DNA from: a virus
Length of the DNA stretch: 43,851 nt
Reading direction: 5' to 3' (one strand)
Virus record (IMG/VR): IMGVR_UViG_3300036104_000001
Location: 1-43,851 of that record
Part shown: positions 1 to 43,851 of the stretch, piece by piece
How the letters are laid out: every line of letters begins with the position of its first letter
Position numbering within the stretch: position 1 is the first letter of the stretch
Notes under the pieces: model-generated
What the model was told of the DNA's origin: nothing
Databases searched by the model: none
Seen by the model: only the letters and a program-made list of their open reading frames with translations
Program-made: the position numbers and the translations under genes

Positions 1-123
1 GCCCCAAGCCATTCCGATGGTTCAAGTCGGCTGACGATATCCTGGCCAGCATCGAGCGCTTCTGTACCTTCAATACGCCAAGGGATGGTTTAGCGTGATG
101 AAGCGAACTTCTGGTTCAGGACA
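1..123 (+). mobile_element. IS630-family element, right end with transposase C-terminus
   Basis: Frame 3-98 on the plus strand ends in a peptide reading KPFRWFKSADDILASIERF, followed by a stop at 96-98. This matches the C-terminus typical of IS630-family DDE transposases (KPF-W-KSADxILASIxRF). After the stop, the sequence GCGAACTTCTGGTTCAGGAC (103-122 region) resembles an IS630-type terminal inverted repeat and runs to a CTA/TAG junction near 123-127. These elements target TA dinucleotides. Only the right end is in the window. It abuts a 5'-truncated gene, which suggests the element inserted into it or mediated a deletion. Confidence 0.72.
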
Positions 124-1353
124 CTAGTTGTCGGCACCCGTGCCTTTCCGGACGTCGTCGGCACGGCCGAGAAGCTCTTCACTGCCGTCGGTTTCCGGGT
201 CGATCTGGAGGAGGTCGCGCATCCGGAAGGACGCGTGCTCGTGTTCCACGTTCCATCGCGCCCGCGGGGAACGGCGTACCATCTGGGCGGAACCTACCTG
301 ATGCGCTCAGGCAGTTCGCTCGTGCCGATGACCGAGGATCAGCTGCGCCGCATCTTCGCTGAAGGCCAGCCCGACTGGCTTGAGCAGCATGCCCGAACAG
401 GCCTTGATGCACAGGCAGTGGTGGAGCTTCTCGACACGCAGGCCCTCTTCGAGCTGCTGAAGCTTCCCTACCCGACCGACCGAGCCGGCGTGATCGAACG
501 CCTTGTGAAGGAACGGCTGGTCGACGAGGGCCCTGACGGGCTGGCAGTGCGGCGGATCGGCGCGCTACTCCTCGCGAAGCAGCTGACCGACTTCCCGGAC
601 GTCTCCCGCAAGGCAGCACGGGTCGTCGTTTACAGCGGTCCATCGAAGCTGGAGACCAGACTCGACCAGCTCGGCTCGCGCGGCTATGCGGCCGGTTTTC
701 AGGGCCTCGTTCGGTTTGTGATGGGGCAACTTCCGCAGAACGAGATCATCAAGGACGCGCTGCGAACAGAAGTGAAGCTGGTGCCTGAGGTAGTGATCCG
801 TGAGCTGGTGGCGAACGCACTGATCCACCAAGATTTGTCGATCAGTGGCGCCTCAGTGATGATCGAGGCGTATGCGGATCGCATCGAAATATCGAATCCT
901 GGCGAGCCCATAGTCGAGGTTGCCCGCTTCATCGACGGCTATCAGTCCCGCAACGAGAGGCTGGCTGACTTGATGAGGCGGCTCGGCATATGCGAGGAGA
1001 AGGGAAGCGGTATTGACAGGGTGATCAATGCTGCCGAGGTCTACCAGCTTCCCGCGCCAGACTTTCGGGTAGGACATCGGCGGACGATGGTGACAATCTT
1101 CGGGCAGCGCCCCTTTGAAGCCATGGACTGCGAGGACCGAGTTCGGGCCTGCTACCAGCATGCTGCGCTGAGGTGGGTGATGTCGGAACGCATGACCAAC
1201 CAATCCCTCCGCGAGCGCTTCAGCCTTGCAGAATCGAAGGCTGCCATCGCTTCCCAGATCATCGCTGCCACTGTCGAGGCTGGTCTGATAAAGCCAGACG
1301 AGAAGGTCGGCGGATCACGGAAATTTGCCCGGTACCTTCCGTACTGGGCCTGA
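124..1353 (+). pseudogene. AlbA_2/HATPase_c_4 putative transcriptional regulator, 5'-truncated by an IS element
   Basis: The frame stays open from the IS630 junction to the stop at 1353. An internal GTG at 235 could restart translation (372 codons). The remaining N-terminal piece (VLVFHVPSRPRG...YLMRSGSS) is the end of an AlbA_2 (Schlafen-like) nucleic-acid-binding domain whose first half is missing. The middle carries the RecG-type HATPase_c_4 module: RELVANALIHQDLS, then DRIEISNPGEP and EEKGSGIDR. The C-terminus looks like a winged helix. Family members are ATP-binding transcriptional regulators, often in accessory regions. The open frame without an upstream start, directly against an IS end, indicates disruption. 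A shortened protein from 235 is possible. The gene runs opposite to the phage operon that converges on it. Confidence 0.75.
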
Positions 1354-1423
1354 CGTTCATCTTTGGTGAGGCAGCGTCGGCAGGCTTCAGTTGAGAGAAA
1401 GTGACGCGATATCCGCGACTTGT

Positions 1424-2133
1424 TTATTTAAGGCTTTCCCCGAGGACGTCTTCCGGACTGCGACGCGCGGCGCTGCCGGCGGCGAGGCCCATGCGCATGG
1501 CAAGCAGCAGTTCCGCTGCGACCCAGCCGGAGGCGCCCATCTCGCGGGAGGTGGCGAGCGCGGCCGGCATATCCAGGTCGAGGCCCGCCATGGTCGCCGT
1601 GGCGCAGGTGGTGCCGGCAGCCCAGGCTGCGGCGCCCTCGACACTGGCGGGCGCGTGGGCGGCGTAGGGGCAGGCCAGGCCGCAGTCGCGATCGAGGGCC
1701 GCGCAGCCGCGGCAGTAGTCAGGGCCCTGGCCGAAATGCCATTCGGCGCGGGCCCTTAGCCGTTTCCCTCCTGGGCCACTGCAGCAACCGGGCCGGTGGC
1801 ACGATCCCAGAAGGCGGCAGCCATCTCGTCCATGTCCATCAGGCGCTCGACGGCCTCGGGGGAGAGCGGCAGCGGCTTGCCGGCGGCGTCGCCCACCCCT
1901 TCCCAGGCCTTGACGGCATGGCGGGCCAGCGCCTTGACCAGGAAGGCGAAGGCGAGGCCGCGCGCCACGTCGGGGTCAAGGTTGGCGTCCGCGGCTCGCA
2001 CCGCGCCGAGGCGACGGGCGGAGCCGGCCTGGGCTGCGGCCATCACGGCGGTTGTGACGGGGCGGATTTCGACACGCACGCCGCGCGGTAGGTCGAGCCA
2101 ATAGGGTTCAGTGGGAAGGTCGAGGGTAAGCAT
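1424..2133 (-). CDS. tail assembly chaperone, frameshifted long form (GT-type)
   Basis: This is the predicted -1 frameshift product of the tail assembly chaperone. Zero-frame translation from 2133 reaches the heptamer GGGAAAC (minus strand, 1768-1762). A -1 slip there enters a frame open for 112 codons to TAA at 1424. The extension is protein-like and cysteine-rich: EWHFGQGPDYCRGCAALD, then DCGLACPY and an Ala-rich helical region. In lambda, gpG and gpGT arise the same way at GGGAAAG, and the long form binds the tape measure protein. The extension has no convincing start of its own; the first ATG lies well inside it. The four closely spaced cysteines could bind a metal. Inference from sequence only. 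Confidence 0.66.
1756..2133 (-). CDS. phage tail assembly chaperone (short form)
   Basis: A 125-residue protein, starting MLTLDLPTEPYWLDLP, that resembles tail assembly chaperones of alphaproteobacterial siphophages. Such proteins coat the tape measure protein during tail assembly and are not in the virion. The ATG at 2133 is preferred over the upstream in-frame ATG at 2151 because AAGGAG sits 7-8 bases before it. The stop TAA (1756-1758) comes one codon after the slippery heptamer described for the long form. The gene lies downstream of the tail tube gene, as expected, but the toxin-antitoxin pair at 2189-2885 separates them. Confidence 0.72.
   Translation of the reverse strand: MLTLDLPTEPYWLDLPRGVRVEIRPVTTAVMAAAQAGSARRLGAVRAADANLDPDVARGLAFAFLVKALARHAVKAWEGVGDAAGKPLPLSPEAVERLMDMDEMAAAFWDRATGPVAAVAQEGNG
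1762..1768 (-). promoter_or_regulatory. slippery heptamer for -1 ribosomal frameshifting
   Basis: Read on the minus strand, the sequence is G GGA AAC in the chaperone frame. This fits the X XXY YYZ rule and differs from the lambda G/T site GGGAAAG only in its last base. The zero-frame stop follows one codon later (GGC TAA), and the -1 frame is open for more than 100 codons. No downstream pseudoknot was modelled. Confidence 0.62.
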
Positions 2134-2188
2134 GGAAATCCGCTCCTTCATGGGTTATGTAGGTTACGCAGTTTAAGGAGTGCGACCG

Positions 2189-2455
2189 ATGCCCGAGCCG
2201 ATGCTCAAGGTGGGCGCTGCCGAGGCCCAGCGGAACTTCGGCCTCTACCAGGACAAGGCGCTGGTCCAGCCGGTCGCCATCACCCGCAATGGGCGAACGC
2301 GGACGGTAATGATCTCGATCGAGGAATATGAACGCCTCAAGCGCCGCGACCGCCAGGTATTCCGGACGGAGGACATGCCGCAGGAGTGGGTGGACGCGAT
2401 CATGTCAGCCGAACCGCCGGAGGACGCCAAGCAGTTCAATCATGAGGTCGAGTAG
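2189..2455 (+). CDS. Phd/YefM-type antitoxin
   Basis: An 88-residue protein with the Phd/YefM fold signature: an N-terminal stretch KVGAAEAQRNFGLYQDKAL, then VAITRNGRTRTVMISIEEYERL, and an acidic C-terminal tail ending EDAKQFNHEVE. The N-terminal half of such antitoxins binds DNA and represses its own promoter; the tail wraps the toxin. AAGGAG at 2175-2180 sits 8 bases before the ATG at 2189, which favours this start over GTG 2180. The gene overlaps the toxin start at 2442. It runs on the plus strand against the phage tail operon, so it needs its own promoter in the 2134-2175 gap. Confidence 0.82.
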   Translation: MPEPMLKVGAAEAQRNFGLYQDKALVQPVAITRNGRTRTVMISIEEYERLKRRDRQVFRTEDMPQEWVDAIMSAEPPEDAKQFNHEVE

Positions 2456-2885
2456 CCCAGCGCTGCCGCGCGTCGGCGACGTCATCCGCTACGTTCATCT
2501 GTGGAGCCACGAGCACGACGCCGGCCGCGAGGATGGTTCCAAGGATCGCCCGGTCACGGCGCTCGCAGTGGCCGTGACGAACGAGGGACGCGGCGACGTC
2601 TTCGTCTTTCCCATCACCTCGACGTCACCGACAGAGCCTGGCGCCGGGCTGGAGATACCCGCGGCGACACGAGCACGGCTTGGCCTTCAGGCAGAGCCAT
2701 GCTGGGTGCTGGTGTCCGAGGCGAACCGCTTTAGTTGGCCGGGACCTGATGTTCGCCCGATCGGCTCCGCCGAAGGCTCGTTCATCTATGGCACGCTGCC
2801 GGAGGGCTTCATGCGGCGCGTCAAGGAGGCCTTTGCGGCGCGACTGACGACGCAAGGGAGCCGCGTCATCCGCCGCACCGAGTAG
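2442..2885 (+). CDS. PemK/MazF-like toxin
   Basis: A 147-residue protein whose ATG lies inside the end of the antitoxin gene (14-bp overlap). It starts GDVIRYVHLWSHEHDAGRED and continues with GSKDRPVTALAVAV, FVFPITS and CWVLVSEANRFSWP. This pattern is shared with the alphaproteobacterial PemK/MazF-like growth inhibitors, which are ribosome-independent mRNA endoribonucleases in characterised members. It is somewhat longer than E. coli MazF (111 residues). The MazF-like call rests on the GD-I/KDRP motif pattern and on its Phd partner. The gene converges on the tail tube gene, whose stop is only 3 bases beyond its own. Confidence 0.75.
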   Translation: MRSSSPALPRVGDVIRYVHLWSHEHDAGREDGSKDRPVTALAVAVTNEGRGDVFVFPITSTSPTEPGAGLEIPAATRARLGLQAEPCWVLVSEANRFSWPGPDVRPIGSAEGSFIYGTLPEGFMRRVKEAFAARLTTQGSRVIRRTE

Positions 2886-2888
2886 CGA

Positions 2889-3842
2889 TCACGCGTATTC
2901 CGTCCCAGCCTGCTGATTGCGCAGCACAGCCGTCATCATCCGCGTCGCCGTCGCGTTGAATGCGGCCCTAAAGTCAAAGCTGGCCTCGACCCCGGCTGGT
3001 CCCTCGATCGGCGTCTTAGCGAGCGCCAGATAGACCTCGTGCAGCGTGATGGTCAGGCTGCGGTTGGCGTCGATGGTGAAGGCCAGGGCGAATTCCGCCG
3101 AGGTGCCGGCCTGCGCCTGGGCAAGCAGCGTGGTGTTCTCGAACCGCACCGTGACCTGGCCGGTGCAGCGGGCGATGCCGGGATCCACGCCCTCGACACG
3201 GCGATCGGCGCGGATGGTGCGCACCGCCTCCATGCCATTGGCATAGGTGAGCCGCGCCCCGGTGACCTGCGCCAGCGCCACGCTGTTGCGGACAATGCTG
3301 CCCTGGGCCTTGTTGAAAGCCGTGTAGGCGGCGCTGGTCGGCGTCCCGCCGGACGTGGCACCGGTCCGCGCCGATCCCTGGCCCAGCAGCCCGAAGGTCG
3401 CCGTCGCCGCGCCGGTAGGCGTGAAGTCCATCTCCATCGTATCGGCGCGCACGCCGGTGCACACATCGAAGGACGGCACGTCTGGATAGCCGATCTCCAT
3501 CGCGTTGCTCGGCAGCGAGGCCGCGCCTGAACCGAATGTATGGATGAAGTTGGTGGTGCCAGTGGTCACCGGCGCGCCGAGAAGCAGCCGCAGCCAGTGG
3601 CCGATATTGATCAGGTCGACCGGCACCACCGCCCGGCCAGCGACGGTCACCGTGTCCATGAAGGGTGCTGCGGGATCGCGGTTGCTGCCGACGCCGATGA
3701 CGTCGGCATCCAATAGCGGCTGCTCGGCGCCGAGGTCGCAGGACAGGAACGGCATGCGTCGCCAGTTGCCGCCAGGCGCCGTGCCGTAGGTGGATTCGGG
3801 AAAGGTCAGCAGGCGGCAATTCGCGCCGATGGCACGGGGCAT
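2889..3842 (-). CDS. phage tail tube protein
   Basis: A 317-residue protein (MPRAIGANCRLLTFPESTYG) of the phage tail tube/major tail protein type. It has a GTAPGGNWRRMPFLSCDLG segment near the N-terminus and is rich in Thr, Ala and Gly with predicted beta structure. Tail tube proteins stack as hexameric rings to form the siphovirus tail channel. AGGAG lies 6-7 bases before the ATG at 3842, after a 21-bp gap from the preceding gene. Position after the tail completion gene and before the chaperone supports the call. Confidence 0.8.
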   Translation of the reverse strand: MPRAIGANCRLLTFPESTYGTAPGGNWRRMPFLSCDLGAEQPLLDADVIGVGSNRDPAAPFMDTVTVAGRAVVPVDLINIGHWLRLLLGAPVTTGTTNFIHTFGSGAASLPSNAMEIGYPDVPSFDVCTGVRADTMEMDFTPTGAATATFGLLGQGSARTGATSGGTPTSAAYTAFNKAQGSIVRNSVALAQVTGARLTYANGMEAVRTIRADRRVEGVDPGIARCTGQVTVRFENTTLLAQAQAGTSAEFALAFTIDANRSLTITLHEVYLALAKTPIEGPAGVEASFDFRAAFNATATRMMTAVLRNQQAGTEYA

Positions 3843-3863
3843 GGGCTTTCTCCTGGATGCGGA

Positions 3864-4310
3864 TCAGGCCAGCGGCGAACCGGCGACGGTGAACCAGAGG
3901 GTGACGGGGATGGCGGCGGCACGGGCCGCGGCAGCGCCTTCGAATTCGACATCCTCGAAGGACGCGCTGCCCGGCTGCGCCCATTCGACGGCGCTGCCGA
4001 GGGTGCGGTTTGCGGTGATGGCCGCGGCGATGTCCACGAGCACAGCATCGAGCAAGGCATTGCGCGCGGCCGGCGTGGCGCCGGCGACGGTGATCTCGAC
4101 CTCAGCGCGATGCTCGATCTGCCAGGCCAGGGGCGAGAGGATCGGCGTCTCTTCGACCGTCTCGCCATCGCGGACGACCACCAGCCCGCCCGGTGGGATG
4201 CGCTGCGGAATGGTCTCGCCGCGCAGGACGACCGTTGCTGGATTCCGGGCGGCCAGCGACGCGACCAGCCGGCTGTGCAGCGCCGCGATGGCGGTCTCGC
4301 GCGCGCTCAT
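3864..4310 (-). CDS. tail completion/minor tail protein-like (tail terminator position)
   Basis: A 148-residue protein (MSARETAIAALHSRLVASLA). The N-terminal helix, the strand VVLRGETIPQRIPPGGLVVVRDG and the central segment WQIEHRAEVEITVAG fit the small proteins that sit just before the tail tube gene in siphophages. These are often annotated as tail completion or minor tail protein and cap the tail tube at the head end. ATG 4310 overlaps the preceding stop (ATGA), so translation is probably coupled. The family call rests mainly on position and the alternating alpha/beta pattern. Confidence 0.6.
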   Translation of the reverse strand: MSARETAIAALHSRLVASLAARNPATVVLRGETIPQRIPPGGLVVVRDGETVEETPILSPLAWQIEHRAEVEITVAGATPAARNALLDAVLVDIAAAITANRTLGSAVEWAQPGSASFEDVEFEGAAAARAAAIPVTLWFTVAGSPLA

Positions 4311-4435
4311 GACCACCCCAGCATGGCTGCGAAGAAACGGCCGGTGATCCAGGTGAGAGCCAGGCAGAACGGGATGGCGAGCCAGGACAGCACGACCAGC
4401 CCGAGCAGCAGGAGGAGGCGACCGCGCATAGTCAT
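4307..4435 (-). CDS. small single-span membrane protein
   Basis: A 42-residue ORF (MTMRGRLLLLLGLVVLSW) linked by ATGA overlaps to both neighbours: its start overlaps the DUF6441 stop, and its stop overlaps the start at 4310. The sequence has a basic N-terminus, a hydrophobic stretch at residues 6-26 and a second hydrophobic patch before GRFFAAMLGWS. The size and topology resemble phage small membrane proteins of lysis or superinfection type, but no family is recognised. The double overlap is the main reason to believe it is translated. Confidence 0.55.
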   Translation of the reverse strand: MTMRGRLLLLLGLVVLSWLAIPFCLALTWITGRFFAAMLGWS

Positions 4436-5157
4436 GCGGCCCTCCCGCTCTCGCGTTCCCAAGCCGCCACGAAGCGCCCCGGCAGGCGGCGGAGCCCGCG
4501 CTCGGCGGCACCGCGCACGTCGAGCCGTTTGGCGAGCTTTACCTGGGGCAGAAGGAGAAACATCGGCACCATTCCCTGCTCCAGCAGCCCGCGCGCCCAG
4601 GCCTCGCGGCCCTTGCGGTTGCCGGTGCCGACTTCCGTCACGCCGCCGGCGACCAGCCGGGTGCGTCGCCGCCGCCCGGTCTGCTCGCCCTGGCGGAGCG
4701 GCAGGCACCACACAAAGCCGCGGCCCGACTTGAACGGCCTCAGAAAGGCCTGGCCGGAGGCAACCATCTGCGCCGGCGTCACGCGCATGCCCTTCTCCCC
4801 GCGGCCACGCCGCCCCCGCGCCGCGTTGAAGCCGGTCGGGATGGCGAGGAACTTGCCGCCACCCTTGGCGCGGATCAGCGCGCCACGCTCGAAGGCGTCG
4901 ATGACGTTCGGCACCTTGGTGAAGACCAACCCAGCCGGCCGCAGCGACTGCCCTGTCCGCGGGAAGATCATAGACCGCCACGCATTGGCGATGCCGCGGG
5001 CATTGCCACCGAAGGCGCCCGTCACCTGTCGGCGCAGATCAGCCTTCACCTGCTCCGTCTCGCCGCGGATGGCGGTCATCGCCGCACGCTCTCCCGCCCT
5101 TATCTCATCGGCCAGCACCTGGCGCAGGTCGCCGACAATGCTCGCACCAAGCCTCAT
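4432..5157 (-). CDS. DUF6441 family phage protein
   Basis: A 241-residue basic protein starting MRLGASIVGDLRQVLADEIR. A helical N-terminus is followed by WRSMIFPRTGQSLRPAGLVF, a Gly/Lys-rich segment and FLLLPQVKLAKRLDVRG. The pattern and length match DUF6441 proteins, found in head-tail connection regions of alphaproteobacterial phages and often annotated as minor tail or head morphogenesis proteins. The molecular role is not established. It lies 3 bp after the holin-like gene and overlaps the next small gene. Confidence 0.66.
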   Translation of the reverse strand: MRLGASIVGDLRQVLADEIRAGERAAMTAIRGETEQVKADLRRQVTGAFGGNARGIANAWRSMIFPRTGQSLRPAGLVFTKVPNVIDAFERGALIRAKGGGKFLAIPTGFNAARGRRGRGEKGMRVTPAQMVASGQAFLRPFKSGRGFVWCLPLRQGEQTGRRRRTRLVAGGVTEVGTGNRKGREAWARGLLEQGMVPMFLLLPQVKLAKRLDVRGAAERGLRRLPGRFVAAWERESGRAA

Positions 5158-5160
5158 GGA

Positions 5161-5460
5161 TCAGCGCCCGCCGAATTTGCGGCTGAGGATCCGCAGCAGC
5201 AGGTCATGCAGCGCGGCATAGCCGAGCGTGCCGGCAAGCCACGCCACAGCAAAGAGCCACCATCCTTCGAGGGCAAAGGCATGGGCAATCAGCCATGCCC
5301 CGGTTCCCAGGCTGCCACCAGCCAGTGCGTGCAATAGATAGGCGCGGGTGAGGAGCGGCCGGTCGCTGGTCGTAAACCGCGCCATCGCCCCGAGCGCCCC
5401 CAGGGCGCCGGCGAGCAGCGCCTCGCCGACAATGCCACCGATGCGCTCCGGGTCGATCAT
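5161..5460 (-). CDS. holin-like membrane protein
   Basis: A 99-residue protein (MIDPERIGGIVGEALLAGAL). It has about three hydrophobic segments (residues roughly 8-28, 40-60 and 63-85) and a basic C-terminal tail LRILSRKFGGR. This topology is typical of class I holins, which perforate the inner membrane at lysis. AGGAG sits 6-7 bases upstream of the ATG at 5460. A longer frame to 5499 exists but would run into the preceding gene. It lies one gene downstream of the transglycosylase-like protein, giving a possible lysis or virion-entry group inside the head-tail module. Confidence 0.55.
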   Translation of the reverse strand: MIDPERIGGIVGEALLAGALGALGAMARFTTSDRPLLTRAYLLHALAGGSLGTGAWLIAHAFALEGWWLFAVAWLAGTLGYAALHDLLLRILSRKFGGR

Positions 5461-5470
5461 GGCGGTGCTC

Positions 5471-5779
5471 CTATCGGCGGCAGAAGACGCGCCAGGCAAT
5501 GCCGGTGGCGTCCCGCTCGGCGTGCTGGACGGTCAGGATGTCGGCGCCGAGGGTGAAAGTGTCGTCCGCATCGACTGTGGGCAGCATGGCGATCGCCACG
5601 GACAACACGTCGCTGGCCTGAATGACGCTGCTGCCGAAGGCATCGCCGAGCCGGTCCGGTGCCGACCGGACCACGCGGAGCAGGAACGGAGGCCCGGTCC
5701 CGCCTGCGCGGTGGGTCGCATCTGCGCCGATGTTCGGATCTGCGGCCAGGGCATCCATGGCCGCGGCGAAGGCGTTCAC
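5471..5779 (-). CDS. head-tail joining protein, gpFII-like
   Basis: A 102-residue protein beginning VNAFAAAMDALAADPNIGAD from GTG 5779, which overlaps the preceding stop (GTGA). It contains FLLRVVRSAPDRLGDAFGSS, then VLSVAIAMLPTVDADDTF and a C-terminal beta segment ending TGIAWRVFCRR. Size, beta-rich pattern and place fit the small head-tail joining proteins of lambda gpFII type, which complete the connector before tail attachment. A longer frame to 6052 is a shadow of the upstream gene. Confidence 0.58.
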   Translation of the reverse strand: MNAFAAAMDALAADPNIGADATHRAGGTGPPFLLRVVRSAPDRLGDAFGSSVIQASDVLSVAIAMLPTVDADDTFTLGADILTVQHAERDATGIAWRVFCRR

Positions 5780-6414
5780 GCCGGCCGCCGCAGCCGCCAG
5801 GCGAGGACGCCGACCACTGCCGCCACGATGACCACGATGGCGACAGCCGGCGCCAGGGTGCCGAGCGCCTGGATCGCCGGTGCGGCCTGCGCGACGGTGG
5901 CGGCGATCCCGGCCGCACCCACCAACAGCGCGCCGCGGCCGGTGCCGGTGATGGCGGCCACTTCGCGCAGAGTCGCGGGCTGTGCCGGAGGGACACCCGC
6001 GAGCGTCAGCGCGCGGTCGATCACCGTGGCCGGATAGGCCAGCCCGGCGCATTCATGGTGGATGATGGCCTCCACCAGCGGGCGGAGATGATCGTGCCGA
6101 TGCAGGTCGATCGCATCGTCCGCCCCGACGCCGATCCGCCGCGCCACCACCGTGGTATAGGCTGCGGTGTCGTTCTCCAGCTTGGGCGCCCATCGCTCGA
6201 TGATCGCCCGCGGCGTGCGCAGCTTGTGCCGGTCCTGGTAGGTAACCAGCAGGGCCGCCAAAGCACGGATGCCGAACTCATGGCTGGTAAAGCGGCAGAA
6301 CCGCCCATCCGACGCCGGCTCGGCCAGCCCCTGCCACTTGTTGGCGGGAACGTGCTCGATATTGCCCGGGTTGCGGTTGCGATAGCCCCGCGTGGCCTTG
6401 GGATCGATGCTCAT
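5776..6414 (-). CDS. phage structural protein, P5/transglycosylase-like, with C-terminal membrane segment
   Basis: A 212-residue protein (MSIDPKATRGYRNRNPGNIE). It has the RNxNPGNI start, a central GIRALAALLVTYQDRH and WAPKLENDTAAYTTVV, then AIIHHECAGLAYP, which mark the phage virion structural protein P5-like/lytic transglycosylase-like group. Such proteins may locally open peptidoglycan during entry or lysis. The C-terminal 70 residues are Ala-rich and end in a transmembrane helix plus a basic WRLRRPA tail, suggesting anchoring. ATG 6414 overlaps the DUF2190 stop. Enzymatic activity is inferred from family resemblance only. Confidence 0.66.
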   Translation of the reverse strand: MSIDPKATRGYRNRNPGNIEHVPANKWQGLAEPASDGRFCRFTSHEFGIRALAALLVTYQDRHKLRTPRAIIERWAPKLENDTAAYTTVVARRIGVGADDAIDLHRHDHLRPLVEAIIHHECAGLAYPATVIDRALTLAGVPPAQPATLREVAAITGTGRGALLVGAAGIAATVAQAAPAIQALGTLAPAVAIVVIVAAVVGVLAWRLRRPA

Positions 6415-6758
6415 GCGCCGGACGCCGGAACGCGCAGCAGCACGGCGCGGACGGTGGTGTCCGCGGCCAGCGCCGCCGCAGTCGCGAGGCCCACCTGGAA
6501 ATTGCCGGTGGCGGTGGTGGTCAGGCGCCGGTTGGTGTTGTCCCAGAAGAGCCGCGCGCCGGCGGTAATGGCTAGTGCCGGCTCCTTGGTGAGGTCGAAG
6601 ACGCCCTTGGTCTGGCATTCGATGACGGCGTTTTGCACGCCATCGACTGCGGCCACGCCGAAGAGTGCGCCGACCAGGACGCCCTGGCCTGAGGTGACGC
6701 CGCCCACATAGGGGACGGCCAGCGCCAGGCTGTCGCCGGGCTGGATATAGTTGCGCAT
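6411..6758 (-). CDS. DUF2190 family capsid decoration-type protein
   Basis: A 115-residue protein starting MRNYIQPGDSLALAVPYVGG, then VTSGQGVLVGALFGVAAVDG and FDLTKEPALAITAGARLFWD, typical of DUF2190. The family includes head decoration or cement-like proteins encoded just after the major capsid gene, and the location here is exactly that. The ATG at 6758 follows GGAGA. An in-frame extension to 6899 overlaps the capsid gene and has no such signal. Confidence 0.75.
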   Translation of the reverse strand: MRNYIQPGDSLALAVPYVGGVTSGQGVLVGALFGVAAVDGVQNAVIECQTKGVFDLTKEPALAITAGARLFWDNTNRRLTTTATGNFQVGLATAAALAADTTVRAVLLRVPASGA

Positions 6759-6879
6759 GGGGATGAGGTCTCCAGAAACGCAGAAGGCGCCCCGAAGGAC
6801 GCCCTCTGCATGGATTGACGATGGGTAGGCTGGTGGTCGGCGACGGGGATCAGGTACCCGGGTTGAACCACGCGCCGCG

Positions 6880-8931
6880 TCAGTCGATGGCGCCCACACC
6901 GAAGTCGAAGATCACCGACACCTCGACGCCATCGACACCCGAGACCGGCCCCGTGGTGACCTGCGGCCCCTCGGCGCCATTGAGGTAGCCATAGACGTAG
7001 ACTGGCGCGGTGGCCGGATCGGCAAAGAGGTACCAGCGGTTGGTCGGGATCAGCGGCTCGACCAGTGGCTGCACAAAGCCGGCATAGACGTTGGCATTGC
7101 TGGTCTGATTGGGCTGGACCGACACGGTAAGCTGACGCGCCGCCAGTTCCTGGTTGGGCCCGACCAGTAGCCGCATCTGCGACCCCACGGCGATGGGCAG
7201 CCCATCGAGGGTCTTTTGCTTCATCACCGCGGCACGGCCGATCGCCAAGTTGGTCAGATCGAGCAGCGTGCCGGAACTGGCCTTGTTGGAGCGGGCTGCC
7301 GCGGTGGAGAATACCGACGAGGCGGCGCTGGTAAGCGTCGGACCATCGCCGGTCGCGCTGTTCACCAGGGCATAGGCGGTGGCGTTCTCGAAATCCGCCA
7401 CGCGCCGGCCGATGGCGGCGGCGAAGTCGGTGAAAGCGCCGAGATCGTCGTTCACCAGCATCTGCCGCGTCACCCGAATGCGGCGGGCGAAGGTCTGCAG
7501 GTACACCAGCTCCTGGCTCTCGGACATCGTCCCGGCCTGGACCTCGCCGTTCTCCGACAGAGGCAGCAGCGTCGGGAAGTCGCCGACGCGCAGGTGGCGG
7601 TGCGGCTTGAAGTCGCGGAAGTCGCGGCGGAGGAACAGGGTGCGGTAGGTCGGCTGCGCTGGCGCATAGGCCGCCAGCAACATCTTGTTGGCCGCGGCGG
7701 AGAGCAGCGCCGGGAAGTCGGAGGTGGTGTGGAAAGCGCGCTCGGCGAGGACGGTCGGATTGCGCGGCACGTTGCGCTCGCCGCGGGCGCGCAGCAGCTC
7801 GCCCATCATGTCGGAGGGGCGCCAGCCCATGAACTCCACATGGCGGCCACCGCTGGGCGGCTGGTAGCCCGGCATGGAACGGGCCGCGAGCGCCTCGGCC
7901 ATGGCGTCCAGCAGGCTGGCCGGGTCGACCTGGCCGGGGCCGGTCTCGGGCCGCGCAGGGAGCGAGGGGCGCGGCGCGGCCTGGGCGAAGGCGTCCCACA
8001 GCCGGCCGCGCAGGGCCTCGGGCGAGATGCGGTCGCGCATGGCGGCCTCGCGCATGGTGTCGATGACGTCGGCGGTCAGCAGGCCGCGGGCGGCGGCGAG
8101 GACCGGCTCATAGCCAGCGATGCGCTCGACGGTGGCGCGCTCAGCTTCGGCGCGGATGGCTTCGAGATCGGGCACCGGCGGGGCGGCGCGGGTCGGCTCG
8201 GGCGGGGTGGCGGCGGTCACGGGGTTCTCCTGGTGCGAGGGTGCGATGAGCGGCGCCTCGGTGACCGGGGCGTTGGTGGGTTCGGGCATGGGTGGTTCCT
8301 CAAGGATGGGGAGAGCGGGTTCGATGCCGGTGGCGGGGGTGTCCTGGTTTCCCTCGCCACGGATCACGGCCAGGCCGTCGATCGGCACCGGCACGATGGA
8401 GATCTCGTAGGGTTCCCAATCCACCGCGCGATGGACGGTCTGGCCGGTGGCAGCATCGGGCTGCTGGTCGTAGCGATGGACCCGATAGCCGACGCTGACG
8501 CTCTGCAGCGTGCCGTCTGCGACGCGCTGCCAGACCGGCTCCACGTCATCGGCGCCGCTGAATTGCAGGATGGCGTAGCCGCGGCCAGCCTCGAGCCGGG
8601 CGGAGGTGACCCGGCCCAGGACATCGCGCGTGCCAGCGCGGCGATGAGTGTCCAACACAGGGGCGCGGCCGGAGCGCAGCGCATCCATGCGAACCGCCTC
8701 GGGCCGCATATCCAGTTCCTCGATGATGGGGCCGAGCGGCGGCACAAAGTTGCGGGCCCTCGCGCCGGTGGACCACACCACCTCGACGGTGCGGGCGGCG
8801 CGATTAACGGTGACGGGTGCGGCGAGCGCGCGCTGCGCGATGATCGATTGCCCATCGGAGGGAAGTCGATCGGCAGCAGAGGCTTGGTCTTGGGTGGGGC
8901 TTCCCTCATCCGGTTCGATGGGTTCTGTCAT
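6880..8931 (-). CDS. fused prohead protease-major capsid protein (HK97-like)
   Basis: A 683-residue protein from ATG 8931, whose ATGA overlaps the preceding stop. Residues about 30-195 form a prohead serine protease-like domain: VVWSTGARARNFVPP, VLDTHRRAG, GVGRVTSAR-type strands, SVSVGYRVHRYD and WEPYEISIVPVPIDGLAV. A Pro/Ala-rich and helical scaffold-like linker (about 200-380) follows. The major capsid domain then runs from about 400 to the end, with VGDFPTLLPLSENGEVQ, RRIRVTRQMLVNDDLGAFTD and a C-terminal FDFGVGAID. Fusion of protease, scaffold delta region and capsid in one frame is known in some phages and implies self-cleavage during maturation. Start at 9270 was rejected as overlap shadow. 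Confidence 0.84.
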   Translation of the reverse strand: MTEPIEPDEGSPTQDQASAADRLPSDGQSIIAQRALAAPVTVNRAARTVEVVWSTGARARNFVPPLGPIIEELDMRPEAVRMDALRSGRAPVLDTHRRAGTRDVLGRVTSARLEAGRGYAILQFSGADDVEPVWQRVADGTLQSVSVGYRVHRYDQQPDAATGQTVHRAVDWEPYEISIVPVPIDGLAVIRGEGNQDTPATGIEPALPILEEPPMPEPTNAPVTEAPLIAPSHQENPVTAATPPEPTRAAPPVPDLEAIRAEAERATVERIAGYEPVLAAARGLLTADVIDTMREAAMRDRISPEALRGRLWDAFAQAAPRPSLPARPETGPGQVDPASLLDAMAEALAARSMPGYQPPSGGRHVEFMGWRPSDMMGELLRARGERNVPRNPTVLAERAFHTTSDFPALLSAAANKMLLAAYAPAQPTYRTLFLRRDFRDFKPHRHLRVGDFPTLLPLSENGEVQAGTMSESQELVYLQTFARRIRVTRQMLVNDDLGAFTDFAAAIGRRVADFENATAYALVNSATGDGPTLTSAASSVFSTAAARSNKASSGTLLDLTNLAIGRAAVMKQKTLDGLPIAVGSQMRLLVGPNQELAARQLTVSVQPNQTSNANVYAGFVQPLVEPLIPTNRWYLFADPATAPVYVYGYLNGAEGPQVTTGPVSGVDGVEVSVIFDFGVGAID

Positions 8932-9287
8932 GCCGGCGGCTCCGTGGCGGCCGGCGTAGCTTTCCGCCGTGATACCGGCGGGCTGGCAGGCACGGCGCTG
9001 GTCCAAGCGATCCGCAGTCCGCCGTTGGCCTCGAACGTCCGGGAGAGCCCGGCTCGCAGACAGCGCCGCGGCGCCTGGGTCGGATCCGGAGTGGCTCCAA
9101 TCGCGACCCAGGCATCCACGGCTGGCGTGAGGGTCAGTATCAGGCCGACGCCAGGCGGTAGCGGCTCGCTGACTTGGCCGGCTGTGAGTGACTCGGACCA
9201 GATCAGCCGGTCGGCCACCTCCAGAGCGGAGAGTGGCTTGCCGAAATGGTCGCGCGGCGCCGTGCTGCATTCGACATGCAGGATCAT
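8928..9287 (-). CDS. hypothetical phage protein between portal and capsid
   Basis: A 119-residue protein (MILHVECSTAPRDHFGKPLS). A predicted beta-rich core of about residues 1-95 is followed by a Pro/Ala/Arg tail. AGGAG lies before the ATG, the gap from the portal stop is 24 bp, and the stop overlaps the capsid start. It holds the usual position of small head accessory proteins. I do not recognise a family. Confidence 0.65.
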   Translation of the reverse strand: MILHVECSTAPRDHFGKPLSALEVADRLIWSESLTAGQVSEPLPPGVGLILTLTPAVDAWVAIGATPDPTQAPRRCLRAGLSRTFEANGGLRIAWTSAVPASPPVSRRKATPAATEPPA

Positions 9288-9311
9288 GACAGGCTCCTGT
9301 GGTGTGAGAGG

Positions 9312-10784
9312 TCAGGGCTCGGTGTTGCGAGCGGGGCTGGCAGCGCCGGTGGCGGCGATTTCGATTGCGGCGAGCTGTGCGGCGTTCTGGGCGGCGCCGG
9401 ATTTAGCGACACGGCGCGGATCGGTGTCCAGCGACAGTCCGGCTTCGTCGAGCAGGACATTGGCCTCGCGGATCATCTCGATCACCTGTCGGAAGTCGTA
9501 GCCGAAGGCGCCGACCGCCTCGGGCTGCGGCACAAAGCCGGCGCGGACCTGGGCGATGAGGGCCGTTGTGTCTTTCAGCGGGTCGATCATCTCGTGCGCC
9601 GGCGGAACGTGCGACAGGCCATCGGGCACGTCGGCACCCCACAGCCCGAGCAGCGCGCCCTGCGCGTGGAAGCGATCCGCGATCGGCCGCACCAGCATCG
9701 GGATCAGCATGCCGTACTGGACCTGCTCGCAGAGCCGGCGAAACTCGATCTTGCCGGCCCGCAGCGAGGAGTAGTTCGCCTGGGTGAGATCGCCGGCGAC
9801 CTGGTCGTAGGTCAGGCCTGTGCCGACGGCGGAGGCTTCCAGCGCACGGCGTGCGAAAGCGGCGTGTGACCCGCCGCCGGAGGGATTCACCACCTCCACG
9901 GATCCCATGCCGCGGCGATACAGGATCATGCCCGGCTCGAAGCTCTCCACCGTGCGGCCCTGGGCGTCGCGGAGCAGGCCCGACGCCGGGCCGGTCATGG
10001 TCTCGTCACCATCCTCCGACACGACGGCCGCTAGGCAGGCCTCGATCTTGGCCTTCATCAAGAGGGCAGCCTCATAGTCACCGAGATCGCGCAGGCGAGT
10101 GAGCACCGGCGCCAGCCAGGAGACGTCGCGCAGCTGGCCGGGCCGGCGCTTGCGGTAGATGTGCAGCACATCGCGGGCGGGGACCCGCTGGCTGCTCAAC
10201 CAGGTGGCACCGCCCGGCAGGACCCAGGATGCGCCGGGATGGACGCGGTGCAGCCAATAGCCGACCGGCTCACCGGCTTCTCCCAGGCCGATGCCCTGCA
10301 GCGTGGGGACGCCCTCGATCACGCCCTGCCGTGCCGTGTCGAGATGATCGCTCTCCAGCACCTGGAGCCGCAGGCCGATCGGATTGGCGGGCGTGATGTC
10401 GGCGGGCAGCAGGCGGACGAAGCACTCGCCGCTTTCGACCACCGCCCGCATCACCAGCGCCTGCAGGCCATAGAGGTCGAGCCGACCCTCTGCGTCACAG
10501 GCGGTGCTGTCGGACCAGCGGCGCCAGGCCTCGGCATGCGGCTTGTCCGGCCACCGGGTAGTAATACCCGCGCCGACAGCATTACCAGTCCAGAGATCGA
10601 CGATGCGGGCGGCATATGGGTCATTGCGGACAGCATCGCGGGCGCGCCGCGCCACCTTGGGTGCAGCGGCACCCACCTCCGCCGTGGCGCTGCTGCCGGA
10701 CGCAGCCCAGCTCGAGGCGCGGCTATCCTGGGCTGCGGCATAGCCCCGCAGAACGTGCCAGGCATCACGAAGACGCCCCATCAC
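9312..10784 (-). CDS. phage portal protein, lambda family
   Basis: A 490-residue protein with the lambda-type portal signature near the N-terminus: RARDAVRNDPYAARIVDLW, then TGNAVGAGI. GECFVRLLP follows, and later the typical stem/clip segment YSSLRAGKIEFRR. Portals form a dodecameric ring at one capsid vertex, the channel for DNA packaging by terminase and for ejection. The start is an ATGATG pair at 10784/10781 overlapping the gpW-like stop. The length is close to lambda gpB (533). Confidence 0.9.
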   Translation of the reverse strand: MMGRLRDAWHVLRGYAAAQDSRASSWAASGSSATAEVGAAAPKVARRARDAVRNDPYAARIVDLWTGNAVGAGITTRWPDKPHAEAWRRWSDSTACDAEGRLDLYGLQALVMRAVVESGECFVRLLPADITPANPIGLRLQVLESDHLDTARQGVIEGVPTLQGIGLGEAGEPVGYWLHRVHPGASWVLPGGATWLSSQRVPARDVLHIYRKRRPGQLRDVSWLAPVLTRLRDLGDYEAALLMKAKIEACLAAVVSEDGDETMTGPASGLLRDAQGRTVESFEPGMILYRRGMGSVEVVNPSGGGSHAAFARRALEASAVGTGLTYDQVAGDLTQANYSSLRAGKIEFRRLCEQVQYGMLIPMLVRPIADRFHAQGALLGLWGADVPDGLSHVPPAHEMIDPLKDTTALIAQVRAGFVPQPEAVGAFGYDFRQVIEMIREANVLLDEAGLSLDTDPRRVAKSGAAQNAAQLAAIEIAATGAASPARNTEP

Positions 10785-11017
10785 CGGCTGCCCTCCCGCG
10801 AGAAGACGGCGAAAGTCACGCCGGGGCGGCGCGCGGCGGCGTTCTCCGCGGCATGGAGCACCGATAGGGCGCGGCCCAGTTCATCGAGCGACCGGTATTC
10901 TACGGTGCGTCCGTCGAAGGTCACGCGCATGGTCCCGCCCGTGAAGGCCGCGGCCAGCACAGCGGCGCGGGTGCCAGCAGGCTGCGCCAGCGCCCAGGCG
11001 AGGAGGGTTGGATCCAT
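10781..11017 (-). CDS. gpW-like head-tail joining protein
   Basis: A 78-residue protein (MDPTLLAWALAQPAGTRAAV). Two helices flank the beta hairpin TMRVTFDGRTVEYRSLDEL, the layout of the gpW family. In lambda, gpW joins the head after packaging and is needed for gpFII addition. The gene lies directly before the portal gene with an overlapping stop/start, as in many lambda-like phages. Upstream, instead of the terminase large subunit, lies the MlaA-like cargo region. Confidence 0.72.
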   Translation of the reverse strand: MDPTLLAWALAQPAGTRAAVLAAAFTGGTMRVTFDGRTVEYRSLDELGRALSVLHAAENAAARRPGVTFAVFSREGSR

Positions 11018-11131
11018 GGAATCGAGGCTCCCGAGGCCCGGTTGACGGGTGAATCCCTGCGAGGGTTGATGTTATGAATGGCCGGGCGCCGGATGCAGCC
11101 GCCCATATCCTGCAGGACCGGAGTAGATTGG

Positions 11132-11839
11132 ATGCGGCTTCGAACTCTCTTCCCGCTCGTCGCCTGCGGCCTGCTGCTCTTAGCCGAGCCTGCGGCAGCG
11201 CAAGCCGCCGATCCTTTTGAGGCGGTCAATCGCCGGATCCACGCCTTCAATCGGAGCGTTCAGACCAAGGTGCTGGGGCCGATGGCGGAGCTCTATCACT
11301 CCGCGACCTCGGCCGAGCTCCGGCGCGGGGTCAGCAACTCACTGGCCAATCTGAGCGAGCCTGTCACCACCGTGAGTGGCTTGGCGGCCGGCGATCTCCC
11401 CGTGGCGATGAACGCTGCGGTCCGCTTCGGCATCAACTCAACGCTTGGTTTCGCTGGGGTCCACGACCGGGCCACCGCCATGGGCTATCCGCGTCAGGTC
11501 TTTGGAGTCGCCGATTTGGTCTGCCGGTGGGGCGTGCCGAGTGGTCCCTTTGTCGTGCTTCCGCTCCTTGGGCCGTCTACCCTGCGCGATGCCAGTGCCC
11601 TGGTGGCGACAGGTGCCGCGCTCTCCCAGACCTTGGGGTCAGATGTCTTCATCACCTGGAGCGGTACCGATGCCCTCGTCGGCTACGCGCATCGCCACCG
11701 CGATCTCGCGCGCATCGATACACAATCGCTGGATGCCTATGCCGTCCACCGCAGCGCTTACCTTCAGAGGCGGGCGGCGGTTTGCCCACCTGACAGAATC
11801 CGTGACGCTGCGTCTGCTGCAGAGGACGAACCCGGTTGA
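11132..11839 (+). CDS. mlaA: MlaA/VacJ-family outer-membrane lipid transport protein, inside the prophage
   Basis: A 235-residue protein (MRLRTLFPLVACGLLLL). LVAC-G at residues 9-13 resembles a lipobox after a short h-region; AAAQA at about 20-24 is an alternative type I cleavage site. The mature part has the MlaA signatures DPFEAVNRRIHAFN, RFGINSTLGFAGVHD and WGVPSGPFVVLPLLGPSTLRD, so the family call is strong. MlaA sits with porins in the outer membrane and takes misplaced phospholipids from the outer leaflet for return via MlaC/MlaFEDB. No other mla gene is in the window. It lies on the plus strand between the minus-strand terminase and portal genes, so it is cargo or a moron, not part of the phage head operon. 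It is full length for the family core. Confidence 0.85.
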   Translation: MRLRTLFPLVACGLLLLAEPAAAQAADPFEAVNRRIHAFNRSVQTKVLGPMAELYHSATSAELRRGVSNSLANLSEPVTTVSGLAAGDLPVAMNAAVRFGINSTLGFAGVHDRATAMGYPRQVFGVADLVCRWGVPSGPFVVLPLLGPSTLRDASALVATGAALSQTLGSDVFITWSGTDALVGYAHRHRDLARIDTQSLDAYAVHRSAYLQRRAAVCPPDRIRDAASAAEDEPG

Positions 11840-11954
11840 CGCTGCTACGCGAAGGCGACGACGCACTCGATGGGAACAGGCCCAGTTGAGCAAGTTCTCA
11901 GTGGCCCGGTGTCGCCAGCTGCAAGGATTACGCCCGCAGCGCATCGCTCAGCAT

Positions 11955-12293
11955 TCAACGGCCCAGGGTGAGGCCGCATTCCTGCATCAGCCCGCTGACA
12001 TTCCCTCGTGAAGCGTTGGCTACGCGCGCGACACGGGCGGAGTCTTGTGCGGGCAGCGTTCGAATAAGGCAGGCAGACAACGCTGTTATATCCATTGTAC
12101 CGCAACCAATGGCCGCCTGGGATACGCGACCGCAAAACGCGCGACGCTGTTCGGGCGTCTGCTCGACGAAGGCACCACGCAGTGCATCCGCTGCGCTTCC
12201 GCCCTGGCCGCCCAGGCCGGGGATGGAAAGCCCCTGGGCGGTGGCGGCCTCCACCGACAGCAACACCAGCAATGTCGTCACACCGAAGCGCAT
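11955..12293 (-). CDS. small secreted cysteine-containing protein
   Basis: A 112-residue protein (MRFGVTTLLVLLSVEAATAQG) with a clear Sec signal peptide cleaving near ATAQ-G. The mature part has a Gly-rich start (LSIPGLGGQGGSAADALRG), then four cysteines in FCGRVSQAAIGCG, ALSACLIRTL and LMQECGLTLGR, likely two disulfides. The predicted fold is helical. It is convergent with the MlaA-like gene. ATG 12293 is preferred over 12392 because only it places the signal peptide at the N-terminus. No family recognised; a periplasmic role is inferred. Confidence 0.6.
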   Translation of the reverse strand: MRFGVTTLLVLLSVEAATAQGLSIPGLGGQGGSAADALRGAFVEQTPEQRRAFCGRVSQAAIGCGTMDITALSACLIRTLPAQDSARVARVANASRGNVSGLMQECGLTLGR

Positions 12294-12358
12294 TCTAGCG
12301 ATCTTTCCTGGCGGGAAGTCTGGATACCCCCGAGCAGCGCATGTGTTGCAAGAATCGA

Positions 12359-14293
12359 TCAGCGAAGCCAGCCACTGCGCGGCGCGAGCCAACCGCGGGG
12401 GCGCTGGTTATCGAACGCCGGGACCGGCGCGGCCTGAGGCGGCGAGGATGGGCCAGCGACATTCCCGCCGGTGGGAACTTCTCGCGGCAGCAGCGGAGCG
12501 TCGGCGATCTGGTCGCGCAGCTGCTGCCAGAAGCGTTCACCGTAGCGGTCGGCACCGAGCAGCCAGAGCGCGGCGCGGGCCAGCACCGCGCAGTCGAGTG
12601 CCTCGTTCCGTTCCCGCAGCTTGGCCCATTCCTGCCGTGCAAAGCCGCGCCGGTCCTTCGTGGTGCGCAGCTGCTCGGCGACCAGCTGCTTGACCCATTC
12701 GACGTCGATCGCGCGCGGCAGATGCACCCAACCGGGCGGCAGCTCCTCCGCGTCGCCGCGGCCGAGCCAGAGCCGGCGATAGAGATCAGCCTTCCAGGTC
12801 GAGACCGAGACCGTCCACAACTTGAGCCCGCGCCGCAGCTTCTGGCCGTTCACCAGCGCGTCCACCGGCGTCGGCCCCTGCACGGGTTGCGCCCTGTTCC
12901 AGCCGTCGATGCCCTTGGTGGGCGCGATGCGCGGATCCCGCAGGCGGCGGAGCTGGCCGTAGACGGCAGCGGTGTCGCGGCCGCCGGTGTCGACGCAGAG
13001 CCGGGCGATCCGCATGGCGCCACCGCCCTGGCGTGGCCAGTCGCGCGCCAGCACCCGGGCCAACTCGTCCCAGGGCTCGCGATCCCGCGGACTGCCCGCA
13101 ACCACGACGTGGTCGACCAGCCACGACGAAAACCCCTCGGCCCATCCCCAGACGTCGCATTCCAAACGATCGTCCTGCACGTCGACGCCAGCGGTGAGCA
13201 CCAGCGCGCCGGTGGGCGCCACGCCCATGGGGAAATCCTCGCGGCGCTCGACCAGGCGCTCCCAATCCGGCGCCTCGCCCTGCTCCTGCCAGGTCTCACC
13301 AAGGACCGTGTTCTTGAAAGTCTTGATGTCCTCGGGCTTGCCCTGCGCCGCCTCCCAATCCCGGGCGATCTGTTCCCACGACAGCCAGCCCACCGGCGAA
13401 TAGAGGGCCGAAATGTGGAAGCCGATCGTGTGCGGATCCTGGCCCTCTGCCGTCGCGCGCCATTCGCCACCGCCGAGCATGGCGGTCTTGTCGTGCTCCT
13501 GCATCGGGTGGTCGCAGGCGGTGCAGTTATACCGCGCCGTCTCGGGCGCACCCTTCTCCCAGAGCAGCCGCTCGAAGCGCAGCCACTGCATCTCCCCGCA
13601 TTCGGTGCACGGCACGAAGAACCGCCGCTGGTCGGAGGCCAGATACTCCCGCTCGATCCGGCTGCGCCCCGCGATCGTCGGCGTGCTGACCAGGAAGGCT
13701 TTGCGGCGCCAGCCGAAGGTGCGGGCCCGGGCCTCGGCAAGCGCAATCGGATCACCCTCGCCGGCGACATCGCCGGGATAGGCATCCACCTCGTCGAGGA
13801 ACAGGAATCGCGCCGTCATCGAGCGCAGCCCAACCGCGCTGTTGGCACCCGTCAGCACCAGGATGCCGCCGGGGAATTCCTTTGACAGCATGGTGTTGCC
13901 GCTGTCGCGGGCACGGGCCGGCGCCACCCGCTCCCGCAGCGCCGGCGTCTCCTCCAGCAGCGGGTCGATGCGCTGGCGCGAGAAGCGCTTGGCCAGTTCC
14001 ACGGTCGGCTGCACCGCCAGCGCGGGCGCCGGCACGTGGTGCATGATGTAGCCGAGCCAGTTGTTTCCGCTTTCCGTGGCGCCGACCTGCGCGCCCTTCA
14101 TGAAGACCACGCGCCGTGCCGGATGCACCGCGGACAGCGCGTCCATCACGTCCTTGAGGTAGGGCGTACGGCTGGTGCGCCACGGGCCCGGCTCGGCCGA
14201 GGCGCGGCTACCGAGCATCCGGTGCCGCTCGGCCCATTCCGAGACGGTGAGCTGCGGCGGCGGGCGCAGCATCGCGCCGACACGCCGGCGCAC
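12359..14293 (-). CDS. phage terminase large subunit, GpA family
   Basis: A 644-residue packaging motor. It begins with the GpA-type pattern LTVSEWAERHRMLGSRASAE, then VVFMKGAQVGATESGNNWL (Walker-A-like region) and RFLFLDEVDAYPG (Walker B). A zinc-knuckle-like CTECGEM...CTACDHP segment precedes the C-terminal nuclease domain. The protein translocates and cuts DNA at the portal. The start is GTG 14293, 4 bp after the small subunit stop, or ATG 14272 (MLRPPPQLT). Length matches lambda gpA (641). Confidence 0.92.
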   Translation of the reverse strand: MRRRVGAMLRPPPQLTVSEWAERHRMLGSRASAEPGPWRTSRTPYLKDVMDALSAVHPARRVVFMKGAQVGATESGNNWLGYIMHHVPAPALAVQPTVELAKRFSRQRIDPLLEETPALRERVAPARARDSGNTMLSKEFPGGILVLTGANSAVGLRSMTARFLFLDEVDAYPGDVAGEGDPIALAEARARTFGWRRKAFLVSTPTIAGRSRIEREYLASDQRRFFVPCTECGEMQWLRFERLLWEKGAPETARYNCTACDHPMQEHDKTAMLGGGEWRATAEGQDPHTIGFHISALYSPVGWLSWEQIARDWEAAQGKPEDIKTFKNTVLGETWQEQGEAPDWERLVERREDFPMGVAPTGALVLTAGVDVQDDRLECDVWGWAEGFSSWLVDHVVVAGSPRDREPWDELARVLARDWPRQGGGAMRIARLCVDTGGRDTAAVYGQLRRLRDPRIAPTKGIDGWNRAQPVQGPTPVDALVNGQKLRRGLKLWTVSVSTWKADLYRRLWLGRGDAEELPPGWVHLPRAIDVEWVKQLVAEQLRTTKDRRGFARQEWAKLRERNEALDCAVLARAALWLLGADRYGERFWQQLRDQIADAPLLPREVPTGGNVAGPSSPPQAAPVPAFDNQRPRGWLAPRSGWLR

Positions 14294-14297
14294 ATGG

Positions 14298-14813
14298 TCA
14301 CGGCTGCGAAGACCGGTCCCCTCCGAGGCCTGCTGGATCGAAGCGATCGGCCGCCTCCGTCAGCAGGTCGTTGATGTGGCTCTGCAGGATGGTCTGCAGC
14401 AGATGCGGATCGACGCTGATCTCGGCGGCGATCAGGCCCGAGACGCGGGCCGGCCAGTTGAGCAGCGCGTCGCGCATCGTGCTGCCGATTTCGTCGAGGG
14501 CTGCATTGGCCTCGGTGACATCGACCAGGCGGCGCTTGGTCTCGTCCAGCGAAAGGCGCTGTGCCTCTACCTTCAGGGCGAGCTGCGCAACCTTCAGCCG
14601 GGCGAAGGGCGTGCCCTCGGCGCCAGCGCCGCTGGCCAGGTGCGAGCGGGCGGGATCGGCGGTCTCGGTCAGGTGGCGGCGGGTCTTGTCGATATCCCAC
14701 TGTCCATCCGGCTCGCGGGCGATGCGGTTGGTCTGCTCGGCTTTGCGCAGGGCAGTATCGCTAACACCGAGGCGCCGCGCGGCCTCACGGGTCGAGGCGG
14801 TCAATTCCGGCAT
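14298..14813 (-). CDS. phage terminase small subunit, Nu1-like
   Basis: A 171-residue protein starting MPELTASTREAARRLGVSD. An N-terminal winged/HTH segment (TREAARRLGVSDTALRKAEQ) is followed by a long helical part, RLKVAQLALKVEAQRLSLDE, as in Nu1-type small terminases that recognise the packaging site and recruit the large subunit. GGGAGGT lies 7 bases before ATG 14813, which beats the in-frame ATG at 14834. It is directly followed by the large subunit gene. Confidence 0.8.
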   Translation of the reverse strand: MPELTASTREAARRLGVSDTALRKAEQTNRIAREPDGQWDIDKTRRHLTETADPARSHLASGAGAEGTPFARLKVAQLALKVEAQRLSLDETKRRLVDVTEANAALDEIGSTMRDALLNWPARVSGLIAAEISVDPHLLQTILQSHINDLLTEAADRFDPAGLGGDRSSQP

Positions 14814-14868
14814 GGCGGCGACCTCCCGCCGCACAGAGAGAACGAAGGAGGCGCCGCGCGCCGCTCAG

Positions 14869-15396
14869 CTACGCGCCGCCACTTGCCCTCGCCAAGGTCG
14901 CCCCGCGTAGCACGTAGCTTGGCGCAAATTTCGTCGTGCCATCGACCTTCACGAAGGAAGACAAGGGTACATCGCAGGCGACGATTCCTTCGACCTCCCA
15001 GAACAATTCCCACCCGATAGCCGGCGAAAAACCGGCTATCGTGCTGACAGTTTGAAGGTCTGGGTTAGGATGGTGACCACGTCCTCGTCTATCTCTGACG
15101 GGATCCACAATCGACCTCAGCCGGCCGGCAAATCGTGCGGTTCTCGGTTCGGACAGGAGTTCCGAGGCCGCACGGCTTTCCATGGCGTCGACACCCGTGA
15201 ACATGGGGAAAATGAACACTTGGAGCTGCCCCATGACACCCTGCCGCCGAAGATACTTTGCAACATCTGTGGCATTCGAGCCGAAGGCCAGAAACCCTTT
15301 CGACCGGTGGGTCTCGAGAGCGTCAACAAGATGCGTAGCCGGGACTGGGCATAGCAGCACGAGCGGCGACATGTTGTCGGGGGAACCGGAGCTCAT
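14869..15396 (-). CDS. hypothetical protein upstream of terminase
   Basis: A 175-residue protein (MSSGSPDNMSPLVLLCPVPA) with no family I recognise. The N-terminal half looks alpha/beta (VLLCPVPATHLVDALETH, FLAFGSNATDVAKYL, QLQVFIFPMF). An Arg-rich segment around 100-115 follows, then FSPAIGWELFWEVEGIVACD. Local base composition is less GC-rich than the flanking phage genes, suggesting separate acquisition. It is on the same strand as terminase with a 55-bp gap. A start at residue 9 (Met) is also possible. Confidence 0.5.
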   Translation of the reverse strand: MSSGSPDNMSPLVLLCPVPATHLVDALETHRSKGFLAFGSNATDVAKYLRRQGVMGQLQVFIFPMFTGVDAMESRAASELLSEPRTARFAGRLRSIVDPVRDRRGRGHHPNPDLQTVSTIAGFSPAIGWELFWEVEGIVACDVPLSSFVKVDGTTKFAPSYVLRGATLARASGGA

Positions 15397-15680
15397 CTGA
15401 AATCATTGTTTCCAATCGGTGGAGAGAGCCGTCGGTGAGTCCTGACAACCGGCCCTCCTGGACCAGACCTGTCCGCGGATGTGGCGACGGCGGCTGAACC
15501 GAACGGCTGCACCGCCAAGGAGATTGGAAGATAGTACACGTGATGCCGCTTCGCGAAGGAGGCGCCCTGAATGACGCACACGGCACTATCTTTCAGGGGG
15601 CAGCATATTGGCAGCAAGTAAACAGCCTCTTTCTGCCCGCGCGGCATTTTCGGTCATGCGCCGCCTCACGCGTGGACTTC
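15397..15680. other. intergenic stretch without a supported gene
   Basis: About 280 bases of lower GC content between the hypothetical gene at 15396 and the small phage gene at 15681. Short open frames on both strands lack ribosome sites or protein-like composition. It may hold the promoter of the 14869-15396 gene. I see no strong hairpin or repeat. Confidence 0.4.
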
Positions 15681-15974
15681 TCAAGGGCGCAGTGCGCGCT
15701 GGCGGGCGGCTTCGAATGCGGTGATAGCGGCGGGCCAATCCAGGCCGGCGCTGTCGCCGAGCATCTGCACCGGCGCGAGCGCCACGCGGCGACGCGACCA
15801 GTAGTTTCCGTCCAGCGTGGCGAGCCAGCCGGCCAGGCCCTGCGCGGTTAGCGCCGCCGCCGCGGCTTCGACTTCTGCCTCGCTGGGTGGCGCGGCCCGC
15901 CCCATGGTCACGTGCCGGCCGTCCTGCGCGATGATGATCCAGCGGCGGTCCGCGACCTCTGGTTGGTGCCCCAT
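15681..15974 (-). CDS. hypothetical phage protein
   Basis: A 97-residue protein (MGHQPEVADRRWIIIAQDGR). The strand-rich N-terminus (WIIIAQDGRHVTMGRAAPP) and the helical middle with GWLATLDGNYWSRRRV give a compact alpha/beta protein. CGGAGACTACG precedes the ATG and resembles the CGGAGACCA leader before other genes of this prophage (18658, 18990, 24174). Upstream lies one copy of a 50-bp conserved element (16001-16050). Function unknown; probably virion-associated or fibre-assembly related by position. Confidence 0.6.
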   Translation of the reverse strand: MGHQPEVADRRWIIIAQDGRHVTMGRAAPPSEAEVEAAAAALTAQGLAGWLATLDGNYWSRRRVALAPVQMLGDSAGLDWPAAITAFEAARQRALRP

Positions 15975-16000
15975 CGTAGTCTCCGTTTCGGCGGGGCGGG

Positions 16001-16050
16001 ATGCCCTGCGCGTGACGGACGATTCGCGCTGTGGCGGGGCGCAGCCAAGT
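16001..16050 (-). promoter_or_regulatory. conserved 50-bp upstream element, copy A (putative phage promoter)
   Basis: This lies 27 bases upstream of the ATG at 15974 and aligns without gaps to 19018-19067 (copy B), about 37 of 50 positions identical. The shared cores are CCCTGCG, GTGACG, CGCTGTGGCG and GCCAAG (plus strand). Read on the minus strand, both offer TTGGCT and, 18 bases later, AAT-start hexamers, possibly a -35/-10 pair. Inference from two copies only. Confidence 0.4.
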
Positions 16051-16084
16051 TGGTTGCGTCAGCTCGGGCATGGGCTTTTTGCAG

Positions 16085-16363
16085 TCAGATGATGTTCGTC
16101 TGAACCACCGTGAACATCACTTCCTCCGCCGCCGGCGAGGGCGATGTGGCCGTCGCCCGCACCCACCAATCTCCCGCCACATCGGTCGGGATATCCGCGA
16201 TCGCGGTGTTGCCGGACACTGATGCGGCATAGCTCACAATCATGCCGTTTGGCTTTCGTGCACGAACAACCACGCCAGACGGCGTGACCGTGCCACCAGT
16301 ATCGGGATCGGTGAACACGAAGCGAGCCCGCACAGTCTCACCGATCCAGAAGCGCGTCGTCAT
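16085..16363 (-). CDS. hypothetical beta-sandwich phage protein
   Basis: A 92-residue protein (MTTRFWIGETVRARFVFTD) made of alternating strands: RARFVFTDPDTGGTVTPSG, VVVRARKPNG and DWWVRATATSPSP. It resembles the small Ig-like or BppU-type modules encoded near tail and fibre genes. The ATG overlaps the stop of a 45-codon ORF (16360-16497). Exact role unknown. Confidence 0.62.
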   Translation of the reverse strand: MTTRFWIGETVRARFVFTDPDTGGTVTPSGVVVRARKPNGMIVSYAASVSGNTAIADIPTDVAGDWWVRATATSPSPAAEEVMFTVVQTNII

Positions 16364-16497
16364 CGCCGGACGCCCTCAAGCAAGCAGTGGATCACCACGG
16401 GCCTCGCGAGCCAGCTCGCGATTTCGACGGGCCTGGCGAGCCGGCTCGCGATCTTGAGCGGAGAGGCTCGTGGCGCAAAGAGAAGCAGAAGGGACAT
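16360..16497 (-). CDS. possible small ORF with a tandem IAS-x-LARPV repeat
   Basis: A 45-codon frame (MSLLLLFAPRASPLK) starting 3 bases after the fibre gene stop and ending in an ATGA overlap with the next gene. Position therefore suggests coupled translation. It contains two 10-residue repeats (IASRLARPVE, IASWLARPVV) from a 30-bp DNA tandem repeat. Upstream lacks a Shine-Dalgarno. The DNA repeat itself is palindromic, so this may be a structured spacer and not a gene. Confidence 0.35.
   Translation of the reverse strand: MSLLLLFAPRASPLKIASRLARPVEIASWLARPVVIHCLLEGVRR
16406..16449. repeat. two 14-bp near-palindromes, 30 bp apart
   Basis: GCGAGCCAGCTCGC (16406-16419) and the perfect palindrome GCGAGCCGGCTCGC (16436-16449) lie exactly 30 bp apart within a 30-bp tandem repeat. 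Such spacing, about three helical turns, could suit cooperative binding. Alternatively it is simply the repeated coding unit of the small ORF. Confidence 0.5.
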
Positions 16498-16499
16498 GG

Positions 16500-17252
16500 T
16501 CAGGAGGCCGTGAAGGTTTCGGTGCTGTCGAACGTCGCGACGGTATTGACGGTGAGGGTGGCCGAGGCGGTGATGTTGATCGCAATGCCGCCATTCGTGG
16601 TATCGGCGCCGATCGCCAGGCGCCAGGCGGCGCCCAGGCCGCTGCTGCCGGTGGGCACCATCGCGCCGCTGCCTCCCAGGAAGACTGTCGTGGTGGACGC
16701 GCTATTGCCGCGAACCGCCCCGACCAGGACTTCCCACGCAGCAGCGTCGGTGCTGCCAGCCGCCTTGGCGATAACGCGCAGGCGGCCGATGTATGCACCG
16801 AAGGGGGGCAGGTTCAGCGTGTTGCTGGTGCCCGCGGCCCCACCATCGGCGGTGATGCGGGACGGCGTGTTATCTGTGGTCTGCCGCCGCTGGACATAAT
16901 ACCCGCGCTGCGCATCACCATTGCTGGCAAAACGGCCGGCAGCGACAACCCCCTTGCCATACTGGCCGCGCGCATTGGCGTGGAGCCCGCCTGGCGCCCA
17001 GGAATACGTGCCATCGGCCAGGTTCGTGCTGCCGCCCGAAACAACGGCACCGGTGGCCGAAGCGGTATTGCCTGTGCCGCCGCCGATGGAAGCGAACTGC
17101 GCGGAGGCGACCTGTGACGCAGCCGCGCGACTGGTCTGCAAATCGACGGCGCTCGCGCCGCGCGCATTGCCGACGATGCCTCCGCCATCCAGCGTAGGCG
17201 CGACGAGCGCCGTGCCCGAGAGGAAGATGGGGCCGAATTGCCAGAGCGGCAT
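16500..17252 (-). CDS. phage fibre/adhesin-like protein with YadA-head-like repeats
   Basis: A 250-residue protein (MPLWQFGPIFLSGTALVAPT). After an N-terminal anchor-like segment, residues about 45-110 carry ASIGGGTGNTASATGAVVS, GGSTNLADGTYSWAPGG and ANARGQYGKGVVAAGRFAS. These spaced GG-NxA units resemble the left-handed beta-roll head of trimeric autotransporters, also used in phage fibres. The C-terminal 120 residues are beta-rich (GAYIGRLRVIAKAAGS; LTVNTVATFDSTETFTAS) and may be the distal knob. The ATG at 17252 is 3 bp after the upstream stop. Probably a virion surface or receptor-binding protein. Confidence 0.62.
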   Translation of the reverse strand: MPLWQFGPIFLSGTALVAPTLDGGGIVGNARGASAVDLQTSRAAASQVASAQFASIGGGTGNTASATGAVVSGGSTNLADGTYSWAPGGLHANARGQYGKGVVAAGRFASNGDAQRGYYVQRRQTTDNTPSRITADGGAAGTSNTLNLPPFGAYIGRLRVIAKAAGSTDAAAWEVLVGAVRGNSASTTTVFLGGSGAMVPTGSSGLGAAWRLAIGADTTNGGIAINITASATLTVNTVATFDSTETFTAS

Positions 17253-17254
17253 GC

Positions 17255-17749
17255 CTACCACTCCCTCGCTGTGAATGTCTGCCCGGCCGTGGCGCCGATG
17301 ACGCTGACTGCGGTGGTCGGCACGCCTGTGCTTGGCCACTCGTACATCGCGCCCGGCGGGATGCGGACGCTGGGCTGGGATTGGACTGCGGTCGACAGGC
17401 TATCAACCCAGAGATCGCCCGCGGAATGGTTCTGCAGCATCATGCCTGTCCGCGCTGCGTTCGCCGGCGCCATTTGCTGCGCCTGACCGTTTGTTGCGAT
17501 CGTGCCGCTGCGGTCGGTGAGGATGACGCCGCGGCCGGCGGTCGCGACGATGCCGCTCACCGGCAGCGGCGTTGCCCGCATCTGCGCGTCGGTCAGGGGG
17601 CCTGCCACCGGTAGGCCGGCCGAAAGCTCGACCAGCGTTGCGACGCCATCGGCGCCGAACGCCAGTTTGACCAGCTGGAAATGCCGACCGCCGATCTCGT
17701 CCGTGGCGGCGACCTCGCCGCTGGCTGGCAATGTGATGTTGTCGGGCAT
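17255..17749 (-). CDS. phage structural protein upstream of fibre
   Basis: A 164-residue protein (MPDNITLPASGEVAATDEIG) followed by GGRHFQLVKLAFGADGVATL, a start seen in small structural proteins near phage fibre and head-fibre genes. The second half is beta-rich (GMMLQNHSAGDLWVDS; VRIPPGAMYEWPSTGVP), consistent with a fibre-base or decoration domain. It is immediately downstream of a terminator-like hairpin at 17771-17803, so it likely has a separate promoter or read-through. The precise role is not known. Confidence 0.62.
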   Translation of the reverse strand: MPDNITLPASGEVAATDEIGGRHFQLVKLAFGADGVATLVELSAGLPVAGPLTDAQMRATPLPVSGIVATAGRGVILTDRSGTIATNGQAQQMAPANAARTGMMLQNHSAGDLWVDSLSTAVQSQPSVRIPPGAMYEWPSTGVPTTAVSVIGATAGQTFTAREW

Positions 17750-17770
17750 GGCTCATCCTGCTGCAGGAAC

Positions 17771-17803
17771 GAGAAACCCCGCCGGCGGCTGCCTGGCGGG
17801 GTT
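17771..17803 (-). terminator. rho-independent terminator-like hairpin after the DUF3489 gene
   Basis: On the minus strand, arms AACCCCGCC and GGCGGGGTT (17803-17795 and 17783-17775) pair perfectly around an 11-base loop and are followed by TTCTCGTT. It sits 37 bases past the stop at 17840. Confidence 0.6.
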
Positions 17804-17839
17804 GTGCGGCGTGGGGTTGTTCTCCGCGGGCGCGGGACT

Positions 17840-18658
17840 TCACCCCGCCAGGGTGTAGATGGTGAAGGAGCCCTTCGCGCCGGTCTTGTTGGGGCCGACC
17901 TGGCGAATGCGGTCCCGAACCTCGACCGCGTGGCCCTTCTTCTTGAGGCCGGCGAAGAAGCCGCGGACGGTGTGCTGCGCCCAGCCCGTGGCCTCCGCGA
18001 TCTGCGCGACCGTGGCGCCCTCAGGGCGGCGCAGCATGGCCAAAACCTGCTCCTGCTTCGTGCCCTCGCGCGGCTTGCGCGGCCCGCCGGCCTCGCGTGC
18101 GACGCGGGCGGGCTTGCCGGCGAGCAGGGTGCGCAGGGCCTGCATCGGGGCATCCAGGGCGCCGATGATGTCGCCCTCGCGGTTGGCCTCGTCGTCCCAG
18201 GCGGCGAGGATCGCCGCGGCGGCGTTGCGCAGGTTGGCGCGCGGCGTGGCGGCGCGTGCCGTGAGGGCCTTGTCGAGCATGGCAATCTCCTCCGTCAGGG
18301 GCGCGGCCTGGGCGCCTTCGTCGGCGGGGGCGTCCTGTGCCGCGGGATCGGCGTCCGCCGCCACCCTGGGCGCCGTGTCGGCCACCATGCCGCCCTCGTT
18401 CGGGTCGATGCCGATGGCCCGCAGCCCCTCGTCCGTGATGCGCGCCACAATCCAGGTGCCGTCCTCATCCTGGCGCCAGCCAAGCCCGACATGCTCCCGC
18501 GGGGCGTTGATCTCGGTGAGCAGGTTGTTCTTGATCAGGCTGCGGAACACGGCGTTGCGCGCCGCGGCCGGCAGGGTCTTCGGCGCACGGGCCAGTCCCA
18601 TCTCGTGCTGTGCGGCGGTGCTGAGGATAACGCGCTGGCTATCGGAAAGCTTGGTCAT
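17840..18658 (-). CDS. DUF3489 domain protein
   Basis: A 272-residue protein (MTKLSDSQRVILSTAAQHEM). The N-terminal winged-helix-like region includes LWRQDEDG-type strands and ARITDEGLRAIGI. An acidic Ala/Asp linker (about 85-125) follows. The C-terminal HTH region, about 195-270, reads GTKQEQVLAMLRRPEGATVA, then IAEATGWAQHTVRGFFAGLK and KKGHAVEVRD, which is the DUF3489 signature. The fold implies DNA binding. Such genes recur in alphaproteobacterial accessory DNA. CGGAGACCA precedes the start. A terminator-like hairpin follows the gene. Confidence 0.82.
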   Translation of the reverse strand: MTKLSDSQRVILSTAAQHEMGLARAPKTLPAAARNAVFRSLIKNNLLTEINAPREHVGLGWRQDEDGTWIVARITDEGLRAIGIDPNEGGMVADTAPRVAADADPAAQDAPADEGAQAAPLTEEIAMLDKALTARAATPRANLRNAAAAILAAWDDEANREGDIIGALDAPMQALRTLLAGKPARVAREAGGPRKPREGTKQEQVLAMLRRPEGATVAQIAEATGWAQHTVRGFFAGLKKKGHAVEVRDRIRQVGPNKTGAKGSFTIYTLAG

Positions 18659-18679
18659 CGTGATGGTCTCCGGTTCCGG

Positions 18680-18745
18680 GTGCCGGTCATCGGCCCCTAC
18701 TGCCGGGAGCCCCGCCGGCGTGGCCGGTCGGGGCGGTGCGGGAGC
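18680..18745 (-). terminator. GC-rich hairpin, possible terminator
   Basis: Arms GCCCCG-CCGGC and GCCGG-CGGGGC within 18708-18735 pair with small mismatches between the stop at 18754 and the next gene at 18658. There is no T tract, so it could be rho-dependent or attenuating. Confidence 0.3.
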
Positions 18746-18753
18746 GGCCCGCG

Positions 18754-18990
18754 TCAGGCTTCGTATTCGCCGCGGTGGAAGTGCTGGTCCGCGATGTCCT
18801 TCAGCTTCGCGGTGGCATCCGAAAGCCAGGCGGCCTCGCCCCAGAGCACCGTCTCCGGGTCCGCGCCAAAATGGTCCGCGCTGGCCTGGGTGAGTTCCGC
18901 GAGGAGGGCGTCGAATTCCGCCTTCTTGGCCAGGAAGGCGGCCAGGCTGTTTTCCTGGTTCCGGGCGGCGCGGGCGGTGCGGTCGGTCAT
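18754..18990 (-). CDS. small hypothetical phage protein
   Basis: A 78-residue, mostly helical acidic protein (MTDRTARAARNQENSLAAFL) with two long helices: AKKAEFDALLAELTQASADH and EAAWLSDATAKLKDIADQHF. ACGGAGACCAGC precedes the ATG. Upstream lies copy B of the conserved 50-bp element. No family recognised. The gene may start a transcription unit with DUF3489. Confidence 0.6.
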   Translation of the reverse strand: MTDRTARAARNQENSLAAFLAKKAEFDALLAELTQASADHFGADPETVLWGEAAWLSDATAKLKDIADQHFHRGEYEA

Positions 18991-19017
18991 GCTGGTCTCC
19001 GTCTGTTGCTGCAGGGC

Positions 19018-19067
19018 ATCCCCTGCGTGTGACGAGACATTCCCGCTGTGGCGCGCGTGAGCCAAGC
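19018..19067 (-). promoter_or_regulatory. conserved 50-bp upstream element, copy B (putative phage promoter)
   Basis: Gap-free partner of 16001-16050, starting 28 bases upstream of the ATG at 18990. The spacing to the start codon is nearly the same in both copies, which supports a promoter or leader function. Confidence 0.4.
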
Positions 19068-19089
19068 GAGATACAGCGTTATCTTATTG

Positions 19090-20343
19090 CTATGATTGAA
19101 CTTTCTCGATCATCAATCGCGCCGCCTCGACATCGGCAAAGATGCGATCATCGCCCTCCAGCACGGCGGTCTCGCCGGTTATTTCCTGCCAGCGCCGCAC
19201 GATCACATCGGCATAGGCCGGATCGATCTCCAGCAGCACGGCACGCCGCCCCGTGCGCTCCGCCGCGATCATCGTCGTGCCCGACCCGCCGAAGCAGTCG
19301 AGCACCGTGTCGCGCGGCTTGCTGCTGTTGCGGATGGCGCGCTCGACCAGCGCGACCGGCTTCATCGTGGGATGCAGGTCGTTGCGTGCCGGCTTGTCGA
19401 AGTGCCAGACGTTCCCCTGGTCGCGCGCGCCGCACCAGTAGTGCTGCGCGCCAGCCTTCCAGCCGTAGAGCATCGCCTCGAATTGCTGGTGGTAGTCGGC
19501 GCGGCCGAGCGCGAAAGTGTTCTTCGCCCAGATGATCGTGCTGGACCATTTGCCGCCGGCCTCCTGCCAGACCCGATGCATCGTCGGCCATTCGGACGAG
19601 GACATGCAGACGTAGCAGGCGCCCTTGGTGACCGAGAGCAGGTTGGCGAAGGCGGGCTTCAAGAAGTCACCGAAGCCACCGCCCAGCGCGTCATTGGCGA
19701 TGGTCATGCGCGCGGCGGTGCCGCCCTCATACGCAACATTGTACGGAGGATCTTGCCAGGCCATGTCCGCAAGGTGGCCAGCGCCGAGCGCGCGCTGCAC
19801 GTCGACCAGCTTCGTCGCGTCGCCACACAGCAATCGATGCTCGCCGCAGCGCCAGAGATCGCCGGTGCGCGTGACGGGCACCACTGGCGGCGGCGGCGCC
19901 TCGTCGGCATCGTCGCCGAGGCCGGCGTCGGCGGCGGCCAGCAGGCGATCCAGCTCCATGCCGGAGAAGCCGAGCAGGTCCAGGTCGACGACGGCTTCGT
20001 CGCGGATGCGGGCGATCTCGGCAGCCAGCAGCGCTTCGTCCCAGCCGGAGTTCAGGGCGATCTGGTTGTCGGCCAGCCGCAGCGCACGCGCCTGCGCCGG
20101 GGAAAGGTGGCCAAGCCGCAGCACCGGCACGGAGGCGAGCCCGAGCTGCTTCGCCGCCATGACGCGGCCGTGGCCGGCAATCAGCACGCCCTCGGCGTCG
20201 ACCAGCACCGGGTTCACGAAGCCGAACTCGGCAATGGAGGCGGCGATCTGCGTCACCTGCGTCGGGGAATGGGTGCGCGCGTTCTCGGCATAGGGCACGA
20301 GGGATGCGATCGGCAGGCTGCTCACGACGAGATCAAGCTGCAT
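19090..20343 (-). CDS. ParB-like/DNA methyltransferase fusion (DPPY, probable m6A)
   Basis: A 417-residue protein from ATG 20343. GGAGGT lies 7 bases before the ATG, so the in-frame extension to 20397 is unlikely. Residues about 8-110 form a ParB N-terminal-like domain: NARTHSPTQVTQIAASIAEF, then LVDAEGVLIAGHGRVMAAKQ. The methyltransferase domain has MAWQDPPYNVAYEGG (motif IV, DPPY) and LDCFGGSGTTMIAAERTG (motif I, SAM binding), in the order of beta-class enzymes. DPPY favours adenine-N6 methylation. Phage orphan methylases of this type protect DNA from host restriction. It overlaps the SPPY paralogue upstream by 11 bp. No restriction nuclease is nearby. Confidence 0.87.
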   Translation of the reverse strand: MQLDLVVSSLPIASLVPYAENARTHSPTQVTQIAASIAEFGFVNPVLVDAEGVLIAGHGRVMAAKQLGLASVPVLRLGHLSPAQARALRLADNQIALNSGWDEALLAAEIARIRDEAVVDLDLLGFSGMELDRLLAAADAGLGDDADEAPPPPVVPVTRTGDLWRCGEHRLLCGDATKLVDVQRALGAGHLADMAWQDPPYNVAYEGGTAARMTIANDALGGGFGDFLKPAFANLLSVTKGACYVCMSSSEWPTMHRVWQEAGGKWSSTIIWAKNTFALGRADYHQQFEAMLYGWKAGAQHYWCGARDQGNVWHFDKPARNDLHPTMKPVALVERAIRNSSKPRDTVLDCFGGSGTTMIAAERTGRRAVLLEIDPAYADVIVRRWQEITGETAVLEGDDRIFADVEAARLMIEKVQS

Positions 20344-21799
20344 CGGCGGTGACCTCCATTCGCGCCGCAGCAACGGCGTCATAGTCGCGGCCATCATCGG
20401 CGAGCGTCACCAGCAATTCCGGATGCAGCATGCGCCAGCGCGCGATCGCCAGGTCGACATAGGCCGGCGCGAGCTCGATCGCCCGCACGCGGCGGCCGGT
20501 GCGCTGGCCGGCGATGATGGTGGTGCCGGAGCCGCCAAACGGTTCAAACACCACCTCGTTATCGTCCGTGTAGGTCCGCATCAGGAATTCCGGCAGCACG
20601 ACCGGAAACACCGCGGGGTGTTCGGTCTCGATGCCGCGGCCCTTGTGGCGGGTCAGGCGCAGCACGTTGTCGGGGATCCGGAAGTCCTGCACCGGCAGCC
20701 CGGCATGCTGGTATTCCGAGATGGTCCCGTCGGCGGCGCGCAGCCCGCTCCCCTTGTTCGGCGTGCCGGCCCATTTGCAGGGCACGATCTTGTTCGCCTG
20801 CCGGGCCTGGCGGTTGAAGTGGAAGACGAACTCGAAGGCCGGAGCGAGGCGACCATTCCAGTCGCCCGGCAGGCCCGGCCCCTGGTCCCAGGTGTAGAGC
20901 CCGAAGCGCCGCCAGCCGCGGGCGCGCATCCAGTCGAGCCAGCCGGCCCAATAGGGCTGCCATTCGTTGTCGCGATGGATCAGGCCGAGGTTCACCAGCA
21001 CCTGGCCGTCCGGCCGAACCGCCGCGTCGAGATGCTGGAACACACCCTGCATGAGGGCGTCCCAGTCCGTGACGCCGCCGGTGGTGTAGTCGCGCTGGTT
21101 GCCGTACGGCGGAGAGGTGAACAACAGCGCCGCGCGGTCCTGGCCCATTACGCGCGCCGCGGTGGCCGCGTCGGTGCTGTCACCACAGAGCAGGCGATGC
21201 TCGCCCAGCAACCAGAGGTCACCGGGGCGGGTGACGGCCTGGCGCGGCGGAACCGGATCGGCATCGGCGGGGTCCTCCGCCGGCTCCTCATCATCCGCCG
21301 CGCCAGCCGTGCCGCCCCCCTCGGCGGAATTCGCGGACAGAGCCTCGAGCGCGTCGCCGTCGGACACGGCATCTCCAGCCGCCGCGAGGATGTCTGCGAG
21401 CTCATCCGCCGAGAAGCCGAGCGCGCCGAGGTCGATGTCCGGCACCGCCTGCACCGCGGCCAGCGCATCGCGCAGCAGCGCTTGGTCCCAGGTCGCGTTC
21501 TCCGCGATGCGATTGTCGGCGAGCCGCAGCGCCTCCTTCTGCGCCGCGGACAAATGCCGCAGCACGATCGTCGGCACCTTGGCCATGCCGAGCGCCGACG
21601 CAGCTTCCAGCCGCCCGTGGCCGGCGATGAGCACGCCTTCCTCATCCACCAGCAGCGGGTTGGTGAAGCCGAAGGCCAGCATGCTGGCCTTGATCTGCTC
21701 CAGCTGCTCGGCGCTGTGGACGCGCGCGTTGCCGGCGTGCGGACGCAGCTCCGCCACCGGATGCAGCAGGATCTTCGCCGCCATCCAGGGGAGCGTCAT
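20333..21799 (-). CDS. ParB-like/DNA methyltransferase fusion (SPPY, probable m4C)
   Basis: A 488-residue protein (MTLPWMAAKILLHPVAEL). The ParB-like N-terminal domain includes NARVHSAEQLEQIKASML and LVDEEGVLIAGHGRLEAASA. A long acidic linker rich in Asp, Glu and Ala follows at about 150-205. The methyltransferase has ALLFTSPPYGNQRDYTTGG (motif IV, SPPY) and FEPFGGSGTTIIAGQRTG (motif I). SPPY is more usual for cytosine-N4 methylation, so the pair may modify two bases or sites. ATG 21799 fits the domain start; the open frame continues to 22117 without protein-like sequence. GCAAACC motifs lie upstream. Confidence 0.86.
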   Translation of the reverse strand: MTLPWMAAKILLHPVAELRPHAGNARVHSAEQLEQIKASMLAFGFTNPLLVDEEGVLIAGHGRLEAASALGMAKVPTIVLRHLSAAQKEALRLADNRIAENATWDQALLRDALAAVQAVPDIDLGALGFSADELADILAAAGDAVSDGDALEALSANSAEGGGTAGAADDEEPAEDPADADPVPPRQAVTRPGDLWLLGEHRLLCGDSTDAATAARVMGQDRAALLFTSPPYGNQRDYTTGGVTDWDALMQGVFQHLDAAVRPDGQVLVNLGLIHRDNEWQPYWAGWLDWMRARGWRRFGLYTWDQGPGLPGDWNGRLAPAFEFVFHFNRQARQANKIVPCKWAGTPNKGSGLRAADGTISEYQHAGLPVQDFRIPDNVLRLTRHKGRGIETEHPAVFPVVLPEFLMRTYTDDNEVVFEPFGGSGTTIIAGQRTGRRVRAIELAPAYVDLAIARWRMLHPELLVTLADDGRDYDAVAAARMEVTADAA

Positions 21800-22177
21800 T
21801 GGGCCATCCGGATCTGGGAGTCGGTGCAAACCATGCGGCTCGCGGGTGCAAACCTGGCACGGTATGGTTTGCGGGTTATCTGGCTGATCGCACGGGGAAA
21901 AGGCTGCAAACCGCAACCCTGTTTTATGGCCTGGCGCTAGCGACCTTGCGCGCTTCCGCCCCCCCGCATACAGTATTCGCGGGAAGGACCCTGGATTATT
22001 ACTTCGTCTATAATTCGATCGACAGGCCGAGTGGCTCGGGAGCCACCCCGCTCGGCCCGGCGCATGTCTCGCCAGTGATGGCTTTCTGACACGCCAAGAT
22101 TTCACGGCGCAATGCACTCATTCGGCGTGCCGAAGATTTTTCTTCAGCACGTCGATTCATGGATCCGGCGTTGCAGA
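21800..22177. promoter_or_regulatory. noncoding gap with GCAAACC repeats and a hairpin
   Basis: This 378-base region upstream of the methyltransferase pair contains GCAAACC at 21826, 21848 and 21906 and its inverse GGTTTGC at 21866, all within 87 bp just before the start. Farther up, arms GCCGAG/CTCGGC and TGGCTC/GAGCCA (22026-22056) form a hairpin about 120 bases after the stop of the upstream gene. It probably holds an operator/promoter and a weak terminator. No gene seen. Confidence 0.45.
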
Positions 22178-22732
22178 TCACGCAGCGCGTTGTCGTGGCG
22201 TCAGCCCGAAATGCGCTGCCAGCATCCCGAGTGCCCCGACCAATAGGCCCTGCGCTTGCGGTGGATGCATGTGTCGTCCCGCCCATCCCTGCCGCAGCGC
22301 CCAGTCACGGATCGATACCTCCACGCCGATCACGTGCCAGACGATGCTGCCGCCTGGGCTGTCGAACCCACCGAGGGCGTCCACGGCTTTCGCCACGCGC
22401 TGCCGCGCGCTGGCCTGGCTTTCGGAAAGCGGATCCACCGAGCCGCCCTCGACGCGGATCATCGACATGGTCCGCACGCGATCGAGGGCAGCCCGCTGGA
22501 ACAGCGTGCGAAAGACCACCCCGGCGTCATGCATTTGCTGGGTGATCGTGCCGTTGGCGAGCAGCAGGCCGAGGCTGTCGGTGGCGCGGCGATGCGCGAC
22601 AGGGCAGCCCGTCTCCGGATCCACACCGCGCACGGCGTCCTCGAAGCCGCCATGCTGCAGACGCCACTTCGAGGGCTTGGACAGGTCCTCGCGTTGCGTT
22701 TTCGTTCGTGCGGTCTTGCGCTTAACGGCCAT
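22178..22732 (-). CDS. DUF6456-like phage protein
   Basis: A 184-residue protein (MAVKRKTARTKTQREDLSKP). The basic N-terminus is followed by HRRATDSLGLLLANGTITQQ and MHDAGVVFRTLFQRAAL. The C-terminal part (VAKAVDALGG...IVWHVIGVEVSIRDWALRQG, LLVGALGMLAAHFGLTP) resembles the DUF6456 pattern, in which a conserved helical block ends with an LxxLAxHYGL-type helix. GGAGG with 8 bases spacing supports ATG 22732 over 22747. A DNA-binding or regulatory role is plausible. Confidence 0.6.
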   Translation of the reverse strand: MAVKRKTARTKTQREDLSKPSKWRLQHGGFEDAVRGVDPETGCPVAHRRATDSLGLLLANGTITQQMHDAGVVFRTLFQRAALDRVRTMSMIRVEGGSVDPLSESQASARQRVAKAVDALGGFDSPGGSIVWHVIGVEVSIRDWALRQGWAGRHMHPPQAQGLLVGALGMLAAHFGLTPRQRAA

Positions 22733-22757
22733 GTTGTGAGCCTCCATTGCGTCGGCC

Positions 22758-22952
22758 CTAGAGCCGGTTTGCTTCGTTGGTGATGGCCTGGCGGAGCCAG
22801 GGGTCGGTGATCTCCTCGACGGGAATGGCGGCCACGCCGTGGCGGTGCCAGGCAGCAGCACGCAGGGCGCGGACTTCTGCCTCGTTGGTGGAACTGCGCG
22901 TTCCGCGGTCGAGGCAGGAACGGGGCGGTTGCGGGGCGCCGTGGATCGTCAT
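22758..22952 (-). CDS. small hypothetical phage protein
   Basis: A 64-residue protein (MTIHGAPQPPRSCLDRGTRS). Its core, ALRAAAWHRHGVAAIPVEEI followed by DPWLRQAITNEANRL, matches a short conserved protein common in alphaproteobacterial phages (pattern AW-x-GV-x-x-P-x-x-EI-x-D-W-RQ-x-x-NEA). The ATG at 22952 is 68 bases from the divergent BrnT-like gene. The 25-bp gap to the next gene suggests one operon. Function unknown. Confidence 0.6.
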   Translation of the reverse strand: MTIHGAPQPPRSCLDRGTRSSTNEAEVRALRAAAWHRHGVAAIPVEEITDPWLRQAITNEANRL

Positions 22953-23020
22953 GCGTAGCCCTCCGCGCCCCGGCCGAAATAGCCCTTGGGTCTTGTCGTC
23001 CTCTGGCCTACATAGGGGTC

Positions 23021-23302
23021 GTGGAATTCGAGTGGGATGACGCCAAGAGCGACGCCTGCTTCGCCGAGCGCGGTTTCGACTTCGCCTATGCGGTGCAGGT
23101 GTTCCTCGACCCTGATCGGCTGGTCGAAGTCGACAACCGCTTCGATTACGGCGAGCCGCGCTATCGCGTGCTCGGCCAGATCGAGGGACGGCTGTTCCTG
23201 GTGGTCTACACGCCGCGAGGTGACGCGTTCCGGATGATCTCGGCCCGCAAGGCCAATGCCAAGGAGGTGGCTCGCTATGGGCACAGTTCGCGTGACGCTT
23301 GA
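23021..23302 (+). CDS. BrnT-family toxin
   Basis: A 93-residue protein from GTG 23021 (MEFEWDDAKSDACFAERGFD), the canonical BrnT start (FEWDxxKxxxNxxKHGxxF). LGQIEGRLFLVVYTPRGDAF and RMISARKANAKEVARYG complete the family pattern. Brucella BrnT is a RelE-like ribonuclease. The usual His of the KHG motif is replaced here (ERG), which may change activity. It overlaps the downstream HTH antitoxin candidate by 26 bp and runs on the plus strand amid minus-strand early genes. Confidence 0.85.
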   Translation: MEFEWDDAKSDACFAERGFDFAYAVQVFLDPDRLVEVDNRFDYGEPRYRVLGQIEGRLFLVVYTPRGDAFRMISARKANAKEVARYGHSSRDA

Positions 23303-23603
23303 CGCCGCCAAGCCGCCCAAGGGCCGGATTGACCCGGCGCGGGTCGATTCGACGAGCGAGGCTGACATCCAGCGCCACGCTGGCGAGGACGATGCGGCAT
23401 CGGCGCAGGACGCCGCCGCATACACGCGCCGGGTGCGCCGCCGGACCGGGCTGACCCAGGCTGCCTTCGCGGCGCGGATCGGCGTGCCGCTGGACACGGT
23501 GCGGAACTGGGAGCAGGGCAAGCGCCTGCCGGCCGGACCGGCCAAAGCGCTGCTGAAGATCCTGGACCGCGCGCCGGAGGCGGCGCTGTCGGCGCTGGCC
23601 TGA
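23277..23603 (+). CDS. HTH (XRE-type) antitoxin partner of BrnT
   Basis: A 108-residue protein (MGTVRVTLDAAKPPKGRIDP). The N-terminal half is flexible and acidic (ADIQRHAGEDDAASAQDAAA). The C-terminal half is a clear HTH: RRTGLTQAAFAARIGVPLDT and VRNWEQGKRLPAGPAKALLK. Classic BrnA antitoxins have a ribbon-helix-helix domain, so this is a variant with an XRE/HigA-like DNA-binding domain at the C-terminus. It probably neutralises BrnT through the N-terminal part and represses the operon. The overlap with the toxin frame implies coupling. Confidence 0.8.
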   Translation: MGTVRVTLDAAKPPKGRIDPARVDSTSEADIQRHAGEDDAASAQDAAAYTRRVRRRTGLTQAAFAARIGVPLDTVRNWEQGKRLPAGPAKALLKILDRAPEAALSALA

Positions 23604-23628
23604 CTTCGCGTCACGGAGCCGGCGAGCA

Positions 23629-24174
23629 TCATGCGCGTCCTCCGGTCGGGTCGGTTGCCCAGAGCAGCAGCGCGATAGCGTCCGCCTCATTGTCGTCGGC
23701 CGGCAGATAGCCGCGGTCTCTGATCGCCGTGATCATCGCCGCCTTGTCGGCATTACCCTTGCCGGTGGCGTAGCGCTTGATTGTGCCGACCGGCACGCCC
23801 TCATAGGGCACCTCGTGTTCCTCGCACCACGAGGTCAGCGTGCCGAGGAAGCCCCCATAAACGTGGCTGGCGTCGGTGCCGGCGTGACGGCGCACTTCCT
23901 CGAACACCACGCGTCGGATGCCGTGCGCATGCATGGCAATCTGGACGAGCCAGTCGGTGAAGCGGAGGTAGCGCATTCCGCCGCCTTCAAACCGACCGGG
24001 CTTGAAGGTCATCGTGCCCGAGGTCGTCCCGCCATCGCCAAAGCGCAGGGCCCAGCCGGTGTTGGTGCCGAGATCCAGGGCGAGGATGCCCGGCTTGCGT
24101 GGGCGGTACAGGTTGGGATCCGGCAGGGCGGTGCTTGCGCCGGCGGCCGGGGTGGTGAGAGTCGCGAAATCCAT
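23629..24174 (-). CDS. RuvC-like Holliday junction resolvase
   Basis: A 181-residue protein (MDFATLTTPAAGASTALPDP). It has the RuvC/RNase H-fold acidic positions: ILALDLGTNTGWALRFG (first Asp, residues about 31-47), RRVVFEEVRRHAGTDASHVY (Glu) and YLPADDNEADAIALLLWA (final Asp pair). Such phage enzymes resolve branched replication or packaging intermediates. CGGAGACCATC leads into the ATG at 24174. The frame is open to 24603, but that part crosses the noncoding repeat array and hairpin, so the long version was rejected. Confidence 0.8.
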   Translation of the reverse strand: MDFATLTTPAAGASTALPDPNLYRPRKPGILALDLGTNTGWALRFGDGGTTSGTMTFKPGRFEGGGMRYLRFTDWLVQIAMHAHGIRRVVFEEVRRHAGTDASHVYGGFLGTLTSWCEEHEVPYEGVPVGTIKRYATGKGNADKAAMITAIRDRGYLPADDNEADAIALLLWATDPTGGRA

Positions 24175-24315
24175 GATGGTCTCCGAAAGGGAATGATCCT
24201 GGTGAGGGCGGCGACGGCGCGGTTCTTGGCGGAGCTCGTCGTCGCTGCCCGGCTTGGGGTTGGATGGGTCTGGTGGGGGTGGTCCCCTGACCCGGACCAG
24301 GCACCCCCGGGTGTG

Positions 24316-24348
24316 GTGTGCGCGCGTCTTTGGGACGCGCACGCACAC
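24316..24348 (-). terminator. strong hairpin downstream of primase-helicase
   Basis: Arms GTGTGCGCGCGTC (24316-24328) and GACGCGCACGCACAC (24334-24348) pair fully except for a 2-base bulge. A second small hairpin (CCCCCGTAGGGGG) follows directly at 24349-24361. There is no T tract. It could end minus-strand transcripts or be part of an origin structure. Confidence 0.4.
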
Positions 24349-24371
24349 CCCCCGTAGGGGGGAGGGATTTT

Positions 24372-24570
24372 GCGGAACTTGCGGAACTTGGTCAGGGCAT
24401 TGAATTGGTTGGTGATTTTGAAGTTCCGCAGACAAGTTCCGCAAAGCCTCGCTGCGGAACTTGCGGAACTTACCCAACCCACTGATTTCACTGAGCGATT
24501 CAAGTTCCGCAGGGAAGTTCCGCAGGCTTGCGGAACTTGCGGAACATGGAAGTTCCGCAGCAAGTTCCGC
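24372..24570. repeat. array of twelve 9-bp repeats GCGGAACTT/AAGTTCCGC in alternating pairs
   Basis: Forward GCGGAACTT copies lie at 24372, 24381, 24454, 24463, 24530 and (GCGGAACAT) 24539. Inverted AAGTTCCGC copies lie at 24421, 24434, 24502, 24515, 24550 and 24562. They come as alternating pairs: forward pairs are head-to-tail with a 9-bp period, inverted pairs are 12-13 bp apart. Each forward pair can form a hairpin with the following inverted pair. The first two loops are AT-richer than the surroundings. Confidence 0.9.
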
Positions 24571-24599
24571 ACAGTGCGGTCGCGTATCGAAGTGGCGTT

Positions 24600-26942
24600 T
24601 CATGCCTCAGCCTCCGGGTCGTTCAGCACCCAGATTTCCGGATTCTCGACGGGCAGAACCGCGTTGTTGGTCTCAGATTGGAAGTGCGTCGGCAGCAGCG
24701 GGACGAGGGTGCGGGTGATTTCGCCGGTCTCGGGATCGACCGTCTCGCCGTCGGTCCCGAAGAGCATGTCCTGCACCAAGAGGTAGCCCTTGGTGGACTT
24801 GCTGACCGGAATGCCGAGCGCGGGCGCGTCGCGCAGGAACTTGATGTAGCCCTTGTTGGCGAGGACGTTGATGCGGCGGGCGATGGTGTCGTCACCGCCC
24901 AGGCCGTGCGTGTTTTCGAACTGTGCGGCGAAGGCGCTGCCGGTGAAGACCTTCCCCTCACGGGCCTCGTTGGCGATGATTTGCAGGATGACGTCGTGGC
25001 GCCGGCTGCGCTCGGCATCGAGCTTGCCGCCGATATCCTTGCGGACGATCCGCTCACCCTTCCGATCGAGCTCCACCCAGGCGCCGCCGCGTTTGTCGAC
25101 CAGCATCGGCTCGAGGCCGGGGCCGTTGCGCAGCTCGATGTGAAGTTCGCGCCCGGTCTGTTCCTCGTCGGGCCGGAACAGGATCATGCCGGAGGTGTAG
25201 AAGCTGCGCAGCGCGCTGGCGCCGGACAGCGCCAGGAAGGGATCTTCCTTCACCTGCAGCTTGCTGAGCTTCTTCGTGTGGTGGGCGAGGATGATGCCCG
25301 CCTCTGGGGCGACCTGGTCGCGCAGCGCCTCCACGCGGCCCTGCAGGAAGAACATCATGGCGCTGTTGTCGTTCTCGCCTTCGCCTGCGGGCCCGCCATC
25401 GAAGACGTTGCGGATGGGATCGATGCAGATGATGTCGGGCGGCGCATCGGGGAATGCGGTGCGAATGGCGGCCACCACCAGGGGCACGCCCGTATCGTCC
25501 AGCAGCATGCGCAGCTTGGGGGTGACGGCCAGGGTGTCACGGGCGCGCGTCACGATGGCGGGATCCAGCCGCAGCTGCTGCAGGCGCTCGCGCAGGTAGT
25601 GGTATTGGATCTCCGCCTGCAAATAGAACACCCGAAGCGGCCGTGGGGCGTTGAAGCGCAGGAAGGGTGCACCAGCGGCGGCGTGCACCAGCAGGTTGAT
25701 CAGGAAATCGGATTTGCCGACCTTCGGTGCGCCGCCGAGGACCAGTATCCCGCCCGGGGTCAGCAGGCGCGGCCCGATGAGATCGTCGGGCATGGGCGAG
25801 GTGTCGTCGAGCAGCGCGCCGAGTGTATGCGCGGGGATGGCGCTGGGTGGCGTGTCGGTGCTGCGCAGCAGGCCAGGCCCATTGCGCTCGACATGCAGCG
25901 CCCAGATGGCATCGGCCTCAGCTTTGAGGCGTAGCAGCGGCCATTCCGGCCTGAGGCAGGCGGCATTGTACTGGCAGATGGCCTCCCAGCCCTCATCACC
26001 GGTCATGCGGCCTTCATGCACCTGGCGCACAAAGTGGCCGATGGCGGCGCCCGCCCCCTGGAAGCGCGTCCAGCCGTCCTGGGCGCCCTCACGGACTGGG
26101 GTGGTGAGCACGTCGTCCAGATGCGGTCGCTCGCCTGGGGCGGCGCTGGTGGCCCGCTCCTGGCCCGGCAGATAGGGCATGGCGGCCACGGCCTCGGCGA
26201 ATTCCGCCAGGTCCACCTCGCGGCGTGGATCGTGGCTGCGGATGGCCACGACGCGGTCCGCGCCATGCTTGCGGTAGACAGTGCCGGGGACGCGGATGGG
26301 CTGGTGCGCCGAGCGGAAATGCGTGTCGCCGCCCACCTTGTCGGCGATCTCGCCACGGATTGCGCAGGCCCGTGCCAGATCCTGGCCCTCGGCCGGCTCT
26401 GTCAGCCGCCACCAGACATGCAGCTTGGCGGCGCCCTCGGCCGTGCGGCCGCCGCTTTCCACCAGCAGGGTGGGCGCGCCGAGGTGGCGGGTCAGATGCG
26501 CCAGCTTGGCGGTGATGTCGCCGGCGTCGAGATCGACCACCAGCGCCTGCATTTGCAGCACATGCTCGGCGCGGGCCTGACCCTGCTCGGCGACGGTGCC
26601 GGGGATGACATAGACGGCACTGCCCTCGCGCGCCGCCCAGCTGGCATAGGTGGCGAGCAGGTCCGGGGCTGTTGCGTCGGCGGGGATCCAGATGTTGTGC
26701 GGGCGGGTGTCCAGGCCCTGGCCCTGGTCGACGAAGCCGCGAACCGGGATGAGCCCGTCGCAATAGCCAAACACCACCTCGAGGAAGGTGGCGATCGCCG
26801 CCAGATTCACGGTGGCGGGGCCAGCATCGGGCTGCATCGACTGCCCAGCGGTGGGAAGTCCATCAGCCGGGCCCTGCGCGATGATGGGCGCCTCGTCGTC
26901 CACCATCGGCGCGGCATCGTTGAAGTCGTCCCATGCGTTCAT
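24600..26942 (-). CDS. primase-helicase (DNA primase-polymerase-like N-terminus, RepA/AAA_25-type ATPase)
   Basis: A 780-residue protein (MNAWDDFNDAAPMVDDEAPI). Residues about 45-330 resemble primase-polymerase domains of mobile elements: VVDLDAGDI with paired Asp, LVESGGRTAEGAAKLHVWWR and HQPIRVPGTVYRKHG. The RecA-fold domain begins near 405 with GGILVLGGAPKVGKSDFLIN (Walker A), FYLQAEIQYHYLRERL, PDIICIDPIRNVFDGG (Walker B) and GIILAHHTKKLSK. A C-terminal winged-helix-like region follows. This is the expected replication initiator/helicase of the phage. ATG 26942 overlaps the nuclease stop (ATGA). Confidence 0.85.
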   Translation of the reverse strand: MNAWDDFNDAAPMVDDEAPIIAQGPADGLPTAGQSMQPDAGPATVNLAAIATFLEVVFGYCDGLIPVRGFVDQGQGLDTRPHNIWIPADATAPDLLATYASWAAREGSAVYVIPGTVAEQGQARAEHVLQMQALVVDLDAGDITAKLAHLTRHLGAPTLLVESGGRTAEGAAKLHVWWRLTEPAEGQDLARACAIRGEIADKVGGDTHFRSAHQPIRVPGTVYRKHGADRVVAIRSHDPRREVDLAEFAEAVAAMPYLPGQERATSAAPGERPHLDDVLTTPVREGAQDGWTRFQGAGAAIGHFVRQVHEGRMTGDEGWEAICQYNAACLRPEWPLLRLKAEADAIWALHVERNGPGLLRSTDTPPSAIPAHTLGALLDDTSPMPDDLIGPRLLTPGGILVLGGAPKVGKSDFLINLLVHAAAGAPFLRFNAPRPLRVFYLQAEIQYHYLRERLQQLRLDPAIVTRARDTLAVTPKLRMLLDDTGVPLVVAAIRTAFPDAPPDIICIDPIRNVFDGGPAGEGENDNSAMMFFLQGRVEALRDQVAPEAGIILAHHTKKLSKLQVKEDPFLALSGASALRSFYTSGMILFRPDEEQTGRELHIELRNGPGLEPMLVDKRGGAWVELDRKGERIVRKDIGGKLDAERSRRHDVILQIIANEAREGKVFTGSAFAAQFENTHGLGGDDTIARRINVLANKGYIKFLRDAPALGIPVSKSTKGYLLVQDMLFGTDGETVDPETGEITRTLVPLLPTHFQSETNNAVLPVENPEIWVLNDPEAEA

Positions 26943-27706
26943 GCAGGCAGTGCCCAGCAGCGTGCGGCCCAGGGGCAGAAGCGGCATTCGAAATGGTCCG
27001 CCTTGGCGGCAATGCGGGGGAGCAAATCGCCAGCATCCGTGGCCGCAAGAATGCGCACGCCGCGGTCCGACATTCGCTGCGCCAGTTCCGCGTTGAACGG
27101 CACCAATTCGTGGTGCAGCTCGGCCGTATCCTTGTTGATGGCGGTGAACAGCGCGGGATTGTCCGCTACCCCCGGCACGCTGGCGTCCATATAGGCCTGG
27201 TAGACGGCGATTTGCGCCGCGTAGATCGGCTTGCTGGCGGCCACGCCCTTGCTGGCGGTGTCGCGCCAGGACTTCGCGTTCATGGTCTTGCATTCCCACA
27301 GCGCCGGGAACGCCATGCCGGGGATGGTCGGGCCGCCGGCGAAGACGCCATCGACATGGCCGCGGATGCGACCACCCGCGACGGAGAAGCCGAACTGCTC
27401 GCCATGCTCGCCACCGCCACGGCGGGTGTAGAGATCGAAGCCGGCAGCGCGCAGCCAGGCGACGGCCACATCCTCCAGCGCGTGCCCGATCCCGAAGATG
27501 CGCAGCAGCCGCCCGTCGAAGTCGGCACCCTCATCCTTGGGGGCCTTCACGAACTCGAATTGCAGGGCCCGTTCGCAGGCATGGCCCAGGCGGGAGCCAC
27601 CGAGGTAGCTGCGCGGCGGGCTGGCGGCATTACCAGCCACCAGGGCCGCGTCGATGGCGGCGTTGATATGCGCCGAGGTCTGGCTGCGGCTGTTGAGGTC
27701 CAGCAT
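26939..27706 (-). CDS. PD-(D/E)XK nuclease, Cas4-like with probable Fe-S cluster
   Basis: A 255-residue protein (MLDLNSRSQTSAHINAAIDA). The nuclease core has GIGHALEDVAVAWLRAAGFD, GHVDGVFAGG (Asp) and ALWECKTMNAKSW (E-x-K). A cysteine in LGHACERALQFEF upstream and three in HFECRFCPWAARCWALP at the C-terminus reproduce the split four-cysteine Fe-S arrangement of Cas4/AddB-type exonucleases. With the Sak4-like ATPase it probably supplies phage exonuclease activity for recombination. There are no cas genes nearby. Its ATG overlaps the DUF6511 stop. Confidence 0.82.
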   Translation of the reverse strand: MLDLNSRSQTSAHINAAIDAALVAGNAASPPRSYLGGSRLGHACERALQFEFVKAPKDEGADFDGRLLRIFGIGHALEDVAVAWLRAAGFDLYTRRGGGEHGEQFGFSVAGGRIRGHVDGVFAGGPTIPGMAFPALWECKTMNAKSWRDTASKGVAASKPIYAAQIAVYQAYMDASVPGVADNPALFTAINKDTAELHHELVPFNAELAQRMSDRGVRILAATDAGDLLPRIAAKADHFECRFCPWAARCWALPA

Positions 27707-28098
27707 CAGAAGGGTGCGTCCGCGGCGGTGAGCGGGCGATGGCGCTCCGGCACCTGCTGCGCGGTGGCGTGCATGGCGTCCTGGAAGCCGCCGACCGCAA
27801 CCTCGATCAGCGTCAGCACCTGCGGTTCGGTCAGATCGATCAGCCGGGTCTGCCAGCCAATCTCGCCCAGGCATTCGCCCAGCGGGCGCATGGCAGCGCG
27901 GATCGCGGCCTGTTCCTGTTCGGTGAGGTCAACCATGGCGGGTGCGCTCCTGGCGGCAATGATGGTCCACAGCGCCTGGCAGGGCATGCTGCAGAAGGAC
28001 GTGCTGGGGCGTGGCGGCCGCCGCCGGGTCGGGTCGAACCAGCCAAATCCCCGGGTGGATCGGCGGCAGATGGCGCAGGGCGGGACTGGATTGCGCAT
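27706..28098 (-). CDS. DUF6511 domain protein (zinc-binding N-terminus)
   Basis: A 130-residue protein with an N-terminal four-cysteine knuckle, CAICRRSTRGFGWFDP followed by FCSMPCQ, the DUF6511 pattern, likely binding zinc. The C-terminal part is helical (VDLTEQEQAAIRAAMRPLGE; GGFQDAMHATAQQVPE). The gene sits between helicase and nuclease with a 6-bp gap and an ATGA overlap, so it belongs to the recombination operon. Molecular role unknown. Confidence 0.75.
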   Translation of the reverse strand: MRNPVPPCAICRRSTRGFGWFDPTRRRPPRPSTSFCSMPCQALWTIIAARSAPAMVDLTEQEQAAIRAAMRPLGECLGEIGWQTRLIDLTEPQVLTLIEVAVGGFQDAMHATAQQVPERHRPLTAADAPF

Positions 28099-28104
28099 GG
28101 CCGG

Positions 28105-29781
28105 TCATGCCGCCTGGCCGTGCGTCGCGGGCTGGGCGTTGCGCACCAGGCTGCGGATCATCTGGCGGTTGAACTTGAAGGTCAGCAGCGCCGAGGCCTG
28201 GTAGCGCGTCATGCCGAGATCGGCGCGGACCTCGAGCGGCAGGTGGATCAGCTGGCGCTCGGTCGGCGCCTCGCGCATCCTGCGCTTGCTCTTATGGGCG
28301 CTCTCGTCCGTCTCGTAGGTGTTGAGCCAGTCATCCGCTGCGGCCAGCGCCACCAGCCGCTCGCCGATGGACAGCAGCCGTGCGGCCTCGCCCTTGGCGC
28401 CACCGACCGCGTGCCAGGCCCCGTTCAGGAAGAAGATGCCCGCCCAGCCGTTGAAGCCATTGGCCAGCAATGCCGCGTCATCACCGAACAGATCGCACCA
28501 CTGAAACGCCGAACGTTTCAGCAGATCGATCTCGGTCATGATGAAGTCAGCCAGCGGTGCCGCCTCACGTCCGCGGGGCTCGAAGGCGTGGCCGCAGATC
28601 GGGCACTCCATCACTGCGATCGCCACCTCGGCCTCGCAGGAGGGGCAGGTCTTGGTGGGTGGCTCACCCTCGCCGGGCTGGCTGTCCAGATCGACATCCT
28701 GCTCCAGGCAACCATGGATCTGCGATGATGTGCCGAAGTCCAGCACGATGCAGTCGCGCTTGATGATGCCGGGATGCTCGGCGGGATCGATGGTGCGCAG
28801 CCCGCGGCCGACCATCTGGATCATCGTGCATTTGAACGAGCTGGGCCGCAGCAGCACAACGCAGGAGGTGGGTGGGTGATCCCAGCCCTCGGTCAGCACC
28901 GCCACGTTCACCACGATGCGCGCCTCGCCGGACGCATAGGCCGCCAGGACGGACCGGCGCTCACCCTCGGGCATCGCGCCTGTGACGACCACCGTGGAGA
29001 TGCCGGCACTATTGAAGGCCGCGGCCACATGCTCGGCGTGGACGACGGTGGAGCAGAACACCACCGTCTGGCGTCCGCCTGCCTTCTCCTGCCAGTGCTT
29101 CACCACGGCGTCGGTGACTGGCACGGTGTCCATGACCCGGGCGACCTCGCCCATGTCGAAATCGTCGCCGCTACGCCGCACCGCGCGGAGTTCATCCTGG
29201 ACGCCGACATCGATGATGAAGGTGCGGGGCGGAACCAGGTGGCCGGAGGCGATCAGCTCGCCGAGCCGAATCTGATCCGCGACGTTCGAGAAGACCTGGC
29301 GCAGCCCGATTTTGTCACCGCGGTTCGGTGTCGCAGTGACGCCATAGACCCGGCACAACGGATTGCGGTGCAGGGCCCGGTCGACGATGCGCTGATAGCT
29401 GCCGGCGACGGCGTGATGCGCCTCGTCGATCACCAACAGATCCAGCGCCGGCATGGCGTCCAGGTTCGCGGCGCGTGTCAGCGTGGGCACCATGGCGAAG
29501 GTGACCTGGCCGCCCCACGACTTCTGGCCAGCATCCACCACCGAGGTGGAAATGCCCGGATTCACGCGGCGAAACTTGGCCAGGTTCTGCGCTGTCAGCT
29601 CATCGCGGTGCGCCAGGACGGCCGCCTTAGCGCTGCCGCCGCCCAGATACTCCCCCACCGCCGCCGACAGCATCACCGTCTTGCCAGCGCCGGTCGGGGC
29701 GACGCCGAGCGTGTTGCCGTGCTGGTCGAGCGCACGCAGGCTGCGCTCGACAAAGAGCTTCTGGCGGGGGCGGAGCATCAT
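28105..29781 (-). CDS. DEAD/DEAH-box (SSL2/XPB-like) helicase
   Basis: A 558-residue superfamily 2 helicase starting MMLRPRQKLFVERSLRALDQ. Motifs in order: GVAPTGAGKTVML (I), DLLVIDEAHHAV (II, DEAH), VYGVTATPNRGDK (III), VVFCSTVVHAEHVAAAF (IV), ARIVVNVAVLTEGWDHPPTS (V) and IQMVGRGLRTIDP (VI). A four-cysteine knuckle CPSCEAE...CPICGHAF lies near residue 375-400. Such phage helicases act in recombination-dependent replication. GGGAGG precedes ATG 29781; the long frame to 29976 overlaps the preceding gene. It lies 16 bp after the SSB-like gene. Confidence 0.87.
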   Translation of the reverse strand: MMLRPRQKLFVERSLRALDQHGNTLGVAPTGAGKTVMLSAAVGEYLGGGSAKAAVLAHRDELTAQNLAKFRRVNPGISTSVVDAGQKSWGGQVTFAMVPTLTRAANLDAMPALDLLVIDEAHHAVAGSYQRIVDRALHRNPLCRVYGVTATPNRGDKIGLRQVFSNVADQIRLGELIASGHLVPPRTFIIDVGVQDELRAVRRSGDDFDMGEVARVMDTVPVTDAVVKHWQEKAGGRQTVVFCSTVVHAEHVAAAFNSAGISTVVVTGAMPEGERRSVLAAYASGEARIVVNVAVLTEGWDHPPTSCVVLLRPSSFKCTMIQMVGRGLRTIDPAEHPGIIKRDCIVLDFGTSSQIHGCLEQDVDLDSQPGEGEPPTKTCPSCEAEVAIAVMECPICGHAFEPRGREAAPLADFIMTEIDLLKRSAFQWCDLFGDDAALLANGFNGWAGIFFLNGAWHAVGGAKGEAARLLSIGERLVALAAADDWLNTYETDESAHKSKRRMREAPTERQLIHLPLEVRADLGMTRYQASALLTFKFNRQMIRSLVRNAQPATHGQAA

Positions 29782-29797
29782 GCTGGTGCGGCCTCCC

Positions 29798-30490
29798 TCA
29801 GCGCGCCCAGGCGGGGCGAGGATCCGCATCTGCGGCAGGCTGCTGCGCCGCGGCCGGGAAGGCACCCTGATGCATGGCCGGGGCGGCCACAGGCTGGGCC
29901 GGTGGAGCATAGGCTGGCGGGGTATAGACGGGCGGCGCTGTCTGTGTGGGCGGGGCATAGGCTGGCGGTGGCGCATATCCTGCCACCGCGGCCTGGCGCC
30001 CCATCGCCTTCGCGTAATCCCGATGGTCTGGCATCACCGCCATGCGGATTTCGTTCTTGAGCTCGCCGCCGGCATCGGTGCCGTGATCGATCTTGGCCAG
30101 GAACTCCAGTCCATCCAGATCCGCGAAGCCGCCGATGCGACGCGCCGCCTGCGCCTGGGGCGAGGCATCCTTGTCGGAAATGCCGCGCGCGGAGTTCAGC
30201 ATACTGCGCAGAAAGCTGCGGCCCATCCCCGCCCACTCCGGGCCGTTGGGGCTGTAGAGACCGATCAGCGTGAAGATCTTGCGCTTGGCGTAGGGCCCCT
30301 CCAGGACGGTGAACTCGCCATTGAGATAGACGGAGCCGCTGCCCCCGCGCGTGGCAAAGCCGCCGGTCCAGCCCTGGCTCGGATCGTCAAAGCCGCCGGG
30401 GCGGATGGTGAGGCGGACCTTCGCCAGCGTCCCCTTGGGGATCAGGTTCGGGTTGGACTGGGCGTCGTTGTAGTCGTTCCAGGAAGCCAT
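29798..30490 (-). CDS. putative phage ssDNA-binding/recombination accessory protein
   Basis: A 230-residue protein (MASWNDYNDAQSNPNLIPKG). The conserved core has GTLAKVRLTIRPGGFDDPSQ, YLNGEFTVLEGPYAKRKIF and GRSFLRSMLNSARGISDKDA. The C-terminus is a low-complexity Pro/Ala/Tyr tail with PPPAYAPPTQTAPPVYTPP. A beta-rich core plus disordered tail is like single-strand binding proteins, and the place between a Sak4-like annealing ATPase and a helicase fits. The exact family is uncertain (DUF669-like). GAGGAG precedes the ATG. Confidence 0.6.
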   Translation of the reverse strand: MASWNDYNDAQSNPNLIPKGTLAKVRLTIRPGGFDDPSQGWTGGFATRGGSGSVYLNGEFTVLEGPYAKRKIFTLIGLYSPNGPEWAGMGRSFLRSMLNSARGISDKDASPQAQAARRIGGFADLDGLEFLAKIDHGTDAGGELKNEIRMAVMPDHRDYAKAMGRQAAVAGYAPPPAYAPPTQTAPPVYTPPAYAPPAQPVAAPAMHQGAFPAAAQQPAADADPRPAWAR

Positions 30491-30506
30491 GGTGCTTCTC
30501 CTCTGT

Positions 30507-31382
30507 TCAGGCGTTGGGGATGGTGGTGGGCAGTGCGGGCAGCGGAGCGTCGTGCGCCTCAATCGGCGCTGCCGTGCCGCGGATTTTCGCGAACAGCTGG
30601 CCGAGATGCGGCGGCTCCAGCATCGCCAGCCGGCCGGACCGATCTTTCGCGGGATAGCCCCAGGGATTAATCGTCTGGCAGACCAGGCTGCGAAACGGCG
30701 GTAGAGCGGGTTTGCCAGCCGGAGGGTCCATCTTGATCTCGGCCAGGGTCATGACCTGATCCACGATCCCCGGCAGCTCCAGGCCGGTTTTGCTGCCATC
30801 GATCTGCGGCACGAAGACGCGGCGATTGAAGTCGTCGAGCTTCTCGTCGAGGATCCCCACGAAGATCACATTGCGCCCGCGCGCGTGCTGCAGATGCGTG
30901 AGCCAGGCGATCATCTCGCGCCCATGCAACCCATAGGCGCCGCGGATGTCGGGCTTGCCGGTCTTCTCGGAATGGGCCTCCGGCTGGCCGCGGCACCACT
31001 GAAAGCAAAGCCGGCCGGCGACGGTGATGCTGTCCACGAAGATGGTGGCAAACCCGTCCATGCGCGCCGGATCGCCATAGGCCTGGACGACGCGCGCATA
31101 CTGCGCGGCAGAATAGGGCTGCTCGTCGCGCAGCGCGGGGTTAGGGCCGGCGAGGAACAGCGCGATATCGCGGCATTCTTCCCAGGTGCGGGGCCGAAGG
31201 GATGCGCCGCGCCAGTGCTGCACGGCGAGATCGCCTGCCTCCAGGTCGATGAAGAGCGTCGTGTCGTCATCGAGCGTCAGCAGGAGATAGGTCTTGCCGA
31301 TGCCGCTCTTGCCAAAGATCACGGCCTTGATGCCGCGTGCCTCCGCCTGCCGTTCATTGGCGGTGATGATGCGCAGCGTCAT
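30507..31382 (-). CDS. Sak4-like RecA-fold ATPase (AAA_24)
   Basis: A 291-residue protein (MTLRIITANERQAEARGIKA). Walker A is VIFGKSGIGKTYLLLTL at about 20-36, TTLFIDLEAGD follows, and FATIFVDSITVAGRLCFQW is Walker B-like. Later come GREMIAWLTHLQHARGRNVI and FVGILDE. The set matches phage Sak4/AAA_24 proteins, RecA-like ATPases that anneal single strands with SSB help. The ATG overlaps the preceding stop and the gene lies 16 bp before the SSB-like gene, so the module is coherent. Confidence 0.8.
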   Translation of the reverse strand: MTLRIITANERQAEARGIKAVIFGKSGIGKTYLLLTLDDDTTLFIDLEAGDLAVQHWRGASLRPRTWEECRDIALFLAGPNPALRDEQPYSAAQYARVVQAYGDPARMDGFATIFVDSITVAGRLCFQWCRGQPEAHSEKTGKPDIRGAYGLHGREMIAWLTHLQHARGRNVIFVGILDEKLDDFNRRVFVPQIDGSKTGLELPGIVDQVMTLAEIKMDPPAGKPALPPFRSLVCQTINPWGYPAKDRSGRLAMLEPPHLGQLFAKIRGTAAPIEAHDAPLPALPTTIPNA

Positions 31383-31585
31383 TTGGAGCCCCCCTGGTCC
31401 TGGTTCTCAACGCTGAGAAACAGGTGGCTCGGCACCGAAGACGCAGAGAGGGTGCTGGTCTTGCCGATGCCCAGGCGCCCATTGATGACGACGCGCTGCC
31501 CGCCAGCGGCGTGCTTGGTGTCCTGATCCGAATTGCGCGACGCATTCGCCGCGGGTGCCGTGTTGGTCAGGGTAATGGGCATCAT
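31379..31585 (-). CDS. small hypothetical phage protein
   Basis: A 68-residue protein (MMPITLTNTAPAANASRNSD). The middle contains QRVVINGRLGIGKTSTLSA, which looks like a P-loop but is too short for an ATPase. A beta-hairpin protein is possible. Start and stop both overlap neighbours (ATGATG with TGA; ATGA), which supports translation. Function unknown. Confidence 0.6.
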   Translation of the reverse strand: MMPITLTNTAPAANASRNSDQDTKHAAGGQRVVINGRLGIGKTSTLSASSVPSHLFLSVENQDQGGSK

Positions 31586-32076
31586 TCGCCCTCCGGCAGG
31601 ATGGCGAGGCGATAGGTGGGCTTGCCGGTGCGCACAGTCCGCGCTGGCTCAAAGGCGAGGCGGATGCGCTCGGGCCAGGCGGTATACGCCCGCTCCGAGA
31701 CCTTGAAGCTGACCTCGAGGTATTCGCCGGGGTCCTCGCCGCCGGCGCGGATCTGCTCGGCGAGCGTTGCAAGGCGCGGCTGATCCCAATCCACCCGTTT
31801 AGGGAGATCGACGACGATCTCCACTATGCCGTCCTGGAAGCGGACCGAGCCGGTGTCCTTGCGGGCCGCGGCGCGGGCGGCGACGGCGCGCTGCTCATAT
31901 CGCAGGGCGATGGTGCCCTCGATCCAGTCCCGCATCCGGTTGGCGGCGTCCAGGCCAGCGCGGGCATCCTCCTGCAGGAGTGCAAGATGCTCGGCCGGCA
32001 GCGCCAGGAGGTCCGACACCGGCATACGCCGCGCGGCGTCGAGGCTGGGGCGGTTGGCGGGAATGGCGTTCATCAT
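31582..32076 (-). CDS. hypothetical early phage protein
   Basis: A 164-residue protein (MMNAIPANRPSLDAARRMPV). A helical N-terminal part (SDLLALPAEHLALLQEDARA; AANRMRDWIEGTIALRYEQR) is followed by a beta-rich part (IVEIVVDLPKRVDWDQPRLA; GEYLEVSFKVSERAYTAWP). The pattern recurs in alphaproteobacterial phages beside Sak4-type genes, but no function is known. The start overlaps the upstream stop at 32073. Confidence 0.62.
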   Translation of the reverse strand: MMNAIPANRPSLDAARRMPVSDLLALPAEHLALLQEDARAGLDAANRMRDWIEGTIALRYEQRAVAARAAARKDTGSVRFQDGIVEIVVDLPKRVDWDQPRLATLAEQIRAGGEDPGEYLEVSFKVSERAYTAWPERIRLAFEPARTVRTGKPTYRLAILPEGE

Positions 32077-32492
32077 GCGGCCTCCGCAATCAGGGCTGTG
32101 GGTGGGGCTTCCGCCGCGGCTGGCGCATCGACCTCGGTCATGCCGGGTGGCATGGGCAGCCGCAGCGCACGGCAGACATCCGCGGGGATGGAACTGTGCG
32201 GAATGCGCTGTAAGGCGTGGCGCCGGATCACATCGGGATCGATGTCGGCGGAATCGCACCAGGCTTCGCGCGAGCCAGCCCAGCCGGGCGCGGGGTCCAG
32301 CAGGAAGCGCACGGCCTCCTCCCGGTCGCGCGGCTTGAGCCCGGTCGTGAAGCCATAGCGTGGCCCGGTGGGGGCGGTGATGACGCGCGGCCGGGCGAGC
32401 CGATTGTCAGGGGTGATTGCATCCTCCAGCGCGCGATGGATGACGGCGGCGGCCAGATCGATTTCGGCACTGGGCGGGCGAGCGGACAGCAT
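32073..32492 (-). CDS. hypothetical early phage protein
   Basis: A 139-residue protein (MLSARPPSAEIDLAAAVIHR). The segment REEAVRFLLDPAPGWAGSRE, then AWCDSADIDPDVIRRHALQR, resembles a conserved block in small phage proteins where a WC-x-x-ADIDP-x-x-IR motif is seen. A Pro/Ala-rich tail follows. No function can be assigned. Confidence 0.6.
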   Translation of the reverse strand: MLSARPPSAEIDLAAAVIHRALEDAITPDNRLARPRVITAPTGPRYGFTTGLKPRDREEAVRFLLDPAPGWAGSREAWCDSADIDPDVIRRHALQRIPHSSIPADVCRALRLPMPPGMTEVDAPAAAEAPPTALIAEAA

Positions 32493-32558
32493 TCGGCAAT
32501 GCTCCGAGACGGGCGTTTCAGATCAGCAGGGGGTGGGGTGGCGAAGGAGGCGGGCGAG

Positions 32559-32822
32559 CTACCCGTCGTCGGCTCCGGCTTTGGCGGGCTCGCCCGCGAC
32601 ATTGGCGGCGCCGACCAGGTCGGCCGCGGAGAGCGTAACCCCCTGGGCGGTGGCGAGCGCCAGCAGGCGCAGATGGTGTTTGGCTGGCACCAGCCCGCCG
32701 CTGCCGCCGCGCGACTTGGGCAGCGCCCAGCGATGGACGGCGCTGCGGTCCAGGCCGAGCAATCGGGAGAGCGGTCCTGCTCCCCCGAAACGGGCGAGAA
32801 CGGTGTGGGCGGGTTCGGGCAT
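32559..32822 (-). CDS. Cro/CII-like HTH regulator
   Basis: An 87-residue protein (MPEPAHTVLARFGGAGPLSR). The HTH reads GGAGPLSRLLGLDRSAVHRW, followed by a basic linker PKSRGGSGGLVPAKHHLRLL, similar to YdaS/Cro-type phage regulators. It diverges from the S24 repressor across a 208-bp control region, as in a lambda-type switch, and is the first gene of the minus-strand early operon. The extension to 32990 runs into the control region and was rejected. Confidence 0.7.
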   Translation of the reverse strand: MPEPAHTVLARFGGAGPLSRLLGLDRSAVHRWALPKSRGGSGGLVPAKHHLRLLALATAQGVTLSAADLVGAANVAGEPAKAGADDG

Positions 32823-33030
32823 GGGGAGATGGGTAATGGGTGTGGTGACAGAGAAGCAATGCACTATTTGCAGGAAATATTCTTGGCCCCACACGTGTTG
32901 CGTGTTACGCAACGCCATCCCCGCTATCCACAGCCTTGCGCACGGATAGCATGTCGAATTCCCTTGCAAAGGTGATGGCCATGTCCGCAATCCCCTCCGA
33001 CTTCAATCCGAATCGAACGGGCTGCCTGCC
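32823..33030. promoter_or_regulatory. divergent control region between Cro-like and S24 repressor genes
   Basis: This region is AT-richer than its surroundings and contains a 17-bp dyad GTTGCG-TGTTA-CGCAAC (32897-32913), a candidate repressor operator. Promoters for both directions must lie here. TTGCGT at the dyad and AATATT (minus strand) about 20 bases downstream could serve as -35/-10 parts of the early promoter, so repressor binding would block it. Confidence 0.55.
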
Positions 33031-33690
33031 GTGTTGACCATCGACGAAATCCGCGAGGGGCTGTCCCGACCGGGCAAGACGCAAAAAGGCCTCGCCGCGG
33101 CACTCGGCGTGGACAACAGTCAGATCAGTCGCCTGCTCACTGGTAAGCGCCACATGCGCGCCCACGAGATCCCCATCATCCTGGGTTATCTGGAGATGGG
33201 CGGCGCACCAGGGCCAGGCCGGACGCGCACGACGATCCCTGAGGTGGTGCAGATAGGTGGCGACCGATTCGCGATGCTGCCGGTCTACGAGACCAGCGTG
33301 TCCGCGGGCCCAGGAATGGAGCCGGAAGACGGCGAACCGGTGCACCGCATCGCATTCCGCGCCGATTGGCTGCGCACTGTCACCAAGGGCAGCATCAGCG
33401 ATATGGTCGTGCTCAACGTGGATGGCGATTCGATGGAGCCGACGCTCAGACAGGGTGACACCGTGCTCGTGGATATGGGCCAGCAGCGTCCGCAGCAGAA
33501 GGACGGCATCTATGTGATCCGCACCGACGGCGGGCTCCAGGTAAAGCGGGTCGCCGCTCATCCGGTGACGGGCCGGATCACGATCATCTCCGACAACAAA
33601 GAGCACTATCCCGCCTTCGCCGACCTCGCGCCGGAGGAGGTTGCGGTGATTGGGCGGGTCCTATGGCTTGGGCGGCATTTAGGAAGCTGA
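33031..33690 (+). CDS. S24-family phage repressor (CI/LexA-like)
   Basis: A 219-residue protein from GTG 33031 (TTG 33034 is possible). The N-terminal HTH is KTQKGLAAALGVDNSQISRL with LTGKRH. A linker has SVSAGPGM, whose Ala-Gly is the likely self-cleavage site. The S24 peptidase domain has VDGDSMEPTLRQGDTVLVD (catalytic Ser) and GLQVKRVAAHP (catalytic Lys). RecA-stimulated self-cleavage would induce the prophage. It lies opposite the Cro-like gene. Confidence 0.88.
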   Translation: MLTIDEIREGLSRPGKTQKGLAAALGVDNSQISRLLTGKRHMRAHEIPIILGYLEMGGAPGPGRTRTTIPEVVQIGGDRFAMLPVYETSVSAGPGMEPEDGEPVHRIAFRADWLRTVTKGSISDMVVLNVDGDSMEPTLRQGDTVLVDMGQQRPQQKDGIYVIRTDGGLQVKRVAAHPVTGRITIISDNKEHYPAFADLAPEEVAVIGRVLWLGRHLGS

Positions 33691-33755
33691 ACCGCTCAAC
33701 AAGAGCTGCAATGAGTGCATTGCGCTCTGCGCGCTGATTCTGTCATCAGCGGCAT

Positions 33756-33965
33756 GTGCCAAACCCGCCCCGCTCCCCGATCAATGCACACCTCCCGCCG
33801 CACCTTCGCGAGGTCTGCAGCATCCTCGCCGCCGGCCTTCTGCGGCTGCGCAGCCGCGCTGCCGAGGAAGCTGCGCGCGAGGCTGATGACCGCGGAGACC
33901 TGTTACTACCCTTCCCGGCACCCCAGCGCCCCTATGCGAACCGGATCAACCGGAGACCCGCATGA
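33756..33965 (+). CDS. small protein of the recombinase cassette
   Basis: A 69-residue protein from GTG 33756. HLPPHLREVCSILAAGLLRL and RSRAAEEAAREADDRGDLLL resemble the short helical protein found before DUF2924-recombinase gene pairs in alphaproteobacteria. Its stop overlaps the DUF2924 start (ATGA), making a three-gene cassette with the recombinase. Function unknown. Confidence 0.55.
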   Translation: MPNPPRSPINAHLPPHLREVCSILAAGLLRLRSRAAEEAAREADDRGDLLLPFPAPQRPYANRINRRPA

Positions 33966-34462
33966 CACGCAAAGTCAAACCCGCCGCGCCACCAGCGCCG
34001 ACCATCCCCGCCATCCCGTCTGCCGACGTGGTGGGGCGCCTGGCTGCCCTGAAGACCACCGCCACGCCCGACCTGAAGCAGATGTGGCGGGAGCTCTTCG
34101 CCGCCGAGCCGCCGCCCTACAATCGACGCTTCCTGGAGAGCCGGCTCGCGTACCGGATCCAGGAACTGGCCTATGGCGGCCTGAAGCCCGAGACCATCCA
34201 GCGCCTCGAGGCCCTGGGTGAACAACTCGACGGCGGCAACCCGACCATCAGACGCATCCGCGGCGACGATATGCCAATCATCGGCACGCGGCTGATCCGC
34301 GAGTACCAGGGCGTGCAGCACAGCGTCACCGTACTGCACGACGGCTTCGAGTATCAGGGCCACCCCTACAAATCGCTGTCCTCCATCGCGCGCGCCATCA
34401 CCGGCACCCGCTGGAATGGGTGGCTGTTCTTTGGCCTGAAGAACCGGAGGGCAGCAGCATGA
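33962..34462 (+). CDS. DUF2924 family protein
   Basis: A 166-residue protein. LKQMWRELFAAEPPPYNRRF and LESRLAYRIQELAYGGLKPE are the family hallmark, followed by GTRLIREYQGVQHSVTVLHD, GFEYQGHPYKSLSSIARAIT and GTRWNGWLFFGLK. DUF2924 proteins are almost always encoded next to large serine recombinases and may assist them. The stop overlaps the recombinase ATG at 34459. Confidence 0.88.
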   Translation: MTRKVKPAAPPAPTIPAIPSADVVGRLAALKTTATPDLKQMWRELFAAEPPPYNRRFLESRLAYRIQELAYGGLKPETIQRLEALGEQLDGGNPTIRRIRGDDMPIIGTRLIREYQGVQHSVTVLHDGFEYQGHPYKSLSSIARAITGTRWNGWLFFGLKNRRAAA

Positions 34463-35811
34463 AGCGCAAGCCAGCCGCCGAGGCCGCGATGCCGGCCACG
34501 GTCCGGAAAATCCGTGCCGCCGTGTACACGCGCAAGTCGAGCGAGGAGGGCCTCGACATGGAGTTTAACTCCCTCGACGCCCAGCGCGAGGCATGTGAGG
34601 CATACATCACTAGCCAGCGGTCCGAGGGCTGGGTGCTTGTGCCCGACCGCTACGATGATGGCGGCGTGTCAGGCGGCACGCTGGACCGGCCGGCGTTGCG
34701 GCGCCTCCTGGCGGACATCGAGCGCGGCCGCCTTGACGTCATTGTGTGTTATAAATTGGACAGGCTGTCTCGCGCGTTAATGGACTTTGCCAAGTTGGTT
34801 GAAGTGTTCGACGCGAACAACGTGACCTTTGTCTCCATTACTCAATCATTCAATACGACCACCAGCATGGGTCGCCTCACGCTGAATATACTGCTGAGCT
34901 TTGCACAGTTCGAGCGGGAATTAATTGGCGAGCGCATTCGCGACAAGGTTGCGGCGTCGCGGGCGCGTGGAATCTGGATGGGGGGCTTCGTACCGCTCGG
35001 CTACGACGCCAAGGATCGGAAGCTGCTGGTGAACGACGCTGAGGCTGCGCTGGTGCGACGCATCTTCGGGGGCTTTGTCGAGACGGAATCCGGTACCAAG
35101 CTGGTCCAGGCGCTGCGCGTCGAAGGCGCCACCACGAAGCGCGGCCGCGCCTTCACCAAGAGCGATGTGTATTGGGTGCTGAGCAACCGTACCTATCTCG
35201 GTGAGGCGATGCACAAGGGCAAGTCGCACCCGGGCGAGCATGCCGCCATCGTGCCGCAGGCGATGTGGGACGCGGCCCACGCCCTCCTGACGATCAGCCC
35301 GCGGACCCGCGCTAACCGCACCCGCTGCCAGACGCCTTCCCTGCTGCGCGGGCTGATCTTCGGTAGCGACGGGCGTGCCATGTCTCCCACCCACGCGCGC
35401 GGGCGCCGTGGCCAGCAGTACCGCTACTATGTCAGCCAGTCGGTGCTGAAGGGCAGTGCCGCGGACGGTCCTGCCATCGCCCGCATTTCGGCGGCGGAGA
35501 TTGAGGGCGCGGTCATCGCGCAGGTTCGGGGGCTGCTGCGTCAGCCGGAGGTGGTGCTGGGCGCCTGGCGCGCCGCACGGGCCTCGGCGCCCGACATGAC
35601 CGAAGACGAGGCGCGGCTGGCGCTGGAGCGGCTCGACCCGCTTTGGGAGGAGCTCTTCCCCGCCGAGCAGGCGCGGATCATCCGCCTGCTGGTTGACCGG
35701 GTGGATGTCGGGGAGGGCGGCGCCGGCGTGCGGCTGAAGCTGGAGGGGCTGGCGAGCCTGGCGCGAGATCTCGCGATGCCGACGGCCGAAGCGCCGAGGG
35801 CGGCAGCATGA
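34459..35811 (+). CDS. large serine recombinase (prophage integrase)
   Basis: A 450-residue recombinase. The resolvase domain begins [20 protein letters not shown] with the nucleophilic serine in the RKS motif. [38 protein letters not shown] and [20 protein letters not shown] follow. The recombinase domain ([20 protein letters not shown]) and a C-terminal coiled-coil-like segment ([20 protein letters not shown]) complete it. The zinc ribbon seen in many relatives is reduced. Such enzymes integrate and excise phages at short att sites. The 3' third is duplicated at 38553-38858. Confidence 0.9.
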
Positions 35812-36281
35812 CCGGCGCTGCGCAGATGCTGACCGTGCGGGTGCCGCTGGCGGTTCGGAAGCAGCGGGGCGGGCGGAAGCTGATGATCGCGCCTGCCAGC
35901 AACACGAAGCGGGGCAGCTTGGCGGCGGACACCACATTGGTGAAGGCTGTGGCCCGGGCGTTTCGATGGCGACGGATGATGGAGGCGGGTCGCTTCGGCA
36001 CGATCGACGAACTGGCGGCGGCGGAGAAGATCAACTCGTCCTATGTCTCCCGCCTTCTGCGGCTGACGCTGCTTGCGCCGGACATTGTCGAAGCGATCCT
36101 GGACGGCCGGCAGCCGGAGGGGATGACGCTGCCGGGGCTGATGGAGCCATTTCCGGTGGAGTGGGAGCGCCAGCACTCGAAAGAATGCAATCTCGCATCG
36201 GATGGGCAGGCAGATTACCCCTCACTGATGCATCAGACAGAAAGGGTTGAGGTACCAAATACCGCGAGCATCACCGCATGA
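35808..36281 (+). CDS. recombinase-associated HTH protein, altered C-terminus
   Basis: A 157-residue frame overlapping the recombinase stop (ATGA). Its first 119 residues match the complete second copy at 38855: MLTVRVPLAVRKQRGGRKL, RWRRMMEAGRFGTIDELAAA and EKINSSYVSRLLRLTLLAPD. The HTH-like block IDELAAAEKINSSYVSRLLR suggests a DNA-binding excision or regulatory factor. After residue 119 (36165) the sequence changes, and 38 unrelated residues replace the normal ending (RR-stop). So the breakpoint of a rearrangement cuts the gene end. Confidence 0.7.
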   Translation: MTGAAQMLTVRVPLAVRKQRGGRKLMIAPASNTKRGSLAADTTLVKAVARAFRWRRMMEAGRFGTIDELAAAEKINSSYVSRLLRLTLLAPDIVEAILDGRQPEGMTLPGLMEPFPVEWERQHSKECNLASDGQADYPSLMHQTERVEVPNTASITA

Positions 36282-36288
36282 CCCGCGC

Positions 36289-38424
36289 TCAGGCAAAAAT
36301 ACAATCGGCGGCCGAGAAGCTCGTCACGCCATAAAGCGTGATAGAATTGGGACCGAAGGTGACGATGGTGTCGTTGCCGGTGTTCACGCCGAGGCTGGCG
36401 AAGCTGGCGCCAGAGCCGCGGAAGTCGAGCTTGTCACCCTGCGCCGCGGAGAAATCGCTGATCTGGTCCCAGCCCCAGTCAGCGCTGTCGAAGACGAAGG
36501 TATCGGCGCCGCCATAGCCGTAGTGGATGTCGTCCTGGGTGCCGCCGCGCATGGTGTCGGCCTGGTTGCTGCCCCACAGGATGTCGTTGCCGCCCTGACC
36601 GTTGAGGTTGCCGCCCAGATTGCCATTCGCCACCAGGTTCTCGGCCATGGCGGAGCCGGTGACCTGCGTCGCGTTGCCCGAGAGGTAGACGACCTCGACA
36701 TTCAGCGCGTTGGTCCAGCCATTCACCGTGACCCAGGCGGTGTCGTAGCCCTCATTGGCCAGTTCGGTCACCACGACGCCGGCATTATCGATGATGAAGT
36801 GGTCGGTGCCGGTACCGCCCCACATCTGGTCGGCGCCGCCATAGCCGCGCAGGATGTCGTCTCCAGCATCGCCGCGCAGCGTATCGGCCATGGCGCTGCC
36901 CCAGAGCACGTCATGGCCGCCGCCGCCATTGATGGTGGAGCCGGTGGCGGCGGCGGCGTTGGCGACGAGGTCCTCATCGCCCGAGCCGCCTTGCAGGTTG
37001 GTGGCGGTGCCGATCAGCCTGCCGATTTCGACATTGGCGGCCATGGTCCAGCCGTTGGTCGCGACCCAGGCGGTGTCGGTGCCCTGGCCGGCCAGCTCTA
37101 TCACCCCGTCGCCCACATCGTTGATGACGTATTGGTCGTTACCGTAACTACCGCGCATGATGTCGTTGCCGCCACCGCCCTGGAAGGTGTCCCCCGCCGC
37201 CCCTCCAGTCAGGATGTCCCCGCCGGCGGTGCCGATGGCGTAGATCCGGCCACTTGGCACAAAGAAGTCGGTGCCCAGGACCGAGGCGTCGATGCGCAGG
37301 CTCGTGCAGGCCTCGCCGGCGGAGATGATCAGCTGTCCGGTTTCGAGGGCGTTCACGGCATAGGCAGTGGTGAAGGAGACGGACTGGACGCCGGCGCCGG
37401 TCAGCCGCAATTCCTCAAGGCCGACCGCGTTGAACAGGCTTGTGGACCAATTCGTGTTGCCGAGCGCCACGTCGAAACGGTCGTAACCCAGGCCGGCGCT
37501 CATGGAGGCGTCGCCATCCAGCTCGGCGCCACTGGCGAAGACGAAGACATCGTCGCCCTCGCCGCCGTCGATGCTGTCGGCCCCGGCGCCGCCCTGAAAC
37601 CGCTCATTGCCGGCACCGCCGGTCAGCGTATCGGCGCCCGAGCCGCCGATGATCGTCTCGAAGCCGGTGAAGGTCATGGCCAGGTTGTTGGCGCCGGTGC
37701 CGAGATTGAAGGAAACCGCCGAACCCCAGTTGCTCGCATCCAGCGTGTCGAAGCCCTCGCCGCCCAAGGCGGCGACGCCAGTGCCGCCGACAATCACCAC
37801 GTCATCGCCCGCGCCGCCATCCAGGAAGTCGCCAGTGCTACTGTTGAACAGCTTGTCATTGCCCTCACCGCCATACAACTGGTCCGTGCCGATTGTGGCG
37901 TAGAGGGTGTCGTCGCCGCCCAGGCCAAAGAGCACAGCGCCGTTGGCCGAAGCCTGGCCGTTCGCCTGCATGATGTTGCCCAGCGCATTGCCGGTGGCGG
38001 TGAAGACGCCCGTCAGGGTTTCGAACACCATATTCTCCACATTAGCGGCCAGGGTATAGGCGGACTGGTTGGAATAGACATTAGCCGTATCGATGCCCTC
38101 GCCCGCCGCCTCGGTGATCGTGTCCAGATTGTCGCTGATCTGGTAGGTATCGTTCCCGGTGCCGCCCATCAGGGTATCGGTGCCCGTGCCGCCGGACATC
38201 GTGTCATTGCCGGCGCCGCCATCGAGCGCGTCGTTGCCGGCCTCGCCGTAGAGCAGGTCATTGCCGTCGCCGCCGGAGATAATGTCGTTGCCGGCACCGC
38301 CAGAGACGGTGTCGTTGCCGGCCAAGGCCGAGATGACGTCGTTGGTGGCGCCGAAGGTGCCGCTGTCGTCGCCCGAGGTGCCGTTCCAGAAATTGGGCAG
38401 GCCGGGGGTCTGGGTGAAGGGCAT
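36289..38424 (-). CDS. RTX-type calcium-binding repeat protein
   Basis: A 711-residue protein (MPFTQTPGLPNFWNGTSGDD) with many RTX nonapeptides. The N-terminal cluster at about 35-85 includes GGAGNDIISGGDGNDLLYG and EAGNDALDGGAGNDTMSGG. Further clusters lie near 155-185, 255-285, 425-450 and in the last 200 residues (GGTQDDIHYGYGGADTFVFD). The end IKLDFRG-like region to FSAADCIFA fits a type I secretion signal area. RTX proteins are secreted through a TolC-type exporter and fold on calcium outside the cell. No enzyme domain or ABC exporter gene is seen. GGAGAGA precedes the ATG at 38424. The gene runs convergent to the recombinase/HTH pair. Confidence 0.86.
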   Translation of the reverse strand: MPFTQTPGLPNFWNGTSGDDSGTFGATNDVISALAGNDTVSGGAGNDIISGGDGNDLLYGEAGNDALDGGAGNDTMSGGTGTDTLMGGTGNDTYQISDNLDTITEAAGEGIDTANVYSNQSAYTLAANVENMVFETLTGVFTATGNALGNIMQANGQASANGAVLFGLGGDDTLYATIGTDQLYGGEGNDKLFNSSTGDFLDGGAGDDVVIVGGTGVAALGGEGFDTLDASNWGSAVSFNLGTGANNLAMTFTGFETIIGGSGADTLTGGAGNERFQGGAGADSIDGGEGDDVFVFASGAELDGDASMSAGLGYDRFDVALGNTNWSTSLFNAVGLEELRLTGAGVQSVSFTTAYAVNALETGQLIISAGEACTSLRIDASVLGTDFFVPSGRIYAIGTAGGDILTGGAAGDTFQGGGGNDIMRGSYGNDQYVINDVGDGVIELAGQGTDTAWVATNGWTMAANVEIGRLIGTATNLQGGSGDEDLVANAAAATGSTINGGGGHDVLWGSAMADTLRGDAGDDILRGYGGADQMWGGTGTDHFIIDNAGVVVTELANEGYDTAWVTVNGWTNALNVEVVYLSGNATQVTGSAMAENLVANGNLGGNLNGQGGNDILWGSNQADTMRGGTQDDIHYGYGGADTFVFDSADWGWDQISDFSAAQGDKLDFRGSGASFASLGVNTGNDTIVTFGPNSITLYGVTSFSAADCIFA

Positions 38425-38552
38425 TGCGTCTCTCCGTCGTTGCGCGCCGGGTGCCGGCTTCGATGGAGGAGTTGTCGCCCAGCTGTGTTTCAGTTCCGCA
38501 CTGCCGCGACCGTGATCCATGTTTCAATTGTTTCAACCGACGATGGCGGGCG

Positions 38553-38858
38553 GGTGCGGTGATCGCCCAGGTCAGGGGGCTACTGCGCCAGCCGGAGGTG
38601 GTGCTTGGGGCCTGGCGTGCGGCACGGGCCTCGGCGCCCGACATGACGGAGGACGAGGCACGGCTGGCGCTGGAGCGGCTGGACCCGCTGTGGGAGGAGC
38701 TGTTCCCGGCCGAGCAGGCGCGGATCATCCGCCTGCTGGTTGACCGGGTGGATGTCGGGGAGGGCGGCGCCGATGTGCGGCTGAAGCTGGAGGGGCTGGC
38801 CAGCCTGGCGCGGGACCTGGCGGCGCCGCAGGCCGAACCGGCAAAGGCCGCGGCATGA
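38553..38858 (+). pseudogene. second serine recombinase, C-terminal remnant
   Basis: About 100 codons aligned without gaps to 35506-35811. They begin at [20 protein letters not shown] and run through [20 protein letters not shown] to the stop. All catalytic sequence is missing. Several substitutions (for example DVRLKLEG for [18 protein letters not shown] for [10 protein letters not shown]) show an older copy, not a recent duplicate. The upstream frame is unrelated and lies in the RTX promoter region. Confidence 0.82.
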
Positions 38859-39220
38859 CCGGCGCCGCGCAGATGCTGACCGTGCGGGTGCCGCTGGCGG
38901 TTAGGAAGCAGCGGGGCGGGCGGAAGCTTGTTCTGACGCCGGGCGGCATGGCGCCCCGCGGCGCCTCGGCTGCGGACACCACACTGGTGAAGGCGCTGGC
39001 CAGGGCGTTTCGGTGGCGACGAATGATGGAGACGGGCCGCTACAGTACGATCGACGAACTGGCGGCGGCCGAAAAGATCAACTCGTCCTATGTCTCGCGC
39101 CTGCTCCGCCTCACGCTGCTGGCGCCTGACATCGTTGAGGCGATCTTAGATGGGCGGCAGCCGGAGGGGATGACGCTGCCGGGGCTGATGGACCCGTTTC
39201 CGGTGGAGTGGCGGCGGTAG
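38855..39220 (+). CDS. recombinase-associated HTH protein, complete second copy
   Basis: A 121-residue protein overlapping the recombinase remnant stop (ATGA). It shares its first 119 residues with the copy at 35808, differing mainly at residues 26-35 (VLTPGGMAPRG). The HTH-like block is STIDELAAAEKINSSYVSRL. It ends FPVEWRR, the apparent native C-terminus. It is the only intact gene of the second cassette and might still be expressed. Confidence 0.7.
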   Translation: MTGAAQMLTVRVPLAVRKQRGGRKLVLTPGGMAPRGASAADTTLVKALARAFRWRRMMETGRYSTIDELAAAEKINSSYVSRLLRLTLLAPDIVEAILDGRQPEGMTLPGLMDPFPVEWRR

Positions 39221-39406
39221 TCGATGGCATGAAACGGCCTATTGGCCGCGCATCGAAGGTCACCATCACGCATCCCCATGTCTATCGGGCATGGGCGACC
39301 CAACCATCCGCTTCATTCGCCCCGCGAGCGGGTTGGAGAGCCAGGCATCCAGGAACTTTCGGCATGGTTCATGATCAATAAGATCCTGATCTAGAACCAT
39401 TTCGTC

Positions 39407-42400
39407 TCAGCGATCCGACGCATCATGCGGCAGATGTCCTGGGAAGGACGGATCCTCCGCCAATGACTCGGATGGCGCCGCCGCGGGGCTGTCCGCGTGA
39501 CCCGCACCCGCCACGTCGTCTCCCGGTTGGGTGCCGCCCGATCCATGTGTCGTATCAGAGAGCGGGTCCGTCGCCGGAATGATCGGCACCAGATGATCGG
39601 CTTCGGTAGGGGCGGCGTGCTGGGTTGCCGACTCAGCCTCCGCCCCCAGCGCCGCGAGATAAGGGTTGGCTTGCGGCTCGGGCAGGTCGGCGGACCCATC
39701 GGTCTGTGGGATCAGGCTTGCATAGCCGGTGGAGGGGGGGGCGCTCCCATCCTGCGCGACAGGGCTCTCGCTGGGCGGTGCGCCCCAGCCCCAGCCCGAG
39801 CCCTGACCCTGCCAGCCGGCGTGATGCCCGGGGTGACTGCTGGAAACCGAACTGATGACGCCGCCGCCCTCCCACGCCTCGTTCGTGCCGTGGATGAGGA
39901 CTTCAATTTGGTGCGTCGTGCCATCGGTGCTTTGCACGCGCAGTGTGTCGGTGAGGGTTTCGCCGGCGCGTAGATCTTGGATGTCGGCCTGCGCGTTCCC
40001 GGCGCTGTAGCGCCAGCTGCCATCGGCGTGCACCACGAACGTGCCGAACTGGCCTGCCGCGGTCATCGGCACCAAGTGGTCCTCGGCTGAATCCGTGTCG
40101 CTGACGATGACGGTGCCCGAGGTGTTAAGCATGCCCGAAGCGCTGACCCCGCGGTCCTCGGTCATTTCGCCGGGCGCCGAGTGCATTGAGGCCGGGTCAT
40201 TGGCGCCGTGGATCGTGACCTGCAGCCGGTGCGTCGTGCCGTCCGCACTATGCACCATGGTGGTGTCAGTCAGACTGTCGCCGCGGCCCAGCGCCTGGAT
40301 GGCGTGCTGGGAATCGTCGGCGGCATACCGCCAGGTGCCATCGGCATTGACCACGAAGGTGCCGAAGCTGCCCGCGGTGGTCCCGGGCATGACATGGTTT
40401 TGGTCGTCGTCGCGGTCGGTGACGATGATGGTTCCGGTGGCCACCAGCAGGCCCGAGGCGGTAACGTTTCTGTCCTCGGTGATGTCGCCCGGTGTGGAGC
40501 GGATGATGGCCTGGTCATTGGTGCCGTGGATGGTGACATGCAGATCATGCGCGGTGCCGTCGGCGCTGTGCACGCGGGCGGTGTCGGTGACGCTGTCGCC
40601 GCTGCCGAGCGACTGGATGGTAGGCTGGCGATTGTCAGCGGCATAACGCCAGCTGCCGTCGGCATTGACCACGAAGGTGCCGTAATGCCCGGTCATGGCA
40701 CCGGGGATCATGCTGTTCCGACCTTGATCGGGGTCGCTGACCGTGATCATGCCCGCGGCGGTCAGCAGGCTGGTGGGGCCGACATTCCGATCCTCGGTGA
40801 CCGAGAGGTCGTCCGCGGTGATCCGGGCTGCGTCATCGGTGCCGTGGATGTGGACCGCGATAACCTGTGACGAACCGTCGACGCTATGGACGGTGATGGA
40901 ATCGGTGATGACCTCGCCGTTGCGCAGTTCCTGTATGGCGGGTTGGCCGTTGCTGGCGACGTAGTTCCAATGGCCATCGGAACTGACCGAAAAGAGCCCG
41001 TACTCACCGCGCGCGACGATTGGCAGCAGGCGGTTCTGGTCCGGATCGGGATCGATGACGGTGATCAAGCCCTGGGCGACGAGATAGCCGTCGGGCCTGA
41101 GGTTGCGGTCCTCGGTGAGGTCGCCGGGGGGCAGGACGAAGTCCGCGGGATGGTCGGCCGGCGGGACCTTGGCCTCGATGCTCGCTGTGCGGAACTCGAA
41201 ATCCTGGGCGGGCAGATGAGCGGGCGGGGATTGAAGCGGCTGCGCATCTGCGCGGCTGGGCTGGGGCTCTGCGATGACAGGCGGGAGGTTGGGCTGCGGG
41301 AGCGGCGGTTCTTCTGCCAGGTCGTGCGGCTTGGGGCCGTCGGGTGGCGGCTCCTTCGCCTGGGGCGGGAGGTTGGGCTGCGGCAGCGGCGGCTGGACCA
41401 GTGGTGGGTCCTGCGGACCGGGACCCTGCGGTGGCGGCTCTTTCGCCTCCGGCGGGAGGTTGGGCTGCGGCAGCGGCGGCTGGACGAGCGGCGGATCCTG
41501 CGGGCCGGGACCCTGCGGCGGTGGCTCTTTCGCCTCCGGCGGGAGGTTCGGCTGCGGCAGTGGCGGTTCTTGCGCCAGGTCGTGCGGCTTGGGGCCGTCG
41601 GGTGGCGGCTCTTTCGCCTCCGGCGGGAGGTTGGGCTGCGGCAACGGCGGCTGGACCAGCGGCGGATCCTGCGGGCCGGGCCCCTGCGGCGGTGGCTCCT
41701 TGGCCTCCGGCGGCAGATGCGGCTGTGGCAGCGGCGGCTGGATCAACGGCGGATCCTGCGGGCCAGGACCCTGCGCGGGCGGTTCCTTCGCGACCGGCGG
41801 GAGTTGCGGCTGTGGCAGCGGCGGTTGAACGAGCGGTGGGTCCTGCGGGCCGGGCCCCTGCGGCGGCGGTTCCTTCACATCAGCCGGCAGATGTGGCTGC
41901 GGCAGCGGCGGCTGGACCAGCGGCGGCTCCTGCGGACCAGGACCTTGCGGTGGCGGCTCCTTCGCCACCGGCGGAAGATGTGGCTGCGGCAACGGCGGCT
42001 GGACCAGCGGCGGGTCCTGCGGGCCAGGCCCCTGCGGCGGCGGTTCCTTCACATCAGCCGGCAGATGTGGCTGCGGCAGCGGCGGCTGGACCAGCGGCGG
42101 CTCCTGCGGACCAGGACCTTGCGGTGGCGGCTCCTTCGCCACCGGCGGAAGATGTGGCTGTGGCAGCGGCGGCTGGACCAGCGGCGGATCCTGCGGGCCA
42201 GGACCCTGCGCGGGCGGTTCCTTCGCGACCGGCGGGAGATGCGGCTGTGGCAGCGGCGGTTGAACGAGCGGTGGGTCCTGCGGGCCGGGCCCCTGCGGCG
42301 GCGGTTCCTTCACATCAGCCGGCAGATGTGGCTGCGGCAGCGGCGGCTGGACCAGCGGCGGATCCTGCGGGCCGGGCCCCTGCGGCGGTGGCTCCTTGGC

Positions 42401-43851
42401 CTCCGGCGGGAGATGCGGCTGTGGCAGCGGCGGCTGGACCAACGGCGGATCCTGCGGGCCAGGACCCTGCGCGGGCGGTTCCTTCGCGACCGGCGGGAGA
42501 TGCGGCTGTGGCAGCGGCGGCTGGACCAGCGGTGGGTCCTGCGGACCGGGACCCTGCGGCGGTGGCTCTTTCGCCTCCGGCGGGAGGTTGGGCTGCGGCA
42601 GCGGCGGCTGGACCAGCGGCGGCTCCTGCGGACCAGGACCTTGCGGTGGCGGCTCCTTCGCCACCGGCGGAAGATGTGGCTGCGGCAACGGCGGCTGGAC
42701 CAGCGGCGGATCCTGCGGGCCGGGCCCCTGCGGCGGTGGCTCCTTGGCCTCCGGCGGCGGATGCGGCTGTGGCAGCGGCGGTTGAACGAGCGGTGGGTCC
42801 TGCGGGCCGGGCCCCTGCGGCGGCGGTTCCTTCACATCAGCCGGCAGATGTGGCTGCGGCAGCGGCGGCTGGACCAGCGGCGGCTCCTGCGGACCAGGAC
42901 CTTGCGGTGGCGGCTCCTTCGCCACCGGCGGAAGATGTGGCTGTGGCAGCGGCGGCTGGACCAGCGGCGGATCCTGCGGACCAGGACCTTGCGGCGGCGG
43001 TTCCTTCGCGACCGGCGGAAGATGCGGCTGTGGCAACGGCGGCTGGACCAGCGGCGGGTCCTGCGGACCAGGACCCTGCGCGGGCGGTTCCTTCGCGACC
43101 GGCGGGAGTTGCGGCTGTGGCAGCGGCGGTTGAACGAGCGGTGGGTCCTGCGGGCCGGGCCCCTGCGGCGGTGGCTCCTTGGCCTCCGGCGGCAGATGCG
43201 GCTGTGGCAATGGCGGCTGGACGAACGGCGGATCCTGCGGGCCAGGACCCTGCGCGGGCGGTTCCTTCGCGACCGGCGGGAGATGCGGCTGTGGCAGCGG
43301 CGGCTGGACCAGCGGCGGGTCCTGCGGCCCAGGGCCTTGCGGCGGCGGTTCCTTCACATCAGCCGGCAGATGTGGCTGCGGCAGCGGCGGCTGGACCAGC
43401 GGCGGATCCTGTGGGCCGGGCCCCTGCGGCGGTGGCTCTTTCACCACGGGCGGGAGGTTCGGCTGCGGCAGCGGCGGCTGGACCAGCGGCGGGTCCTGCG
43501 GACCAGGACCTTGCGGTGGCGGCTCCTTCGCCACCGGCGGAAGATGTGGCTGCGGCAACGGCGGCTGGACCAGCGGCGGGTCCTGCGGGCCAGGACCCTG
43601 CGGCGGCGGTTCCTTCGCGACTGGCGGAAGATGCGGCTGTGGCAACGGCGGCTGGACCAGCGGCGGATCCTGCGGGCCGGGCCCCTGCGGCGGCGGTTCC
43701 TTCGGCGGATCGTGTGACTTGGGCCCGTCCGGCGGCGGCTCCTTCGGCGGATCGTGCGGCTTCGGCCCGTCCGGCGGCGGCTCCTTCGGCGGATCGTTCG
43801 GCTTCGGCCCGTCCGGCGGCGGCTCCTTCGGCGGATCGTGCGGCTTCGGCC
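39407..43851 (-). CDS. giant proline-rich repeat/VCBS surface-type protein (N-terminus outside window)
   Basis: The frame is open from the right edge of the window to TGA at 39407, so at least 1480 residues are present and the start lies beyond 43851. The first part has 14-residue units (EPPPDGPKPHDPPK), then about two dozen 29-residue units (EPPPQGPGPQDPPLVQPPLP plus QPHLPPVAK with variants). After 41270 a linker leads to four VCBS-type domains: TEDRNLRPDGYLVAQGLITV, TEDRNVGPTSLLTAAGMI, TEDRNVTASGLLVATGTII and TEDRGVSASGMLNTSGTVIV, each ending in an IHGTxD/N motif. The C-terminal 160 residues are disordered, Ser/Pro/His/Gly-rich. The organisation fits a secreted adhesin or biofilm protein with an extended stalk. 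No secretion signal is visible here. Confidence 0.8.
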   Translation of the reverse strand, partial: PKPHDPPKEPPPDGPKPNDPPKEPPPDGPKPHDPPKEPPPDGPKSHDPPKEPPPQGPGPQDPPLVQPPLPQPHLPPVAKEPPPQGPGPQDPPLVQPPLPQPHLPPVAKEPPPQGPGPQDPPLVQPPLPQPNLPPVVKEPPPQGPGPQDPPLVQPPLPQPHLPADVKEPPPQGPGPQDPPLVQPPLPQPHLPPVAKEPPAQGPGPQDPPFVQPPLPQPHLPPEAKEPPPQGPGPQDPPLVQPPLPQPQLPPVAKEPPAQGPGPQDPPLVQPPLPQPHLPPVAKEPPPQGPGPQDPPLVQPPLPQPHLPPVAKEPPPQGPGPQEPPLVQPPLPQPHLPADVKEPPPQGPGPQDPPLVQPPLPQPHPPPEAKEPPPQGPGPQDPPLVQPPLPQPHLPPVAKEPPPQGPGPQEPPLVQPPLPQPNLPPEAKEPPPQGPGPQDPPLVQPPLPQPHLPPVAKEPPAQGPGPQDPPLVQPPLPQPHLPPEAKEPPPQGPGPQDPPLVQPPLPQPHLPADVKEPPPQGPGPQDPPLVQPPLPQPHLPPVAKEPPAQGPGPQDPPLVQPPLPQPHLPPVAKEPPPQGPGPQEPPLVQPPLPQPHLPADVKEPPPQGPGPQDPPLVQPPLPQPHLPPVAKEPPPQGPGPQEPPLVQPPLPQPHLPADVKEPPPQGPGPQDPPLVQPPLPQPQLPPVAKEPPAQGPGPQDPPLIQPPLPQPHLPPEAKEPPPQGPGPQDPPLVQPPLPQPNLPPEAKEPPPDGPKPHDLAQEPPLPQPNLPPEAKEPPPQGPGPQDPPLVQPPLPQPNLPPEAKEPPPQGPGPQDPPLVQPPLPQPNLPPQAKEPPPDGPKPHDLAEEPPLPQPNLPPVIAEPQPSRADAQPLQSPPAHLPAQDFEFRTASIEAKVPPADHPADFVLPPGDLTEDRNLRPDGYLVAQGLITVIDPDPDQNRLLPIVARGEYGLFSVSSDGHWNYVASNGQPAIQELRNGEVITDSITVHSVDGSSQVIAVHIHGTDDAARITADDLSVTEDRNVGPTSLLTAAGMITVSDPDQGRNSMIPGAMTGHYGTFVVNADGSWRYAADNRQPTIQSLGSGDSVTDTARVHSADGTAHDLHVTIHGTNDQAIIRSTPGDITEDRNVTASGLLVATGTIIVTDRDDDQNHVMPGTTAGSFGTFVVNADGTWRYAADDSQHAIQALGRGDSLTDTTMVHSADGTTHRLQVTIHGANDPASMHSAPGEMTEDRGVSASGMLNTSGTVIVSDTDSAEDHLVPMTAAGQFGTFVVHADGSWRYSAGNAQADIQDLRAGETLTDTLRVQSTDGTTHQIEVLIHGTNEAWEGGGVISSVSSSHPGHHAGWQGQGSGWGWGAPPSESPVAQDGSAPPSTGYASLIPQTDGSADLPEPQANPYLAALGAEAESATQHAAPTEADHLVPIIPATDPLSDTTHGSGGTQPGDDVAGAGHADSPAAAPSESLAEDPSFPGHLPHDASDR
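41330..43700. repeat. 87-bp coding tandem repeats (29-residue Pro/Gln units)
   Basis: About 24-26 tandem units of 87 bp, high GC, differing at a few codons. Positions after QPLPQP vary between H, N and Q; the unit end varies between PPVAK, PPEAK and PADVK; the middle varies between PQDPP and PQEPP. Two divergent D-type units (EPPPDGPKPHDLA) lie near 41300-41350 and 41570-41620. Groups of variants recur in the same order, indicating block duplication. Confidence 0.92.
43701..43851. repeat. 42-bp coding tandem repeats (14-residue units)
   Basis: Units begin at 43701, 43743, 43785 and 43827 (plus strand TTCGGCGGATCGT...), each encoding EPPPDGPKPHDPPK-type peptides on the minus strand. The array continues past the window edge. 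Confidence 0.9.

Follow-up and report, generated by a model that had tools for sequence, protein, structure and literature searches.

A proline-rich repeat stalk with four VCBS domains in a putative bacterial surface protein encoded beside a prophage

In streptococcal antigen I/II and similar adhesins, a proline-rich repeat region forms part of the surface stalk. A stalk made of folded domains occurs in the RTX adhesin AhLap of Aeromonas hydrophila, whose extender, as outlined in PMC7493085, comprises about 20 beta-sandwich domains of the VCBS type; PDB entry 6xi1 is a tetra-tandemer of this extender. Periscope Proteins, as summarized in PMC8201768, have stalks that consist mostly of tandem folded domains encoded by very similar DNA. 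Here we describe an open reading frame that joins a long array of short proline-rich repeats to four VCBS domains. It lies at the right edge of the window, the stretch of 43,851 bases that constitutes an entire virus record.

The stalk-VCBS protein is encoded on the minus strand by an open frame without internal stop codons (39407..43849), which comprises 1480 codons in the window and loses its N-terminus to the right edge. From that edge inward, the stalk consists of 14-residue units (KEPPPDGPKPHDPP), three complete and one partial (43703..43849), followed by 24 contiguous 29-residue units (units 4-27, 41617..43702), of which KEPPPQGPGPQDPPLVQPPLPQPHLPPVA is typical. The final four units (41273..41616) include two of 29 residues; the other two are 28-residue hybrids carrying a 14-residue-type head (KEPPPDGPKPHD). 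KEPP-based splitting places the 24 consecutive units from 43702 downwards and two further ones from 41530 and 41443, giving 26 units of 29 residues, with the hybrids starting from 41614 and 41356 and the three complete 14-residue units from 43828. Tandem Repeats Finder reports an array with a period of 87 bp at 41346-43704 (score 2933). The hybrids join a 14-residue-type head to a 29-residue-type end, pointing to a relationship between the two kinds of unit. A linker of about 51 residues (41117..41272) connects the stalk to the four VCBS domains (39875..41116), and a Gly/Ser/Pro/His-rich tail of about 160-164 residues completes the protein (39407..39874). The stalk is composed of 44% Pro and 13% Gln and carries 37 Lys and 84 Asp/Glu per 860 residues. 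The count of 26 units and four domains bears out the original prediction, made from the DNA letters, of a Pro/Gln repeat stalk with roughly two dozen 29-residue units and VCBS domains. The window contains no RNA elements or tRNAs, and there is no consensus promoter or terminator near the stalk-VCBS stop codon.

The array is less uniform at the DNA level than predicted. The 26 units average 85.8% identity (range 75.9-100%) and their synonymous sites are strongly diverged, so the earlier description of near-uniform DNA does not hold. In the minus frame, 23 of the 33 variable columns fall at third codon positions, and comparison between units yields a pS of 0.398, a pN of 0.045 and a dN/dS of 0.083. 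Variation is thus mostly synonymous, and the stalk peptide has been conserved while its DNA diverged. We conclude that purifying selection acts on the stalk protein. The plus strand also carries a 943-amino acid open frame (40886..43717), which was considered as the real gene and ruled out by a dN/dS of 2.1 in that frame; it is a non-coding shadow of the repeats. Another plus-strand frame across the units has a dN/dS of 0.103, but this is no independent evidence because its third positions pair with the third positions of the minus frame and mirror them.

The VCBS part is readily recognized. TIGR01965 (VCBS) matches four stretches with 340.7 bits against a curated cut-off of 15.5 (E 6e-104), and Pfam adds matches to the cadherin-like and Ig-like families Cadherin_4 and Big_9. 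A phmmer search of PDB sequences returned 6xi1 as the sole match (2e-51). The four domains were modeled with AlphaFold (416 residues, ten aligned rows), giving a mean pLDDT of 79 and a pTM of 0.43, so that the individual domains are fair and their relative placement is unreliable. The predicted fold aligns best with 6xi1 (E 5e-35), then with an ice-binding adhesin extender and cadherin ectodomains. These predictions show a VCBS fold for the four C-terminal domains.

The stalk, on the other hand, yielded no match in Pfam even at E<=10 and none among PDB sequences at E<=1. In viral contigs, its protein pattern gave five matches with no relative among them, and its DNA pattern gave eight single matches, none of them in arrays. 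This agrees with the original prediction that the units fit no familiar motif family. Plasmids contained no match to the stalk as protein or DNA, in a search that is weak since BLAST masks low complexity, and the pattern was found in 0 of 43 genomes of one order, scanned without a positive control. The VCBS part does have relatives. A search of genome contigs found one (L003), which shares the VCBS domains only. Among plasmids, 113 records match the VCBS part; all fall short of 80% query coverage and of 60% identity. A single bacterial class, with 385 genomes searched, yielded VCBS relatives in 10 (E<=1e-15), the top-scoring match being 44% identical. The proline-rich arm is absent in eight VCBS stretches from six of those 10 genomes. 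As the VCBS relatives lack a comparable proline stalk, the whole architecture is without precedent among the sequences searched here, and a search of the open-access literature for the combination of proline-rich, VCBS and adhesin returned no paper. The protein is real, coding, conserved and of a functionally familiar kind; it is the stalk sequence and its repeat pattern that have no match here.

Units 13, 22 and 24 are identical in DNA, and perfect matches 182, 170 and 134 bp long link units at lags of 11, 9 and 2, beyond what column-wise shuffles produce (maximum 71 across 60 shuffles). Exchange between units has therefore occurred. The original prediction went further and had several units duplicated together. 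The identical units and the exact runs of up to 182 bp favor this, but permuting the unit order produces similar values: the longest exact run has a mean of 126 and a maximum of 183 (n=60), and the longest near-identical block, two units, was equalled in 1211 of 2000 permutations. Multi-unit block duplication is plausible, if only weakly supported.

The order of the units holds a second signal. Adjacent units differ on average at 13.9 of 87 bases versus 12.0 in permuted order (P=0.0022, 5000 permutations, in a test restricted to the contiguous run of 24 units, with the other two 29-residue units excluded), a value that becomes about 0.03 after correction because lag 1 is one among 12 lags examined. 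Mean identity between units is lowest at lag 1 (0.841, compared with 0.877 at lag 11). This divergence persists in 15 of 15 unit phases (DNA P 0.0015-0.0095; third positions P 0.00275-0.017) and in synonymous codons alone, where neighbors score 0.361 versus 0.312 expected (P=0.0087). A Mantel test of distance against divergence over all lags gave -0.094 for DNA (P=0.062) and -0.118 for third positions (P=0.023); the stronger values seen with lags <=12 depend on a limit that was picked after inspection of the data. The trend is opposite to that of protein repeats in general, for which PMC5120217, in the part relevant here, describes closer units as usually more similar. A comparator array of eight units in L003 has the usual positive trend (P 0.0125), and in two other comparator arrays, of 6 and 14 units, the trend is not significant. 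Neighbors in the stalk thus diverge beyond random order, the reverse of simple tandem duplication, although the effect is modest. Such a pattern would arise if slippage or exchange removed identical neighbors, if selection favored stability, or if identical neighbors were collapsed in assembly.

Collapse of identical adjacent units in short reads would delete identical neighbors and would alone be enough to make the remaining ones appear divergent, and the record terminates within 42-bp repeats, as expected from a broken assembly. However, the assembly runs through perfect repeats as long as 182 bp, the open frame and its codon-level conservation are intact throughout, and the repeats themselves cannot arise by collapse. 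We therefore consider it unlikely that an assembly artefact shaped the unit number, the unit order or the divergence of neighbors.

The array could also behave like that of a Periscope-type protein, in which recombination alters the number of units so that the length of the arm, and with it how far the VCBS domains extend, differs between cells or strains. We treat this as a possible but less favored reading. The tandem units number more than 26, and the identical units and long exact runs record past exchange between units. Against it, DNA identity averages just 86%, with its minimum between neighbors, and synonymous divergence is large (pS 0.40). Given this divergence and the fact that neighbors are the most divergent, unequal exchange between them should be slower, not faster. 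Identical units 13, 22 and 24 still allow unequal exchange. For the tunable stalk length envisaged in the original prediction, the internal evidence from the DNA itself leans slightly against.

The converse, in which the array is held stable, is highly speculative and, in our view, improbable. Adjacent units with different synonymous codons would then maintain a fixed-length arm, conserved in amino acids, that resists slippage and unequal exchange, either through selection or through the disappearance of arrays with identical neighbors. Were it correct, divergence between neighbors would provide a simple, testable criterion for telling repeat arrays that are kept stable from those that are kept variable.

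We infer that the gene probably encodes a large protein of the bacterial surface or matrix, whose proline-rich arm would hold the VCBS end outward, and that the gene probably belongs to the host or to an island flanking the prophage. The N-terminal part beyond the window may provide an anchor or mediate export. The arm, at least about 860 residues long, would form an extended, probably polyproline-II-like spacer, and its far C-terminal end would carry the four VCBS beta-sandwich domains, of the calcium type, followed by a short tail. It could keep the VCBS domains off the cell, projecting them outward or tethering them in the extracellular matrix, for adhesion or for contacts in that matrix. 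Secretion or export, calcium binding and adhesion are proposed by analogy with VCBS relatives, and the extended state of the arm is presumed.

Alternatively, the arm could cross the envelope or wall, bridging the periplasm or a capsule, so that the VCBS domains need only clear the envelope. TonB has a proline-rich part that bridges the periplasm, and the Pro/Glu/Lys-rich, regularly spaced sequence of the stalk is reminiscent in composition of periplasm-spanning linkers. Polyproline rises 0.31 nm per residue. About 860 fully extended residues would therefore measure about 270 nm, far beyond a periplasm, and we regard an envelope spacer as improbable compared with an outward-projecting arm.

The tail has no family match in Pfam and no plasmid match at E<=5. 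The C-terminus is hydrophilic, ends with HDASDR and contains no GGxGxD motif, and thus lacks the signature typical of type I secretion. The original prediction suggested looking for a secretion signal beyond the right side of the window, but that edge is the N-terminal side of the protein; a type I signal would be expected at the C-terminus, which lies within the window at 39407. GC3 in the last 50 codons is 0.63 versus 0.83 in the VCBS part, a weak coding signal that makes an older frameshift near the C-terminal end possible. Truncation of the C-terminus by integration was also considered and is not directly supported, as the stop codon at 39407 precedes the junction at about 39211. Pfam identified no type I secretion genes among the 20 window ORFs scanned, in a record that stops at the right edge. 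With respect to RTX and LapA-type adhesins, tandem beta-sandwich extender domains are present, and neither RTX nonapeptides at the C-terminus nor a type I secretion signal was found in the protein. This missing RTX and type I end speaks against classing the protein simply as an RTX adhesin. Neither Pfam nor NCBIfam detects an adhesive domain in the visible part, which also contains no ligand-binding, retention or secretion element, the N-terminus lying beyond the window. The idea of a cell-surface or biofilm adhesin, also part of the original prediction, is supported indirectly by the VCBS domains and their resemblance to the AhLap extender.

Most of the window is a tailed prophage with terminase, portal, capsid and tail tube genes and a large serine recombinase (34420..35811, plus strand). 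The end of the integrase module, composed of the recombinase C-terminus and a small HTH-like ORF, is duplicated beside the prophage (35505-36164 and 38552-39211). The second copy (38552..39211, plus strand) is 5'-truncated, 87% identical to the first, and lies in the stretch separating the prophage from the stalk-VCBS gene, whose stop codon follows 196 bp past it. In 18 of the 19 loci of the closest prophages (recombinase >=92% identical), similarity stops at window position 36147-36185; in the nineteenth it stops earlier, at the end of that contig. The stalk-VCBS gene, with its end at 39407, is not inside the segment conserved among the related prophages. Because it lies beyond the conserved prophage end and the truncated second copy of the integrase module, the gene is probably not phage DNA and most likely belongs to the host or to a genomic island next to the prophage.

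Between the two module copies, an RTX calcium-binding repeat protein of 743 amino acids with 14 GGxGxD motifs is encoded on the minus strand (36289..38520); its end appears intact, and it has no relative in IMG/VR contigs. Partial second copies of the module occur in three related loci as well (L006, L020 and L030), and together with the duplication seen here they make repeated integration at the same point likely. This arrangement raises the alternative that the stalk-VCBS and RTX genes are moron-like cargo of the prophage or island, carried in by the integrase modules, instead of old host genes. The RTX gene between two module ends, the short distance from the second of them to the stalk-VCBS stop codon and the second copies elsewhere fit this alternative, as do the variable genes that related loci hold at the same position. 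But neither the RTX nor the VCBS gene was found in any IMG/VR contig, and the differing flanks may just reflect differing integration sites. We find cargo rather doubtful and retain a host or island gene as the preferred reading.

Nine ORFs picked from 16 listed at this position in related loci all match defense-system models: DrmD, BrxL, type I methyltransferase and specificity subunits, HmaC/DUF499, a PLD helicase and Orf5/SspE-like proteins. Defense ORFs lie downstream of the integrase module in eight loci, which makes the region next to this family of integrases a candidate hot spot for defense genes. Within the prophage, two adjacent genes (19090-22117) each combine ParB_N and N6_N4 methylase domains; their DNA is 72% identical over about 200 bp, and the pair is probably an old duplication. 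A gene at the left edge (235-1353), possibly on the host side of the prophage, encodes a RecG C-terminal-like ATPase domain (HATPase_c_4). Searches of 398 and 244 genomes with the recombinase gave a best identity of 65%. A further 385 genomes yielded no recombinase match at the very strict limit of 1e-195, a negative that carries little weight. A 273-bp match (84% identical) on a Roseomonas marmotae plasmid hints, and no more than hints, at Acetobacteraceae as the host.

Among the systems described, the AhLap extender (PDB 6xi1) is the closest to the folded part, with four tandem VCBS-type beta-sandwich domains that are 33% identical over the four-domain model. Unlike AhLap, the stalk-VCBS protein places its four domains behind a proline-rich arm, with no RTX repeats or end resembling that of type I secretion substrates seen. 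VCBS-bearing proteins of other Alphaproteobacteria and LapA-like proteins (L003, L139-L146) are similar in their VCBS domains (33-47% identical), but they have no proline-rich repeat arm: in L139-L146 no 100-residue block has more than 10 Pro, compared with 44% Pro in the stalk. Several of them have RTX blocks. The proline-rich stalk of antigen I/II differs in that the repeats here have far more copies, no sequence match and a Gram-negative VCBS context. Periscope Proteins, as far as PMC8201768 sets out their features, share the long tandem-repeat stalk of a presumed surface protein. The repeats described here fall in no known folded-domain family by the Pfam search, and the stalk is instead built of 29-residue proline-rich peptides encoded by diverged DNA (mean 86%, neighbors 84%). 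If this stalk is truly an extended spacer, it would give a VCBS surface protein an unusual reach, with a proline-rich arm replacing additional folded calcium domains.
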